Source: Methylobacterium segetis (GTDB taxonomy: Bacteria; Pseudomonadota; Alphaproteobacteria; Rhizobiales; Beijerinckiaceae). From it: a DNA stretch of 64,000 nt. The translations under genes were made by a program, and so were the position numbers. Each line of letters opens with the position of its first letter. The stretch's first letter is position 1. Under the pieces are notes generated by a model, which was not told the DNA's origin, searched no databases, and saw only the letters and a list, made by a program, of their open reading frames with translations. Positions 1 to 64,000 of the stretch are shown here, in pieces. Location: positions 1-64,000 of the forward strand of contig NZ_SMNT01000005.1 in the NCBI RefSeq assembly GCF_004348265.1. The letters are read 5' to 3'.

Positions 1-63
1 GGCGGGCGGACGGCGCCGTCACATCTCTCCACCGGCAGCGGAACATCTGCGGAGATCTTGAGT

Positions 64-663
64 ATGAGCAGACCGAGACTTGTCGGCATCAGCGCCAATC
101 TGCAGCGGCCGTCGCGGACACGGGTGCTGGTGGAGGCGATCGCCGGCGCGGCGGCGGCCCAGGCCCCGCTGGAGGTCCGCCTGTTCGACCTCGTCGATGC
201 CGGCCCCGGCCTCGGCTCGGCCTGGACCCGCAGCGCGCTGCCCCTGCCGGCCCGGCGCGTCGTCGAAGCCATCGAGGAAGCGGACGCCCTGGTCGTCGGC
301 TCGCCGGTCTACAAGGGCGGATATACCGGACTTTTCAAGCACTTGTTCGATCTCGTCGAGCCGGGCGCCCTCGCCAACAAGCCCGTCGCCATCGCCGCGA
401 CCGGCGGCGGCGCGCGCCACGCCCTCGTCGTCGAGCACGCCTTCCGCCCCCTGTTCGGCTTCTTCAACGCCCTCCAGCTCCCGACCGCCGTCTACGGGTC
501 CAACGCCGATTTCACCGACTACGCCCTCACCGATGCCGGCGTCCGCGCGCGCGTCCAGGACGCCGCCGGCCAGCTCGCCGCCCTCTTGACCCGCGGGCTC
601 CTGCCCGGCATCCGGCCCGAGGACGCGTCGGCCGGGTCCCCCGTCGCGGCGGCCAGCCGATGA
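64..663 (+). CDS. msuE: NAD(P)H-dependent FMN reductase of sulfonate utilisation
   Basis: Predicted flavodoxin-like FMN reductase of about 199 residues that supplies reduced FMN to the downstream SsuD monooxygenase. The SsuE/MsuE family signature is visible: an N-terminal PSRTR phosphate-loop region, SPVYKGGYTGLFKHLFDLV near residues 80-98, and ATGGGARHALVVEHAF after it. I prefer the ATG at 64 because GGAG at 51-54 lies nine bases upstream; the TTG at 58 is only three bases from it. The stop overlaps the next start (ATGA). It heads a six-gene sulfonate operon. MsuE and SsuE are close relatives and I cannot separate them firmly from sequence alone. Confidence 0.9.
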   Translation: MSRPRLVGISANLQRPSRTRVLVEAIAGAAAAQAPLEVRLFDLVDAGPGLGSAWTRSALPLPARRVVEAIEEADALVVGSPVYKGGYTGLFKHLFDLVEPGALANKPVAIAATGGGARHALVVEHAFRPLFGFFNALQLPTAVYGSNADFTDYALTDAGVRARVQDAAGQLAALLTRGLLPGIRPEDASAGSPVAAASR

Positions 664-1610
664 TCGACCGCCGCCGCCTCCTCGCCGCGGGTCTCGCGGC
701 CGCGCTCCCCGCAGCCTCGCGGCCCGCCCGGGCGGCGGAGGAATTCCGGATCGGCTACCAGAAGAACGGCATCCTCGTCGTCGCCCGCCAGCAGGGCGTC
801 ATCGAGGAGCGCCTCGCGCGCCTCGGCCACGGCGTCCGCTGGGTCGAGTTCTCCTTCGGGCCGCCGCTCCTGGAGGCGCTCGGCCTCGGCAGCATCGATT
901 TCGGGCAGACGGGCGATGCGCCGCCGATCTTCGCGCAGGCGGCCGGGGCCGACCTCGTCTACGCGGCCGCGCAGGAGGCCGGAGGGTCCGGCGCCGGCAT
1001 CCTCCTGCCCGCCGGCTCGAAGATCGAGCGGCTGCAGGATCTCAAGGGGCGCCGCGTCGCCTTCGCCAAGGGATCCAGCGCCCACAACCTGACCCTGGCG
1101 GCCCTCGAGAAGGCCGGCCTCGCCTACGCCGACATCGAGCCCGTGACGCTCGCCCCCGCCGACGCGTCCGCCGCCTTCGCCCGCGGCAGCATCGACGCCT
1201 GGACGATCTGGGACCCGTATTTCGCAATCGCCGAGGCCCAGCCGGGCGCGCGCGTCCTCGCGCGCAGCACCGACATCGCGCGGCCGAACAACTACTTCCT
1301 GGCCAACCGCCGCTTCGCCGAAGGGCGGAGCGCCGTGCTGGCCGAGGCCATCGACGCCCTCTCGGGCGTGGCCCGCTGGTGCGAGGCCAACCGCGGCGAG
1401 GTCGCGGCGATCCTGTCGAAGGGCACCGGCGTGCCGCTGGCCGCGACCCGCAGGGCCGTCGACCGCACCGACTACGTGATCGGCCCGATGAGCCCGGCAG
1501 CCGCCGCCGAGCAGCAGCGCATCGCCGACCGCGTCCACGCCGCCGGCCTGATCCCGCGGCCGATCCGCGTCGCCGACGCGGTCTGGCACCTCCCGAACCG
1601 CAATGGCTGA
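660..1610 (+). CDS. ssuA: Aliphatic sulfonate ABC transporter, substrate-binding protein (copy 1)
   Basis: Periplasmic SsuA-type binding protein of 316 residues. The N-terminus (MIDRRRLLAAGLAAALPAAS) is a twin-Arg-like or Sec signal, with probable cleavage after ARA near residue 26. Mature-protein hallmarks of the family are RIGYQKNGIL, the GSIDFGQTGDAPPIFAQAAG motif and RGSIDAWTIWDPYFA. It should bind alkanesulfonates and deliver them to SsuBC. The start codon overlaps the msuE stop, indicating translational coupling. A second, clearly paralogous gene follows directly, so the two probably share SsuBC with different ligands; that part is inference. Confidence 0.9.
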   Translation: MIDRRRLLAAGLAAALPAASRPARAAEEFRIGYQKNGILVVARQQGVIEERLARLGHGVRWVEFSFGPPLLEALGLGSIDFGQTGDAPPIFAQAAGADLVYAAAQEAGGSGAGILLPAGSKIERLQDLKGRRVAFAKGSSAHNLTLAALEKAGLAYADIEPVTLAPADASAAFARGSIDAWTIWDPYFAIAEAQPGARVLARSTDIARPNNYFLANRRFAEGRSAVLAEAIDALSGVARWCEANRGEVAAILSKGTGVPLAATRRAVDRTDYVIGPMSPAAAAEQQRIADRVHAAGLIPRPIRVADAVWHLPNRNG

Positions 1611-1634
1611 GGCCCGAGAGCCGAGACGATCCCG

Positions 1635-2636
1635 ATGACCGACCCCTCCCGCTCACGCGCCGCCGCGGCGCCCACCCTCTCGGCGCCGAGCCGCCGCTCC
1701 GTCCTCGCGGGCGCCCTCGGAGCCGCGGCCCTCGCGGCGGGCCGCCCGGTCCGCGCGGCCGAGCCCGGCCTCCTGCGGGTCGGCTATCAGAAATACGGAA
1801 CCCTCGTCCTCCTGAAGGGTAAGGGTCTGCTGGAGCAGCGCCTGAAGCCGCTCGGCTACCGCGTGACCTGGGCGGAGTTCCCCTCCGGCCCGCCGCTCCT
1901 CGAAGCCCTGAACGCGGGCGCCATCGATCTCGGCTCGGCCGGCGAGGCACCGCCCATCTTCGCGCAGGCCGCGAGCGCGGATCTGCGCTACGTCGCCAAC
2001 GAGCCGCCCGCGCCGCTCGGCGAGGCGATCCTCGTGCCCCGCGACAGCACCGTGCGCACGGTGGCGGATCTGCGCGGCCGCACGATCGCCCTCAACAAGG
2101 GCTCGAACGTGCACTACCTGCTCGTGCGGGCGCTGGCCGAGGCCGGCGTGCCCTACGAGGCGGTCAACCTCGCCTGGCTGAGCCCGGCCGATGCCGGGGC
2201 CGCCTTCGCCCGCGGCTCCGTCGATGCCTGGGTGATCTGGGATCCCTACCTCGCCTCGGCCGAACGCAGCACCGGGGCGCGCACGCTTGTCAGCGGCACC
2301 GGCCTCGCGCCGAACCGCCAGTTCTACCTCTCGAACCGCGGGGCCGTGGAGACGCACCGGGCCGCGATCGAGGCCACGATCGGGGCGATCGGCGAGATCG
2401 ACACCTGGGCGAAGGCCAATACGGAGACGGTCGCCGCCGAGCTCGCACCCTCGGTCGGGATTCCCGCGCCGGTCCTGACGGTCGCTCTGGGCCGCCTCTC
2501 CTACGGTGTCAGGCCGATCGATGCCGAGACCATCGCGGACCAGCAGCGGGTCGCCGACGCCTTCCACGCCCTCGGGCTGCTGCCGAAGCCGCTCCGGGTC
2601 GCCGACGCGGTCTGGACGCCCGCACGCAACGGATGA
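1635..2636 (+). CDS. ssuA: Aliphatic sulfonate ABC transporter, substrate-binding protein (copy 2)
   Basis: Second SsuA-like periplasmic protein, 333 residues. It has a longer N-terminal region with a Tat-like SRRSVLAGALGAAALAAG stretch and probable cleavage after VRA near residue 41. The core motifs parallel copy 1: RVGYQKYGTLVLLKGKG, GAIDLGSAGEAPPIFAQAAS and RGSVDAWVIWDPYLASAE. It begins 24 bases after the copy 1 stop, and its own stop overlaps the ssuC start (ATGA). The tandem arrangement and shared C-terminal ending (LRVADAVW) point to gene duplication with later divergence, most likely for a different sulfonate. Confidence 0.9.
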   Translation: MTDPSRSRAAAAPTLSAPSRRSVLAGALGAAALAAGRPVRAAEPGLLRVGYQKYGTLVLLKGKGLLEQRLKPLGYRVTWAEFPSGPPLLEALNAGAIDLGSAGEAPPIFAQAASADLRYVANEPPAPLGEAILVPRDSTVRTVADLRGRTIALNKGSNVHYLLVRALAEAGVPYEAVNLAWLSPADAGAAFARGSVDAWVIWDPYLASAERSTGARTLVSGTGLAPNRQFYLSNRGAVETHRAAIEATIGAIGEIDTWAKANTETVAAELAPSVGIPAPVLTVALGRLSYGVRPIDAETIADQQRVADAFHALGLLPKPLRVADAVWTPARNG

Positions 2637-3433
2637 GTGCGATGACCGAGAGACTCGACACGCTGACGTCACGCACCGTCGCGCGCCTCACACCCTGGCT
2701 GCTGCCGGCGCTGATCCTCGGCGGCTGGCAGGCGGCGGTCTCCTTCGGGCTCGTCTCGAACCGCTTCATGCCGGCCCCGCTCGACGTGGCGCGCGCAGGG
2801 ATCGAGGCGGCGCGCTCGGGCGAGCTCTGGACCAACCTCGGCGTCAGCACCCTGCGGGCGCTGGCGGGCTTCGCCATCGGCGGCGGCATCGGCTTCGCGC
2901 TGGGCCTCGCCAACGGCCTGTCGCCGCGCTCCGAGCGGCTCACCGACACCAGCGTGCAGATGGTGCGCAACATCCCGCACCTCTCGCTGATCCCCCTCGT
3001 GATCCTCTGGTTCGGCATCGGCGAGGAGGCCAAGCTCTTCCTCGTCGCCCTCGGCGTGTTCTTCCCGATCTACGCCAACACGCTCCACGGCATCCGCTCG
3101 GTCGACCCGACGCTCGTCGAGATGGGCCGCGTCTACGGCATGACGAACAGCGAGCTGTTCCGGCGCGTCGTGCTGCCCGGCGCGCTGCCCTCGATCTTCG
3201 TGGGCCTGCGCTACGGCCTCGGCATCATGTGGCTGACGCTCATCGTCGCCGAGACGATCTCCGCCTCCTCCGGCCTCGGCTACATGGCGATGCAGGCGCG
3301 CGAGTTCATGCTCGTCGACGTCGTGGTCCTGGCGATCCTGATCTACGCGGCCTTGGGCAAGCTCGCCGACGCGCTGACACGGGGGCTGGAGCGCGTCTGC
3401 CTCGCCTGGAACCCCGCCTACCGGACGGTCTGA
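2633..3433 (+). CDS. ssuC: Aliphatic sulfonate ABC transporter permease
   Basis: Inner-membrane permease of 266 residues in the SsuC/TauC family, with about six membrane segments. The EAA-loop region is visible as [20 protein letters not shown] followed by [20 protein letters not shown]. It forms the channel for sulfonates delivered by the upstream binding proteins and energised by SsuB. The annotated ATG overlaps the previous stop; a second in-frame ATG lies at 2642 and could equally serve. The gap to ssuB is four bases, consistent with one operon. Confidence 0.93.
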
Positions 3434-3437
3434 TCCC

Positions 3438-4268
3438 ATGCTGCTCGATCTCACCCGCCCCGAGACCGCGACGCGACGCGTCGAAGCCGTGCCGCCGACG
3501 GCCGGCCTGCCGCCGGCCGCCGCCGATCGCGGCATCGCCGTGACCGTGCAGGGCCTCGCCAAGCGGTTCGGGGAGGCCTCGGTCCTCGAAGGGCTCGATC
3601 TCTACCTGCCGGCCGGCGGCTTCACGGCCGTGGTGGGACGCTCGGGCTGCGGCAAGAGCACCCTGCTGCGCCTGATCCTCGGGCTGGAGACGCCGAGCGC
3701 CGGCCGCATCCGGCTGGACGATGCGGAGGCGGCCCGGCGCCGCGCCCGCCCGCGCCGGATCATGTTCCAGGAGCCGCGGCTGCTGCCCTGGGCGCGCGTG
3801 CTCGACAACGTCGCGGTCGGCCTGACCGGCCAGGGCACGCGGGCGGAGCGCCGAGCCCGGGCGGCGGCCGCGCTGGAGGAGGTCGGCCTCTCCGGCAAGG
3901 CCGGCGCGTGGCCAGCGACGCTGTCGGGCGGCCAGCGCCAGCGCGTGGCGCTGGCCCGCGCGCTCGTCAGCCGGCCCGGTCTCATGGCCCTCGACGAGCC
4001 CCTCGGGGCGCTCGACGCCCTCACCCGGATCGGGATGCAGGATCTCATCGAGCGGATCTGGCAGGCGCAGCGGTTCACGGCCCTCCTCGTGACCCACGAC
4101 GTCGGGGAGGCGGTGGCACTCGCGGATCGCATCCTCGTCCTCGATGCGGGGCGCGTGGCCCTCGACCTCAAGGTCGACGTGCCCCGTCCCCGCCGCCGCG
4201 GCGACCCGCGCCTCGCGGCGCTGGAAGGCCGCATCCTCGAATACCTGCTCGGCGGGAAGGCCGCCTGA
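3438..4268 (+). CDS. ssuB: Aliphatic sulfonate ABC transporter ATP-binding protein
   Basis: ABC ATPase of 276 residues that powers sulfonate import. Walker A is GRSGCGKST at residues 67-75, the Q-loop FQE near 110-112, the signature LSGGQ at 162-166, Walker B LMALDE at 182-187 and the switch His at 220 in LLVTHD. The first 30 or so residues are an Ala/Pro-rich extension ahead of the conserved domain. It lies between the permease and the monooxygenase, the usual ssu order with ssuD last here. Confidence 0.93.
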
Positions 4269-4293
4269 GCGCAACCGACAAGGACCTGACCCC

Positions 4294-5469
4294 ATGACCC
4301 AGCCGAATGACGGGCGCGCCGACGTCCTCTGGTTCCTGCCGACCCATGGCGACGGGCGCTATCTCGGCGCCGCCGAGGGCGCGCGGTCCGTCACCCTGCC
4401 CTACCTCCGCCAGATCGCGCAGGCGGCGGACGATCTCGGCTATTACGGCGTGCTGCTGCCGACGGGCCGCTCCTGCGAGGATTCCTGGGTCGTCGCCTCG
4501 GCGCTCGCGCCCCTGACCGAGCGGCTGCGCTTCCTCGTCGCCGTGCGGCCCGGCCTGCAGGAGCCCTCCGTCGCCGCCCGCATGGCCGCGACCCTCGACC
4601 GGCTCTCGAACGGCCGCCTCCTCATCAACGTCGTGACGGGTGGCGATCCGGTCGAGCTTCGCGGCGACGGCGTCTTCCTCGAGCACGACGAGCGCTACGT
4701 CGTCACCGACGAGTTCCTGACGATCTGGCGCGGGCTCCTCGCCGGCGAGACCGTCAGCTTCGAGGGCAAGCACCTGCGCTGCGAGGCGGGCCGGGTCATC
4801 TTCCCACCCGTCCAGGCGCCCTATCCGCCGCTCTATTTCGGCGGCTCGTCGCCCGCCGGCATCGAGGTCGCGGCCGACCATTGCGACGTCTACCTCACCT
4901 GGGGCGAACCGCCGGCGGGTATCGCCGAGAAGATCGCCCGCGCGCGCGAGGCGGCGGAGCGGCGCGGCAAGACCTTCTCCTACGGCATCCGCCTGCACGT
5001 CATCGTGCGCGAAACGGAGAGCGAGGCCTGGGCCGAGGCCGAGCGGCTGATCTCGCGGCTCGACGACGCCACGATCGCCCGGGCGCAGGAGACGCTGAAG
5101 CGCCAGGATTCGGTCGGCCAGAGCCGGATGATGGCGCTGCACGGCGGCGACCGCAGCCGGCTCGTCGTCTCGCCGAACCTCTGGGCCGGCGTCGGGCTCG
5201 TGCGCGGCGGCGCCGGGACCGCCCTCGTCGGATCGGCCGATCAGGTCGCGGACCGGATGAAGGAGTACATCGACCTCGGCATCGACCGCTTCATCCTCTC
5301 GGGCTACCCGCACTTGGAGGAGGCGTACCGCTTCGCCGAGCTCGTCTTCCCGAAGCTTCCCCTGCGGGCGACGACCGGGAAGGCGCCGACGGACGCCCGC
5401 AACGACGGGCCGTTCGGCGAGGTCATCGCCAACGACATCGTCCCGAGCCGCCGCATCGCCGCGCACTGA
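4294..5469 (+). CDS. ssuD: FMNH2-dependent alkanesulfonate monooxygenase
   Basis: Cytoplasmic two-component luciferase-fold monooxygenase of 391 residues that cleaves alkanesulfonates to aldehyde and sulfite using FMNH2 from the reductase. Family features are [13 protein letters not shown] at the N-terminus, [25 protein letters not shown] around residues 110-135 (split across two conserved blocks) and [13 protein letters not shown] near 335. The ATG at 4294 is preceded by AAGGA near 4280-4284. The reading frame stays open upstream into ssuB, but that would add sequence lacking family similarity. The sulfite product feeds the CysI step encoded at 61785. Confidence 0.92.
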
Positions 5470-5506
5470 GGCTCGTCGGCCGAGGTCCGGCCGTCACCGC
5501 GCCGAC

Positions 5507-6829
5507 CTAGCGTCTCGGTGCCCGCGGGCGCCGAGGGCGCGTGGCCGGCCTTTTGGGGCCGGGTCCGGCTTCGGGCGGCCCCTCCTCCTCCCCCTCGGCC
5601 CCGCCCTCGGCGGGGCGAGCGGCCGGCCGAGGCGCAGGCTTCGGCACGGGACGGAAGCGGGGCGCAGGCGCGGACGGCTCCCGAGGCGTCTCCGCCATGG
5701 CGAGGAGCGGCGCGGGCTCGGGCTCGCGTTTCGGGCGGCCGCGCGGCTTCTTCTCCGCCTCGGGCTTCGGGTCGAAGGCGTGGGCCAGCACCTTCTTCAT
5801 CAGGCCCGGCAGAGGCTCCTCGCCGAGGTCGCGGCGAGGCGTGAAGCGCATGCCCTCTGGGACCCGCGTGTCGAGGCCGACGCGGGCGTGGAACACGGTC
5901 AGTTCCAGGGGAAAATGCGTGAAGCCGTGGCGCACGAGGCCGGGCAGCCGCCGCCAGCGCGCATCGAGCGGCGCGTCGAGGAGGGCGCGGGCCGGATCGT
6001 AATCCATCTCCCAAGGGCTCATCGGCGGCTCGGCCATCGCGCCGAGCAGCCCCTCCGGCGGGCGCGTGCGCAGGAGGATCGCGTCGTCGCCGCTGCGCAC
6101 GGCGACGAAGGCCGCGCCCCGCCGCAGCGCGCCCTTCGCGACCTTGAGCTTGCGCGGAAAGGTCTCCTGCAGCCCGAGGTCCCGGGCGCGGCAGGGGGCC
6201 ATCCAGGGGCAGAGGGCGCAGGCCGGGCGCTTCGGCGTGCAGATCGTGGCGCCGAGATCCATCACCGCCTGTGCGAAATCCCCGGGGCGCTCGGCCGGGA
6301 CCAGCGCCTGCGTCAGGCGGCGGATCTCGGCACGGCTGCCGGGCAGAGGCGCCTCGATCGCGAAGAGGCGCGTCACCACGCGCTCGACATTGCCGTCGAC
6401 GGCGGCCTCGGGCCGCTCGAAGGCGATCGCCGCGATGGCGCCCGCCGTGTAGGCGCCGATGCCGGGCAGCCGGCGCAGGCCATCGGCCGTGTCGGGGAAG
6501 CGGCCGGCCGCCGCCACCGCCCTCGCGCAGGCATGCAGGTTGCGGGCGCGCGAGTAGTAGCCGAGTCCCGCCCAGGCCGACATCACGGCCTCTTCCGGCG
6601 CCCCCGCCAGGGCCTCGACCGTGGGAAAGCGGTCGAGGAACCGTTGGAAATACGGCCGCACGGCCGCGATCGTGGTCTGCTGCAGCATGACCTCGGAGAG
6701 CCAGACGCGGTACGGGTCCGGCTGTTCGCCGGGCAGCGCCCGCCACGGCAGGACGCGCCGGTGCCGGTCGTACCAGCACAGAAGGTCGGCGGCCCGAGGC
6801 GGGTCGGTCTGGAATCCAGGCTTTGCCAT
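5507..6829 (-). CDS. mutY: A/G-specific adenine DNA glycosylase with basic C-terminal tail
   Basis: Base-excision repair glycosylase of 440 residues that removes adenine mispaired with 8-oxoguanine. Visible residues are Glu46 in SEVMLQQT, the helix-hairpin-helix LPGIG at 120-124, catalytic Asp144 in VDGNVERV, and the [4Fe-4S] cysteines 196, 203, 206 and 212. A C-terminal NUDIX-like MutT-homology domain follows from about residue 230 to 345. The last 80 residues are unusual: KPRGRPKR at 361-368 resembles an AT-hook core, followed by a Pro/Ala/Arg/Glu-rich tail ending RPRRPRAPRR. It is convergent with ssuD and divergent from the TM2 gene. Confidence 0.95.
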   Translation of the reverse strand: MAKPGFQTDPPRAADLLCWYDRHRRVLPWRALPGEQPDPYRVWLSEVMLQQTTIAAVRPYFQRFLDRFPTVEALAGAPEEAVMSAWAGLGYYSRARNLHACARAVAAAGRFPDTADGLRRLPGIGAYTAGAIAAIAFERPEAAVDGNVERVVTRLFAIEAPLPGSRAEIRRLTQALVPAERPGDFAQAVMDLGATICTPKRPACALCPWMAPCRARDLGLQETFPRKLKVAKGALRRGAAFVAVRSGDDAILLRTRPPEGLLGAMAEPPMSPWEMDYDPARALLDAPLDARWRRLPGLVRHGFTHFPLELTVFHARVGLDTRVPEGMRFTPRRDLGEEPLPGLMKKVLAHAFDPKPEAEKKPRGRPKREPEPAPLLAMAETPREPSAPAPRFRPVPKPAPRPAARPAEGGAEGEEEGPPEAGPGPKRPATRPRRPRAPRR

Positions 6830-6954
6830 GCGCGGCGCTGCATAACCGGCTGGTCCGGGCTCTCCAAGGGGTGAGCGCGGGCAACAGGGCGTGATCTGGA
6901 CCTTGTCCGAACCCCGTGCTAGCCCAGCTTGACCATTACAGACGAGCCGGCCTC

Positions 6955-7245
6955 ATGGCACTGACGACCCAGGACCGAATTCTGATCGAGACCCGGGTCT
7001 CGAACGACGGGCCCAGTGTCGGCGTGGCCTACATCCTGTGGTTCTGCCTCGGCGCCTTCTCGGCGCACCGGTTCTATCTGGGCCGCACCGGCACCGCCAT
7101 CCTGCAGATCCTGTGCAACCTCGTGCTGATCGGCTTCATCTGGGTCCTGATCGACGTCTTCCTGATCCCGGGCCTGGTTCGTGCCCGCCAGGACCAGATC
7201 CGGGATCGCCTGACGCAGCAGGCCCTGACGATCGGTGCCGTCTGA
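6955..7245 (+). CDS. TM2 domain-containing small membrane protein
   Basis: Small membrane protein of 96 residues. After a polar N-terminus it has two hydrophobic helices, with the TM2-type core AYILWFCLGAFSAHRFYLGR and then a second segment QILCNLVLIGFIWVLIDVFLI, ending in a basic tail. TM2 proteins have no well-defined bacterial function. I chose the ATG at 6955; the GTG at 6916 would add 13 residues, and neither has a strong ribosome-binding site. It is divergent from mutY. Confidence 0.8.
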   Translation: MALTTQDRILIETRVSNDGPSVGVAYILWFCLGAFSAHRFYLGRTGTAILQILCNLVLIGFIWVLIDVFLIPGLVRARQDQIRDRLTQQALTIGAV

Positions 7246-7323
7246 GCGCGGCAGGTTTCCCGAAACCGTCCGCGCGCTACACTGCGCCGGAACAAGGGTC
7301 TCGTCCGGGCAGTGTCTCTCCGC

Positions 7324-7809
7324 ATGGCGCGCGTCAAACCGCTGGCCGAACTCATCCAGTCCTGCGTGGGCCCTGCCTTCGCGGCCCAGGGCTTCGCGTC
7401 GACGGACATCCTCGCGGCGTGGCCCGACATCGTCGGCCCGCGCCTCGCCCGCTTCTGCCAGCCCTCGAAGCTCGAATGGCCGCGCCGACGCCGCAAGGAC
7501 GAGGACGGCCGCCCGGAGCCGGGCACCCTGGTGGTGCGCGTCGAGGGCGTCTTCGCCCTGGAATTGCAGCATCTCGCGCCCGTAGTGATCGAGCGGATCA
7601 ACGCGCATTACGGCTGGGCCTGCATCGGCCGCATCGTGATGAAGCAGGGCCGGGTCGGAGCGGCGCAACGCCGCGTCGAGCCGCCACGCATCGATCCCGT
7701 GCGGCGGGGCGAGGTCGCGCTCGCCGTCTCGAAGATCGGCGACGACGCCCTGCGGGATGCCCTCGACCGCCTGGGCACGGCGGTGGTGGCGTCCGGGCCG
7801 AAGCGCTGA
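7324..7809 (+). CDS. DUF721 / DciA-like protein
   Basis: Protein of 161 residues of the DUF721 family. The conserved N-terminal block is visible: PLAELIQSCVGPAFAAQGF, then ILAAWPDIVGPRLARFCQPS, then a basic linker and VVRVEGVFALELQHLAPVVI. Some DUF721 members (DciA) recruit or load the replicative helicase, but most alphaproteobacterial members are untested, so the role here is open. The ATG at 7324 fits the family N-terminus better than the GTG at 7312. The context next to mutY and a DsbA-like gene is common in Hyphomicrobiales. Confidence 0.82.
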   Translation: MARVKPLAELIQSCVGPAFAAQGFASTDILAAWPDIVGPRLARFCQPSKLEWPRRRRKDEDGRPEPGTLVVRVEGVFALELQHLAPVVIERINAHYGWACIGRIVMKQGRVGAAQRRVEPPRIDPVRRGEVALAVSKIGDDALRDALDRLGTAVVASGPKR

Positions 7810-7909
7810 GAGGCAGCCCTGGGCGACGGCACGGCGCCTTGCCACGCCGGCGCCGAGATTCTACCGCAACCGTCTCAGGTGCACGTTCCCTACCGGAGCC
7901 CGTCACGAC

Positions 7910-8563
7910 ATGATCACCCGGCGCGACGCCCTCAAAGCCACCGGATTCGCGCTCGGCGCGGCCGTCCTCCTGCCGAAGCTCACGCTGTCGGCGCTCGCGC
8001 AGAGCGAGAACGTCGCCGCGCTGATGCAGCCCGGCCCCCTCGGCGACGTCTGGCTCGGGCCGAAGGATGCCAAGGTCACGATCATCGAGTACGCCTCGAT
8101 GACCTGCTCGCACTGCGCGGCCTTCCATCGCCAGACCTGGCCGGCGCTCAAGGAGCGCTACATCGACACCGGGAAGGTGCGTTTCACGCTCCGCGAATTC
8201 CCCCTCGACCCGCTCGCGACCGCCGCCTTCATGCTGGCGCGCTGCGACGGCGACGCGAAGTATTATCCGATCACCGATCTGCTCTTCGATCAGCAGGCGA
8301 ACTGGGCCTTCGTCCAGAAGCCGCAATCGCCCGTCGATGCCCTGGAGAGCCTCCTGCGCCAAGCCGGCATCAACAAGGAGAAGTTCGAGGCCTGCCTCAA
8401 GGACCAGAAGCTCTACGCAGGCATCAACGCCGTGAAGCAGCGCGGGCTGGACACGTTCAAGGTCGATTCGACCCCGACCTTCTTCATCAACGGCGAGCGC
8501 TACAAGGGCGAGATGACCCTCGACGGCATGGAGAAGGTCATCAAGCCGATCCTCGGCGCATGA
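7910..8563 (+). CDS. DsbA-family thiol:disulfide oxidoreductase (thioredoxin fold)
   Basis: Exported thioredoxin-fold protein of 217 residues. A twin-Arg-like start (TRRDALKATG) and hydrophobic stretch indicate export, with cleavage probably near the ALAQS segment at residue 31. The active site is CSHC at 66-69 in YASMTCSHCAAFH, and the cis-Pro loop is STPTFF at 187-192. The CSHC dipeptide and helical insertion resemble alphaproteobacterial DsbA/DsbG-like proteins that oxidise periplasmic thiols. GGAG about 12 bases upstream supports the ATG at 7910. Confidence 0.88.
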   Translation: MITRRDALKATGFALGAAVLLPKLTLSALAQSENVAALMQPGPLGDVWLGPKDAKVTIIEYASMTCSHCAAFHRQTWPALKERYIDTGKVRFTLREFPLDPLATAAFMLARCDGDAKYYPITDLLFDQQANWAFVQKPQSPVDALESLLRQAGINKEKFEACLKDQKLYAGINAVKQRGLDTFKVDSTPTFFINGERYKGEMTLDGMEKVIKPILGA

Positions 8564-8691
8564 CCCGTTCGGGGCGGCTCGCGGAGTGCCGGGCCGCCCT
8601 CCGGAACCTGTGAGAAGAACGTTTCGCCGATTGCGCTCCGAAACGGCAATTCTGCAGAGCGTGCAATAACTTAGATTGTATTCAGCTCGCC

Positions 8692-8720
8692 TTGACACCC
8701 AAGGAGGGCGAAACTATGGT
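8692..8720 (+). promoter_or_regulatory. Sigma70-type promoter of the ATP synthase Fo operon
   Basis: A perfect -35 hexamer TTGACA at 8692-8697 is followed after 17 bases by TATGGT at 8715-8720. Transcription would start near 8727, about 50 to 60 bases upstream of the atpI start. No coding gene covers it, and it is the best consensus promoter I found in the window. Confidence 0.75.
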
Positions 8721-8787
8721 GCGCCGCGCTTGAAGGGGGCGTTCCAGCCGGTTCCTCTCGCCTCTCGCTGATGTTGTGAGTATCGCC

Positions 8788-9165
8788 GTGAGCGGCAACG
8801 ACGCGAAGCACGAGGGGGACAACGGCCGGGCAGCGACACCGGACAGCGATCTCTCCGCGAGGCTCAGACGTCTCGAGACGCAGATTGAACGGAAGCGGCC
8901 CTCGGCCACTCCCGGGCCTTCGTCGCGTTCCGGGTCTGCCGGGCCGTCCCCCCTCGGGCAGGCGATGCGACTCTCCACGGAGTTCGTCGCCGGCGTGATC
9001 GCGGGGGGGATCCTCGGCTGGATCTTCGATCATCTACTGGGGACTAAACCCTGGGGCCTGATCGTGTTCCTGATGCTGGGTTTCGTCACGGGCGTCTACA
9101 ACGTGATGCGCGCGTCCGGCTTCGGCGGGCAGCGCTCCGGACCGGACGATCGTCGGGGATCTTGA
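8788..9165 (+). CDS. atpI: ATP synthase subunit I (AtpI)
   Basis: AtpI-type membrane protein, about 125 residues, first gene of the Fo operon. The N-terminal half is polar and low-complexity; the C-terminal half has two membrane helices with GVIAGGILGWIFDHLLGTKP and a second segment ending GFVTGVYNVMRAS, typical of alphaproteobacterial AtpI. AtpI helps assemble the c-ring or supplies Mg2+ in some species. Two GTG starts are possible, 8776 and 8788, neither strongly supported by a Shine-Dalgarno sequence. Confidence 0.85.
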   Translation: MSGNDAKHEGDNGRAATPDSDLSARLRRLETQIERKRPSATPGPSSRSGSAGPSPLGQAMRLSTEFVAGVIAGGILGWIFDHLLGTKPWGLIVFLMLGFVTGVYNVMRASGFGGQRSGPDDRRGS

Positions 9166-9241
9166 GAGACGACAGGCTTCGCGGGACGGCCCGGGGCGGA
9201 ATCCCGGGGCGCCCGGCTGACAACAAGGGACGGAAGCGGGC

Positions 9242-9997
9242 ATGGCGGTCAGTGTAGACCCGATCCACCAGTTCGAGCTGAAGCCGCTCGTGTCGCTGGG
9301 GCACATCGGCAATCAGGAGCTCGCCTTCACGCAGTCGGCGCTGTACATGTTCGCCGCCGTCGGCGTCATCGCGCTGATCACGATCGTAGCCACCTCCAGC
9401 CGCTCGGTGGTGCCGAGCCGGATGCAGTCGCTGGCCGAGATCTTCTACGAGTTCATCGCCGACACGCTCCACCAGGCGACCGGCGACGAGGGCAAGCGCT
9501 TCCTGCCGCTCGTCTTCTCCCTCTTCATGTTCGTGCTGGTGCTCAACCTGTTCGGGATGATCCCCTACGCCTTCGCGGTCACGAGCCATCTCATCATCAC
9601 CTTCGGCCTCGCGGCCCTCGTGATCGGCGTCGTGATCGGCTACGGCGTCATGAAGCACGGCTCGCACTTCTTCGGCCTGTTCGTGCCGTCGGGCGTGCCG
9701 AAGCCGCTCCTCGCGATCCTCGTGCCGATCGAGATCATCTCCTTCGTGTCGCGGCCGATCAGCCTCTCCGTCCGTCTCTTCGCGAACGTCCTGGCCGGCC
9801 ATATCGCGATGAAGATCTTCGCGTTCTTCGTGGCGGCGCTGCTTTCCGCAGGCGCCTGGAGCGTGCTATCGCCCCTGCCGCTCGCGCTGACGATCGCGCT
9901 CACGGCCCTCGAGTTCTTGGTGGCCGCGCTGCAGGCCTACGTCTTCGCGACGTTGACGGCGATCTACCTCAACGACGCCCTTCACCCCGGCCACTGA
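9242..9997 (+). CDS. atpB: F0F1 ATP synthase subunit a
   Basis: Membrane subunit a of 251 residues, forming the proton half-channels against the c-ring. Five or six helices are visible, and the essential Arg lies in [18 protein letters not shown] near residue 180. It starts with [20 protein letters not shown], the usual alphaproteobacterial N-terminus. It sits 76 bases after atpI and 59 bases before atpE. Confidence 0.96.
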
Positions 9998-10056
9998 CGG
10001 TCGGCTCCACCCGCCGAAAACGATCACTCGTTCTTCCAACACCTCAGGAGTTACTC

Positions 10057-10284
10057 ATGGATCCCGTCGCTGCGAAGTACATCGGCGCCGGCCTCGCCTG
10101 CCTCGGCATGGCAGGTGCGGGCATCGGCCTCGGCAACCTGTTCGGTCAGTTCCTCGCCGGCGCCCTTCGCAACCCCTCCGCGGCCGACGGCCAGCGCGCC
10201 ACCCTGCTCCTGGGCTTCGCCCTCACCGAGGCGCTCGGCATCTTCTCGCTGCTGATCGCGCTCCTGCTGCTCTTCGCCGTCTGA
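10057..10284 (+). CDS. atpE: F0F1 ATP synthase subunit c
   Basis: Proteolipid c subunit, 75 residues, two helices joined by the polar loop [10 protein letters not shown]. The proton-carrying carboxylate is Glu58 in [10 protein letters not shown]. The Gly-rich first helix ([14 protein letters not shown]) allows close c-ring packing. An AGGAG Shine-Dalgarno sequence lies just upstream near 10046-10050. Two hairpins follow the stop codon. Confidence 0.97.
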
Positions 10285-10302
10285 GATCGGCGCACCGGCT
10301 GC

Positions 10303-10372
10303 CTCCGCGGCACTGGCCGCGGAGAGCCGCTCGACAGGGGTGAGCGCTCCGAATGTGCGGGGCGCTCGATTT
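10303..10372 (+). promoter_or_regulatory. Two tandem stem-loops between atpE and the b' gene
   Basis: Hairpin 1 pairs CTCCGCGGC (10303-10311) with GCCGCGGAG (10316-10324), a perfect nine-base stem with loop ACTG, 19 bases after the atpE stop. Hairpin 2 pairs GAGCGCTCC (10342-10350) with GGGGCGCTC (10359-10367), nine pairs with one G-U, and is followed by GATTTT. The position suggests mRNA stabilisation of atpE or partial termination, which would help make c subunit in excess over a, b and b'. Confidence 0.6.
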
Positions 10373-10394
10373 TCATCAGCCAACGGACGAGGCC

Positions 10395-10976
10395 ATGGCG
10401 CAGCCCAACGCACTCACCACCCCCCCGCCTGGCTCCGACACGCATGTGGGCGCGCATAGCGAGCAGCCCGCGCCGCACGGGGGTGCCTTTCCGCCCTTCG
10501 AGAGCCACACCTTCCTCTCGCAGCTGATCTGGCTCGCCCTCGCCTTCGGGCTCCTCTACTACCTGATGGACAAGGTCGCCCTGCCGCGGATCCAGGCGAT
10601 CCTGCACGACCGGGCGAACCGGCTCTCCTCCGATCTCGACGAGGCCCAGCGGATGAAGGCCGAGGCCGACGCCGCCGGCGCGGCCTACGAGAAGTCCCTG
10701 GCCGACGCACAGGCCAAGGCCCGCGACATCGCCCAGGCGACCCGCAACGCGCTCTCCGCCGAGGCGGAGACGAAGCGCAAGGCCCTCGAGGCCGACCTCA
10801 ACCAGAAGCTCGCCGCGTCCGAGGCGACCATCCGCCAGCGTACCGGCGAGGCGATGGGCAACGTCCGCGAGATCGCGGGCGAGACGGCCTCGGCCATCGT
10901 CGAGCGACTGACCGGACAGGCCCCGGATTCGGCCAGCATCGACCGGGCGCTCGACCGCGCCGCAACCGCGCACTGA
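10395..10976 (+). CDS. atpG: F0F1 ATP synthase subunit b'
   Basis: Peripheral-stalk b' subunit of 193 residues. A Pro/His-rich N-terminus precedes one membrane helix ([20 protein letters not shown], near residues 40-59) and a long Ala/Glu/Arg helical coiled coil rich in EAEAKR-type heptads. ACGAGG just upstream supports the ATG at 10395; a GTG at 10353 lies inside the loop of a hairpin and is unlikely. Paired b and b' genes are typical of alphaproteobacteria. The gene is called atpG, atpX or atpF2 in different genomes. Confidence 0.92.
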
Positions 10977-10992
10977 GACGAGAACGACACCG

Positions 10993-11481
10993 ATGCTGAT
11001 GACAGCGGAATTCTGGGTCGCCGTCGCCTTCGTCGTCTTCCTGGCGATCGTCTGGAAGGTCGGTGGCTTCGGCATGATGACCAAGGGTCTCGACGGACGC
11101 GCCAAGCGCGTCCGCTCCGAGCTCGACGAGGCGCGCCGCCTGCGAGAGGAGGCCGCCGCGGTCCTGGCGGATTACAAGCGCCGCCGCACCGAGGCCGAGC
11201 GCGAGGCCGAGGCGATCGTCGCCTCCGCCCGCGAGGAGGCCGAGCGCATCGCCGAGGAGGGTCACACCCGCCTCAACGACTTCGTCGCCCGCCGCACCAA
11301 GGCCGCCGAGACTAAGATCGCCCAGGCGGAGGCCCAGGCCGCCGCCCAGGTCAGGGCTGCGGCAGCCGATGCCGCCGTCCGGGTCTCGGAGACGATCCTG
11401 CGGGAGCGCATGCAGGGCGAGGCCGCCCAGGATCTCGTCCGGCTCAGCCTCGGCGAGGTCCGGAACCGCCTGCGCGACTGA
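10993..11481 (+). CDS. atpF: F0F1 ATP synthase subunit b
   Basis: Peripheral-stalk b subunit, 162 residues. The N-terminal membrane helix [20 protein letters not shown] is followed by a continuous charged coiled coil ([20 protein letters not shown] and onward). It lies 16 bases after b' and is the last gene before an intrinsic terminator. The F1 genes are not in this window, the usual split arrangement of alphaproteobacteria. Confidence 0.95.
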
Positions 11482-11502
11482 ACCGTGCCGACATCCTTCG
11501 AG

Positions 11503-11525
11503 AAGCCGCCTCCGGGCGGCTTTTT
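11503..11525 (+). terminator. Intrinsic terminator of the ATP synthase Fo operon
   Basis: Stem AAGCCGCC (11503-11510), loop TCCG, stem GGCGGCTT (11515-11522), followed by a T run to 11525. It lies 22 bases after the atpF stop and separates it from the ABC exporter genes. Confidence 0.88.
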
Positions 11526-11558
11526 CGTTTCGGAAGCCGGCCCTCTCGAAAGGCAGTC

Positions 11559-12481
<923 letters not shown>

Positions 12482-12485
<4 letters not shown>

Positions 12486-13243
12486 ACTGGCACGCGATCC
12501 GCGCCATCTACGGCTTCGAGATGGCCCGGTTCTGGCGCACCTCGATGCAGAGCATCCTGGCGCCAGTGATCTCGACCTCGCTCTACTTCGTTGTCTTCGG
12601 CGCCGCGATCGGCTCGCGCGTCAGCGCGGTCGACGGGGTGCCCTACGGGCTCTTCATCGTGCCCGGCCTGATGATGCTGGCGCTCCTGACGCAGAGCATC
12701 TCCAACGCCTCCTTCGGCATCTACTTTCCGCGCTTCGCCGGGACGATCTACGAGATCCTGTCGGCGCCGATCTCGCCGGCGGAGGTGGTGGTGGGCTATG
12801 TCGGGGCGGCGGCCTCCAAGTCGATCCTGATCGGGCTCATCATCCTCGCGACCTCGGCCCTGTTCGTGCCGCTGCACATCGAGCACCCGGTCTGGATGGT
12901 GGCCTTCCTCCTGTTGACCGCGATCACCTTCAGCCTGTTCGGCTTCGTGATCGGATTGTGGGCGGACGGCTTCGAGAAGCTGCAGCTCGTGCCGCTCCTC
13001 ATCGTGACGCCGCTCACCTTCCTCGGCGGCAGCTTCTACGCGATCGAGATGCTGCCCCCCTTCTGGCGGGCGGTGAGCCTGTTCAACCCGGTCGTCTACC
13101 TGATCAGCGCCTTCCGCTGGGCCTTCTTCGGCAAGGCCGACGTCAGCCTCGGCCTCAGCGTCGCGATGACCTGCCTGTTCCTCGCCCTCTGCCTCGGCCT
13201 CGTCACCTACATCTTCCGGACCGGCTATCGGCTGAAGAGCTGA
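12482..13243 (+). CDS. ABC-2 type exporter, membrane permease
   Basis: Integral membrane protein of 253 residues with six helices, translationally coupled (ATGA) to the preceding ATPase. The ABC-2 permease signature is visible near the C-terminus: [20 protein letters not shown] then [20 protein letters not shown]. It forms the transmembrane part of the exporter. It is convergent, four bases apart, with the alpha/beta hydrolase gene. Confidence 0.92.
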
Positions 13244-13247
13244 TCGG

Positions 13248-14012
13248 TCAGGGGCGCGCGGCGAGGAAGGCCAGCACGCCGTCCCGGTGGGCCTTGGCAC
13301 CCACCGCCGTGCTGTGGTCGCGGTCGGGCAATTCCAGCGCCCGGGCGTTCGGCATCAGGGCGGCGAGGCCGGCAGCCGATCCCGCCACGGTGTCGAGGGT
13401 GCCGACGGTGACGAGGGCCGGCACCTCGATCTGGGCGATTTCGGCCCGCGACAGGGTCTGGCGCGAGCCCCGCATGCAGGCGGCGAGCGCCCGCAGGTCG
13501 CTGCGCGTCTGTTCGGCGAAGGTGCGGAAGGCCTGCGCGGTCGGGTTCGGGGCCGGCGTGCCGGGCGGCGCCTCGAGCGCCTCGGCGATGCCGCCGGGAA
13601 GCCCCCTCCCCTCCACGAGATGCATCCCAAGGCCGCCGAACAGGGCCGAGCGGACGCGCTCCGCGTGGTCGAGGGCGAGGAAGGCGGTTATGCGGGCCCC
13701 CATCGAGTAGCCCATGATGTCGGCCCGCGCGATGCCGAGATGGTCGAGGAGGCGCAACGCGTCCCCCGCCATCGCCTCGGAGCTGTAGGCCGCCGGATCG
13801 TAGAGCTTCTCGCTCTCTCCGTGGCCGCGGTTGTCGAGGGCGATCACCCGGTAGCCGGCCTGGCTCAGTGTCCTCACCCAGAGGGTGTTGACCCAGTTCA
13901 CCGCATGGTTCGAGGCGAAGCCGTGGATCAGCAGGACGGGATCGCCTGTTCCCCCGACGGCCGGCACGTCGATGTAGGCGATGGTCACGCCGTCGGAATC
14001 GAAGGTCTGCAT
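13248..14012 (-). CDS. Alpha/beta-fold hydrolase
   Basis: Hydrolase of 254 residues. The oxyanion motif LLIHGFASNH is at 27-36, the nucleophile Ser103 in the elbow GYSMGAR, the acid is likely in VGTLDTVAG and the base His in DHSTAVG near 240. The closest general families are 3-oxoadipate enol-lactonase-like and similar esterases; the substrate is unknown. It is divergent from the FkbM methyltransferase gene. Confidence 0.85.
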   Translation of the reverse strand: MQTFDSDGVTIAYIDVPAVGGTGDPVLLIHGFASNHAVNWVNTLWVRTLSQAGYRVIALDNRGHGESEKLYDPAAYSSEAMAGDALRLLDHLGIARADIMGYSMGARITAFLALDHAERVRSALFGGLGMHLVEGRGLPGGIAEALEAPPGTPAPNPTAQAFRTFAEQTRSDLRALAACMRGSRQTLSRAEIAQIEVPALVTVGTLDTVAGSAAGLAALMPNARALELPDRDHSTAVGAKAHRDGVLAFLAARP

Positions 14013-14122
14013 TGCGTCGCCGCCTCTCGGATCGTCGCCGACCCGCTTAGATCAGCCACGCCGCGCGGCGCAATGCGCCCGCGGCTTGCAGCGTGACGAT
14101 CCGGCTGGCATCACCATCGCCG

Positions 14123-14950
14123 ATGACGGACACGCAGCCCTACGGAACCTACGCGCCCGCCGGCCTCGTCGCGCGCATCGCCGATCGGACCGGGCGGTTC
14201 TCGCCGGACACTTGGCGCGGCCGTCGCCTCGCGCTGGCGCTGCGCCGGCTCGCGATCACGCTGCTGCGGGGCCAGCCCCTCGACGTGGAACGCTTCGGCG
14301 CCCGGATGCGGCTCTACCCCTACAACAACAACTGCGAGAAGAAGGTGCTCTTCACCCCGCAGTTCTTCGATCCGAAGGAGCGCGCCCTCCTGAAGGAGCG
14401 GCTGCCGCAGAACGGCGTCTTCCTCGACATCGGGGCCAATATCGGCGCCTACGCGCTGTTCGTGGCGGCCTTCGCGGGCCCGCGCGCCCGCATCCTCGCC
14501 GTCGAGCCGCAGCCCGACGTGTTCGACCGGCTCACCTACAACATCGCCCAGAACCCGTTCGGCACCGTGAAGGCCATCGCCTGCGCGCTCGCCGACCGGG
14601 CGGGCGAGCTGACGCTGTTCATCGACCCGCGCAATCGCGGCGAATCGAGCCTCAAGATCGTCGGCACCAACGAGGGCGCGCAGATCAAGGTCCCCGCCAT
14701 GACGCTCCTCGACCTCGTGCGCGGCGAGGGGATCGAGCGGATCGACGCGGTCAAGCTCGACGTGGAGGGCGCCGAGGATCTGATCCTGGAGCCGTTCTTG
14801 CGCGAGGCGCCGCCCGCGCTGCTGCCGAAGCTCCTGATCGTGGAGAACGGCACCGATCGCTGGCAGCTCGACCTGCCGACGCATCTCGAGGGCTACGGCT
14901 ATCGGGAGATCGCGCGGACCAAGCTCAATCTCGTGTTCGAGCGGGGGTAG
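14123..14950 (+). CDS. FkbM family methyltransferase
   Basis: SAM-dependent methyltransferase of 275 residues. The SAM-binding motif I region is VFLDIGANIGAYALFVAAFA, followed by the acidic end of strand two in ILAVEPQPDVFDRL. The FkbM-specific block IDAVKLDVEGAEDLILEPF is near residues 208-226. Such enzymes methylate sugars or small acceptors; the acceptor is unknown here. The ATG at 14123 is preferred over the GTG at 14093, which would add ten residues of unclear homology. Confidence 0.85.
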   Translation: MTDTQPYGTYAPAGLVARIADRTGRFSPDTWRGRRLALALRRLAITLLRGQPLDVERFGARMRLYPYNNNCEKKVLFTPQFFDPKERALLKERLPQNGVFLDIGANIGAYALFVAAFAGPRARILAVEPQPDVFDRLTYNIAQNPFGTVKAIACALADRAGELTLFIDPRNRGESSLKIVGTNEGAQIKVPAMTLLDLVRGEGIERIDAVKLDVEGAEDLILEPFLREAPPALLPKLLIVENGTDRWQLDLPTHLEGYGYREIARTKLNLVFERG

Positions 14951-14963
14951 CCGGGTCACGTCC

Positions 14964-15680
14964 TCAGCCCGGCGTGATCACCGGGATCGCCTCGGCGATG
15001 GTCACGCCTGCCTCGTCGATCCGGCAGCGATGGACGTGCACCTCGACCCCCGCTTCGCGCGCCGCACGGAACGCATGGTCGAAGGCGGGGTCGATATCCC
15101 GCGCCACGTCGAAGGCGTCGGCCCGCATCTGGACAACGATGACGACGACGGCCCGGCCGCCCGCCCTCACCACCGCGGCGAGTTCCTCCATGTGCCGCGT
15201 GCTGCGGGCGGCCTTGCAATCCGGAAACTCCGCGAGGCCCGCGCGGCGCATCAGATGGCAGTTCTTCACCTCGACGTGGCAGGGCGCCAGCCCCTCGCCC
15301 GTCGCCAGGAAATCGACGCGGCTGGCCCGTCCGTAGCGGACCTCGGGCCTGAGTGCCCCGTAGCGCGCGAGCACGGGCAATCGCCCCTCGCGGAAGGCTT
15401 CGGCCACGAGGGCGTTCGGGCGCATCGTGTTGATGCCGACCCATTGCGGGCCGCCGGGGAGATCGGCCTCGACGAGTTCCCACGAATAGGCGAGCTTGCG
15501 GCCGGGCGCGGTGGCCCGGGACAGGAGCACGCGGCGACCGGGTGCGAGAAGCCCGAGCATCGCGCCGGGGTTTGCGCAGTGGGCGGTGATCACCGATCCG
15601 TCCGCGAGCGCCATGTCGGCGAGGAAGCGCTTGTAGCGCTGGACGAGGCGTCCCTCGACGAGGACGTGCGGGAATTGCAT
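14964..15680 (-). CDS. sfsA: SfsA family protein (sugar fermentation stimulation homologue)
   Basis: SfsA homologue of 238 residues, usual family length. Characteristic blocks are RLVQRYKRFLADMAL at the N-terminus, TAHCANPGAMLGLL near residue 32, the central HVEVKNCHL and FPDCKAARSTRHMEEL. The family has an OB-like domain and a nuclease-like fold and is reported to bind DNA, but its cellular role is unclear. It is convergent with the FkbM gene and divergent from the CinA-like gene. Confidence 0.92.
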   Translation of the reverse strand: MQFPHVLVEGRLVQRYKRFLADMALADGSVITAHCANPGAMLGLLAPGRRVLLSRATAPGRKLAYSWELVEADLPGGPQWVGINTMRPNALVAEAFREGRLPVLARYGALRPEVRYGRASRVDFLATGEGLAPCHVEVKNCHLMRRAGLAEFPDCKAARSTRHMEELAAVVRAGGRAVVVIVVQMRADAFDVARDIDPAFDHAFRAAREAGVEVHVHRCRIDEAGVTIAEAIPVITPG

Positions 15681-15792
15681 CGGCGACCTTCAGGCAGACA
15701 AGCGCGGCCGGAGATCCCGCATTTCGTCCGCCCTGGCGATGCGACGCAGTCGCGCTAAGTCGGTGGGACCCGCCCTCCCCGCCCCGATCCCG

Positions 15793-16533
15793 ATGACGAC
15801 CAACGCACACGCCATGACCGCCGCCATCCTCGTCATCGGCGACGAGATCCTGTCCGGACGGACCAAGGACAAGAACATCGGCACCATCGCCGACTACCTC
15901 ACCGCCATCGGCATCGACCTGCGGGAGGTTCGGGTGGTGCCGGACGAGGCGCCCATGATCGTCGAGGCGGTGAACGCGCTTCGCACCCGCTACACCTACC
16001 TCTTCACGACGGGCGGCATCGGGCCGACGCACGACGACATCACGGCCGACTGCGTGGCGGAGGCTTTCGGCGTCGGCATCGACGTCGATCCGCGGGCTCG
16101 CGCGATGCTGCTCGAGCGGATCAAGCCCGAGGATCTGAACGCCGCGCGCCTGCGCATGGCCCGCATCCCGGACGGGGCCGACCTGATTCCGAATCCGATC
16201 TCGAAGGCGCCGGGATTTCGCATCGGCAACGTCTTCGTCATGGCGGGCGTGCCCGCGATCATGCAGGCCATGCTCGACGAGATCGGCCCGACGCTTCGAA
16301 CCGGCGCCCGCGTGGTCTCGGAGACGATCGAGGTCGGCAACGTGCCAGAGGGCGCATACGCCTCGGATCTCGCGGCGATCGCCAATGCGCATCCCGAGGT
16401 CTCGATCGGCTCCTATCCCTCGATGACGCAGGACGGCTTCCTCAACCGGATCGTGGCGCGCGGCAAGGATGCCGCCGCCGTCGCGGCGGCACGCGGCGAG
16501 ATCGAGGCACTGGTCGCGCGGCTGCGCGCCTGA
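15793..16533 (+). CDS. Molybdopterin-binding (CinA/MoaB-like) protein
   Basis: Single MoCF-fold protein of about 246 residues, similar to the N-terminal domain of CinA. Motifs are AILVIGDEILSGRTKDKNIG, YLFTTGGIGPTHDDITADCV and VFVMAGVPAIMQAMLDEI. It lacks the C-terminal pyridine-nucleotide deamidase domain of full CinA. Members of this stand-alone group are annotated as competence/damage-inducible protein A, but activity is uncertain. Possible starts are the ATGs at 15793 and 15814. Confidence 0.87.
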   Translation: MTTNAHAMTAAILVIGDEILSGRTKDKNIGTIADYLTAIGIDLREVRVVPDEAPMIVEAVNALRTRYTYLFTTGGIGPTHDDITADCVAEAFGVGIDVDPRARAMLLERIKPEDLNAARLRMARIPDGADLIPNPISKAPGFRIGNVFVMAGVPAIMQAMLDEIGPTLRTGARVVSETIEVGNVPEGAYASDLAAIANAHPEVSIGSYPSMTQDGFLNRIVARGKDAAAVAAARGEIEALVARLRA

Positions 16534-16577
16534 GTTTCCCACCCGTCGGGCGGGAGCCCTCAATCGGAGCGGTGACG

Positions 16578-17444
16578 ATGACGGAGCGGGACCGGGACGA
16601 GGCGATCGCCAAGCACGACGCGATGATCGACGCCGTCAACGAGATCGGCCGCCCGGACGCCTTCGTCCTGCACGAGGTGATCCGGCACGAAGGCGACGAG
16701 GAATTGCGCCGGCACGGGCTTGCCCTCTTCCTCTCGGCGGTCGCCGCGGGGCTCAGCATCGCCCTCTCCCTGATCGTCCCCGGCGTCCTCAAGGCGCACC
16801 TGCCCTCGGCCGAATGGGCGAAGCTGATCACCACGATGGGCTACGCGGTCGGCTTCCTCGTGGTGGTGCTCGGGCGCCAGCAATTGTTCACGGAGAACAC
16901 GATCACGCCGATCCTGCCGCTGCTCCACGACCGCTCGATGAAGACCGGTTTCCGGGTCCTTCGCCTGTGGGGGATCGTGCTCGCCGGCAACATCCTCGCC
17001 ACCGCCGCCATCGCGACGGTGCTGGCGCGCTCGGACGCCTTCGGGCCGACGGTGACGGCGGCCTTCGCCGAGATCAGCCACCATGCCGTCGCCTTCCCGT
17101 TCGGCGCGACCGTGATCAAGGCGATCTTCGCGGGCTGGATCATCGCCCTGATGGTTTGGATCCTGCCGGCGACCGGCGCGGCAGCGCCCTTCGTCATTGT
17201 CCTGATGACATGGCTCGTCTCGATGTGCGGGCTCGCCCATGTGGTCGCCGGCTCAGTCGAGGCCTTCTTCCTCGTCGCGACCGGGGCTGCCACCCTCGGC
17301 GACTACGCCTTCCGCTTCTTCCTTCCGACGCTCATCGGAAACGTCTTCGGCGGCGTCGCGCTCGTGGCCGTGCTGAATTTCGGGCAGGTCGCGCCCGAGG
17401 TCGAGGAGAACCGGGAGGTCGAGGCCGGGCCGGCCGGGCGCTGA
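16578..17444 (+). CDS. Formate/nitrite transporter (FNT) family protein
   Basis: Inner-membrane protein of 288 residues resembling the YfdC branch of FNT channels. A charged N-terminus with EVIRHEGDEELRRHGLALFL precedes six helices; GRQQLFTENTITPILPLL and NVFGGVALVAVLNFGQ match the two half-repeats of the family. GGAG at 16566-16569 supports the ATG at 16578 rather than the GTG at 16572. FNT proteins move small monovalent anions; formate would be plausible in a methylotroph, but the ligand is not shown. Confidence 0.87.
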   Translation: MTERDRDEAIAKHDAMIDAVNEIGRPDAFVLHEVIRHEGDEELRRHGLALFLSAVAAGLSIALSLIVPGVLKAHLPSAEWAKLITTMGYAVGFLVVVLGRQQLFTENTITPILPLLHDRSMKTGFRVLRLWGIVLAGNILATAAIATVLARSDAFGPTVTAAFAEISHHAVAFPFGATVIKAIFAGWIIALMVWILPATGAAAPFVIVLMTWLVSMCGLAHVVAGSVEAFFLVATGAATLGDYAFRFFLPTLIGNVFGGVALVAVLNFGQVAPEVEENREVEAGPAGR

Positions 17445-17450
17445 GTTCCG

Positions 17451-17678
17451 TCAGCTCGTCGTCCTGTCCGTGTCGAGGGCGCCTCGGACGTAGCCGCGCG
17501 AGATCAGCCGATCCCGGCGCAGAGTCCGCCGCTCGGCCTCGCAGAGGTCGGTCAGGGCATCCCGGATGATCGCCAGCATGGCGGCCTCGGCGTCCCCCCG
17601 GGCAGCCGCAAGATAGGCGGCAGCGATGGCCTCGACCGTCGGCGGATGAGGGGAATTTGTGCTCGTTGCCGGGGCCAT
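17451..17678 (-). CDS. Small hypothetical protein
   Basis: Unrecognised cytoplasmic protein of about 75 residues from the ATG at 17678 (a longer frame to 17768 exists). It is helical: VEAIAAAYLAAARGDAEAAM followed by LAIIRDALTDLCEAERRTLR and a basic end. It is convergent with the FNT gene. Support comes from frame and codon bias only. Confidence 0.55.
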   Translation of the reverse strand: MAPATSTNSPHPPTVEAIAAAYLAAARGDAEAAMLAIIRDALTDLCEAERRTLRRDRLISRGYVRGALDTDRTTS

Positions 17679-17883
17679 CGCGCGTCCTGTCTTGCGAACA
17701 GAACAAGAACACGCCACGGACGCATCGGTTCGGTCAAGGGTGCGGGCGACGATTCTGAACGGATCCACACGCGCGTGCTCCGGACCGGTTCAGGGGGCGC
17801 CTCGGATGATCGCGCCCATACGGCAGCCGCGCGATCCCGCCGGCCCGTTCGGGAGCCAGAATTTCGTGTCGAGTCCGATCCTG

Positions 17884-18258
17884 ATGCGCCTCTGCGGCCT
17901 CGCGGCCGTCGCGCTCGCCGGTGCGGCCCACGCCGCCGATTTCGACGGTCCCTACCCACCTCGCGGCGGCGAGGTGGAGTTCGAGCGGGGACCGCCGCCC
18001 CCGCCTCCCCCGCCGCCGGAGCCCCGGTTTCATGGCCCGCGCTTCACCGCAGGACCCCGGTTCGAGCCGCCGGTCGACGAGTGCCGGGTCTTCGTGAAGC
18101 GCCGCATCGACGCCTACGGCGACGAAGTGGTGCGCCGGGTGAAGGTCTGCGACGAGCGGCCGGGATTCGGCGGCGGCCCGCGCTTCCGCCGCAGCGATTA
18201 CGATCCTCCGATTCCCCCTGCGCCGATCCCGCATGCCGGCTGGGACGGGCCCCGCTGA
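17884..18258 (+). CDS. Small exported proline-rich protein
   Basis: Exported protein of about 124 residues. From the ATG at 17884 the first 17 residues (MRLCGLAAVALAGAAHA) form a Sec signal. A run of nine prolines near residues 40-48 is followed by a conserved-looking domain with ECRVFVKRRIDAYGDEVVRR and VKVCDERPGF, two Cys probably paired. Earlier in-frame starts, such as 17806, would place extra residues before the signal. Similar proteins occur in related methylotrophs and rhizobia; function is unknown. Confidence 0.7.
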   Translation: MRLCGLAAVALAGAAHAADFDGPYPPRGGEVEFERGPPPPPPPPPEPRFHGPRFTAGPRFEPPVDECRVFVKRRIDAYGDEVVRRVKVCDERPGFGGGPRFRRSDYDPPIPPAPIPHAGWDGPR

Positions 18259-18366
18259 TAGGATCGAGGCGGATGTCGGGGACCTCGATTGTCTCGGATT
18301 GAGGGCTCTGTCCGGAACGCGAGTCCGGACAGCCCGGCCCTCGCGCCCGCCCCGCGGCCCCGACGG

Positions 18367-18543
18367 TCACGCCCGCGCCGGCGCCTTTTTCAGGGCGGCG
18401 GCGAAGGCCTTGAGCTGGCGGTTGAGGTCCGCCAGCTCGTTCAACGCGATGGTCTTGTGACCGTCCTTGACCGCGCGCTCGATGTCCTCGACCTGCGAGG
18501 CGGCCAGCCGCCTCAGCGCGTCCGCGAGTTGCTCCCGATTCAT
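18367..18543 (-). CDS. Very small helical protein (58 residues)
   Basis: Short frame from ATG at 18543 to TGA at 18367. It begins MNREQLADALRRLAASQVED and continues as an amphipathic, mostly helical protein with a Lys/Ala-rich end (LKKAPARA). GGGAG lies about six bases upstream of the ATG, good support for translation. Composition (Leu/Ala/Glu/Arg heptad-like) suggests a coiled coil. No family recognised. Confidence 0.65.
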   Translation of the reverse strand: MNREQLADALRRLAASQVEDIERAVKDGHKTIALNELADLNRQLKAFAAALKKAPARA

Positions 18544-18638
18544 CGCCGCTCCCCGTCTCGGCTGCCTGTGGCTCTCAGGCCCGTGATAGGGCGCCTATGC
18601 TTAACCGCAGGTTTTTCGGGGTGCGCCGGATCGGAAAA

Positions 18639-19073
18639 TCAGGTGCGCCAGGGATGCGCCGGCAGCTCGGTTGCGCCGATCGCGCTGGCGCCGGCCTCGG
18701 CCACCGTGTGATCGTTCTCCACCGTCGAGCCGCTGACGCCGATGGCGCCCGACATCACCCCGTCCTTGTCGACGATTGGGATGCCGCCCGGGAAGGTGAT
18801 GAGACCGTCATTCGAGTGCTCGATGCCGAAGAGCGGACCGCCGGGCTGCGAGAGCTGACCGATCTGTCCGGTCGGCATGCCGAAGAACAGGGCGGTCTTG
18901 GCCTTCTTCTGCGAGATGTCGATCGAGCCGACCCAGGCATCGTCCATCCGGTAGAACGCCTTGAGGTTGCCCCCCGAATCGACGACGGCGATGCACATCT
19001 GGGTGCCGAGTTCGACGGCCTTGGCGCGCGCCGCTTCGATGGCCTTGTGCGCGTCCTCGATGGTCACGTGCAT
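18639..19073 (-). CDS. HbpS/GlcG family heme-binding-like protein
   Basis: GlcG/HbpS (DUF336) family protein of 144 residues. The core is [19 protein letters not shown] with the Gly-rich [20 protein letters not shown] and the C-terminal [12 protein letters not shown]. Known members bind heme or act in corrinoid and glycolate pathways, but many have no defined role. AAGGAGAT about seven bases upstream supports the ATG at 19073. It lies downstream of, and in the same orientation as, the serine-cycle operon, separated by one small membrane protein and a strong hairpin. Confidence 0.85.
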
Positions 19074-19123
19074 GGCGGATCTCCTTCGAGCTTGGCCGCG
19101 TGGCGCGGCGTTCCTGGGAAAGG

Positions 19124-19441
19124 CTAGATGTGCCGGCCGGTTCCGTTGTCGGGTCCACGGGCCAGCCATGTCACTGAGGCGTACGCGCCGAGCCAGGAGC
19201 CGGCGGCCGCGAACATCACGTAGAGCGCGTTCTGCGTGTAGCTGATCACCGCGAAGGCGGAGAGCAGATACCAGACCGCGCTCCAGTTCGCGGCGCGGAT
19301 CCGGTGCCGCGCTCCGACGGCGGCGTTGAAGAAGACGTAGGCCGCATCCGTGACGGCCGTCGCGACGACGACGCCGAGCGTGACGAGGGGATCGAGATCC
19401 GAGAGCGAGATCGCCGAGAGGGGTGTGGCTGAGGCGGTCAT
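19124..19441 (-). CDS. Small membrane protein, function unknown
   Basis: Protein of 105 residues with about three hydrophobic helices: [40 protein letters not shown] and [20 protein letters not shown]. The conserved-looking [13 protein letters not shown] is reminiscent of other small Methylobacterium and rhizobial membrane proteins, but I do not recognise a named family. It lies between mclA and the HbpS/GlcG-like gene, all leftward. Confidence 0.65.
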
Positions 19442-19561
19442 GGGCGGCTCCTGCGCGCCCGGCCGGAACGGCCGCGTTCCGCGGGCCCGCCGAGGCTGCC
19501 TCCCGGGGCAGGCGAAGCCAAGCCGTCGCGGCCATCGGGCTTCCCGAACCGCGCGAGGGAG

Positions 19562-19587
19562 CCGATCCCGGGTTTCCCCGGGATCGG
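19562..19587 (-). terminator. Strong hairpin after mclA
   Basis: Perfect 11-base stem CCGATCCCGGG (19562-19572) and CCCGGGATCGG (19577-19587) with a four-base loop, 13 bases past the mclA stop. No T run follows on the transcribed strand, so it may act as a 3' stabilising stem or a factor-dependent terminator for the serine-cycle operon. Confidence 0.6.
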
Positions 19588-19600
19588 AGCGGGTGCCGGC

Positions 19601-20575
19601 CTACTTCGCGTTCATCGCGTTGGCCTTCTCGATCAGCGCCTCGGCCATGCGGATCGAGGCGATGTCGATGAGGCGGCCGTCCAGCGAGACGGCGCCGCGG
19701 CCGGCCTTGGCCGCCTCTTCCATCGCCTCGAGGATGCGGCGGGCCTTGGTGACCTCGGCCTCGGAGGGCGTGAAGACCTCGTTGGCGAGTTCGATCTGGG
19801 TCGGGTGGATCGCCCACTTGCCCTCGAAGCCGAGCGCCGCGCAGCGCTTGGCGGCCGAGACGTAGCCGTCCGGATCCGAGAAGTCGCCGAAGGGGCCGTC
19901 GATCGGGCGCAGGCCGTAGGCACGGCAGGCCACCAGCATCCGGTTCTGGGCGAAGAGCCAAGGGTCCTGCCAGTGGGTCTGGCGGTTGCCGCCCTCGTCC
20001 TTGTCGGTCAGCACGCTGTAATCCTGGTTCACGCCGCCGATCACGGTCGAGCGGGCGCGGGCCGAGGCCGCGTAATCGGCGACGCCGAAGGACATCGCCT
20101 CGAGGCGCTTCGACGATTGGGCGATCGCCTCGACGTTCGCCATGCCGAGCGCCGTCTCGATCAGCACCTCGAAGCCGATCTTCTTGTCGCGCTTCTTCGC
20201 CTGCTCGATCTGCGTGACGAGCACGTCGATCGCGTACACGTCAGCCGGCACGCCGACCTTGGGGATCAGGATCATGTCCAGGCGGGGACACGCCTCGACG
20301 ATGTCGACCACGTCCCGGTACATGTAGTGGGTGTCGAGACCATTGATGCGGATCATCATGGTCTTGCTGCCCCAGTCGATCTCGTTGAGCGCCTGGATGA
20401 TGTTGGTGCGGGCCTTCTCCTTGTCGTCGGGCGCGACCGCGTCCTCGAGATCGAGGAAGATGACGTCGGCCGCGGAATTCGCCGACTTCTCCATGAAGGT
20501 CGGGTTCGAGCCGGGAACGGCGAGTTCCGAACGGTGCAGGCGCGGCGTGGCCTGCTGGATCAGGGTGAAGCTCAT
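19601..20575 (-). CDS. mclA: L-malyl-CoA / beta-methylmalyl-CoA lyase
   Basis: CitE-fold lyase of 324 residues that splits malyl-CoA into glyoxylate and acetyl-CoA, the last step of the serine cycle. The Mg2+/substrate motifs are [46 protein letters not shown] and [10 protein letters not shown], with the C-terminal [27 protein letters not shown] about six bases upstream is an excellent Shine-Dalgarno sequence. It is the last gene of the sgaA-to-mclA operon, 112 bases after ppc. Confidence 0.97.
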
Positions 20576-20687
20576 CGGGGTCCTCCTTGGTGTTCTGGGA
20601 TTTCCGGCGGGCAGCTAGGGCGCGGCCCGGCCGCGTTTTCAACCTCTCCTCCGGCGCGCCCTGAGACAGGGCGACCGGATCGTTGGC

Positions 20688-23450
<2,763 letters not shown>

Positions 23451-23462
23451 GGGTGGTCGTGC

Positions 23463-23597
23463 CTCCCGCGCGACAGCAGCTCTCCTCCCCCCTCGGGGGA
23501 CGAGTCGGAGGTGGGGGTGGCGCAGGAGGCACCGCAGAGCCTCGCGCGGAACCACGCCCACTCCTGCCCCTCCGCGGAACGGGGAGGGGAATGCGTG
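23463..23597. repeat. GC-rich palindromic intergenic element in the mtkB-ppc gap
   Basis: The gap between mtkB and ppc contains CTCCCCCCTCGGGGGACGAG-like and GCCCCTCCGCGGAACGGGGA-like palindromic blocks. Similar CCCCTC/GAGGGG blocks occur at 61650-61760 and 63601-63620. This fits the short palindromic intergenic repeats common in Methylobacterium and rhizobial genomes. It could form RNA structure inside the operon transcript. Confidence 0.5.
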
Positions 23598-23601
23598 CGG
23601 C

Positions 23602-24495
23602 TCACGCCGCGCGCTTGCGCATCACCTCGGCGACGGTCGCGCCGAAGGAGCCGGGGTCCGGCGCCACGGTCAGCCCGTACGAGCGCATGATCTCGGCCTT
23701 CTCCGCGGCGCTGTCGCCGGTCGCCGAGATGATCGCGCCGGCATGCCCCATGCGGCGGCCCTTCGGGGCGGTGAGGCCGGCCACGAACCCGATCACCGGC
23801 TTCGTCATGTTCTCCTTGATCCAGGCCGAGGCCTCGGCCTCCTGCGGGCCGCCGATCTCGCCGATCATCAGGACCGCGTGGGTGTCCGGATCCTGTTCGA
23901 ACAGGGCGAGATGGTCGAGGAAGGAGGAGCCGTTGATCGGGTCGCCGCCGATACCGACCGAGGTCGAGACGCCGATGCCCTCGGCCTTCATCTGCGAGGC
24001 GGCCTCGTAGCCGAGCGTGCCCGAGCGCGAGATGATGCCGACATTGCCCTGCAGGTAGATGTGTCCGGGCATGATCCCGAGCATCGACTTGCCGGGCGAG
24101 ATGATGCCCGCGCAATTCGGGCCCACCACCATTGAGCGGCGGTCCTTCGGGTAGCGCATGAGGTAGCGCTTCACCCGCATCATGTCCTGGGCGGGAATGC
24201 CGTCGGTGATCGAGCAGATCAGCCGGACGCCGGCATCGGCCGCCTCCATGATCGCGTCCGCCGCGAAAGGCGGGGCGACGAAGGTGATGGTCGTGGTGGC
24301 GCCGGTCTCGCGCACGGCCTCCTTCACGGTGTTGAACACCGGGACGCCGACATGGGTCTTGCCGCCCTTGCCGGGCGTGACGCCGCCGACGACGTTCGAG
24401 CCGTACTCGATCATCTCGCGGGCGTGGAAGGTGCCCTTGTCGCCCGTGATGCCCTGGACGAGGATCGGGGTCTTCTCATCGATGAGAATGCTCAT
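23602..24495 (-). CDS. mtkB: Malate thiokinase (malate-CoA ligase), small (alpha) subunit
   Basis: SucD-like CoA-binding subunit of 297 residues. With MtkA it converts malate, ATP and CoA to malyl-CoA. The N-terminal CoA Rossmann domain shows QGITGDKGTFHAREMIEYG. The phosphorylated His is in RRMGHAGAIISATGDSA near residue 244. GGAGGAGAG just upstream supports the ATG at 24495. It is assigned to malate rather than succinate from its place between mtkA and ppc in the serine-cycle cluster; sequence alone does not separate them strictly. Confidence 0.95.
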   Translation of the reverse strand: MSILIDEKTPILVQGITGDKGTFHAREMIEYGSNVVGGVTPGKGGKTHVGVPVFNTVKEAVRETGATTTITFVAPPFAADAIMEAADAGVRLICSITDGIPAQDMMRVKRYLMRYPKDRRSMVVGPNCAGIISPGKSMLGIMPGHIYLQGNVGIISRSGTLGYEAASQMKAEGIGVSTSVGIGGDPINGSSFLDHLALFEQDPDTHAVLMIGEIGGPQEAEASAWIKENMTKPVIGFVAGLTAPKGRRMGHAGAIISATGDSAAEKAEIMRSYGLTVAPDPGSFGATVAEVMRKRAA

Positions 24496-24517
24496 TGGTC
24501 TCTCTCCTCCCGTCCGC

Positions 24518-25696
24518 TCAGTGGGCCGCCTTGGCGCCCTGACAGGCCTGAACGGCCTTCTGGGCGGCCTCGGTCAGGGTGTCCGCGGTGATCAGGTCGA
24601 GCCCGCTTTCCGAGAGGATCTTCTTGCCGGCCTCCACGTTCGTGCCCGCGAGGCGTACCACGAGCGGCACGTCGATCTTCACCTCGCGCGCCGCCTTCAC
24701 CACGCCCTCGGCGATCCAGTCGCAGCGGTTGATGCCGGCGAAGATGTTGACGAGGATCGCCTTCACGTTGCGGTCGGAGAGGACGAGCCGGAAGGCCGTG
24801 GCAACGCGCTCGGGGCTCGCGCCGCCCCCGACGTCGAGGAAGTTCGCCGGCTCGCCGCCCGCGTGCTTGATCATGTCCATCGTCGCCATGGCGAGGCCGG
24901 CGCCGTTGACGATGCAGCCAATCTCGCCGTCGAGGCCAATGTAATTGAGGTTGTGCTCGGCCGCCTGCGCCTCGCGCGGGTCGCTCTGGGACGGGTCGTG
25001 CATGTCCGCGATGTTCCGGCGGCGGAACATGGCGTTGTCGTCGAAGGACATCTTGGCGTCGAGCGCCAGAACCCGGTCGTCCTTCGTCACGACGAGCGGG
25101 TTGATCTCCAGCATGGTCCCGTCGCAATCGCGGAACGCCCGGTAGGCGTTCATGATGGTCTTCACCGCGGCCGAGACCTGCTTGATGTTGAGGCCGAGCT
25201 GGAAGGCGATCTCGCGGGCCTGGAACTGCTGCAGGCCGACCGCCGGCTCGACGACGATCTGGATCAGCGCCTCGGGCTCCTTCGCCGCGATCTCCTCGAT
25301 GTCCATGCCGCCGCGCTGGGATGCGATCACGCGCACCCGCTCGGCCTTCCGGTCCAGGACGTAGCCGAGGTAGAGCTCCCGCTCGAAAGGATCGGCGGTC
25401 TCGACGTAAACCCGCTGGACGGGCTTGCCGTCGGGGCCTGTCTGGATGGTGACGAGGCGCTTGCCCAAAAGCTCGCGGGCCGCGTCGCGCACCTCGTTGT
25501 AGGTGCGGCAGAGCTTGATCCCGCCGGCCTTGCCGCGGGCACCCGCATGGATCTGCGCCTTGACGGCCCAGAACGAGCCGCCGAGTTCGGTCGCCGCGTA
25601 GACGGCTTGGTCCGGGCTGAAGGCGACGGCACCCTTCGGCACGGCGACGCCGAAGCTCGCGAGCAGCTCTTTGGCTTGGTACTCGTGAACGTCCAT
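24518..25696 (-). CDS. mtkA: Malate thiokinase (malate-CoA ligase), large (beta) subunit
   Basis: SucC-like ATP-grasp subunit of 392 residues. The N-terminus [20 protein letters not shown] is conserved in the family; later blocks are [36 protein letters not shown] and the CoA-ligase motif [25 protein letters not shown] about six bases upstream fixes the ATG at 25696. It is 22 bases upstream of mtkB. The 208-base gap to fchA is unusually A/T-rich and may contain an internal promoter. Confidence 0.96.
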
Positions 25697-25904
25697 CCGA
25701 GACCTCCGTTTTTTGGCGCTTCCTTGGGAGCGATCATCCCGCAAATTTCATTTCACGGGAAGCGCTCCAGCGTTTATATTTTTTTGCATTCTCTTTAAGT
25801 CTGCCTTGAAAGGCAGCCGGAATGCTTTTCGTATTCAAAGTTTCAGCGTCCCCGGCGGCAGGAACCGGGGACGAGACTGGTGAGCCGGCGCGGCTCACCT
25901 TCGC
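25697..25904 (-). promoter_or_regulatory. A/T-rich fchA-mtkA intergenic region with hairpins and possible internal promoter
   Basis: On the transcribed strand, after fchA, there is a perfect eight-base stem GTCCCCGG/CCGGGGAC (arms 25865-25872 and 25848-25855), then a small stem CTGCCTT/AAGGCAG at 25801-25816, then a tract AAAAAAATATAAA ending at 25773. TATAAA at 25778-25773 would be an excellent -10, but no good -35 sits 16-18 bases upstream. It could be an internal start or an RNA-processing site separating sgaA-fchA from mtkA-mclA. Confidence 0.5.
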
Positions 25905-26531
25905 TCAGTTCACCTTGGCCTTGACGACCTCGTAGACCTTCTCGTTGAGCGCGCCCGCCTCGGCGAGAAGCCCTTCGAGCTCCTTGAGGCGCTCCTCGGC
26001 GAAGGCGCGGTCGTCGAGCCCCTTGGCGTTCACGTAGACGTTGAGCGCCGCGCTGCGCAGGCCCGCATAGGCGGAGAGCACCGCAACACCCGCATCCGAG
26101 ATAACGTTGAGGTTGCCCTTGTCCGCCGTGATCGCGGCGAGGTCGATCACCTCGCGGCAGACGCGGCAGCAGGCGAGAGGCACGTCGGTGGCGGTCTTGA
26201 GGGCCGCCTGGATCCGCTGGGACCGAGCGGCCTTCTCCTCATCGGTGTTCTTCGGGAGCCCGTAGGCGGCCATCACCGCGTCGAACGCCTCGACGTCGTC
26301 GGCGATCATGCCGGTGAGCTTGGCCCGCAACGCCTCGGACTGGGCCAGAACCTCCTTCAGCTCGGCCTCGACCTCGACGTACTTCTTCTTGCCGATGGTG
26401 AGGTTGCACACCATCGACACGAGGGCCGCGCCCATCGCGCCGGAGATGGCGGCGGCTCCGCCGCCGCCGGGGGTCGGGGCCGAGCTCGCCAGCCCGTCGA
26501 GAAATGTCTGGATCGTTTCGTTCTCGGCCAT
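25905..26531 (-). CDS. fchA: Methenyltetrahydrofolate cyclohydrolase
   Basis: Protein of 208 residues of the FTCD-C cyclodeaminase/cyclohydrolase family, interconverting methenyl- and formyl-tetrahydrofolate in the C1 assimilation branch. Typical blocks are SSAPTPGGGGAAAISGAMGA, LVSMVCNLTIGKKKY and SDAGVAVLSAYAGLRSAALN. GGGAGG lies close upstream of the ATG. It begins 12 bases after the mtdA stop, and this mtdA-fchA pair is typical of serine-cycle methylotrophs. Confidence 0.96.
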   Translation of the reverse strand: MAENETIQTFLDGLASSAPTPGGGGAAAISGAMGAALVSMVCNLTIGKKKYVEVEAELKEVLAQSEALRAKLTGMIADDVEAFDAVMAAYGLPKNTDEEKAARSQRIQAALKTATDVPLACCRVCREVIDLAAITADKGNLNVISDAGVAVLSAYAGLRSAALNVYVNAKGLDDRAFAEERLKELEGLLAEAGALNEKVYEVVKAKVN

Positions 26532-26543
26532 CGACGCCTCCCC

Positions 26544-27404
26544 TCAGGCCATCTTCTTGGCGAGCGCGTAGATCTCCTCGGCATCGAGCACCTGCTCGGT
26601 GTTGTCGAAGAGCTGACCGACGCAGGCGCGGTGGAGCTTGAGCTTCAGCCCGCCGATGCCGAGGGCGCCGAACGACCGCTTGCCGTGGCGCTCCTTGCCC
26701 TTGTCCATGGCGTCGATGCCGCCGAAGCCGAGCGGCGGCTGGGCGTTGTAATCGGCCACGAACTCGATGCTCGCCTCGTCCTTCCAAGAGTCCTCGGGCA
26801 GGAGCTCGAGGCCGATGGCGCCGGCCGAGAACACGATGTTCTGGCCCTTCACGGCGCGGGCGCGGGAGCCGGCATCGGGCGTCTCGACGGCCGTGACCTT
26901 GACGTTGAAGCGCTTGTTGATCGCGTCCGCGGCGGCCTGGGCCTTGTCGAGGGAGCGGCCGGCCACGGTGACCTGCGCGCCCTCCTTGGCGAGGAGCGCG
27001 GCGGAGCGCATGCCGACCGGGCCCGTACCCGCGAGCACGATCGCCTTCTTGCCCTCCAGCGATCCGGCGGCCTTGGCGACGAGCGCGACGCCCGCGGCGG
27101 CCGTGGTGTTCGACCCGTTCGAGTCGAGCATGGTCGAGACGCGGAAGGGGCCGAAGAAACGCTTCTTGACCGCCTCGAGCACGGCCTCGCCGGCCGCCAT
27201 GTTGCCGCCGCCGACGAAGATCGCGGTCGACTTCTTCTCAGAGCCGCCGCGGGTGTAGATCGTCCCGTCGACCAGGGCTCCCACGTTCTCGGGCGTCACG
27301 TTTCCGTAGCCCGTGATGTGATCGGCGCCGCCGTCATAGCCCACGACCGTGTCGAACACGCTCGGCACCGCGTCCGTGTCGAACAGGAAAAGCAGCTTCT
27401 TCAT
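26544..27404 (-). CDS. mtdA: NADP-dependent methylenetetrahydrofolate / methylene-H4MPT dehydrogenase
   Basis: MtdA of 286 residues, reducing methenyl- to methylene-tetrahydrofolate with NADPH to feed serine synthesis. The N-terminus MKKLLFLFDTDAVPSVFDTV and DHITGYGNVTPENVG are characteristic, and the NADP Rossmann motif is VLAGTGPVGMRSAALLA. The AAGGGA about eight bases upstream supports the ATG at 27404. MtdA is a hallmark of Methylobacterium-type methylotrophy and one of the best organism markers here. Confidence 0.97.
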   Translation of the reverse strand: MKKLLFLFDTDAVPSVFDTVVGYDGGADHITGYGNVTPENVGALVDGTIYTRGGSEKKSTAIFVGGGNMAAGEAVLEAVKKRFFGPFRVSTMLDSNGSNTTAAAGVALVAKAAGSLEGKKAIVLAGTGPVGMRSAALLAKEGAQVTVAGRSLDKAQAAADAINKRFNVKVTAVETPDAGSRARAVKGQNIVFSAGAIGLELLPEDSWKDEASIEFVADYNAQPPLGFGGIDAMDKGKERHGKRSFGALGIGGLKLKLHRACVGQLFDNTEQVLDAEEIYALAKKMA

Positions 27405-27517
27405 TGGTTGTCCCTTCGTCCGCGCGTCCCGGCGCGGTTCAGCGTTTCCCGAACGGGCGCAGGCGCCCGGTTTGGTCTCAACAAGGGTCAGACGAGCCCG
27501 CACGGCGTCCGTCTCAC

Positions 27518-27619
27518 CCGCGCCTCATCCCGAGGCGCGGAGCGAATGCAAAGCCTCGATGAGGCATCCGGTCGTCGGCTCGATCCGGGATCTCCCCCGC
27601 GACGCCGCGGGGCGGCGTC
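27518..27619. repeat. Palindromic mosaic repeat in the hprA-mtdA gap
   Basis: The 250-base hprA-mtdA gap holds a nine-base perfect stem CCGCGCCTC/GAGGCGCGG (27518-27526 and 27532-27540), a short GCCTC/GAGGC pair, and an eight-base stem GACGCCGC/GCGGCGTC (27601-27608 and 27612-27619). The CCTCATCCCGAGGCGCGGAG wording is that of a mosaic palindromic repeat family I know from Methylobacterium and related genomes. No gene is seen in the gap. Confidence 0.6.
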
Positions 27620-27654
27620 TCAGGATGCGCTCTCCGGAAGGAGGGCCGGCTCGC

Positions 27655-28599
27655 TCAGGCCTCGACCACGTTCTGCGGCTTGCCCGCCACGAACGCCTCG
27701 ACGTTGTCGACGAGCTGGTCGGCGAGGATCTGCATCGCCTGCTTGCTTGCCCAGGCCACGTGCGGGGTCACGATCAGGTTCGGCAGATCGGCGTCGCACA
27801 GGATGTTGCCGTTCTTGGGCGGCTCCTGTGCCACCACGTCGAAGCCCGCGCCCCCGATGGTGCCGTTCTTCAGGGCCTCCAGCAGGGCCTCCTCGTCGAC
27901 GAGGCCGCCGCGGGCCGTGTTGATGAGGATGGCGCTGTTCTTCATCTTCTCGAGCTGCTCGCGCCCGATCATGTTCTTGGTGTCGGGCGTGAGCGGCACG
28001 TGCAGCGTGATCACGTCGGATTCCCGGAGGATCGTCTCGAAATCCACGAGGCCGTCCTGCGGGAAGACGTCGTAGGCGATGACCTTCATGCCGAGCGCCT
28101 CGGCGCGCTTGCCGATCGACTTGCCGAGCGCCCCGTAGCCGACGATGCCGAGCGTGGAGCCCGCGATGTCGTAGATCGGGTAGTCGAAGTAGCAGAACTG
28201 GGTCGACTTGTTCCAATCACCCCGGCGGACAGAGTTGGCGTAGGGCACGATCGCGCGGCGGAGCGCGAACATCAGCGCGATCACGTGCTCGGGAACCGTG
28301 TTGAACGCGTAATTGCGGATGTTCGAGACGGTGATGCCCTGGGCCTTGGCCTGGGCCTTGTCGACCACGTCCGTGCCGGTGGCCGCCACCGCGATCAGCT
28401 TCAGCTTCGGAAGCTGCTTCAGGACCTCGGCCCGCATGGGCACCTTGTTGATGAGCGCGATCTCCGCGTCCTTCAGGCGCTCGACGATCTCCTCCGGCGT
28501 CCAAGTCGACTCGTACTCGGTGTATTCGTGCGGGAACTTGAATTCGCGCACCTTGGCGTCGAGGGATTCGCGATCGAGGAAGACGATTTTCTGCGTCAT
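27655..28599 (-). CDS. hprA: NAD(P)H-dependent hydroxypyruvate reductase
   Basis: D-isomer-specific 2-hydroxyacid dehydrogenase of 314 residues, reducing hydroxypyruvate to glycerate in the serine cycle. The cofactor motif is GIVGYGALGKSIGKRAEALG, the catalytic Arg is in INTARGGLVDEEAL, and the His is in VTPHVAWAS near residue 285. An AAAGGGG sequence precedes the ATG. It lies between sgaA and mtdA, as in M. extorquens. Confidence 0.96.
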   Translation of the reverse strand: MTQKIVFLDRESLDAKVREFKFPHEYTEYESTWTPEEIVERLKDAEIALINKVPMRAEVLKQLPKLKLIAVAATGTDVVDKAQAKAQGITVSNIRNYAFNTVPEHVIALMFALRRAIVPYANSVRRGDWNKSTQFCYFDYPIYDIAGSTLGIVGYGALGKSIGKRAEALGMKVIAYDVFPQDGLVDFETILRESDVITLHVPLTPDTKNMIGREQLEKMKNSAILINTARGGLVDEEALLEALKNGTIGGAGFDVVAQEPPKNGNILCDADLPNLIVTPHVAWASKQAMQILADQLVDNVEAFVAGKPQNVVEA

Positions 28600-28707
28600 G
28601 AGGAACCCCTTTCAGAACCGGCCGGCCGGCTTGGCGTGCGCGCGGCCTTCGTCCGTGTCTCACGCGGAAGCGGGGCCGGCGATGGCCGGCCCCGCCCGGA
28701 TCGTCGC

Positions 28708-29916
28708 TCAGGCCTTCGAGAGGGGGTTCTCACGCAGGTAGCTCGACGCGGCGGCGACACCCGAGCCGGGAGTCACCTTGATGCCGTTGTCGAGCATCGC
28801 CATCTCGGCGCCCGCGATGGCGCCGAGCAGCGACAGCTCGTTCAGGTCGCCCACATGGCCGATGCGGAACACCTTGCCCGCCACTTCCGACAGACCCGCG
28901 CCGAGGGCGAGGTTGTAGCGGACATAGGCGTGCTTGATGATCTTGGCGGCATCCACGCCCTCCGGCACGACGATCGCCGTGACGGTGTCGGAGTTCCACT
29001 TGGGATCCTTGGCGCAGGTCTTGAGGCCCCAGGCCGCGACGGCCTGACGGGTCGCCTCGCCGAGCACGGCGTGCCGGTGGTAAACGTTCTCGAGACCTTC
29101 CTCGAACAGGCAGGCCAGCGCCTCGCGCAGGCCGTAGAGCAGCGGCAGCGGCGGGGTGTAGGGGAAGTAGCCGGTCGGGTTCGCCTTCCGCTGGTCGGCG
29201 TAGTCGAAATAGACCTTGGCGAGGCGGTCGTTCTTGCCCGCCTGGCTCTCCGCGGCCTGCAGGCCCTTCGGGCTGATGCAGGCGACGCCGAGGCCGGCCG
29301 GCAGCATCAGGCCCTTCTGGGAGCCGGCGATCGCCGCGTCGACCTTCCACTCGTCGGCCTTGAACGGCAGCGAGCCGATCGAGGAGACGCCGTCGACGAA
29401 GAGCAGCGCCGGATGGCCGGCCGCGTCGATCGCCTTGCGCACGGCGCCGATGTCGCTCGTGACGCCCGTGGCGGTCTCGTTGTGGACCACCATCACGGCC
29501 TTGATCTCGTGGTTCTTGTCGGCGCGCAGCGCCTCCTCGATCCGCTGCGGGTTGGCGCCCGTGCCCCAGGTCTCCTCCTGGACGATCACGTCGAGGCCGA
29601 GCCGCTGGGCCATGTCGATCCAGAGGTGGCTGAACTGGCCGAAGCGCGAGGACAGCACCTTGTCGCCGCGGGCGAGGGTGTTGCAGAGCGCGGATTCCCA
29701 GATGCCGGTGCCGCTCGCGGGGAACAGGAAGATGGTGCCGTCGGTGGAACCGAAGACCTTCTTGGTGTCCTCGAACAGGGGCTTCGTCAGCGAGGGGAAG
29801 TCCACCGAGCGGTGGTCCTCGGACTGGACCAACATCGCGCGCAGCACGCGGTCCGGGATGTTCGTCGGGCCCGGCACGAAGAGATGGTTACGACCCGGCC
29901 GTCTCGTTGCCGCCAT
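28708..29916 (-). CDS. sgaA: Serine--glyoxylate aminotransferase
   Basis: Class V PLP aminotransferase of 402 residues, converting serine plus glyoxylate to hydroxypyruvate plus glycine. It begins in family style with RNHLFVPGPTNIPDRVLRAM; the PLP-binding Asp region is LLFVDGVSSIGSLPF and the Schiff-base Lys is in AIAGSQKGLMLPAG. CGGAGG about seven bases upstream is a strong Shine-Dalgarno sequence. It is the first gene of the eight-gene serine-cycle operon, preceded by a 747-base noncoding region where its promoter should lie. Confidence 0.97.
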   Translation of the reverse strand: MAATRRPGRNHLFVPGPTNIPDRVLRAMLVQSEDHRSVDFPSLTKPLFEDTKKVFGSTDGTIFLFPASGTGIWESALCNTLARGDKVLSSRFGQFSHLWIDMAQRLGLDVIVQEETWGTGANPQRIEEALRADKNHEIKAVMVVHNETATGVTSDIGAVRKAIDAAGHPALLFVDGVSSIGSLPFKADEWKVDAAIAGSQKGLMLPAGLGVACISPKGLQAAESQAGKNDRLAKVYFDYADQRKANPTGYFPYTPPLPLLYGLREALACLFEEGLENVYHRHAVLGEATRQAVAAWGLKTCAKDPKWNSDTVTAIVVPEGVDAAKIIKHAYVRYNLALGAGLSEVAGKVFRIGHVGDLNELSLLGAIAGAEMAMLDNGIKVTPGSGVAAASSYLRENPLSKA

Positions 29917-30663
29917 GTTGTGTCCTCCGATTTCCTAAACTGCTGACCGGCCCGATGGCCGGCGCCAGAATGATGTCAGTGAGCCAGCGTCGCTCGTTGG
30001 TGGCCCGTGGATGCCGTGATCCGAGGGGGCAGGCCCCTCGACCGCGGGGGTCGTCGCGTGGCCGCGGATTCGTGAGCCCCTCGCGGAGCCCCCGTTCTCC
30101 GGGAGCCCTCCCCCTGGCCGCGACGGCGCAGCGGGAGTTCCGTGGGACGCTCTGAGACGATCCGGTCCTCGCGGACCCCGCCGCCTGGAATAGGGCAGGC
30201 CGTGTTCAGAGGCCATTCCATTCCGACAACGTCGTCCGCCCCAGGTCAGATCATGGTGCCGAGCGGAGCGGCGCGGCGGCGTGAACCGCCCGCGGTCGCG
30301 GCACGCGTCATGCCGGTCGCCTCCGATGGGCCGGGAGCCTCAATGCGTCGAGCCGGCCGCGCTTGCAAGCACTCCCGACGCGGTGTGGACACCTTCCTTC
30401 CTGCTACCGTTGATCCCATTGGCCGTTTCCGGCACCGGGCGAGCCCGGCGGTCTCCTTGGCCATGATTATGACCGGCTTCGCCAAGGAAGGAAAACTCAA
30501 AAAACTTGGGCATCCGTCCAAAAAATTTGTCGTGCACTGCAACGCAAGACTGCGTGATCGCCGCTTTTTCTTCGGCACCGCAACATGAGAACCTGGGGGG
30601 CGTCATCAAACTGATACGGGAATCCGGTTTGGCTCGAGCCGTGACAGCCGCCGGGAGACGCTC
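29917..30663. promoter_or_regulatory. Divergent intergenic region upstream of the serine-cycle operon, with A/T-rich block
   Basis: No convincing gene. The part nearest sgaA (29917-30300) is ordinary GC-rich sequence. From about 30455 to 30600 the sequence changes to A/T-rich, with A/T runs such as CTCAAAAAACTTGGG and CCAAAAAATTTGTCG. Two direct repeats GCACYGCAAC occur at 30534-30543 and 30575-30584. On the minus strand CATAAT (30470-30465) is a possible -10 for a long-leader sgaA transcript. In M. extorquens this operon is controlled by the LysR-type QscR; I cannot place its site here. Confidence 0.5.
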
Positions 30664-31497
30664 GTGGCCGAAGACACAGAGAAGGCGGTCCGCGTCCGGA
30701 CGCTCTTCCTGTCCGACATGCATCTGGGCACGAAGGGCTGCCAGGCCGGCCTGCTGCTGGACTTCCTCAGGGATTACGACGCGGACGAGATCTATCTCGT
30801 CGGCGACATCGTCGACGGGTGGCAGCTGCGCTCGGGGTGGTACTGGCCGCAATCGCACAACGACGTGGTGCAGAAGCTCCTGCGCAAGGTCCGCAAGGGC
30901 TCGACCATCGTCTACGTGCCCGGCAACCACGACGAGTTCCTGCGCGACTACATCGGCACCACTTTCGGCGGCGTCGAGATCGCCGAGAGCCGGATCCACA
31001 TTGCGGCGGACGGCAAGCGCTACCTCGTCATTCACGGCGACCAATTCGACATGGTGGTGCGCCACGCCAAGTGGCTGGCCTATCTCGGCGACGGAGCCTA
31101 CGCGCTGGCGCTCTCGGTCAACACCGTCCTCAACAGGGTCCGCCGCCGGCTCGGGCTCGCCTACTGGTCGCTCTCGGCCTGGGCGAAGCTGAAGGTGAAG
31201 AACGCCGTGAACTTCATCGGCAAGTTCGAGGAGTTCCTCACGGCCGAGGCCCGCCGCGTCGGCGCCGACGGCGTGATCTGCGGCCATATCCACCACGCGG
31301 CGAACCGCGAGATCGAGGGCCTGCGCTACCTCAACACCGGCGACTGGGTGGAATCCTGCACGGCCATCGTCGAGCATTACGACGGGCGCATGGAGGTCCT
31401 GCACTATCCGAGCCTGCTTCGCGCCCGCGAGGCGCAGGCCGCTTCCGCGCATCATGCGCAGCAGGAGGTGGCGCCGGGCCGCCGGGCCGTCGCGTGA
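30664..31497 (+). CDS. LpxH-like UDP-2,3-diacylglucosamine diphosphatase family metallophosphoesterase
   Basis: Calcineurin-like phosphoesterase of 277 residues. All metal-binding motifs are visible: FLSDMHLGT, LVGDIVDGW, VPGNHDEF, VIHGDQFD and CGHIHHA. The closest family is LpxH/LpxH2-like, but the alphaproteobacterial branch with a helical insertion (residues about 150-195) differs from enzymes proven in lipid A synthesis, so the substrate is uncertain. The start is GTG with GGGAG upstream. Its stop overlaps the next gene's start (GTGA), coupling it to a glycosyltransferase. Confidence 0.82.
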   Translation: MAEDTEKAVRVRTLFLSDMHLGTKGCQAGLLLDFLRDYDADEIYLVGDIVDGWQLRSGWYWPQSHNDVVQKLLRKVRKGSTIVYVPGNHDEFLRDYIGTTFGGVEIAESRIHIAADGKRYLVIHGDQFDMVVRHAKWLAYLGDGAYALALSVNTVLNRVRRRLGLAYWSLSAWAKLKVKNAVNFIGKFEEFLTAEARRVGADGVICGHIHHAANREIEGLRYLNTGDWVESCTAIVEHYDGRMEVLHYPSLLRAREAQAASAHHAQQEVAPGRRAVA

Positions 31498-32558
31498 GGT
31501 TGCTCATCGCCACCGACGCCTGGCACCCGCAGGTCAACGGCGTCGTCCGCTCGCTGGAGCACATGGCGCGGGCGGGCCGCGACCTCGGCTACGATCCGGT
31601 CTTCCTGACGCACCGGGATTTTCCCTCGGTGCCGCTGCCGGGCTACCCGGAGATCCGCCTCGCCTACGCCGCGCGCGGCAGGCTCGAGGCGCGGATCTCC
31701 GAGATCGCGCCGTCCCACATCCACATCGCGACCGAGGGGACGGTGGGTTACGCCGCGCGGCGCTACTGCCTCGCGCAAGGACGCCCCTTCACCACGAGCT
31801 ACCACACCCGCTTTCCCGAATACCTCGCCGCCCGGGCGCCGGTGCCGCAAGCCTGGAGCTATACGTGGCTGCGGCGCTTCCACGGGGCGGCGAGCGGGAC
31901 CATGGTGAGCACGCCGTCGCTCGAACGCGAGTTGGCGGGCCGGGGCTTCGCGAACCTGATGCGCTGGACCCGGGGCGTCGACACCGACCTGTTCCGCCCG
32001 CAGGATTCGGACGCGCTCGATGGGCTTCCGCGCCCCCTCTTCCTGTTCGTCGGCCGGCTCGCGGTCGAGAAGAACGTCTCGGCCTTCCTCGGCCTCGACC
32101 TGCCGGGCACGAAGGTCGTCGTCGGCGATGGGCCCGACCGGGCACGCCTCGCGGCGCTGGCGCCCGAGGCCCGCTTCCTCGGGACGCGCACCGGCGCGGA
32201 TCTGGCGCGGATCTATGCCGCGGCCGACGTCTTCGTGTTCCCCAGCCTCACCGACACGTTCGGGATCGTTCTCCTCGAGGCTCTGGCCTGCGGCCTGCCC
32301 GTAGCCGCCTATCCGGTCACGGGACCGATCGACGTCATCGGCGGGACGGGGGCCGGCATCCTCGACGCCGACCTTCGGCAGGCCGCGCTTGCGGCACTCA
32401 CGATCCCGCGCCGGCGCTGCCGCGAGGAGGCCCTGCGCTACACCTGGGCCGAGAGCGCGCGCCAGTTCTACGGGAATGTCGAGGTCGCCCATCAGCGCGG
32501 CGCCCTCCGGCAGCGCGCGGCCCGAAATCCGGCCGCATCCATGGTGGAGCTCGGCTGA
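31494..32558 (+). CDS. GT4-type glycosyltransferase
   Basis: Family 4 glycosyltransferase of 354 residues. The acceptor domain opens LLIATDAWHPQVNGVVRSLE, with the donor-domain motifs LFVGRLAVEKN and VFPSLTDTFGIVLLEALACG containing the E-x7-E pair. It resembles sulfoquinovosyl-/mannosyltransferase-like enzymes that glycosylate membrane lipids. GTG start overlapping the phosphoesterase stop suggests joint function in envelope glycolipid synthesis, which is inference. Confidence 0.85.
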   Translation: MRLLIATDAWHPQVNGVVRSLEHMARAGRDLGYDPVFLTHRDFPSVPLPGYPEIRLAYAARGRLEARISEIAPSHIHIATEGTVGYAARRYCLAQGRPFTTSYHTRFPEYLAARAPVPQAWSYTWLRRFHGAASGTMVSTPSLERELAGRGFANLMRWTRGVDTDLFRPQDSDALDGLPRPLFLFVGRLAVEKNVSAFLGLDLPGTKVVVGDGPDRARLAALAPEARFLGTRTGADLARIYAAADVFVFPSLTDTFGIVLLEALACGLPVAAYPVTGPIDVIGGTGAGILDADLRQAALAALTIPRRRCREEALRYTWAESARQFYGNVEVAHQRGALRQRAARNPAASMVELG

Positions 32559-32639
32559 GAAAGGCGGCCGGAAGCGCGTGACGCGCGCGGCCGTTGATGC
32601 GAAGGGAGGGCCTCGCGATCCCCTCCCACGAGCCGCCCC

Positions 32640-33239
32640 ATGCCTCCTTTCGACCCCGCGCGCGCGGCGGATTACCCCGCCGTCATCGGCTGCGACGAGG
32701 TCGGCCGCGGCGCGCTCTGCGGCCCGGTCGTCGTGGCCGCGGTCTGGTTCGATCCCACCGCCCTGCCGTCCGAGATCCTCGGTCGGCTCGACGACAGCAA
32801 GCGCTTGAAGCCGGTTCACCGCGAGGCCCTGGTGCCGCTGATCCGCGCTCATGCGCGCGTCGCCGTCGCGGCGGGCTCGCGCGCCCTCGTCGACCGCATC
32901 AACGTGCGGGCTGCGACCCTCGACGCGATGGCTCGAGCCGTGGCGCGGCTCGGCCTCGACGCGCCCGTGATGGTGGATGGGCGTGACGCGATTCCCGGTC
33001 TCGATGCCGAGTGCCGCGCCGTGATCGGCGGCGACAGGCTGGTCCCGCAGATCGCCGCCGCCTCGATCGTCGCCAAGTGCCTGCGCGACGGCCTGATGCG
33101 GGCGCTCGCCCGCCGCCACCCGGACTACGCCTGGGATCGGAATGTCGGCTACGGCACCGCCGCCCACCTCGACGGCCTCGCCCGGATCGGCCGCAGCCCG
33201 CACCACAGGCTCAGCTTCACGCGCTCTCTCGGCGTCTGA
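32640..33239 (+). CDS. rnhB: Ribonuclease HII
   Basis: RNase HII of 199 residues, cleaving RNA in RNA-DNA hybrids and at single ribonucleotides. Catalytic acidic residues are visible in VIGCDEVGRGALCGPVVVAA (Asp and Glu near residues 17-18), in LDDSKRLKP and near the conserved SIVAKCLRD. The NVGYGTAAHLDGLARIG block closes the domain. It is convergent with the radical SAM gene, five bases apart. Confidence 0.96.
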   Translation: MPPFDPARAADYPAVIGCDEVGRGALCGPVVVAAVWFDPTALPSEILGRLDDSKRLKPVHREALVPLIRAHARVAVAAGSRALVDRINVRAATLDAMARAVARLGLDAPVMVDGRDAIPGLDAECRAVIGGDRLVPQIAAASIVAKCLRDGLMRALARRHPDYAWDRNVGYGTAAHLDGLARIGRSPHHRLSFTRSLGV

Positions 33240-33244
33240 CCCTC

Positions 33245-34351
33245 TCAGAACAGGCTGAGCTGCGCGCCCGGAGGCGAGAAGGCGTCGGCGTTGAGCGTGA
33301 CGCGCTCGCCGGCAAAGCCGAGCCGCGCCTTGGCGAGGCGCATGCGCTGCGCGATCAGATCGGCGTAGGGCCCCTCCCCCACCATGCGCCGCCCGAAGGC
33401 GGCGTCGTAGACCTTGCCGCCGCGTGCCTGCCGGACGAGGGAGAAGACGTGCTGGGCCCGGCCGGGATAGTGCTCCGCGAACCAGTCGGAGACGAGGGCG
33501 TCGAGTTCGTGCGGCAGGCGCAGCAGCACGTGGTTCGCTTCGCCTGCGCCGCGAGCCCGCGCCTCGGCGAGGATGGCCTCGATCTCGTGGTCGTTGAGAG
33601 AGGGGATGACGGGCGCCACGATCACCATCACGGGGATGCCCATCGCGCTGAGCCGCTCGATTGCCTCGAGGCGCTTCAGCGGATGCGGAGCGCGGGGCTC
33701 CAGGCGGCGGGCGAGCGCGGGATCGAGGGTCGTGACGGAGACCGCGACCTTCACGAGGCGGTCCGCCGCCATCGCGGCCAGGATGTCGGCGTCGCGCACC
33801 ACGAGGTTCGACTTCGTGACGATGCCGACCGGGTGCCGAAAGCGGGCAAGGACTTCGAGAACGCTTCGGGTGATCCGGTGCGTCCGCTCGATCGGCTGAT
33901 AGGGGTCGGTGGCCGTGCCGAGCGCGATCGTGCGCGGGCTGTAGCCCGGCGCCGACAGTTCCCGCTCTAAGAGCTTCGCCGCGTCCGGCTTGGTGAAGAG
34001 GCGGGTCTCGAAGTCGAGCCCGGGCGACAGGCCGACATAGGCGTGGTTCGGCCGCGCGAAGCAGTAGATGCAGCCGTGCTCGCAGCCCCGATAGGGATTG
34101 ATGGAGCGATCGAAGGGAATGTCGGGCGAGGCGTTGCGGGTGATGATGTGGCAGGCCCGCTCCGGCAGGACCTCGGTGCGCAGTCGCGCCGTCTCGGAGG
34201 GGCCCCAGCCGTCGTCGAAGATCTCGCGGCCCGACCGCTCGAAGCGCCCGGACGGGTTGGCGGTGGCACCCCGGCCGCGCCGGGCGGGCGCCTCGACGCC
34301 CGTGTCGGAAAGACGCCGCTGCGACTCGCCGTCCGGCAGGTGCTTGGTCAT
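33245..34351 (-). CDS. PA0069 family radical SAM protein
   Basis: Radical SAM protein of 368 residues. The cluster motif is CEHGCIYC, preceded by the family signature FDRSINPYRGCEHGC. Further blocks are IALGTATDPYQPIERTHRIT, GIVTKSNLVVRDADIL and VTTLDPALARRLEPRAPHP. It resembles the SplB/PA0069 group of DNA-photoproduct-lyase relatives, which has no established substrate. It lacks an obvious partner gene. Confidence 0.9.
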   Translation of the reverse strand: MTKHLPDGESQRRLSDTGVEAPARRGRGATANPSGRFERSGREIFDDGWGPSETARLRTEVLPERACHIITRNASPDIPFDRSINPYRGCEHGCIYCFARPNHAYVGLSPGLDFETRLFTKPDAAKLLERELSAPGYSPRTIALGTATDPYQPIERTHRITRSVLEVLARFRHPVGIVTKSNLVVRDADILAAMAADRLVKVAVSVTTLDPALARRLEPRAPHPLKRLEAIERLSAMGIPVMVIVAPVIPSLNDHEIEAILAEARARGAGEANHVLLRLPHELDALVSDWFAEHYPGRAQHVFSLVRQARGGKVYDAAFGRRMVGEGPYADLIAQRMRLAKARLGFAGERVTLNADAFSPPGAQLSLF

Positions 34352-34528
34352 GCGATGGTATTCCGGACCGCCTCTTCGCTTGGGGACTAGAACATAAAGC
34401 GAACATGAGCGAGTCCGCCTGCATCAATTTCGAGCATTTCCGGTGCATTTCCCTCAGGTGCGCGGTCGGGGCTGATCCTGCGCTGCCTTGGCCTGTCGCT
34501 TTCGCGTGAAAATGGTCTATGGGCGCGC

Positions 34529-35050
34529 ATGATCTCCGCCCTGACCTACGTGGCCCGACCGGCAGATCCGGACGCGATCGATCGCCTCGCGGACACCCTC
34601 GCCGCCCTCGTCACCGGGGTGGCGGCGGGGCTGATCGGCGATGCGGTGATCGTCGTGCCCGTGCCGAACGAGCCCGTCGCGACGGTCGCCGAGGCGACGG
34701 GCGCCGCCCTCGTGGTGCGGCCGCGGGGCGCCTCGCCCTGGGCCGCGGGCGCGAAGGCGGCCCGGCGGGAATGGGTTCTGTGCCTTGAGGCGGGGGACGT
34801 TCCGGCCGAGGGCTGGATCCGCGCCCTCGACCGCTTCGTGAACACGGCGCGGCCCGACGTGGCCCTGGCACGGCTACGGCGCCCGCACGCGAACCTGCCG
34901 GCCCGCCTCGCGACGAAGGGCGAGCGCGTGCTCGGCGTCAGCGCCCCGCGCCCGGGCGACCTGGTGCGCCGCGAGCGCCTCGTGGCAGGCCCGAGCTTCA
35001 CCCCGCGCCTGAAGCCGCGCCTCCTCGCGGCGCGCCTCGAACGGGCCTGA
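34529..35050 (+). CDS. Short GT2-like glycosyltransferase protein
   Basis: Protein of 173 residues with the core of a family 2 glycosyltransferase: strand VIVVPVPNEP, then AAGAKAARREWVLCLEAGDV with an acidic pair replacing a full DxD, and GWIRALDRFV. It is shorter than catalytic GT2 enzymes and lacks the downstream acceptor half, so it may be inactive or regulatory. It is divergent from the radical SAM gene and convergent with moaB. Confidence 0.7.
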   Translation: MISALTYVARPADPDAIDRLADTLAALVTGVAAGLIGDAVIVVPVPNEPVATVAEATGAALVVRPRGASPWAAGAKAARREWVLCLEAGDVPAEGWIRALDRFVNTARPDVALARLRRPHANLPARLATKGERVLGVSAPRPGDLVRRERLVAGPSFTPRLKPRLLAARLERA

Positions 35051-35056
35051 TCCGCC

Positions 35057-35614
35057 TCAGACGGTCACGGACGCGCCGCGGCGCAGGTGCTCGTCGAGGC
35101 GGGGCATGATCTCGACGAAGTTGCAGGGCCGATGCCGATAGTCGAGCTGCTGAGCGAGAATGCCGTCCCAGGCATCCTTGCAGGCACCGGGCGATCCCGG
35201 GAGCACGAAGACGTAGGTGGCGTTGACGACGCCTGCAGTTGCCCGCGACTGCAGGGTCGAGGTGCCGATCTTGTCGTAGGAGATCCGGTGGAACACCGCC
35301 GAGAACCCGTCCATGCGCTTCTCGAACAGGGGCTCTAGGGCCTCGGGCGTCACGTCGCGGCCCGTGAAGCCGGTTCCGCCGGTGGTGATGACGACGTCGA
35401 TGCCGGGATCGCGCGACCACGCCTCCACCTGCCCGCGGATCGCGGCCACCTCATCGGGCACGATGGCGCGCGCCGCGAGCCCGTGGCCGGCCGCCGCGAG
35501 GCGCTGGACGAGGGTGTCGCCCGAGCGGTCGTCCTCGGGGCGGCGCGTGTCCGAGACCGTGAGCACGGCGATCGAGAGGGGTATGAAGCTGCGCGAGGCG
35601 TCGGAGGCAGGCAT
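35057..35614 (-). CDS. moaB: MoaB/MogA-like molybdenum cofactor biosynthesis protein
   Basis: MoaB/MogA-family protein of 185 residues, expected to adenylylate molybdopterin before metal insertion. Motifs are IAVLTVSDTRRPEDDRSGDT, VVITTGGTGFTGRDVTPEAL and YVFVLPGSPGACKDAWDGIL. The ATG at 35614 follows the GC-rich gap; longer in-frame extension to 36001 would run antisense into the glycosyltransferase gene. It sits in reverse among polysaccharide genes, apparently unrelated to them. Confidence 0.92.
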   Translation of the reverse strand: MPASDASRSFIPLSIAVLTVSDTRRPEDDRSGDTLVQRLAAAGHGLAARAIVPDEVAAIRGQVEAWSRDPGIDVVITTGGTGFTGRDVTPEALEPLFEKRMDGFSAVFHRISYDKIGTSTLQSRATAGVVNATYVFVLPGSPGACKDAWDGILAQQLDYRHRPCNFVEIMPRLDEHLRRGASVTV

Positions 35615-35789
35615 GGGGCGGGCTCGCAGGAGGGCCGGGCTTCGGGGCGGGAACGCTTCCCCGGACCGGGCCATGAGATAGGCCCGGCGGCCGGCCCTGG
35701 AAAGCGGCCCGGCGGAAAGGGCTTCGTCAACCTCTGCAGGCCAGGATGAAGGCTCCTCGACCCGTGACGCAGCCCGCCCGGCGACACCC

Positions 35790-37826
35790 GTGAAGCGCTC
35801 CTTCGACGACCCGAGTGACGGCGTGCCCGAGGCTGCGCCCCCAGGCGGCGGGGGCCGGCCAGCCCACGGCATCGCGGGCTGGCCGGGACAGGGCCAGCGC
35901 GGGGCGGACGCACGGCCGGACAGCCTTCCGGACGGACGGCCCTGGCCGCGCCTGCGCATCGTCACGGTCTCGGACGGCACGGAGGAAGGGCTCGCGGACA
36001 CGCTGGCCTCGGTGCTGGCTCAGGGCTACCCGGAGGCGCGCCACGACGTCCTGCCCCCGGCCACGCTCGCGGACGGCGCCTTCCCCGATGCCGGCGCGGC
36101 GGACCACGTCCTGATCCTGCGCGCGGGCGACATGTTGGCTCCCGGCGCCCTCACGGCCCTCGCCCTCGAAGCGGCGCTGACGGGAGCGGCGGCCGTGGCT
36201 GGCCTGCGGGTGCTTTACGACGCGGCCGTGACGGGCCTCGACGCGCCGTCCCTCGACGCAGGCTTCGAGGACGATGGCGATCCGCAATCCGGCGGCGAGA
36301 TCCTGTTCGCAAGCTCGGCCTTCGATGGGAGGCCGACTCGCCCGGCCGAACTCTGGGCCCGTCTCGCGGCGATGGGGGCGCCGCTCGTCCGGATCGGTCG
36401 GCCCGTCCTCCTCCAGCGTGATTCGGCCGCGCCCGAGCCGATCGAGGGCCTATCGATCGTGTCGCTGACCGGAGCGGGGCACCGGGGCGGCGCCGGCATT
36501 GCCCAGCGCCGCCTCGGCGAGGCGCTCCGGCTCTCGGGCCACCGCGTGGCGCAGATGGCCCTGACAGATGAGTCGCCCCCCGCAGCGGCCGAGTGGACCG
36601 ACGCCTTCCCGGGCACGGAGGCGACGATCCGCCAGTTAGGCCCGGACCTCGTCATCGCCGGCAACCTGCATGGCGCGACGCGCAGCCTCGACATCCTCGG
36701 ACGCCTCGGCGCCACGGCGCGGACCGCCCTCGTCCTGCACGACCTGTTCCCCCTCACCGGGCGCTGCGCCTACCCGAAGGGCTGCACCCGCATCGCGGTG
36801 GGCTGCGACGCGGCCTGTCCCACCCCCGACGAGTATCCGCAACTCCGCCGGAACCGCATTCCCGGACTGCACGTCCGCAAGCGCTCGGTCCTCGGCGCAC
36901 CGGGCGGTCCGCTCCTCCTCGCCAATTCCCGGTGGACGGCCGAGCGGGCGCGGGACTACGCCCCGCCCGCGACCCGCGTCGCGCAGATCGCCCTGGCCTT
37001 CCCGACCGGGGTCTTCGCGCCCGGCGACCGGGCGGCCCTGCGGCGCCGGCTGGGGCTGCCCGCCGACGATGTGCTGGTGATGTTCTCCGCGGTCATCGTC
37101 GACGCGCCGGACAAGGGGGTGGCCGACCTCGTCGACGCCCTGCGCCGCGTGGCGCGGCCGGGGATCGGCTTCGTCGCCGTCGGCCGGCTCGACGATCCGG
37201 CGCGGCTCGGCCTGCCGAACCTGCACGCGCCGGGTCCGATCGGCGAGGAGGCCGAGCTCGCGGCCTGGTACGGGGCCTGCGACCTCCACGTCACGGCGAG
37301 CCGGCTGGAGACGCTGGGCCAGACGCCGATCGAGGCGGGCCTGTGCGGCACGCCGACCCTCGCCTACCGCGCGACGGGGCTGACCACGGCCGTCATCGAC
37401 GGCGTCACCGGACGGCTCGTGCCGGAGGTTCCGGGCGCCCTCGCAGCGGCCCTGGACGAGCTCGTCTCGGACGGGGCGGCGCGGCGGCGGCTCGGTGCCT
37501 TCGCCCGCATCGCCCTCGAGAACCGCTTCAGCTACGCCGCCGCCTCCATGTCGATCGAGGCCGCGCTCGCGACGTCGGGCATCCTGCCCCGGCGGACAGG
37601 CCGCCCGCGCTTCGCCCCCGAGATGCTCGCCCGGTTTGATCTGGCGGCCGACCGGCACGGCGGCGAGGGCGGCACCGTCGATGCGCCCTCCCCGCCGCTG
37701 GTCCGGCGGCTCCGGCAGGCGAAGCACGCACTCCTCGGCCGCAACCTTCCCTTCTGGGCGCGCCGCAGCCTCTACCTCGCCACGCGCCTGCGCGGCGCCC
37801 TGCGCCGAAGGGGAATCAACGCGTGA
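35790..37826 (+). CDS. Two-part glycosyltransferase (degenerate GT2-like N-terminus, GT4 C-terminus)
   Basis: Protein of 678 residues with two regions. Residues about 50-190 resemble a GT2 domain in which the metal motif reads VLILRAGDMLAPGAL rather than a clear DxD. Residues about 225-610 are GT4: GGAGIAQRRLGEALRLSGHR, the Cys-rich HDLFPLTGRCAYPKGC, a donor domain with VTASRLETLGQTPIEAGLCG, and GVTGRLVPE. The first 45 residues are Gly/Pro-rich. GTG start; the stop overlaps the next GTG. Possibly a bifunctional or scaffold-type enzyme of polysaccharide assembly. Confidence 0.82.
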   Translation: MKRSFDDPSDGVPEAAPPGGGGRPAHGIAGWPGQGQRGADARPDSLPDGRPWPRLRIVTVSDGTEEGLADTLASVLAQGYPEARHDVLPPATLADGAFPDAGAADHVLILRAGDMLAPGALTALALEAALTGAAAVAGLRVLYDAAVTGLDAPSLDAGFEDDGDPQSGGEILFASSAFDGRPTRPAELWARLAAMGAPLVRIGRPVLLQRDSAAPEPIEGLSIVSLTGAGHRGGAGIAQRRLGEALRLSGHRVAQMALTDESPPAAAEWTDAFPGTEATIRQLGPDLVIAGNLHGATRSLDILGRLGATARTALVLHDLFPLTGRCAYPKGCTRIAVGCDAACPTPDEYPQLRRNRIPGLHVRKRSVLGAPGGPLLLANSRWTAERARDYAPPATRVAQIALAFPTGVFAPGDRAALRRRLGLPADDVLVMFSAVIVDAPDKGVADLVDALRRVARPGIGFVAVGRLDDPARLGLPNLHAPGPIGEEAELAAWYGACDLHVTASRLETLGQTPIEAGLCGTPTLAYRATGLTTAVIDGVTGRLVPEVPGALAAALDELVSDGAARRRLGAFARIALENRFSYAAASMSIEAALATSGILPRRTGRPRFAPEMLARFDLAADRHGGEGGTVDAPSPPLVRRLRQAKHALLGRNLPFWARRSLYLATRLRGALRRRGINA

Positions 37827-38896
37827 GCCGGCGCATCTACATCGACCAGACGCACCTGCGGGGCCACGTCACGGGCATCGAGCGGGTCGCCCGCGACCTG
37901 TTCGCCCCGGAGCAGCTCGCCCCGCACGATGTCCGCCTCCTGCGGAGCCGCGGCCTGCCCGCGATGATCGCCGCCCAGCAGATCGGCCTTCCCCTGCGCG
38001 GCCTGCGGGATCGAGACGCGCTGTTCGTCTTCCCGGGCTTCCCCCCCGGCCCGCTCTGCGCGGCGCTCGGGGATCGCTGCATCCTCTACGTGCACGACAC
38101 TTTCCTGCTGACCCGGCCGGAGGACCTGAGCTGGAAGAGCCGGCTCTACATGGCGCCGAGCTTCGGCCTCGCCATGCGCTACGGCCGGCGCTTCCTCGTG
38201 AATTCCCGGACCACGGGCCGCGAGTTGCGCCGGCTCTGCCGGCCGGACGCCCTCGTCGCGCTGCTGCGGCCGGCGGTCGGCGACGTGTTCGGCCTCGCCG
38301 GCCTGCCGGCCGGGCGCCCCGCGCCCGCCCCCGGCGAGCCGCTGCGCCTCCTCGCGATCGGCACGATCGAGCCGCGCAAGGACTACCCGGCCGCCATCGC
38401 CATCGTCGGCGCCCTCAACCGGATGGGCGTGCCGGCCGAACTCCACGTCGTCGGGCGGGTCGGCTGGGGTCGGCATGCCTTCCTCGACGATCCGCCCGCC
38501 TTCCTGACCCTCCACGGCTACGTGGACGATGCCGGCCTGCGCCGCCTCGTCGAGAGGAGCCATCTGCTGATCTCGACCTCGAAGGCCGAAGGGCTCGGCC
38601 TGCCCCTCCTCGAGGTGCAGCACGGGGGCCTGCCCGTCGCTGCGCCTGAGGGACCGGTCTTCGCCGAGGTCCTCGGGGCCTCCGGCCTGTTCCTCCGGCC
38701 CGACGACCCCGAGGGCTCGGCCTCGGCGCTCGCCGCCTGGGCACGCGGCGGCCGCCTCGCCGCGGCGGCGGACGCGGCGCGCGGGAACGTGTCGGCCTGG
38801 AATGCGGCCGCGCGAGCGGACGCCGCCCGCTTCAGCGATTTTCTCGCGCGCGGGGTGGCAGCCTACGCGGAAAGCGGCACCGTTGCGACAACGTGA
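37823..38896 (+). CDS. GT4-type glycosyltransferase
   Basis: Family 4 glycosyltransferase of 357 residues. It opens RRIYIDQTHLRGHVTGIERV, a group-1 acceptor domain, with LLAIGTIEPRKDYPAAIAIV starting the donor domain and HLLISTSKAEGLGLPLLEVQ carrying the E-x7-E-like pair. It overlaps the preceding gene (GTGA) and so is co-translated with it. The sugar donor and acceptor are unknown. Confidence 0.87.
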   Translation: MSRRIYIDQTHLRGHVTGIERVARDLFAPEQLAPHDVRLLRSRGLPAMIAAQQIGLPLRGLRDRDALFVFPGFPPGPLCAALGDRCILYVHDTFLLTRPEDLSWKSRLYMAPSFGLAMRYGRRFLVNSRTTGRELRRLCRPDALVALLRPAVGDVFGLAGLPAGRPAPAPGEPLRLLAIGTIEPRKDYPAAIAIVGALNRMGVPAELHVVGRVGWGRHAFLDDPPAFLTLHGYVDDAGLRRLVERSHLLISTSKAEGLGLPLLEVQHGGLPVAAPEGPVFAEVLGASGLFLRPDDPEGSASALAAWARGGRLAAAADAARGNVSAWNAAARADAARFSDFLARGVAAYAESGTVATT

Positions 38897-39195
38897 AGCT
38901 GTGCGAGCCTCTTTCGAGGACATTCATACGATCAGGAGTGGCAGGCGTGTTAATCTTAACCGCTGGTAACTGCCGGTGATCTCGGGTTTGCACCGCGACG
39001 ACTCGCGCGGCGCAAGACATCCTTGCCGCGAAATGGTCTATCTCTTCGGCATGACGGTTGCGATTGGTTGATCGTTCGTCACCGTCAGCGGGAACGTCGT
39101 GCCGATTCGGCACGGAGCGACCGCGAGGCGGGTCCGACGGGGCCAAGCGTTCGCCCGGAAAGTTCCGGGACCGGACAGGTCAGGGGACGAGGCAG
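38897..39195 (+). promoter_or_regulatory. Leader region upstream of the Wzz/GumC-type gene
   Basis: Noncoding, 299 bases. It contains a perfect palindrome GTTAATCTTAAC at 38949-38960, a GTGCCGATTCGGCAC palindrome near 39098-39112, and GACGAGG just upstream of the ATG. A separate promoter for the chain-length gene is likely here, but I see no consensus -35/-10 pair. Confidence 0.4.
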
Positions 39196-40692
39196 ATGTT
39201 CGACTTCGCGACACCGATCCGCGGCGAGCCGGTTCAGATGGTCATGCAGCAACCGGAATCCGACCAGCCGAGCCTGCGCACGATCCTGCGGCGGCTCTGG
39301 AATGGGCTGAGCTTCGTCCTGCTCGGCGGCCTGTTCATGCTGGCCGTGGCGGTCGCCGCGATGGGCCTCCTGACCCCGACCTACACCTCGACGATCCAGA
39401 TCCTGATCGATCCCTCCGACCTTCGGCTGGTCGAGAACGAGATCAGCACGCGCACGCCCCAGGCGGATGCCGGCGTCTCGATCGCCGAGAGCCAGGTGCG
39501 GGTGATCCAGTCGGACAATGTCCTGCGCCGGGCCATCGCCAAGGTCGGGCTCGCCGAGGACGACGAGTTCGTGAAGCCCGATTCGGACAACCCGCTTGTG
39601 GTCGGCCTGAAGCGGGCCCTCGGCATGGTACCACCGCCCGCGAGCCGCGACCCCGTGAACCTCGCCCTCGACACCCTCCGCCTCAAGCTGACCGTGCGTC
39701 GGGCCGAGCGCACCTTCGTCATCGAGGTCTCGGTCCAGTCCCGCGACCCGGAGAAGGCAGCCCGAATCGCCAACGCCATTGGCGAAGCCTATTTCGCGGA
39801 AGAGGCCGGAGCCCGCACCGAGGCCGCCCGGCGCGCCTCCGACTCGCTCTCCGCACGGCTCAACGCCCTGCGCCAGGACGTCGAGGCGGCGGAAGGCAAG
39901 GTGGTGCGCTACCGGGAAGACAATCGCCTCGTCGCCTCGTCCGGCCGTCTCCTCACCGACCAGCAGCTCGGCGACCTCAACCAGCAGCTCGTGACCGCCT
40001 CGATCAAGACCGCCGAAGCCCGCTCGCGCCTCGACCAAGCGAAGAAGATGAAAGTCGGCGACGCCGGCACGGCGCTCCCCGAGATGCTGCAATCGCTCGA
40101 GATGCAGGCGCTGCGGCAGCAATATGCCACGCTCTCGCGCAACACCGCGGAGCTTGCGACCCGCCTCGGCGAGCGGCACCCGGCCATGGCCGAGCAATAC
40201 GCCCAGCAGCGCGATCTCCAGCGCCTGATCCAGCGGGAAAAGGAGCGGATCATCGAGACGACGCAGAAGGATTTCGACCGGGCCGCCGCGAGCGAGGCCG
40301 CCATCCAGAAGAACCTCGACCGGGTGAAGACCGAGAATGCGGCCAGCGACCGCGCCAATGTCGGCCTGCGCGAGTTGGAGCGCTCGCTCGAATCCCGCCG
40401 CGGCATCTACGAAACCTTCCTGCGCCGCTCCCGCGAGGCGAGCGAGCAGGAGCGGCTCAACAACACCAACGTGCGGGTCATCTCCCCGGCGACGCCCGCC
40501 CGCGAGCGCACCTGGCCGCCCTCGCCGAAGGTGGTGCTGCCGGTGGCGCTGATGCTCGGCCTGCTGCTCGGCGCCGCCATCGCCCTCGCCCTTGGTGCCG
40601 ACCGCGACCGCAGGCAGGCGCAGCGCCGGACCGTGCAGGTTCCTCCGCCGGCGCCGGCTCCCGCCCGCAGCTTTCGGGCGGCCGATGCCTGA
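39196..40692 (+). CDS. Wzz/GumC-type polysaccharide chain-length/export protein
   Basis: Inner-membrane polysaccharide co-polymerase of 498 residues. Membrane helices lie near residues 38-62 (FVLLGGLFMLAVAVAAMGLL) and 450-475 (VVLPVALMLGLLLGAAIALA). Between them is the Wzz domain (TYTSTIQILIDPSDLRLVEN) and a long coiled coil rich in Glu/Arg/Gln. It has no C-terminal tyrosine-kinase domain, so a separate BY-kinase would be needed. The ATG at 39196 is supported by GACGAGG. The stop overlaps the next start. Confidence 0.88.
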   Translation: MFDFATPIRGEPVQMVMQQPESDQPSLRTILRRLWNGLSFVLLGGLFMLAVAVAAMGLLTPTYTSTIQILIDPSDLRLVENEISTRTPQADAGVSIAESQVRVIQSDNVLRRAIAKVGLAEDDEFVKPDSDNPLVVGLKRALGMVPPPASRDPVNLALDTLRLKLTVRRAERTFVIEVSVQSRDPEKAARIANAIGEAYFAEEAGARTEAARRASDSLSARLNALRQDVEAAEGKVVRYREDNRLVASSGRLLTDQQLGDLNQQLVTASIKTAEARSRLDQAKKMKVGDAGTALPEMLQSLEMQALRQQYATLSRNTAELATRLGERHPAMAEQYAQQRDLQRLIQREKERIIETTQKDFDRAAASEAAIQKNLDRVKTENAASDRANVGLRELERSLESRRGIYETFLRRSREASEQERLNNTNVRVISPATPARERTWPPSPKVVLPVALMLGLLLGAAIALALGADRDRRQAQRRTVQVPPPAPAPARSFRAADA

Positions 40693-41506
40693 GGCGGAGC
40701 GCCCACATCCGGCGGCCGAGCCGCCAGCCGGGGCGCCGTCGAGAAGCCTGCGCCTCTTCGGCCTCGACTTCTCGACCGCCGGCCCGGCGCAGATCCTCTC
40801 GGACGTCGCCGCCCGGCCCGGCAATGGGCCTCGTCTCGTGGTGACGGCCAATGTCGACCACATCGTGCAGCTCTCGGAGAACGCGGCCTTCCGGGCAGCC
40901 TACGAGAGCGCGGCGGCACGCACTCTCGACGGCATGCCGCTGGTCTGGTTCTCGCGGCTCCTCGGGCAGCCGGGGGGCCGGCGCGTGACGGGGCACGACC
41001 TCCTGGCCAGCGCTCTGTCCGGTATCCCCGACCCGGCCGCGCGCATCTTCCTCGTCTGTCCCACCGCCCTCGCGGGTGATCGGCTGCGCGCGCGCCTCGC
41101 CCGGGCCGGCTGCGCGCCGGACGCGGTCGCGCTCGCCGTGCCGCCCTTCGGCTTCGAGGAGGATGCGGGCTACGGGCAACGCCTCGCCGAGGCGGTGCGC
41201 GCCCACGGCACCACGCTGCTCGTGATGGGCGTCGGCGCGCCGAAATCGGAAATTTGGGTTCACCGCCAGGGCGCTGCCCTCGGGGCTCCCGTTGTGCTGG
41301 CGGTGGGGGATGCGGTGAGCGTGGCGGCGGGGCTCGTCCCACGGGCGCCGCTCCTGATGCAGCGGACCGGCTTCGAGTGGCTGTTCCGCTTCCTGCACGC
41401 GCCGCAGCGGCTCTTCGGCCGCTATTTCGTGCGGTCCTGGCGCTTCCTTCGGATCGCCGCGCAGGACGCCGGCGCCTCGGGCAAGGCCGAGACGCGGCGG
41501 GCGTGA
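40685..41506 (+). CDS. WecG/TagA/CpsF family glycosyltransferase (GT26)
   Basis: GT26 enzyme of 273 residues, typically transferring N-acetylmannosamine, glucuronic or related sugars onto a lipid-linked acceptor. Motifs are VVTANVDHIVQLSENAAFRA, the GGRRVTGHDL segment, LLVMGVGAPKSEIWVHRQG and the C-terminal RTGFEWLFRFLHAPQRLFGR. The ATG at 40685 overlaps the GumC-like stop by eight bases. It closes the polysaccharide locus. Confidence 0.92.
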   Translation: MPEAERPHPAAEPPAGAPSRSLRLFGLDFSTAGPAQILSDVAARPGNGPRLVVTANVDHIVQLSENAAFRAAYESAAARTLDGMPLVWFSRLLGQPGGRRVTGHDLLASALSGIPDPAARIFLVCPTALAGDRLRARLARAGCAPDAVALAVPPFGFEEDAGYGQRLAEAVRAHGTTLLVMGVGAPKSEIWVHRQGAALGAPVVLAVGDAVSVAAGLVPRAPLLMQRTGFEWLFRFLHAPQRLFGRYFVRSWRFLRIAAQDAGASGKAETRRA

Positions 41507-41528
41507 AATCCGGTCGGCACGGGGCCGG

Positions 41529-42101
41529 TCAGCGCGCGGCGAACAGGTCCGGACGGCGCAGGCGCAGGGCCTGGACGAGGACGAGGGTCTTCATGTCGGC
41601 GATCTCCCCGCGCTCGCTCATCGCGGCGAGGTCCGCGAGCGGGACCTCGTGCACCGTGATGGCCTCGTGCTCCTCGGCGAGCCCTCCGCCGGGTCCGGAG
41701 CGGTCGGCAGCCGTGAAGGCGCCGAGGAACAGGTCCATCTGCTCCGTCGAGATGCCCGGCATGCTCCAGCCGCGCACCACCCATTCCAGCGGCCCGAGCC
41801 TGATCCCCGCCTCCTCGTAGACCTCGCGGCGCGCGCCCTCCTCGGCCTCGGCCTCGTCGAGAAGGCCGGCCGGAGCCTCCCAGACTTCCGCCGTCCCGTC
41901 GGCGTAGAAGGCCGGGGCGCGGAACTGCGAGATCAGAACGGCGATCCGACGCTCGGGATCGTAGGGCAGCACGGCGACGGCGCGGCCGTGATCCTCGATC
42001 TCGCGCTTGATCGGCGTGCCGTCGGTCATCGTCACCTCGGCGACGAGGAAGCGGCTCCAGCCGTCGTGGACCGTCCGGGTGCCGCGGATGATGGGTGCCA
42101 T
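41529..42101 (-). CDS. NudK-type Nudix hydrolase (GDP-mannose/ADP-ribose class)
   Basis: Nudix hydrolase of 190 residues. The Nudix box is GLLDEAEAEEGARREVYEEA, one residue shorter between the first Glu and the REV core than the standard box; GDP-mannose hydrolases of the NudK type have the same shorter spacing. The upstream VLISQFRAPAFYADG and the ending MKTLVLVQALRLRRPDLF match the ADP-sugar/NudK family. It lies next to the polysaccharide locus and could hydrolyse a nucleotide sugar. Confidence 0.85.
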   Translation of the reverse strand: MAPIIRGTRTVHDGWSRFLVAEVTMTDGTPIKREIEDHGRAVAVLPYDPERRIAVLISQFRAPAFYADGTAEVWEAPAGLLDEAEAEEGARREVYEEAGIRLGPLEWVVRGWSMPGISTEQMDLFLGAFTAADRSGPGGGLAEEHEAITVHEVPLADLAAMSERGEIADMKTLVLVQALRLRRPDLFAAR

Positions 42102-42192
42102 GCGAGAATCCCCGAGCCCGCCGCGGCGGATTGTTGCCGCGGCTTTCGGGCGGTCCTCTAAGGGGGACTTGGCGCATCAATGAGGCGGCAGG

Positions 42193-42423
42193 CTACCCGT
42201 TGCGCCGAATGACGAAGCGCAGCGTCGCGCCGTCGCGCTCCTGAGCAATAAGGCTGTCCCCCTCCTCCCGCAGAAGATTGGGGATGTCGATGGCCGCCAT
42301 CGGATCCGTGCAGGCGATGACGAGACGAGTGCCGGGCGTCAGGCCGCGCAGGACCTTGCGCGTACGCAGCACCGGCAGAGGGCACTTGAGCCCGCGCAGG
42401 TCGAGTTCGATCGGGTCACTCAC
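42193..42423 (-). CDS. TusA-like sulfurtransferase
   Basis: TusA/SirA-family protein of 76 residues with the sulfur-carrying motif KCPLPVLRTRK (Cys14) and LVIACTDPMAAIDIPNLLRE. It probably relays persulfide sulfur, for tRNA thiolation, molybdenum cofactor or other uses. The start appears to be GTG at 42423, one base after the T run of the terminator of the preceding gene. There is no Shine-Dalgarno sequence, so translation may be leaderless or start-codon context differs; no other in-frame start precedes the conserved core. Confidence 0.85.
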   Translation of the reverse strand: MSDPIELDLRGLKCPLPVLRTRKVLRGLTPGTRLVIACTDPMAAIDIPNLLREEGDSLIAQERDGATLRFVIRRNG

Positions 42424-42424
42424 G

Positions 42425-42460
42425 AAAAAACCCCGCCGACGGCGCAGGCCGTCGGCGGGG
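42425..42460 (-). terminator. Intrinsic terminator of the Gly/Tyr-rich protein gene
   Basis: A perfect 13-base stem CCCCGCCGACGGC (42431-42443) and GCCGTCGGCGGGG (42448-42460), four-base loop, followed on the minus strand by six T (42430-42425). It lies 57 bases after the gene at 42518-42937 and directly abuts the tusA-like start. Confidence 0.92.
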
Positions 42461-42517
42461 TATCTAGACGATGGCGGCGTCCGCGTCAGGCGGCCCGCCG
42501 CGCATCCGTGCCGGGCC

Positions 42518-42937
42518 TCAGTAGCCCCAGCCGTAGGCCGGGTAACCGTAGCCGTAACCGTAGGCCGGGTAGCTGTAGCCGTAGGCCGGATAGCCGTAGC
42601 CGCCGCCGTAGCCGGCACCGTAATAGCCGTCGTAGTAGCCGTAGCGGGGCGCCGAGCTCGCCGCGATCGCGCCGCCGATGATGCCGAGGGCCGCACCGGC
42701 CGCCAAGGCGCCGCCGACGCCGCGACGGTAGCCGTAGCCCCGGTAGCCGTAGCCGCCACGGTAGCCGCCGTAATAGCCGCCGCCGCGCCAGCGAACCTGA
42801 TCGACGCCGCCGGCCGGGCCTCCGACCTGCGCCGAGTTCAGGGCCGGGAGGGGAGCCGCCTCGGCGGCAGTGAAGGAACCCGCGGTCATGCCGATCGCGG
42901 CAGTGCCGGCGAGGGCGAGGGTCAAGATACGCGACAT
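42518..42937 (-). CDS. Exported Gly/Tyr-rich repeat protein
   Basis: Protein of 139 residues with a signal peptide (MSRILTLALAGTAAIGMTAG, cleavage near AEA at 27). The mature part has WRGGGYYGGYRGGYGYRGYG, a hydrophobic Gly/Ala segment GALAAGAALGIIGGAIAA that may be a membrane or glycine-zipper helix, and a C-terminal tandem of YPAYGYG-like units. Such sequences occur in envelope proteins of Methylobacterium; function unknown. AGGAG precedes the ATG, and a strong terminator follows. Confidence 0.8.
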   Translation of the reverse strand: MSRILTLALAGTAAIGMTAGSFTAAEAAPLPALNSAQVGGPAGGVDQVRWRGGGYYGGYRGGYGYRGYGYRRGVGGALAAGAALGIIGGAIAASSAPRYGYYDGYYGAGYGGGYGYPAYGYSYPAYGYGYGYPAYGWGY

Positions 42938-43118
42938 GAGGACAATCTCCTGTGTCGAAGCGGTAGTGCCCTGAGAACGGCGTCGCTCCATTTCCGTTCC
43001 GCCGGCCGCGGGCACGGACACGCTTCGCCCGTGCCCTCACGCACATGTGTACGGTCGAGGCTCCGGCGGCCGGCCTTAGGGACGCATCCTCGCAGGGGGT
43101 CGCGAGCCTGTCGAAGGG

Positions 43119-44486
43119 TCAGAACACGCAGGTCTCGAAGGCGGGCGCGACCGAGCGACGCCACGCACCCTCGTAATCGGCGAGCCGGTCCTCGGCATGG
43201 GTGCGGCCCGCCGCGACGATCGCCTCGAGCGGCTGCAGATAGGCGGTCTCGTCGCGCCCCGCGGCATCGCGCCGTGCGCGCGCCTGGAGACCCGAGCGGG
43301 CGATGGCGAGCGCTTCCGCGGCCACCTGCCCGAGGCTCCGGCCGGCCACCGGCGTGGCGAGGCCGAGCCGGGGCACGGTGGCGCGCACCGCTTCGCGCTC
43401 GGCCTCGCTCCAGCCCTTGGCGAGGTCGAGGGCGGCGTCGAGGGCGCCCTCGTCGTAGAGGAGGCCCGTCCAGAAGGCGGCCTGCGCCGCGATCATCGCC
43501 GGCCCGCCGACATCCGACCCGCGCATCTCGAGGAAGCGCTTCAGGCGCACTTCGGGAAAGGCGGTGGAGGCGTGGTTCGCCCAGTCCGAGACCGTGGCGT
43601 ACTCGCCCGGGAGCTGGGGCAGCTTGCCCGCCATCAGGTCGCGGAAGGAGGCGCCGGAAACGTCGTGGTAGGTGTCGCCCCGCTTCACGAAGTACATCGG
43701 CATGTCGAGCAGCCAGTCGACGTAGGTCTCGTAGCCGAAGCCGGGCTGGAACGCCTCGGGCAGCATGCCGGTGCGGTCGCCGTCGGTGTCGCGCCAGATC
43801 TCGGAGCGTCGGGAGAGGAAGCCGTTGGGACGCCCGTCGGTGAACGGCGAATTTGCGAAAAGCGCCGTCGCCACGGGCTGGAGGGCGAGCGACGCGCGCA
43901 TCTTGCGCGCCATGTCGGCCTCCGAGCAGAAATCGACGTTCACCTGCACGGTCGCCGTGCGCAGCATCATGTCGAGGCCGAGGGTGCCGACCTTGGGCAT
44001 GTAGCCGGCCATGATGCGATAGCGGCTCTTCGGCATCACGGGGGTCTCCTCCCGCGTCCATTTCGGGCTCATCCCCAGGGTGAGGAAGCCGATTCCGTGC
44101 GGCTCGGCGGCGCGCGCCGCCGCATCGAGGTGCATCTGCAGCTCCCGCGCCGTGGCATGGACGTCGGGAAGCGGCGCGCCGGAGAGCTCGAACTGTCCGC
44201 CCGGCTCGATCGAGATGGCCCCGCCCTCGGCGCCCGCCAGCCCGATGATGTTGCCCGTATCGACGATGGGCTCCCAGCCCGTCTCCCGCGCGAGGTCTTC
44301 GAGAAGCGCCCGGATGCCGTGCTCGCCCGCGTAGGGCACCGGTCCACGGCTCTCGCGATAGAAGGGGATCTTCTCGTGCTCCGTCCCGATCGCGAACTGG
44401 TCGCGCGGTTTCTCGCCCTCGGCGAACCACGCGATCAATTCGGCGCGCGTGGTGAGCGGGGTCGTGTCGGACGTATCGCGCGCCAT
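43119..44486 (-). CDS. gshA: Glutamate--cysteine ligase
   Basis: Class of plant/alphaproteobacterial GCL, 455 residues, catalysing the first step of glutathione synthesis; glutathione also serves formaldehyde detoxification in some methylotrophs. Motifs include FAIGTEHEKIPFYRESRGPV, IGLAGAEGGAISIEPGGQFE, EVRLKRFLEMRGSDVGGPAM and TAYLQPLEAIVAAG. The ATG at 44486 has GAGG six bases upstream; an ATG at 44540 would add 18 residues. RsmE is encoded upstream. Confidence 0.94.
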   Translation of the reverse strand: MARDTSDTTPLTTRAELIAWFAEGEKPRDQFAIGTEHEKIPFYRESRGPVPYAGEHGIRALLEDLARETGWEPIVDTGNIIGLAGAEGGAISIEPGGQFELSGAPLPDVHATARELQMHLDAAARAAEPHGIGFLTLGMSPKWTREETPVMPKSRYRIMAGYMPKVGTLGLDMMLRTATVQVNVDFCSEADMARKMRASLALQPVATALFANSPFTDGRPNGFLSRRSEIWRDTDGDRTGMLPEAFQPGFGYETYVDWLLDMPMYFVKRGDTYHDVSGASFRDLMAGKLPQLPGEYATVSDWANHASTAFPEVRLKRFLEMRGSDVGGPAMIAAQAAFWTGLLYDEGALDAALDLAKGWSEAEREAVRATVPRLGLATPVAGRSLGQVAAEALAIARSGLQARARRDAAGRDETAYLQPLEAIVAAGRTHAEDRLADYEGAWRRSVAPAFETCVF

Positions 44487-44692
44487 GCGCTGCCTCGTGG
44501 TGCGGGATCGTTCGGGGGAGCGAGGGGCCGCGCCGCTCATCTGTGCGGTCGAGCCCCTCGGTCTGATGTCGTGTCCTTAATCCAGCCCGCAAGGCGCGAC
44601 AACGCGAGGCCCGCGCGGGGCACCGGCTCCGGACCGGTGCCGCGTGCCGTCCCGGACGACCCGATGTGCGCCCGCGCACGCGGATCCGGCCC

Positions 44693-45445
44693 TCAGTGGG
44701 CGTCGCCGAGGATCGCCTGGACGAGAGCCATCACCGCGACGGCCGCCGTGTCCGCCCGGAGGATGCGCGGCCCGAGAGACAGGGCCACCGTGTTCGGACG
44801 CCCCGCGATGAGGTCGCGCTCCTCCGGCGCAAATCCGCCCTCGGGTCCGACGAGCACGGCGAGGGGCGGCGGGCTCGCGGGATCCGCCGCCCCGCGCAGC
44901 GCCGCGACGGGGTCGGCCACGGCCGCATCCTCGTCGCAGAAGACGAGGAGCCGGTCGGGTTCGAGGTCGGCCAGAGCCGCGGGCAGGCGGGCCGCCTCGG
45001 ACAGGTCGGGAATCGCCAGGATGCCGCATTGCTCGGCGGCCTCGATCGTGTTCGCCCGCAGCCGCTCCGCGTTGATCCGCTCGCCCTGCGTGTAGCGGGT
45101 GAAGACCGGGCGGATGGTGCCCGCTCCCATCTCGACGGCCTTCTGGGCGAGGTAGTCGAGGCGGGCGCTCTTCAGGGGCGCGAAGAGGTAATGCAGGTCG
45201 GCCCGGTCCGGCTGGGGCCGGGTCTGCGCCTCGAGCAGGAGGTCGGCGCTCTTGCGGCCGGTCGGGTCGAGGCGGCCCCGCCACTCGCCGTGTCGCCCGT
45301 TGAAGACGAGGACCGGGTCCTCCGGGCTCCGCCGCAGCACGGTGAGGAGGTAGTTTGCCTGCGCCCGGTCGAGGGGCAGGCGCGCGCCCGCCCCGAGATC
45401 CGCCTCGACGTAGAGGCGGGGAGCGGTGAAATCGTAGGCGGCCAT
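44693..45445 (-). CDS. rsmE: 16S rRNA (uracil(1498)-N(3))-methyltransferase
   Basis: SPOUT-fold methyltransferase of 250 residues that methylates U1498 of 16S rRNA. The N-terminal PUA-like part has RAQANYLLTVLRRSPEDPVL; the knot region shows QKAVEMGAGTIRPVFTRYTQ, the SAM-binding VLVGPEGGFAPEERDL and LSLGPRILRADTAAVAVMAL. Upstream of gshA in the same orientation, separated by about 200 bases. Confidence 0.95.
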   Translation of the reverse strand: MAAYDFTAPRLYVEADLGAGARLPLDRAQANYLLTVLRRSPEDPVLVFNGRHGEWRGRLDPTGRKSADLLLEAQTRPQPDRADLHYLFAPLKSARLDYLAQKAVEMGAGTIRPVFTRYTQGERINAERLRANTIEAAEQCGILAIPDLSEAARLPAALADLEPDRLLVFCDEDAAVADPVAALRGAADPASPPPLAVLVGPEGGFAPEERDLIAGRPNTVALSLGPRILRADTAAVAVMALVQAILGDAH

Positions 45446-45708
45446 GGCTGCGAAGTCGCGCGGCCGCGCCGCCCTGTCAACGCGGCCCCGGGAGACGTTG
45501 CAAAAACGTTACGCCCGCCGCTTTTTGCCGAATTGCCCACGGCCGAGGGCCGCCACCGGTTTGCGGCTCGAAAGACGCCACATTCCTATGCAGAACCGAA
45601 GCCCAGCAGAACGGAACGAGCCTGGTCCGGCCGGCGGGCGGACGATCGCGCGAGCCCCGCGCGGCGAAGCCCGCATCTCGAGAGACCGGCGCCTAGAGGG
45701 AAGACGGC

Positions 45709-46185
45709 ATGTTCACGAAATCCATCGCCACGCTCGCCGCCGGACTGACGGGCGCACTTCTCATCGGCGGCGCGGCCCTCGCGCAATCGGCCGATTGCGG
45801 CGCGATTCAGCAGACGCTGAAGACCCGGCAGGACCTCGTGGCGAAGGCGAACGCGGCCTCGCAGTCGAAGAAGAAGATGACGCCGCAGGAGGCCTGCGCC
45901 CTGTTCGGCAAGCTGCAGTCGAACGGCGCCGAGGGCGTCAAGTGGATCGCCGCCAACAAGGAATGGTGCTCGATCCCCGAGTCCTTCGCGGAAGGCTTCA
46001 AGGCCGACCACGTGAAGGTGTCGGGCATCCGCACCAAGATCTGCTCGGTGGCGGCTCAGGCGTCCAAGATGGAGGCGCAGGCCCGCGCGCAGGCCGCGGC
46101 GGGCGGGGGCACTCCGGGTGCCGGCGGCCTCCTCGGCGGACCGGGCCTGAGCGGGTCCTTCAAGATGCCGCAGGGCGCGCTGTAA
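45709..46185 (+). CDS. Small exported protein of unknown function
   Basis: Protein of 158 residues with a signal peptide (MFTKSIATLAAGLTGALLIG, cleavage near ALAQS at 26). The mature domain has four Cys (ADC, EAC, EWC and KIC) likely forming two disulfides, and ends in a Gly/Ala/Pro-rich tail. The block ACALFGKLQSNGAEGVKWIA is seen in conserved rhizobial periplasmic proteins without known role. GAGGGAAG precedes the ATG. Confidence 0.75.
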   Translation: MFTKSIATLAAGLTGALLIGGAALAQSADCGAIQQTLKTRQDLVAKANAASQSKKKMTPQEACALFGKLQSNGAEGVKWIAANKEWCSIPESFAEGFKADHVKVSGIRTKICSVAAQASKMEAQARAQAAAGGGTPGAGGLLGGPGLSGSFKMPQGAL

Positions 46186-46246
46186 GAGGGAACGCGTCCG
46201 ATTCCCTGAACCGAGACGCGCGCCACCTCCCGGCGAGTCGGGAGGA

Positions 46247-47257
46247 GTGCGCGGTGCCGATGAACAGCCAGCAGCGATTCCCGTGTCTCAGCGTCCCGTG
46301 TCCCCGGTGAGCGACCTCCGCCGAGAGGAGGGCCGGGTCGCGGACGCGGTCGCGGGACACTGGGTCGACCGCCTCGCCCCGCTTCGCGCGCGGCCCTACC
46401 TGCGGCTCGCCCGGATCGACCGCCCGATCGGCTGGTGGCTCCTGCTCCTGCCCTGCTGGTGGTCGGCTGCCCTTGCCGCGGGCGCGGACGGACAGCCCTA
46501 TCCCGATCCCCGGCACCTCGCCCTGTTCCTGATCGGCGCCGTCGCGATGCGGGGCGCCGGCTCGACCTACAACGACATCGCCGACCGCGACCTCGACGCG
46601 CAGGTCGAGCGCACGCGCTCGCGCCCCCTCCCCTCAGGGCAGGTGAGCGCGAAGGCGGCGGTCCTGTTCCTGGTGGCGCAGTCCCTGATCGGGCTCGCGG
46701 TGCTGCTGCAGTTCAACGGGACGGCGATCCTCGTCGGCATCGCCTCCCTCGTGCCCGTGGCGATCTACCCATTCATGAAGCGCGTCATGTCGATGCCGCA
46801 GGCCGTGCTCGGCCTCGCCTTCGCCTGGGGCGCGCTGATGGGCGGGGTCGCCGTCTTCGGGCGGCTCGATCTGCCGGCCGGCCTTCTCTACGCGGGCGCG
46901 GTCGCCTGGGTGATCGGCTACGACACGATCTACGCGGTGCAGGATATCGAGGACGACGAGATCGCGGGCATCCGTTCCTCGGCCCGCCTGTTCGGGCAAC
47001 GCCTCCGCCTCGCGGTCGGGCTCTGCTACGGGGTGTGCGCCCTGCTCGTCGCGCTGGCGGCGCTCGCCGCGGGAACGGGGCCGGTGGGCTTTCTCGGGAT
47101 CGCCCTTTTCGCCGCCCATCTCGGGCGGCAGGTGCTGCGTCTGCGGGACCGCGACGGGCGGGGGGCGCTCGCCCTCTTCCGCTCGAACCGCGACGCCGGG
47201 CTGATCCTGTTCGCCGGGCTCGCCCTCGACGCGATGCTCAGGGCCTGGGCCGCCTGA
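46247..47257 (+). CDS. ubiA: 4-hydroxybenzoate octaprenyltransferase
   Basis: UbiA-type prenyltransferase of up to 336 residues, forming ubiquinone precursor in the inner membrane. The first Asp-rich motif is GSTYNDIADRDLDAQVERTR, preceded by RLARIDRPIGWWLLLLPCWW, and the second is YAVQDIEDDEIAGIRSSA. Eight or nine helices. The start is uncertain: GTGs at 46247, 46283, 46298 and 46307 are all in frame, and none has an ideal Shine-Dalgarno sequence. Confidence 0.93.
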   Translation: MRGADEQPAAIPVSQRPVSPVSDLRREEGRVADAVAGHWVDRLAPLRARPYLRLARIDRPIGWWLLLLPCWWSAALAAGADGQPYPDPRHLALFLIGAVAMRGAGSTYNDIADRDLDAQVERTRSRPLPSGQVSAKAAVLFLVAQSLIGLAVLLQFNGTAILVGIASLVPVAIYPFMKRVMSMPQAVLGLAFAWGALMGGVAVFGRLDLPAGLLYAGAVAWVIGYDTIYAVQDIEDDEIAGIRSSARLFGQRLRLAVGLCYGVCALLVALAALAAGTGPVGFLGIALFAAHLGRQVLRLRDRDGRGALALFRSNRDAGLILFAGLALDAMLRAWAA

Positions 47258-47263
47258 ACCGTC

Positions 47264-47755
47264 TCAGGAACGGGCGATGATCTCCTTCTCGCCCCGGTGG
47301 ATCAGCGGGCGCACCGGCAGGCGGCCGGTCTTGCGGCGCACGAGGAAGCGGGGGCGGCGGTCGCCGAGGAGCCCGCAGCGGCGGCGCATCCGGGTGGTGC
47401 CGAGCGCGACGCGGCCGATCTGGCGGGAGACGAGGCTCAAGGCCCCGTCCTCGCGGATGATCATCCGGGGAAGGCCGGTCTTGGCGGACAGGTCCCGCCA
47501 GACCGCCACGACGTCCTCCTCCGCGAAGGGGCCGAGCCGCGACAGCACCTCGCCCTGGTCGTCCACGAGGACGAGGTCGAACCGGTCCTCGCCGCAGCTC
47601 TCCGCGTCGTCGCCCGCGAAAGCGAGGGCGATCCCGGTCGGCCGGGCGGCGCCGGACAGCGTGCCGAGGATCGGCAGCGGCGAGGCGGCGAAGACGGGAG
47701 ATTCCGCCGAGGCCGGAGCGGGGCTGTGCGCGTTCATGCTCTGATAAGTGTTCAT
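47264..47755 (-). CDS. Hypothetical protein, resembling DUF6101
   Basis: Protein of about 163 residues from the ATG at 47755 (a shorter start exists at 47737). After a low-complexity Ala/Ser/Pro-rich N-terminus it has DRFDLVLVDDQGEVLSRLGP and LPRMIIREDGALSLVSRQIG, then a basic C-terminus (RRPRFLVRRKTGRLPVRPL). The pattern resembles a small conserved rhizobial family that I recall as DUF6101; the assignment is tentative. No function known. Confidence 0.6.
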   Translation of the reverse strand: MNTYQSMNAHSPAPASAESPVFAASPLPILGTLSGAARPTGIALAFAGDDAESCGEDRFDLVLVDDQGEVLSRLGPFAEEDVVAVWRDLSAKTGLPRMIIREDGALSLVSRQIGRVALGTTRMRRRCGLLGDRRPRFLVRRKTGRLPVRPLIHRGEKEIIARS

Positions 47756-48120
47756 CTGCCTGACGCCCTGATGCAAGTGGCGATCTCTGCCGGATCGTCC
47801 GTTATGCCAAGCAAAATCGCGTCGAACCTCCTCAGGCGACCTTAAGAGTGAGCGTTAAGCGATGGTGGAGATGCCCCTGAAGCTCGGAATGCTCAACGCT
47901 TCCTTGCCCTGATCGGGACAAAGCCGGCGTATCCCATTCTGCGCGGCGCTCCTTGTGACGAATCGGACCGCGACCTAGTTTCGGCTTGCACTCGGCATGA
48001 ACCATGCCGCACCCTTCGCCGGGAGCGTCGCCACGGTGAGCCGGGACGCCGCCGACCCGCCGTCCGCACGACGCCGCCGAGGCCCGTGCGGACAGACAGC
48101 TCCGCCCGATCCGGACTTTC
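47756..48120. other. Intergenic region before cysQ
   Basis: 365 bases without a supported gene. It holds TTAAG repeats nine bases apart near 47843-47860 and a GC-rich leader before the cysQ-like ATG. I see no clear promoter or hairpin. Confidence 0.4.
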
Positions 48121-48945
48121 ATGCCCGACACGATGTCCCCCGAGGCCGCGCAGGCCGTGATGCCGGCCTTGCGGGAGGCGGTCCACGAGGCCGCCTCCCT
48201 CGCCCTGCCGCACTTCCGGCCGGGCGCGCAGACGCGCGCGCGGATCTGGTCGAAGGCGGGCGGCTCGCCCGTGACGGAGGCCGACGTCGCGGTTGATGCC
48301 TTCCTGAAGGTGCGGCTGAGCCAGATCGTGCCGGCCGCCGCGTGGCTCTCGGAGGAGACGCGGGACGATCCCGTCCGACTGAAGGCCGATCTCGTCTGGA
48401 TCGTGGATCCGATCGACGGCACCCGCGCCTTCCTGTCGGGACATCCCGACTGGTCGATCGCGGTGGGTCTGCTCGCGGGTGGGGAGCCGCTCGTCGGCAT
48501 CGTGCACGCGCCCGCCAGCGGCCATTTCTACGAGGCGGTGGCGGGATTCGGCGCCACCCGCGACGCGGCGCCGATCCGGGTCTCGGACCGCGCCATGCTT
48601 CCCGCCGCCCGCGTCACGGGCCCGAAGCCCATGATCGAGCGCCTCGCGCGCGGACTCGCCCGCGAGGGGGTCGAGCCGGACTTCGTCCGGGTCGACCGTG
48701 TGCCCTCCCTCGCGCTCCGGGTCGCCCGGGTCGCGGAAGGCAGCATCGATGTGGGTCTGGTCTCGTCGGACGCGCGGGACTGGGATCTCGCCGCCGCCGA
48801 CCTGATCCTGCGCGAGGCGGGCGGGTCGGTCTGCGACCTCGCCGGCCGGCGCACGATCTACAACCGGGAGAACCCGGTGCACGGCGAACTCGTCGCCGTG
48901 CCGGAAGGGTTGCTCGCGCCGGCGATCGCGGCGCTCACCGCGTGA
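48121..48945 (+). CDS. cysQ: 3'(2'),5'-bisphosphate nucleotidase / inositol monophosphatase family protein
   Basis: IMPase-fold phosphatase of 274 residues. Metal-site motifs are LSEETRDD (Glu near residue 77), WIVDPIDGTRAFLSGHPDWS and DARDWDLAAADLILREAGG. The CysQ branch degrades PAP produced by sulfate assimilation, and several sulfur genes are in this window, which favours CysQ over SuhB. An inositol or histidinol-phosphate role cannot be excluded. Confidence 0.85.
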   Translation: MPDTMSPEAAQAVMPALREAVHEAASLALPHFRPGAQTRARIWSKAGGSPVTEADVAVDAFLKVRLSQIVPAAAWLSEETRDDPVRLKADLVWIVDPIDGTRAFLSGHPDWSIAVGLLAGGEPLVGIVHAPASGHFYEAVAGFGATRDAAPIRVSDRAMLPAARVTGPKPMIERLARGLAREGVEPDFVRVDRVPSLALRVARVAEGSIDVGLVSSDARDWDLAAADLILREAGGSVCDLAGRRTIYNRENPVHGELVAVPEGLLAPAIAALTA

Positions 48946-48951
48946 ACCGCC

Positions 48952-49185
48952 TCAGGCCCGCGCCTCGCGCAGCGAGACGGCGGCGGGTGCGAGGCCGAAG
49001 CGCTCGGCGAGATGCCAGCGCAGTTCGCGAGGGGAATGGTAGTTGTAGGAACGATCGATCACGTGGCTGAAATCGGTGCCGGGCGTGCCGGCATTCGGGG
49101 CCTGGTTCAGGCGAGCCACGCGGAAGGTCGCGGCGTCGGTGACGGGCGACCGGGCGCTTCTGCGCCGGGTGAACTCAAACTGCAT
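48952..49185 (-). CDS. Small hypothetical protein
   Basis: Protein of 77 residues convergent with cysQ. It contains TPGTDFSHVIDRSYNYHSPR and ELRWHLAERFGLAPAAVSLR, suggesting a small globular domain. I do not recognise the family. Its codon pattern fits neighbouring genes. Confidence 0.55.
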   Translation of the reverse strand: MQFEFTRRRSARSPVTDAATFRVARLNQAPNAGTPGTDFSHVIDRSYNYHSPRELRWHLAERFGLAPAAVSLREARA

Positions 49186-49342
49186 GTCGTTTTTTCTTAT
49201 GTCCTGGCGACCGGATATTCGCTCTGCGGCGAAGCCCGGACTCGTTTCTGATTTCGGTTGTTCCGCATCCGGCGCGACCGGACCCGTTGGGAGCGTCGGC
49301 GGCGTCGAAGGCTTTGGGCTTGGCGTTGGAGCCCTTCAGGAA

Positions 49343-49368
49343 CGCCAGCCCGCCGGAGCGGGCTGGCG
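49343..49368 (-). terminator. Hairpin downstream of the cold-shock gene
   Basis: Perfect 11-base stem CGCCAGCCCGC (49343-49353) and GCGGGCTGGCG (49358-49368) with loop CGGA, 20 bases past the cspA-like stop. The T run is weak, so it may stop transcription only partly or stabilise the mRNA. Confidence 0.6.
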
Positions 49369-49387
49369 CTGGACGATCGCTTTCAGA

Positions 49388-49597
49388 TCAGGCCGCCTGA
49401 AGGTTGCCCGCGGCGTCCTTGCCGCTGCGCTTGTCGGTCAGGATCTCGTAGGAGATCTTCTGACCCTCGACGAGATTGCGCATGCCTGCGCGCTCGACTG
49501 CGGAGATGTGAACAAACACATCCTTGCCGCCGTCATCGGGCTGGATGAAGCCATAACCCTTGGTCTCGTTGAACCACTTCACAGTGCCGGTATTCAC
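49388..49597 (-). CDS. cspA: Cold-shock domain protein
   Basis: CspA-family RNA chaperone of 69 residues with the nucleic-acid-binding motifs TGTVKWFNETKGYGFIQPDD (RNP1) and DVFVHISAVERAG (RNP2). The start is GTG at 49597, with GAGG about nine bases upstream, giving the standard length; an upstream extension is not family-like. A long 5' leader is expected for cold-shock regulation, and about 300 bases upstream are free of genes. Confidence 0.92.
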   Translation of the reverse strand: MNTGTVKWFNETKGYGFIQPDDGGKDVFVHISAVERAGMRNLVEGQKISYEILTDKRSGKDAAGNLQAA

Positions 49598-49896
49598 GAA
49601 TAGAACCTCGTATCGTCCATTGGCCGACATCGCGTGCCCACGCGGGGCTCGCGCTGTGACCTCTTCCGTAGTTTGTCGGAGCGGCGGGGCTGGAGACGCA
49701 AGACCTTTAAAGCGCCCGTCTCACCAATAGCCCCCCGAGACCCTATGTAGGCGTTTCATGCGGCCGCAACAAGGCGTCGGCGGCTCGACGATCCGCTTCG
49801 GAGCCGCCGCGACAGGGGTAGCCCGGGTCCGCGACCCTGGGTTTTTCGCGCCGCAGCGTGCATATATGAGTTCGGCTCCAGGCAGTTAGGCGATCC
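49598..49896. promoter_or_regulatory. Divergent region and leader of the cold-shock gene
   Basis: 299 bases between the cold-shock gene and a divergent hypothetical. The part next to cspA probably holds its untranslated leader; an A/T-rich patch GGCGCTTTAAAGGTCTTG lies near 49702-49719. No consensus promoter identified. Confidence 0.4.
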
Positions 49897-50286
49897 ATGG
49901 CGGGTATCTCGGTTTCCCTCGAAGGCGGCAACATCCAGCTCTCGTTCCAGAAGGACGATCAGGCCACCGCCGTCGTGATGGACGCCCGGGCGGCCCGCGC
50001 ACTCGTGCGCGCCGTAGGCCAGCTTCTCACCGCGATCGACGAGACCGACGAGTCGGACCTGCCCGAGGAGATGGGCGAGGAGGAAGTCGCCATGCTCGAC
50101 GTGACCTCCTCCGCCATCGAGGTCGGCACCGACGAGCAGGGCCAAGCCGTTGTCGCCCTCCAGGCCGGCGCCCTGCCCCCGTTCCAGCTGCGCCTGACGG
50201 ACGAAGAGGCCCGCCACGTCGCGACGAGCCTCTCCGAGATCCTCAACGCCCCGCGCGACGTGCGCGCGTCGCATGGCGGCCACTGA
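49897..50286 (+). CDS. Hypothetical acidic protein
   Basis: Protein of 129 residues, acidic, beginning MAGISVSLEGGNIQLSFQKD. It has ATAVVMDARAARALVRAVGQ and a C-terminal PPFQLRLTDEEARHVATSLS segment, suggesting an alpha/beta fold. I do not recognise a named family. It is convergent with the Pro-rich small gene, three bases apart. Confidence 0.65.
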   Translation: MAGISVSLEGGNIQLSFQKDDQATAVVMDARAARALVRAVGQLLTAIDETDESDLPEEMGEEEVAMLDVTSSAIEVGTDEQGQAVVALQAGALPPFQLRLTDEEARHVATSLSEILNAPRDVRASHGGH

Positions 50287-50289
50287 AGC

Positions 50290-50511
50290 CTACAGGCGCA
50301 CGCCCGGGTCGGTGGGATTGCCGGGCAGGTAATCCGGCTCGGAGCCGGGACCGGCCGGATCGTCGATGCCGGGATCGTCGACCGGATAGGGGGTGCGCGG
50401 CCCGGTCGGTCCCGTGTCCGGCAGGTCGTCGGGCTGGGGCGGCGGCGGAAGGTCGCCGGGGATGTTGCCGCCGGGCGTGGGTTCGGGTGTCGGAAGGCCG
50501 GGGTTGGCCAT
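50290..50511 (-). CDS. Small proline-rich protein
   Basis: Protein of 73 residues, about one quarter proline and very acidic. It is almost entirely made of P/G/D turns such as DLPPPPQPDDLPDTGPTGPR, without hydrophobic core or signal peptide. AGGAGG about five bases upstream of the ATG supports real translation. Function unknown; it is likely disordered. Confidence 0.6.
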   Translation of the reverse strand: MANPGLPTPEPTPGGNIPGDLPPPPQPDDLPDTGPTGPRTPYPVDDPGIDDPAGPGSEPDYLPGNPTDPGVRL

Positions 50512-50695
50512 GCGAAGCCTCCTCCATCATGTTGGGGTATACCGGGTCAACGGGGCCGTCTCCCGAGCGGTTCCGCCTCCGTTCCCGCCCGAGGGCGCGC
50601 GATGACCTGCGGCGGCGGGCCAGGCGCGAGAGGCCGGAACATCGGGAGCCAGCCGCGGTTTGCGCCTCCAGTTCCCCAACATGGAGGTATGACCC

Positions 50696-51274
50696 ATGGC
50701 CGACATCAAGCAGGCCAAGATCCTGATTCTCGCCACCGACGGCTTCGAGGAGAGCGAGCTGACGGTGCCGCAGGCCAAGCTCAAGGAGGCGGGCGCAACC
50801 GTCCACGTCGTCGCTCCGCAATCGCGCCAGTCGAAGGATTCGATCCGCGGCTGGGACAAGACCGACTGGGGCAAGAGCGTCCCCGTCGACAAGGACGTGG
50901 AGAGCGTGAACGCGGGTGATTACGACGCCCTCGTCCTGCCGGGCGGCCAGATCAATCCGGACAAGCTGCGGCTCGAGCCGAAGGCACTCGACGTGATCAA
51001 GGGCTTCCTGACCTCAGGCAAGGTCGTGGCCGCCATCTGCCACGCGCCGTGGCTCCTGATCGAGACCGGCGCCGTGAAGGGGCGCCAGCTCACCTCCTTC
51101 GCCTCGATCAAGCGCGACGTGGTGAATGCCGGCGGCACTTGGCAGGACAAGGAGGTCGTGACCGACCACGGCATCATCACGAGCCGCAACCCGGGCGATC
51201 TCGACGCCTTCTGTGCGAAGATCATCGAGGAGGTGCAGGAGGGCAAGCACGAGGCCCGCCAGCTCGCGGCCTGA
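50696..51274 (+). CDS. DJ-1/PfpI family (type 1 glutamine amidotransferase-like) protein
   Basis: Protein of 192 residues of the PfpI/YhbO/DJ-1 group. It begins AKILILATDGFEESELTVPQ and has the nucleophile Cys in VVAAICHAPWLLIETG near residue 119, the acidic residue of the catalytic set in EESE, and the GIITSRNPGDLDAF ending block. Bacterial members are linked to glycation damage repair or stress protection; activity is debated. It fits a stress-response role. Confidence 0.9.
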   Translation: MADIKQAKILILATDGFEESELTVPQAKLKEAGATVHVVAPQSRQSKDSIRGWDKTDWGKSVPVDKDVESVNAGDYDALVLPGGQINPDKLRLEPKALDVIKGFLTSGKVVAAICHAPWLLIETGAVKGRQLTSFASIKRDVVNAGGTWQDKEVVTDHGIITSRNPGDLDAFCAKIIEEVQEGKHEARQLAA

Positions 51275-51378
51275 GACCGGGCGGCCTGCGCCGGGCGCTG
51301 AGGACACGCCGCGTCAGGCGCGCCCACGGATCGCCCCTCCCCTTTGGGTGAGGCGAGGGCGAGAGGGTCCGCCTCTCG

Positions 51379-51669
51379 TCAGCGCTTGGCCACTGCCTTC
51401 TGCACCTTCGGCTTGTCGCCGGTCGTGCTCGCGATCAGCGCCGACAGGTGGTCCTGGTCGAGGCCGCGGCTCACGGGCTCGGCCGGCGGCCGAACCGCGC
51501 CGGAGCGCGCGGGCGCGATCGATCCCGTGGTGACGGGGTCCGGGATCGAGGCGACGGGAGCCGGGCGTGCGGCGGGCTCGCGCTGAACGCGCAGCGCCCA
51601 GTGCGCCGCCGTGGACAAGGCCGCGATCGCCAGGATCGCCTTGATGCCGCCGGAGAGGAGGCGCCGCAT
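51379..51669 (-). CDS. Small exported or membrane-anchored hypothetical protein
   Basis: Protein of 96 residues beginning MRRLLSGGIKAILAIAALST, a signal peptide or anchor helix, followed by a Pro/Ala/Arg-rich disordered stretch. The ending DHLSALIASTTGDKPKVQKA looks structured. No family recognised. It is convergent with the PfpI-like gene. Confidence 0.5.
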   Translation of the reverse strand: MRRLLSGGIKAILAIAALSTAAHWALRVQREPAARPAPVASIPDPVTTGSIAPARSGAVRPPAEPVSRGLDQDHLSALIASTTGDKPKVQKAVAKR

Positions 51670-52140
51670 GATGGGTAACCTGAGGATACGCGGTGGAACG
51701 CGGCCGGTTTCACGGCCGGTTCCAGCTTCGCTCAGGAGCGTGAACGAAGCCGCAAGGCGCGCCGGCCTCGGCGGTCCCGGAATGGCGCAGGCAGCCGTGT
51801 GGATAGGCAGGTGGGCCATGCGCCAAGGTCCGCGGTTCCTGTTCCCCGCGCTCCCGACACCCCTGCAGCTACTCGGCCCACTGAGCCTCACAGGAGGGGC
51901 GCAGAGAACTGGTCCGCGCCGTCCCGTCACTGCCGGCCCCGCCACCATGCAGGCCCGAGAGGGCTCGCGAAACCGTCGGACGCATCGGTTGCTGGGGAGT
52001 GCCGATGTAGGGGGTGGCATCGAGCCGGGCAACCGCGGATCGACGATTCGGCCACGCTGTGACGATCCGCCGGCCCGCCGCACGAAAAAGGCGCCCGGTG
52101 CGAGGCACCGGACGCCCGATCGCGTCGGCCGGGGCCGGGC
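51670..52140. other. Intergenic region upstream of a small gene and downstream of the aspartate aminotransferase
   Basis: 471 bases with no supported gene; open frames here are short shadows of GC-rich sequence. It contains the aminotransferase terminator at 52085-52116 and otherwise nothing I can interpret. Confidence 0.5.
52085..52116 (-). terminator. Intrinsic terminator of the aspartate aminotransferase gene
   Basis: Arms GCACCGGACGCC (52105-52116) and GGCGCCCGGTGC (52090-52101) form a 12-pair stem with one G-U on the minus strand, three-base loop, then five T (52089-52085). It starts 25 bases after the gene's stop. Confidence 0.85.
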
Positions 52141-53457
<1,317 letters not shown>

Positions 53458-53543
53458 TCATGCTTGGCCGGAATGGCGGGATCGACCGGGGCGGCCCCTG
53501 CGTGGGGCTCGCAGGAAGGCCCGTCCCTCCCCATCTGGCGGGC

Positions 53544-54563
53544 ATGATCGCGATCTCCGTCCTCGACCTCTCATTCGTGATCGCTGGCGCGAGCCCGGCG
53601 CAGGCGCTCCAGGACTCGATCGCCCTCGCCCGCCACGTCGACGGGCTCGGATTCACCCGTTTCTGGCTTGCCGAGCACCACGCCCTGCCCTCGGTCGCCA
53701 GCCCTGCGCCCGAGATCATGATCGGTCAGATCGCCGCCGCGACCCGGCACCTGCGCGTCGGCTCCGGCGGCATCATGCTGCCGAACCACCCGCCGCTGAT
53801 GGTGGCGGAGCGCTTCAAGATGCTCGAGGCGCTGTTCCCCGGCCGCATCGACCTCGGTCTCGGGCGGGCCCCCGGCACCGACGGCATCACCGCGCAGGCG
53901 CTGCGGCGGCGCGAGGTCCCGCGCGGGGGCGACGACTTCCTCGACCGGCTGCAGGAGTTGCTGCTCTGGGAGACGGGTGGCTTTCCCGAGGGTCATCCGT
54001 TTCGCCAGGTGGAAGTGATGCCCTCCGGCGTGCCGCTGCCGCCGCTCTTCCTGCTCGGCTCCTCGGATTACAGCGCCCATCTCGCCGGCCAGGTCGGCAC
54101 CGGCTTCGCCTTCGCGCAGCATTTCGCGGCCTTCGAGTCCGAGGCCGCCATGCTGGCCTATCGGCGCGGCTTCCGCCCCTCCCCCTGGCGGGAACGGCCC
54201 CACGCCATCCTCGCCGTCGCGGCTGTCTGCGCGCCCACGGACGCGGAGGCGGAGCAACTCGCCCGCAGCGCCGAACTCGCGACGCTCCGGCGCGAGCGGG
54301 GCGAGTATCTGCCTCTGCCGAGCCTGGAGGAGGCGCAGGCCCATCCCTACACGCAGGCCGAGCGCATCCGCCTGGAGCGGGGGCGCGCCCGGCTGCATGT
54401 CGGCTCACCCGAAACCCTGCGGGCTCGCCTCGGCGCGCTGGCAGACGCGACCCAGGCCGACGAGATCATGGTGTTCTCGGCAATCCACGATCAGACGGCG
54501 CGGCGCCGATCCTACACCCTTCTCGCCGAGGCATTCGGCCTCGGCGCAGGGGCGGCCGCCTGA
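53544..54563 (+). CDS. Luciferase-like monooxygenase (LLM class) flavoprotein
   Basis: Protein of 339 residues of the TIGR03558-type LLM group. It begins ISVLDLSFVIAGASPAQALQ, with HVDGLGFTRFWLAEHHALPS, GIMLPNHPPLMVAERFKMLE and GRIDLGLGRAPGTDG. It likely uses reduced flavin from a partner reductase; the substrate is unknown. The ATG at 53544 is preferred to earlier frames that add low-complexity residues. It is convergent with the GCG_CRPN-like gene. Confidence 0.88.
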   Translation: MIAISVLDLSFVIAGASPAQALQDSIALARHVDGLGFTRFWLAEHHALPSVASPAPEIMIGQIAAATRHLRVGSGGIMLPNHPPLMVAERFKMLEALFPGRIDLGLGRAPGTDGITAQALRRREVPRGGDDFLDRLQELLLWETGGFPEGHPFRQVEVMPSGVPLPPLFLLGSSDYSAHLAGQVGTGFAFAQHFAAFESEAAMLAYRRGFRPSPWRERPHAILAVAAVCAPTDAEAEQLARSAELATLRRERGEYLPLPSLEEAQAHPYTQAERIRLERGRARLHVGSPETLRARLGALADATQADEIMVFSAIHDQTARRRSYTLLAEAFGLGAGAAA

Positions 54564-54569
54564 GATGGC

Positions 54570-54866
54570 TCACCAGCGGCAGACGCGCCGCGGACCGAAC
54601 GGCGTCGGGCGGAGAAAGCAGCGTCGCCCATAGAAGGGACGCGGACGGTAGTAGCGGCCCGCGCCCGCAAACGGGCGGCAGCGGCCGTAGGCGCCACGGC
54701 CCCAGCCGGGGCCGCAGCCCTGCGCGACCTGCTCGACGAGCGGCGCCGTGCCGGCCAGACCCCGTGCCGTATCGACGCCGAGCGGCGCCGCCTGCGCCGA
54801 CGAGACGGCTCCGAGACCACCGAGGGCGAGCACGGCTCCGAGAACCGGCATCCAGCGTTTCGACAT
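54570..54866 (-). CDS. Exported Cys/Arg/Pro-rich small protein (GCG_CRPN-like)
   Basis: Protein of 98 residues with a signal peptide (MSKRWMPVLGAVLALGGLGA, cleavage near AQA at 26). The mature part has QGCGPGWGRGAYGRCRP, the GCG prefix and CRP/N element of the GCG_CRPN domain, then an Arg/Tyr/Phe-rich tail with two more Cys. AAGGAGG eight bases upstream strongly supports the ATG at 54866. Function unknown. Confidence 0.78.
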   Translation of the reverse strand: MSKRWMPVLGAVLALGGLGAVSSAQAAPLGVDTARGLAGTAPLVEQVAQGCGPGWGRGAYGRCRPFAGAGRYYRPRPFYGRRCFLRPTPFGPRRVCRW

Positions 54867-55119
54867 GGCGATATCCTCCTTCGGGCATGCCGACCGCACC
54901 GATCGCGCGGCCGCAGAACCATCTAGAGGTGCCGAGCCTTGCCGAGGCCTGTGCGCAGCATGACGGTTTAGACAGGTTTCAGGCCGAACCCGAACGGTGA
55001 GCCCGCGCCCCGCGAGCCCCGAAACGCCCGATACATCAGAGACCTATTCGTCCGCACAGGTTAATGCGGACCGCTGGCTATCCCCGCTAGATGTCACTGA
55101 TACGTGATTGGGAGTTGCC

Positions 55120-55398
55120 ATGCCCCGTTACTTCATCGATGCCGCCGTCGGGTCTCGCGGCCACCGCGACACCGAGGGCTTGATCGCTCACGACGATCTG
55201 AGTGCACACGAGATCGCCCTCGCGACCCTCCATGATCTGGCGCGCATTGCGACGGCCGAGGGACGGGAGGTGCCGCTCAGCGCCATCGTCCGCAACGAGG
55301 AGAACGAACGGCTGTGCACCGTCTCGATGACGATCCGCACGGACTGGTGCCCACAGCGTGACCGGCCTCTCGCGAGGATCCTGGAAGACGTCGCCTAA
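55120..55398 (+). CDS. DUF6894-like small protein
   Basis: Protein of 92 residues beginning MPRYFIDAAVGSRGHRDTEG, the typical opening of a common rhizobial/Methylobacterium family (DUF6894). It continues with LATLHDLARIATAEGREVPL and a short C-terminal strand region. GGAG at 55111-55114 supports the ATG at 55120. Its end overlaps the convergent neighbour by four bases. No known function. Confidence 0.72.
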   Translation: MPRYFIDAAVGSRGHRDTEGLIAHDDLSAHEIALATLHDLARIATAEGREVPLSAIVRNEENERLCTVSMTIRTDWCPQRDRPLARILEDVA

Positions 55399-55796
55399 CG
55401 CATCGGGGGCGGGAACCAGCGCTGCACCGCCTCCGCCGTGTCGGTCGGCCGCGTGTTGAAGCAGAGTTTCGCCTGCGGCGCATGGACATGGACGACGTTG
55501 ATCAGCTTCTCGAACAATGCGGTGTTCTCCGCGATCAGGCGGAGGCCCGCCCCGATCACCACCGCGTCGAAGAGCCGGCGGCGCAGGAGTTCCCGGACCA
55601 CGGATTCGGCCGTCTGCCCGAAATCGACGAGGCAGATTTCGGGCGCGTAGCCGAGTTCCCTGAGACGGGCCGCATCCGCATCGAGACCCGCCCTGACCTT
55701 GCCCGCGTCGAGGCCGGGATAGGCGCTGTAGGCGGGTGCTGAGAAGTCGATCAGATCGGGATCAAGGCCGATCAGGACGACGCTGACGGGAGCCAT
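55395..55796 (-). CDS. Hypothetical protein with Rossmann-like pattern
   Basis: Protein of 133 residues. Alternating strands and helices (VSVVLIGLDPDLIDF, YAPEICLVDFGQTAESVVRE, LFDAVVIGAGLRLI) suggest an alpha/beta fold. The ending HAPQAKLCFNTRPTDTAEAV is a conserved-looking block I have seen in uncharacterised proteins. No function assigned. Confidence 0.68.
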   Translation of the reverse strand: MAPVSVVLIGLDPDLIDFSAPAYSAYPGLDAGKVRAGLDADAARLRELGYAPEICLVDFGQTAESVVRELLRRRLFDAVVIGAGLRLIAENTALFEKLINVVHVHAPQAKLCFNTRPTDTAEAVQRWFPPPMR

Positions 55797-55891
55797 GGCA
55801 GCCTCCGGACCGCAAACGCGGCGACGATCGCCGCGCCGGTCGAGGATAGCCCTGGCCCGAGGCCGGGGCCACCGGCCCCGAGACGCTGGCC

Positions 55892-57283
55892 TCAGCCGCC
55901 GAACAGGCGGCGGAGGGTTGCCAGGAAGCCGCGGGGCTCCGTCGTCTCGCTGGCCGGCGCGGAGGCGCTGCCACCGTGCGAGCGCGGTGCCTGAACGAGC
56001 CCGAGGGCCGCCGTGTCGGTGCTCTCGCGATCGATCAGGATCAGGCTGCCCGTGTCGCGGTTCTCGACGTAGGGGTCGAAGGCAACTGCGCGGTCGAGCG
56101 TCAGGGTCACGTCGGCGATGTCGTTGGCCGCGAGCCGCTCGGCCGGGCCTGGGCGCCCCGTCTCCGGATCGATGCGGGTGCGGATCGCGCTCACCGTGGC
56201 GTTCACGGTCACCGTGCCGATCTTGGCGAGGAGCGTCGATCCGGGTCGGAGCTCCGTCTCGGCCGCCCAGAACAGGCGGGTATCGAGAGTGTCGGAGACC
56301 TGGAGCGGCGCATTCGCCGCCGCGATGACGGCCCCGCGGGAGGCGTCCACCTCGTCCGAGAGGACCAGCGTCACCGACTGGCCCTCAACCGCTTCCGCAA
56401 GGTCTCCGTCGGCCGTGGCGATGCGAGCGATCGTGGTGGAACGGCCAGAGGGCGCGACGGTGACGCGGTCGCCGGGGCGCACACGCCCGCTGGCGACCAG
56501 CCCCGAGAAGCCGCGGAACTCGGAGTTCGGGCGGTTCACCCACTGCACGGCCATGCGGAACGGGGCGGCCTGCGCCTCCTCGTGCACCGGCACCTCTTCC
56601 AGATACTGAAGGAGCGGCCCGCCGGTGTACCAAGCGGCGGCGGTGCCCGGCAGCACGACGTTGTCGCCGTTCTTGGCCGAGAGCGGGATCGCGCGGACCT
56701 CCGCGAAGCCGAAGGTCGCCGTGAAGGCGTTGAAGCCCGCGAGGATCGCCTCGAACTTGTCCTGCGACCAGCCGACGAGATCCATCTTGTTGACGGCGAG
56801 CACGACCCGCCTGATGCCGAGCATCGAGACGAGGAGCGCGTGGCGCCGCGTCTGGCGGGTGAGGCCCTGGCGGGCATCGACGAGGATCACGGCCACGTCC
56901 GCCGTCGAGGCGCCGGTGGCCATGTTGCGGGTGTACTGCTCGTGGCCGGGCGTGTCGGCGACGATGAAGGAGCGCTTGTCGGTCGAGAAGAAGCGATAGG
57001 CGACGTCGATCGTGATGCCCTGCTCGCGCTCGGCCTGGAGGCCGTCCACGAGGAGCGCGAGATCGACCTCGGCGCCCTGCGTGCCGTGCTTGCGCGAATC
57101 CCGCTGAAGGGCGGTGATCTGGTCGTCGAAGATCTGCTTGGTGTCGTGCAGGAGGCGCCCGATCAGGGTCGACTTGCCGTCGTCGACCGAGCCGCAGGCG
57201 ATGAAGCGCAGGACTTCCTTGCTCTGGTGCGCGGTGAGAAACGCCTCGTAGCCGAACGCCTCGGGCGACTGATGGATCGTCAT
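55892..57283 (-). CDS. cysN: Sulfate adenylyltransferase subunit 1 (GTPase)
   Basis: EF-Tu-like GTPase subunit of 463 residues that drives APS formation with CysD. G motifs are GSVDDGKST at residues 31-39, DTPGHEQYTRNM, NKMDLVGW and SAKNGDNV. It ends after the beta-barrel domains with a Gly/Pro/Ser-rich tail and has no fused APS-kinase domain. Its ATG overlaps the CysD stop by one base (TGATG). Third gene of cysH-cysD-cysN. Confidence 0.95.
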   Translation of the reverse strand: MTIHQSPEAFGYEAFLTAHQSKEVLRFIACGSVDDGKSTLIGRLLHDTKQIFDDQITALQRDSRKHGTQGAEVDLALLVDGLQAEREQGITIDVAYRFFSTDKRSFIVADTPGHEQYTRNMATGASTADVAVILVDARQGLTRQTRRHALLVSMLGIRRVVLAVNKMDLVGWSQDKFEAILAGFNAFTATFGFAEVRAIPLSAKNGDNVVLPGTAAAWYTGGPLLQYLEEVPVHEEAQAAPFRMAVQWVNRPNSEFRGFSGLVASGRVRPGDRVTVAPSGRSTTIARIATADGDLAEAVEGQSVTLVLSDEVDASRGAVIAAANAPLQVSDTLDTRLFWAAETELRPGSTLLAKIGTVTVNATVSAIRTRIDPETGRPGPAERLAANDIADVTLTLDRAVAFDPYVENRDTGSLILIDRESTDTAALGLVQAPRSHGGSASAPASETTEPRGFLATLRRLFGG

Positions 57284-58224
57284 CAGAAATAGCCCTCCTG
57301 CTTCTTACGCTCCATGGCGCCGGCGCCGTCCTTGTCGATCACCCGGCCCTGCCGCTCGGACGTGCGGGCGGCGAGCGTCTCGCCGATGATCTCGGGCAGG
57401 GTCGCGGCGGGGCTCTCGAAAGCGCCGGTGAGCGGATAATCGCCGAGCGTCCTGAAGCGCACCTGGAGATGGCGCGGGGTCTCGCCGGGCTCGAGGGGCA
57501 GGCGCTCGTCATCCACCATGATGAGCTGTCCCTCCCGCTCGACGACAGGGCGCTCCTTGGCGAAGTAGAGCGGGACGATCGGGATCTGCTCCTGCTCGAT
57601 GTAGAGCCAGATATCGAGCTCGGTCCAGTTCGAGAGCGGGAAGACGCGCAGGGATTCGCCGCGCTTCTTCTTCAGGTTGTAGAGGTGCCAGGGCTCCGCG
57701 CGCTGGCGCTTCGGGTCCCAGCGGTGCTGAGGCGTCCGCAGCGAGACGATGCGCTCCTTGGCGCGGGACGCCTCCTCGTCGCGGCGGGCGCCGCCGAAGG
57801 CCGCGTCGAACTTGTGCTTGTCGAGCGCCTGACGCAGGGCCTGCGTCTTCATCACGTCGGTGTGCACCTCGGAGCCGTGGCTGATCGGGCCGATGCCCTT
57901 GGCGAGGCCCTCCTGGTTCGTGTGCACGATCAGCTCGGCGCCGATCTCCGCGGCGCGCCGGTCCCGGAAGGCGATCATCTCGCGGAATTTCCAGGTCGTG
58001 TCGATGTGCATCAAGGGGAACGGCAGGCGCCCCGGCGCGAAGGCCTTCAGCGCCAGATGCAGCAGGACCGAGGAATCCTTGCCGATCGAGTAGAGCATCA
58101 CCGGGTTCTCGGTCTCGGCGACCGTCTCCCGCATGATGTGGATGCTCTCGGCCTCCAGGCGCTGGAGGTGGGTCAGGCGACCGGGTCCGAGCCGTGCGGC
58201 CGTGGTCGCGGGGGCGGCGCTCAT
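57283..58224 (-). CDS. cysD: Sulfate adenylyltransferase subunit 2
   Basis: PP-loop ATP sulfurylase subunit of 313 residues that makes APS from ATP and sulfate. The PP-loop motif is [20 protein letters not shown]; others are [37 protein letters not shown] and RKKQEGYF at the C-terminus. Its ATG overlaps the cysH stop. CysD and CysN form the heterodimeric enzyme. Confidence 0.96.
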
Positions 58225-59015
58225 CGGGCCATCTCCGGTGTCTTGAGGTTCGTGGTTTCGAAGGCGGCCGCTTCCTGGCCGGGCTGCACGCTCGCCTCGG
58301 GGACGTGCACGTGCAGGCCGCACTCCTTCTTGGATTCCTGCTCCCACCACCAGCGGCCGGCGCGCTCGGGCTCTCCGACGCGCACCGCCCGGGTGCAGGG
58401 GGCGCAGCCGATCGAGGGGAAGCCCCGATCGTGCAGGACGTTGTAGGGGATGAAATTGTCACGCACGAACGCGTCGACGTCCGCCCGCGTCCAGTCGGCG
58501 AGCGGGTTCACCTTGATCAGCCCGCGCGCCTCGTCGGCCTCGGCGAGGGGCGTGTCGGCGCGGTTGGCCGACTGACCGGCGCGCAGGCCCGTGAACCAGA
58601 TGTCGGCCCCCGCGAGCGCCCGCGCCAGGGGCTCGACCTTGCGGAAGCCGCAGCATGCCTGCCTTGCGGCCACCGAATGGCGAAAACCGTTGATGCCCTC
58701 CTCCCGGACGAATCGTTCCTCGGCCTCACGCTCCGGCGCGTAGGCGCGGATGCGGATGCCGTAGGCCGATTCGGTCTCGGCCCAGACGTCGTAGGTCTCG
58801 GGAAAGAGGCGGCCCGTGTCGAGGGTGACGATCTCCGTGCGGGATCTCGCCATAGCCAGCGCATGCGTCAGCGCCTGATCCTCGATGCCGAGGCTCGTGG
58901 TGAAGACGAGGCGGCCGGGCACCCTGCGCTCGACGAGCGCGATGCGCCCGGCGAGGTCGAGGCCGGCCAGCGCCGCAGACAGCTCGTCCGCAGCCAGAGC
59001 GAGTTCGCGAGTCAT
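58221..59015 (-). CDS. cysH: Phosphoadenylyl-sulfate/adenylyl-sulfate reductase, APS type
   Basis: Reductase of 264 residues producing sulfite from activated sulfate. PP-loop-like region [18 protein letters not shown] is at 41-58. The cysteine pairs CC at 121-122 and Cys204/Cys207 (CAPC) match the [4Fe-4S] of APS reductases, and the catalytic ECGLH Cys is at 232. The iron-sulfur set predicts APS rather than PAPS as substrate. First gene of the leftward operon. Confidence 0.94.
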
Positions 59016-59047
59016 GGGCAATTGATCGGGTATCTGTGGGTACCTTC

Positions 59048-59081
59048 TTGTCCGGCCCCTGAAATGTTCGCTATAACGAAC
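59048..59081 (+). promoter_or_regulatory. Candidate promoter with palindromic operator between the sulfate operons
   Basis: Rightward -35 TTGTCC (59048-59053), 18 bases, -10 TATAAC (59072-59077). A perfect palindrome GTTCG-CTATAA-CGAAC (59066-59081) covers the -10, a classical operator position. It lies between cysH (ending leftward) and the Lrp/AsnC regulator gene, so it could be the regulator's site. A minus-strand TTGACA (59089-59084) could serve cysH but its -10 is poor. Confidence 0.6.
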
Positions 59082-59253
59082 GGTGTCAAGGCTGGAGCCG
59101 TGTCCCGGGCCGGTCTTGCACCGCAGTAGGAAGCCCGACGGCAACCGAGGCGGGTGCCGACAGGTTGCCTGGTCGAGGAAGATCCTTCTCATACCAGGCT
59201 CACATCCGTGCGAGCGCGCACCTGCCTTCGTTCACGAGCAAGAGAGGTCCGGC

Positions 59254-59757
59254 TTGGATTCGATCGACCTGAAGATCCTCGCGCTTCTGCAGCAGGACGC
59301 CACGCTCTCCATCGCCGCCATCGGCGAGAAGGTGGGCCTCTCCCAGACCCCGTGCTGGAAGCGGATCCAGCGGCTTGAGGCGGACGGCGTGATCGACCGG
59401 CGGGTGGCCGTGCTCGACCCCGTCAAGCTCGGGCTCGGCCTGACCGTTTTCGTCTCGATCGAGACGGCGGATCACTCGAAGGAGTGGCTCGACCGATTCG
59501 CCTCGACCGTCGCGGCGATGCCGGAGGTGCTCGAGTTCTATCGAATGGCGGGCGACGTGGACTACATGCTGCGGGTCGTGGTCGCCGACATGCGTGCCTA
59601 CGACACGTTCTACAAGCAGCTCATCGCGACGCTGCCTCTCAAGAACGTGACATCGCGATTTGCCATGGAGAAGGTGAAGTCGACGACGGCCCTCCCGCTT
59701 CCGGCACCGCCGACCAACACCCGCCACGTGCCGGTCCTGGCACTGGCCGGAGAATAA
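59254..59757 (+). CDS. Lrp/AsnC family transcriptional regulator
   Basis: Regulator of 167 residues. The N-terminal helix-turn-helix reads [20 protein letters not shown]-type followed by [19 protein letters not shown]; the C-terminal RAM domain starts [16 protein letters not shown] and ends with a Pro/Thr tail. The start is TTG at 59254, with AGAGAGG six bases upstream. It lies between the divergent cysHDN and cysJI operons, so it probably controls sulfate reduction, sensing an amino acid or sulfur metabolite. Confidence 0.9.
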
Positions 59758-59866
59758 GCTTCTCTTTTGCGTCGCAACAGCGAATGGCTCTTCTACCGCG
59801 AGGTCGTTCTGTAAAACGGACATTCCCCGTTGACAGAAGCCGTCGCGCAGACGACATGGTCTCTTG

Positions 59867-61633
59867 ATGTCCCGACAAGCACTCCTCCCCCGCACCGCAC
59901 CGTTCGGCGATACCGAGCGGGCCAGCCTCGACTCCGTGCTGGGGACGGCGACACCGATCCAGCGGGCATGGCTCGCGGGCTTCCTCGCCGGCCTCGACGC
60001 GGCAGGGGGCCAGCCCGCGTCGGCGCCCGCCGCGCCTCCCAAGGCTGCCGAGCCGCTCGCCATCGTCTATGCAAGCGAGTCCGGCAATTCGGAGAAGCTC
60101 GCCGGCGATGTGGCGAAGCTCGCCCGCAAGAGCGGCTTCAAGCCCAAGGTGATCGACTTCGCGGATCTCGAGTTGGCGAACCTCGCCAAGGAGAAGCGCA
60201 TCGTGGCGATCGCCGCGACCTGGGGCGAGGGCGAGCCTCCGGCCCGGGCCGTGCGGGCCTACAACGAGTTGATGGGCGACGGCGCGCCGCGTCTCGACGG
60301 GGCCGAGTTCAGCGTGCTGGCGCTCGGCGACACGAGCTATGCCGAGTTCTGCGCCATCGGGAAGGCGCTCGACGAGCGGTTCGAGGCGCTCGGCGCCAAG
60401 CGGGCCTTCGAGCGCGCCGACCTCGACCTCGATTTCGACAAGCCCGCCGCGGAGTGGATCAAGGGCGCCCTCAAGGCGCTCGCCCCGCCGGCTGCCGCGG
60501 CCGACAACGTGGTCGCCGTCGATTTCGCCCGGGGCGGCCACGATGAGGATGCCGAACCGAGCCGCGACCCGGTCGTGGTCGAGGTCGTCGATCATGTGAA
60601 CTTGAATTCGTCGCGCTCCGACAAGGAGACGATCCACCTCGCGCTCGCCTTCGAGGACGGGGCGCCGGCCTACGAGCCGGGCGACTCGCTGGAGATCTAT
60701 CCCGAGAACGACCCGCAGCTCGTCGAGGACATCCTGAAGGCCGCGGGCCTGACGGGCGACGAAGCCCTGCGCCGCGCCCTCCTCGCCGAACGCGACATCA
60801 CCACGCTGTCGGCCACCACCGTCGAGCGTTTCGTCAAGGCGACCGGGCACGAGGAGGCGAAGCGCCTGATCGAGAGCGGGGAGGTTCGCGCCTGGATCGA
60901 GGGCCGCCACCTAATCGACCTGATCGAGACCTATCCGGCCAAGCTCACGGCCGAGCACCTGAACGCCGTCACCAGGCCCCTGCCGCCGCGGGCCTACTCG
61001 ATCGCATCCTCGCGCAAGGAGGTGGGCGACGAGGTTCATCTCGTGATCGCCGCCGTGCGCTACGAGACCCACGGCCGGTCCCGGTCCGGCGTCGCCTCGG
61101 TTCACGTGGCCGACCGGATCCGGAACGGGGCCAAGCTCCGCGTGAAGCTGAAGCCGAACCGCCACTTCCGCCTGCCGGCCGATCCCGCCACCGACATCAT
61201 CATGGTCGGCCCCGGCACCGGCGTCGCCCCCTTCCGCGCCTTCGTGCAGGAGCGCCGCGCCGCCGAGGCGCCCGGCCGGTCGTGGCTGTTCTTCGGCGAC
61301 CGCCATTTCACCCACGACTTCCTGTACCAGCTCGAATGGCAGGACGCGCTGGAAGATCGCTCGCTGACGCAGATCGACGTGGCCTTCTCGCGCGACCAGC
61401 CCGAGAAGATCTACGTGCAGGACCGCCTGTTCGAGCGCCGCAGGGAGCTCGTGGAATGGCTCGATGCGGGCGCCCACCTCTACGTCTGCGGCGATGCGAA
61501 GAACATGGCCAAGGACGTGCGGGCGGCCGTCGTCAGGTCCTACGCCGACGTGAAGGGCCTCTCGGATGCCGAGGCCGAGGCTGCCGTCGCGGGCCTGGAG
61601 CGGGCGCACCGCTATCAGCAGGACGTTTACTGA
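59867..61633 (+). CDS. cysJ: Assimilatory sulfite reductase, flavoprotein subunit
   Basis: Flavoprotein of 588 residues that passes electrons from NADPH to CysI. A short N-terminal segment (IQRAWLAGFLAGLDAA) precedes the flavodoxin domain (VYASESGNSEKLAGDVAKLA, FMN site), then the FAD domain with RAYSIASSRKEVGDEV, and the NADPH part with VGPGTGVAPFRAFVQER and LYVCGDAKNMAKDVR. ATG at 59867 is preferred over TTG at 59864. A TTGACA motif at 59830-59835 might give a nearly leaderless mRNA. Operon with cysI. Confidence 0.94.
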   Translation: MSRQALLPRTAPFGDTERASLDSVLGTATPIQRAWLAGFLAGLDAAGGQPASAPAAPPKAAEPLAIVYASESGNSEKLAGDVAKLARKSGFKPKVIDFADLELANLAKEKRIVAIAATWGEGEPPARAVRAYNELMGDGAPRLDGAEFSVLALGDTSYAEFCAIGKALDERFEALGAKRAFERADLDLDFDKPAAEWIKGALKALAPPAAAADNVVAVDFARGGHDEDAEPSRDPVVVEVVDHVNLNSSRSDKETIHLALAFEDGAPAYEPGDSLEIYPENDPQLVEDILKAAGLTGDEALRRALLAERDITTLSATTVERFVKATGHEEAKRLIESGEVRAWIEGRHLIDLIETYPAKLTAEHLNAVTRPLPPRAYSIASSRKEVGDEVHLVIAAVRYETHGRSRSGVASVHVADRIRNGAKLRVKLKPNRHFRLPADPATDIIMVGPGTGVAPFRAFVQERRAAEAPGRSWLFFGDRHFTHDFLYQLEWQDALEDRSLTQIDVAFSRDQPEKIYVQDRLFERRRELVEWLDAGAHLYVCGDAKNMAKDVRAAVVRSYADVKGLSDAEAEAAVAGLERAHRYQQDVY

Positions 61634-61784
61634 CCCGCTGCCGCCGGGATTTCCCCTCCCCTCGCGGGGACGGGCCTCAGGGGTCGAGGACGTTCCGCAC
61701 AGAGCGATGCGGTCCTCTCGATCCCTCCCCACCTCCTCCCTCCTCCCCACGAGCGGGCGGAGACGCTATCACCGGACCGCCGCC

Positions 61785-63587
61785 ATGACCGACCGCAAGC
61801 CTTCCTCCGAGCGGGTCTACGAGACGCCGCCGACCGACCGGCCCATCTCCGAGGCGGAGGCCGCGCGGACGGCCGGGCTTGCCCATAACGAGCACATCAA
61901 GATCGCGAGCGGCTATCTCCGCGGCACCCTGGCCGACGGGCTTCTCAAGCACGCCACCGGCGCCATCTCGGAAGATGACGGTCAGCTCGTGAAGTTCCAC
62001 GGGATGTACCTGCAGGACGACCGGGACCTCCGGCCCGAGCGCACCAAGAAGAAGCTCGACAAGGCCTACAGCTTCATGATCCGGCTCCGCATCGCGGGCG
62101 GCGTCGTGACCCCGAAGCAGTGGCTGATCCTCGACAACATCGCCACCACCTACGCCAACGGCACGCTGCGGGCGACGACGCGGCAGACCTTCCAGTATCA
62201 CGGCGTCATCAAGTCGAACCTGAAGCGGACGATGGCCGGCATCGACGCGGCGCTCCTCGACACGATCGCCGCCTGCGGCGACGTGAACCGCAATGTGATG
62301 GCGGCGACGAACCCGGCGCAGACCGGCGCGCACAAGGCCGCCTACGACCTTGCCAAGACCATCTCGGATTCGCTCCTTCCCAAGACGAACGCGTGGCGCG
62401 AGATCTGGCTCGACGGCGAGCGGGTGATCGGCGGCGAGGATGCGGCGGAGGTCGAGCCGATCTACGGCAAGACCTACCTGCCGCGGAAGTTCAAGACCGT
62501 GATCGCCGTGCCGCCCTCGAACGAGGTCGACATCTTCGCCCACGATCTCGGCTTCATCGCGATCCTCGACAAGAAGGGCAAGGTGACGGGCTGGAACGTC
62601 ACCGTCGGCGGCGGCATGGGCATGACCCACGGCGAGACCGACACCTTCCCGCGCACGGCCGACGTGATGCTGTTCTGCGAGCCTGCCGACGCCCTGAAGG
62701 TGGCCGAAGCGGTGATGACGGTCCAGCGAGACTGGGGCAACCGCAAGAGCCGCAAGAACGCGCGCCTGAAGTACACGATCGAGCGCTACGGCCTCGCGGC
62801 TTTCCGCGCGGAGGTGGAGAAGCGCGTCGGCAAGAAGCTCGCCGATCCGAAGCCCTTCAAGTTCGAGAGCAACGGCGACCGCTACGGCTGGGTCGAAGGC
62901 GAGGACGGGCGCCACCACCTCACCCTCTTCGTGCCCTCCGGCCGCGTGAAGGACATCGAGGGCGGCCCGCAATTCCTGTCGGGCCTGCGCCGCATCGCCG
63001 AGGTGCACGAGGGCGATTTCCGGCTGACCGGAAACCAGAACGTGATCATCGCGAACGTCCCGGCGGCCAAGCGGGCCGAGATCGACGCGCTCGTCGAGGA
63101 ATACGGCCTGACGAAGGGCGCGGGCGCCCTGCGCCGGAACAGCATGGCCTGCGTCGCGCTGCCGACCTGCGGCCTCGCCCTCGCCGAGAGCGAGCGCTAC
63201 CTGCCCGACCTCATCACCGAGCTCGAGGAGAGCCTCGCCCGCCACGGCTTGGCGGAGGACGAGATCACCATCCGCATGACGGGCTGCCCGAACGGCTGCG
63301 CCCGCCCGTTCATCGCCGAGATCGGCCTCGTGGGCCGCGGGCCCGAGCGCTACCACCTGTATCTCGGCGCCGCCTTCGACGGGTCTCGCCTCGGCAAGCT
63401 CTACGCCGAGGACGTGACGGCGGCCGAGATCCGTCCGACGCTCGAGCCGCTCTTCGCGGCCTATGCGAAGGAACGCACGACAGGCGAGCGCTTCGGCGAC
63501 TACCTGATCCGCGCTGGCTACGTGGCCCGCACGATCAACGGTCCGGACTTCCACGAGCAGACCGGATCGCTGAAGAGCGCAGCCTGA
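61785..63587 (+). CDS. cysI: Assimilatory sulfite reductase, hemoprotein subunit
   Basis: Siroheme/[4Fe-4S] enzyme of 600 residues reducing sulfite to sulfide. Cluster ligands are the Cys pairs CVALPTC (456 and 462) and CPNGC (501 and 505). Other blocks are NEHIKIASGYLRGTLADGL, RATTRQTFQYHGVIKSNLK and RLTGNQNVIIANV. The E. coli-like length and the CysJ partner identify the NADPH-type enzyme. 150 bases of GC-rich palindromic sequence separate it from cysJ. Confidence 0.95.
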   Translation: MTDRKPSSERVYETPPTDRPISEAEAARTAGLAHNEHIKIASGYLRGTLADGLLKHATGAISEDDGQLVKFHGMYLQDDRDLRPERTKKKLDKAYSFMIRLRIAGGVVTPKQWLILDNIATTYANGTLRATTRQTFQYHGVIKSNLKRTMAGIDAALLDTIAACGDVNRNVMAATNPAQTGAHKAAYDLAKTISDSLLPKTNAWREIWLDGERVIGGEDAAEVEPIYGKTYLPRKFKTVIAVPPSNEVDIFAHDLGFIAILDKKGKVTGWNVTVGGGMGMTHGETDTFPRTADVMLFCEPADALKVAEAVMTVQRDWGNRKSRKNARLKYTIERYGLAAFRAEVEKRVGKKLADPKPFKFESNGDRYGWVEGEDGRHHLTLFVPSGRVKDIEGGPQFLSGLRRIAEVHEGDFRLTGNQNVIIANVPAAKRAEIDALVEEYGLTKGAGALRRNSMACVALPTCGLALAESERYLPDLITELEESLARHGLAEDEITIRMTGCPNGCARPFIAEIGLVGRGPERYHLYLGAAFDGSRLGKLYAEDVTAAEIRPTLEPLFAAYAKERTTGERFGDYLIRAGYVARTINGPDFHEQTGSLKSAA

Positions 63588-63600
63588 CGCTCACCCCTCG

Positions 63601-63620
63601 CCTGCCCCCTCGGGGGCAGG
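63601..63620. terminator. GC-rich hairpin after cysI
   Basis: CCTGCCCCCTCGGGGGCAGG is a nearly perfect stem-loop 13 bases after the cysI stop. There is no T run, so it is either a repeat-type stem or a factor-dependent end of the cysJI transcript. Confidence 0.45.
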
Positions 63621-63771
63621 TCACCGTGCCCGAAAGGCCCGATGCAAGCTCGGCAGTAGAGGCAGCCGCCGCAACTGCCGAGCTTCAGTTCGCGCACGCG
63701 AAAATGCTTGGCGCTCCGTGAACCGTTGCTTGAGCCGGCCGTTGTCAGCTTGAGTTCGCTGGGAGGGGCAC

Positions 63772-63969
63772 ATGGCCAAGCACGAGATCCTCGGCTTTTT
63801 CGAGCATCGCCGGGACGGCGCCTGGGTCTGCGTGAAGCCGTTCACGCTGACGACGAAGAGCGCCAGCGTCGACATTCGGCAGGGCATGCGCTTCGATTAC
63901 GGCAAGCGCGTCGGCGGGGTCGACCTCGCGGAATACCTCGAACAGCTCGGGTCGCAATTCGGCTCCTGA
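63772..63969 (+). CDS. Small hypothetical protein
   Basis: Protein of 65 residues beginning MAKHEILGFFEHRRDGAWVC, with FTLTTKSASVDIRQGMRFDY and a charged C-terminus. GGGAGGGG just upstream of the ATG is a strong Shine-Dalgarno sequence. It is 184 bases after cysI and probably separately expressed. No family recognised. Confidence 0.65.
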   Translation: MAKHEILGFFEHRRDGAWVCVKPFTLTTKSASVDIRQGMRFDYGKRVGGVDLAEYLEQLGSQFGS

Positions 63970-64000
63970 GCCGTCGGCGCGGTACGGAGGCTGATCAGGT

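Follow-up and report, generated by a model that had tools for sequence, protein, structure and literature searches.

In enterobacteria, the cys genes and the sulfate transport genes are controlled by CysB, an activator of the LysR family, and the genes considered here resemble that regulon in that cys and sulfate transport genes appear to be controlled at the level of transcription. Sites of the Lrp/AsnC type have short inverted arms around an A/T centre, and the SqrR/ArsR-like motif is ATTC-N8-GAAT; a literature search for the latter motif as a parallel to our site gave nothing useful. The nearest system by function would be McbR of Corynebacterium, a SAH-responsive protein of the TetR family, although its host belongs to the Actinobacteria and its motif differs from the GTTC-N8-GAAC motif described below. 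There, methionine genes and cysteine genes alike are under a single repressor, McbR (PMC4239095).

According to Leyn et al. 2014 (PMC4239095), methionine control in the Rhizobiales lies with SahR and with the SAM_alpha riboswitch. SahR, of the ArsR family, has metK and the genes of the SAM cycle under its control in many Rhizobiales, including Ensifer (PMC4239095, PMC8877191). It has a 20-bp palindrome and other core targets, whereas the motif described here spans 16 bp and is found at sulfate, cysteine, metX/Y/Z and sulfonate genes; none of the SahR-type targets ahcY, metH and metF was recognised beside the motif sites that we inspected. SAM_alpha (SAM-II) controls metY, and sometimes metX and metA (PMC4239095). 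The word Methylobacterium is absent from the main text of Leyn et al. 2014, and neither cysteine nor sulfur occurs in the main text of Leyn et al. 2016 (PMC5343134). A search of titles and the beginnings of abstracts, with subscription papers mostly outside its range, gave among the matches listed no paper on the motif, on an Lrp regulator of cysJI or on a sulfur regulon of Methylobacterium.

The window, by which we mean the whole stretch of 64,000 nucleotides from Methylobacterium segetis that was analysed, contains two divergent groups of sulfate-reduction genes with the following features.

55892 to 57283, minus strand: cysN, sulfate adenylyltransferase large subunit (gene-type assignment)
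57283 to 58230, minus strand: cysD, sulfate adenylyltransferase small subunit (gene-type assignment)
58221 to 59015, minus strand: cysH, APS/PAPS reductase (gene-type assignment)
59048 to 59053, plus strand: TTGTCC, -35-like box of lrp
59066 to 59081, no strand assigned: putative operator 1, GTTCGCTATAACGAAC, common to the divergent cysHDN and lrp promoters
59072 to 59077, plus strand: TATAAC, -10-like box of lrp inside operator 1
59084 to 59089, minus strand: TTGACA, -35-like box of cysHDN, 2 bp from operator 1
59177 to 59189, plus strand: GGAAGATCCTTCT, an RRAA-N5-TTCT palindrome, candidate operator of Lrp
59254 to 59757, plus strand: lrp, Lrp/AsnC-family regulator with a TTG start (PF01037 and PF13404)
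59806 to 59821, no strand assigned: putative operator 2, GTTCTGTAAAACGGAC, upstream of cysJI
59830 to 59835, plus strand: TTGACA, -35-like box of cysJI, 8 bp downstream of operator 2
59867 to 61633, plus strand: cysJ-type sulfite reductase flavoprotein (best family CysJ, with a score below the curated CysJ cut-off)
61782 to 63587, plus strand: cysI, sulfite reductase hemoprotein (gene-type assignment)

A sequence-only reading of the window had proposed that a palindrome, GTTCG-N6-CGAAC, serves as an operator between these divergent operons, that it overlaps a candidate -10 element of lrp and that the Lrp protein reads it. The letters of the palindrome were confirmed at 59066-59081, and the assigned gene types bear out its position between cysHDN and lrp-cysJI. 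The cysH ATG (59015, minus strand) lies 50 bp downstream of the palindrome on one side, and the TTG start of lrp (59254) lies 172 bp downstream on the other. The candidate -10 element also stands, since TATAAC lies inside the site and 18 bp after TTGTCC. A generic promoter scan called no promoter at this element or elsewhere around the sites.

We considered whether the palindrome is significant by itself and rejected this possibility. The 238-bp gap between cysH and lrp contains two perfect inverted repeats with 5-bp arms and a spacer of 0 to 10, against 2.9 expected from 500 order-1 Markov resamples, 90% of which had at least one such repeat; with the spacer fixed at exactly 6 there is one repeat against 0.28 expected in the resamples. 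Thus, the palindrome is at chance level in one sequence, and operator 1 is significant because it is conserved. GTTC-N8-GAAC was found between cysHDN and lrp in all 47 named Methylobacterium/Methylorubrum loci with cysD and cysJ, whereas 0.22 occurrences were expected per 47 Markov-resampled upstream regions. These loci come from 80 named loci, 49 of them from Methylobacterium/Methylorubrum, of which L188 and L191 were dropped since no cys genes were present in the fetched stretch. Orthologous loci are not independent, and the named loci share genomes with the G-numbered loci used below, such that the counts are not additive. The palindrome is therefore kept in the relatives that keep the gene order, whereas its loss there would have refuted the sequence-only reading by that reading's own standard, and a second copy, GTTC-N8-GRAC, precedes cysJ in all 47 loci (operator 2 in the window).

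The pattern of conservation also refines the motif. In operator 1, neither the four outermost pairs nor the inner TATA varied among the 47 loci, the fifth pair was broken in three and the sixth pair never pairs. When 18 of the 30 genus loci were aligned (leaving out 12 in reverse orientation), the 16-mer was nearly invariant and its flanks drifted. Judged by these positions, the motif is better described as GTTC-N8-GAAC with an A/T-rich centre than as GTTCG-N6-CGAAC. The asymmetry of the sixth pair would be expected from a need for the top strand to contain the TATAAC of lrp as well. We conclude from the comparison that operator 1 is very likely a genuine operator. Its form is ordinary, and it would belong to a regulon that appears to be undescribed. 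The proposal that the palindrome is an operator was supported in this respect, although the copies before cysJ, near sbp and near metK in the same genome had been overlooked.

Genome-wide searches indicated how far the motif extends. The exact GTTCG-N6-CGAAC pattern occurs at 27 places in the genome of the window, compared with 4 for the reversed control. The motif GTTCKNYAWAMMGAAC was present in all 37 genus genomes (reversed pattern, 2/37). Of the 149 genomes searched from its family, which has 43 genera in this set and which we take to be the Beijerinckiaceae, 114 had the motif (reversed pattern, 18/149). It was not enriched in other families of the order (7/24 genomes versus 5/24 for the reversed control), and the loose GTTC-N8-GAAC pattern without the A/T centre was not clearly above its reversed control genome-wide in nine genomes. 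With genes named from their translations, exact or one-mismatch copies in the genome of the window include two before sbp of the sulfate transporter, one near metK, two before a gene for a FAD-dependent oxidoreductase-like protein, and copies near groES and mazG; one-mismatch matches also occur inside genes. The motif was upstream of sbp in 30/30 genus loci checked (the 30 best matches; 37 genus genomes have sbp), compared with 0/30 in the following 320 bp.

Other loci around matches were chosen from longer match lists blind to gene content, with the known lrp-cys loci left out, and target genes were named from their translations. Genes at these loci included metK, metX, metY, metZ, metB and sbp-cysT, as well as sulfonate and methionine ABC transporter genes, SsuE, rhodanese and others. 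For 82 of the 116 distinct sites, the position was -60 to 420 bp upstream of a canonical sulfur or methionine gene; the target list was drawn up after the loci had been inspected, and the canonical genes were counted separately. The other 34 sites were assigned to groES (5), mazG (4), rsmI (4), FAD oxidoreductase (3), oppA (3) and sfnB-like (2) genes or were unassigned (13).

Several of the latter group recur. In several Methylobacterium genomes, a groESL copy is preceded by the motif: that of the window (L075 1501-1516, C163:4009) and those of L122, L130 and L140. TTGAC begins about 23 bp from the start of the motif at these copies. It would be odd for a sulfur operator to control a chaperonin. 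Motif copies also lie in the vicinity of mazG in Methylobacterium (L084, which is C27:31639 of the genome of the window, and L120, L132, L139 and L147), while other family genera have it at or between divergent genes whose translations resemble RsmI, a SAM-dependent methyltransferase, and an LppC-like lipoprotein (L344, L356, L359, L361 and L378). In the genome of the window, two motif copies 147 bp apart lie near the FAD-dependent oxidoreductase-like gene (L081 1501-1516 and L082 1501-1516; C22:24594 and 24741); this gene is 74% identical to that of L126, and the motif is also upstream in L126, L153 and L154.

Motif sites occur in either orientation relative to the gene, as for a site in double-stranded DNA that is bound by a protein. 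SAM_alpha, in contrast, is an RNA element, and Rfam gave no match at the gathering threshold in nine sources, among them the metY, metX, metZ, metB and metK loci. An RNA element was disfavoured on account of the two orientations and the absence of an Rfam match in these nine sources.

The positions of the sites relative to putative promoter elements were also compared. Measured from the motif start in 104 sites with an assigned gene, orthologs included, TTGAC clustered at -34 (4 sites), -17 (14), -8 (10), +23 (13) and +33 (15). On the cysH side, TTGAC was exactly at -8 in 47/47 loci, and the same was true of sbp in 30/30 Methylobacterium loci. Thus, two unrelated operons are laid out identically, with the motif occupying the spacer and extending into the -10 region, although no convincing -10 box follows the TTGACA of cysH. 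A site within the promoter spacer is in a repressor position, and the layout at cysHDN and sbp would accordingly be repressor-like. On the lrp side, TTGT(C/T) was at -18 in 35/47 loci and the motif covers the -10-like box, an arrangement similar to that of metY (-17). On the cysJ side, TTGAC began 22-25 bp after the motif start in 44/47 loci, as it does at the sulfonate and groES promoters. The usual position of an activator is upstream of the -35 element, and operator 2, upstream of the -35-like box of cysJI, is possibly activating. As the position of TTGAC varies with the target, and as one sbp promoter from a different genus (L349) departs from the -8 arrangement, a repressor that acts alike everywhere is not the simplest reading.

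These positions also bear on the explanation that the conservation is merely that of promoter elements and that the palindrome is incidental. The TTGTC-18-TATAAC of lrp and the TTGACA of cysH overlap or abut the palindrome, in keeping with this explanation. However, the 16-mer recurs at other genes at several distances from TTGAC (-34, -17, -8, +23 and +33), and promoter function alone therefore does not account for it. We regard this explanation as extremely improbable.

The sequence-only reading had named the adjacent Lrp/AsnC protein as the reader of the palindrome, and in its full form this explanation holds that Lrp, bound at the palindrome, is the repressor of its own gene and of cysHDN and the controlling protein of the sulfur regulon. 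The site is in the lrp promoter region in 47/47 loci, and its short arms around an A/T centre suit an Lrp-type site. Moreover, Methylobacterium soli has a paralog of lrp by genes for a sulfonate-type ABC transporter; GTTCCTTTTAAAGAAC and GTTCTCTATACCGGAC precede this paralog, and RRAA-N5-TTCT is absent. In three other genera lrp adjoins cys genes (L277, L293 and L351), with the motif upstream of lrp in L293 and L351, and in L288 and L294, which have no cys gene in the fetched stretch, GTTC-N8-GAAC lies about 200 bp upstream of lrp. The M. soli paralog is 87% identical and is represented by L038 and L188, which are the same sequence.

Against these observations, none of the 30 relatives of Lrp from outside the family, at 70-79% identity, has GTTC-N8-GAAC upstream of its gene. 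This set comprised 31 relatives placed outside the family by name, of which L237 was dropped for having too little upstream sequence; no cys gene was found in the fetched flanks of the 30. Within the family, GTTC-N8-GAAC was upstream of 3 of 23 lrp relatives, and the genus paralogs L037 and L191 lack GTTC-N8-GRAC in their 6.5 kb. What the outside relatives share instead is the RRAA-N5-TTCT palindrome, which was found upstream in 24/30 of them, in 46/47 Methylobacterium lrp leaders and in 11/23 family relatives, with chance expectations from Markov resampling of 0.56 and 0.47 for the 30 outside relatives and the 47 Methylobacterium loci, respectively. This pattern was widened after the sequences had been inspected, and strict AGAA-N5-TTCT is present in 3/47 Methylobacterium loci and 18/30 outside relatives. 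The copy at 59177-59189 is thus a candidate for the operator of Lrp itself. We rejected RRAA-N5-TTCT as the mark of a co-regulator at all sites, as it was found at cysJ in 0/47 loci and near 18 of 114 other sites; its absence at cysJ was counted against Lrp as the reader. In one relative, L213, the sole locus inspected among L208-L238, translations indicated that lrp and a rhodanese-like gene point in opposite directions and that a gene for a YeeE/YedE-type transporter is nearby, which suggests a sulfur role for Lrp there too.

The distribution of the motif also departs from that of Lrp. Six family genomes have no match to the adjacent Lrp, and the motif was present in three of these (G162, G171 and G192) and absent from three; G076, with a marginal match (E 7e-4), has two motif sites. 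The only PF01037 proteins of these four genomes are of another type. In G171, G192 and G076, where the motif precedes metK, the sole PF01037 protein has a different recognition helix (SRGTVQNRL versus SQTPCWKRI). The motif marks sulfur and methionine genes across the family, including genomes with only the other type of PF01037 protein. From these data the adjacent Lrp is probably not the reader, and we consider it unlikely that Lrp binds the palindrome and governs the regulon. The sequence-only reading was right about the location and probably wrong about the regulator.

We also examined the genes that recur beside the sites. Among neighbour clusters of at least three loci, the only regulator recognised besides lrp and one lrp paralog was an XRE-family protein, a relative of SinR, encoded just upstream of metK. 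In the family genera other than Methylobacterium, we recognised no other regulator gene that was repeatedly next to a target site. SinR binds GTTCTYT, with a preference for inverted repeats (PMC3163267), and the XRE protein was pursued as the reader on account of these SinR-like half-sites. Some motif sites, such as GTTCTTTATAAAGAAC, match the GTTCTYT inverted repeat, although the window site departs from it and reads GTTCGCT. The test concerned the 22 non-Methylobacterium loci among L402-L431, of which 17 had metK in the fetched stretch; the other five were left out. In 16 of these 17 order-level genomes with the XRE gene beside metK, GTTC-N8-GAAC was lacking between the two genes. The XRE proteins of the 17 genomes have a common helix, (T/S)FQQ(V/I)QKYEKG, whereas the metK-adjacent copy has diverged in that helix in two Methylobacterium genomes inspected. 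The metK-adjacent XRE protein was disfavoured on both counts, and that it reads the motif appears very unlikely.

Having weighed these alternatives, we consider it probable that the palindrome is one operator of a family-wide sulfur and methionine regulon and that it is read by a dimeric protein, probably other than the adjacent Lrp. The sites, their conservation, the neighbouring genes and their positions come directly from the sequence, and from these we infer that a protein binds, that a single one serves all sites, and that repression and a metabolic signal are involved. According to our model, a dimeric DNA-binding protein would read GTTC-N8-GAAC and would sense the sufficiency of sulfur amino acids through methionine, SAM, SAH or cysteine. 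When bound at 59066-59081, it would occupy the spacer and -10 region of cysHDN together with the -10-like box of lrp, and its binding would shut off cysHDN and lrp when reduced sulfur is plentiful. Operator 2, upstream of the -35-like box of cysJI, has another geometry and may be activating. Since operator 1 lies over the -10-like box of lrp, Lrp would be a target, and with its own RRAA-N5-TTCT site it may act as a second layer. The presence of lrp at the locus brings Lrp/AsnC systems to mind, but here some genomes that have the motif lack any close relative of Lrp, and the relatives outside the family carry another palindrome.

We lean slightly towards a broader form of this model, in which a single undescribed factor acting through GTTC-N8-GAAC would control the uptake and reduction of sulfate, the use of sulfonates, the synthesis of homocysteine, and SAM synthetase in Methylobacterium and its family, in the place that SAM riboswitches, SahR or CysB have elsewhere. 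The same factor would control lrp, and Lrp would be a subordinate relay with its own RRAA-N5-TTCT operator. Our comparison corrects the natural, and probably wrong, inference that a regulator gene beside an operator encodes the reader of that operator. For a large family whose bacteria are plant-associated and methylotrophic, it also provides a map, readable from genomes, of a regulon for sulfur and methionine, and the operator is a defined DNA bait with which the regulator could be fished out. As methylotrophs use SAM and one-carbon chemistry heavily, the switch may be of practical use.
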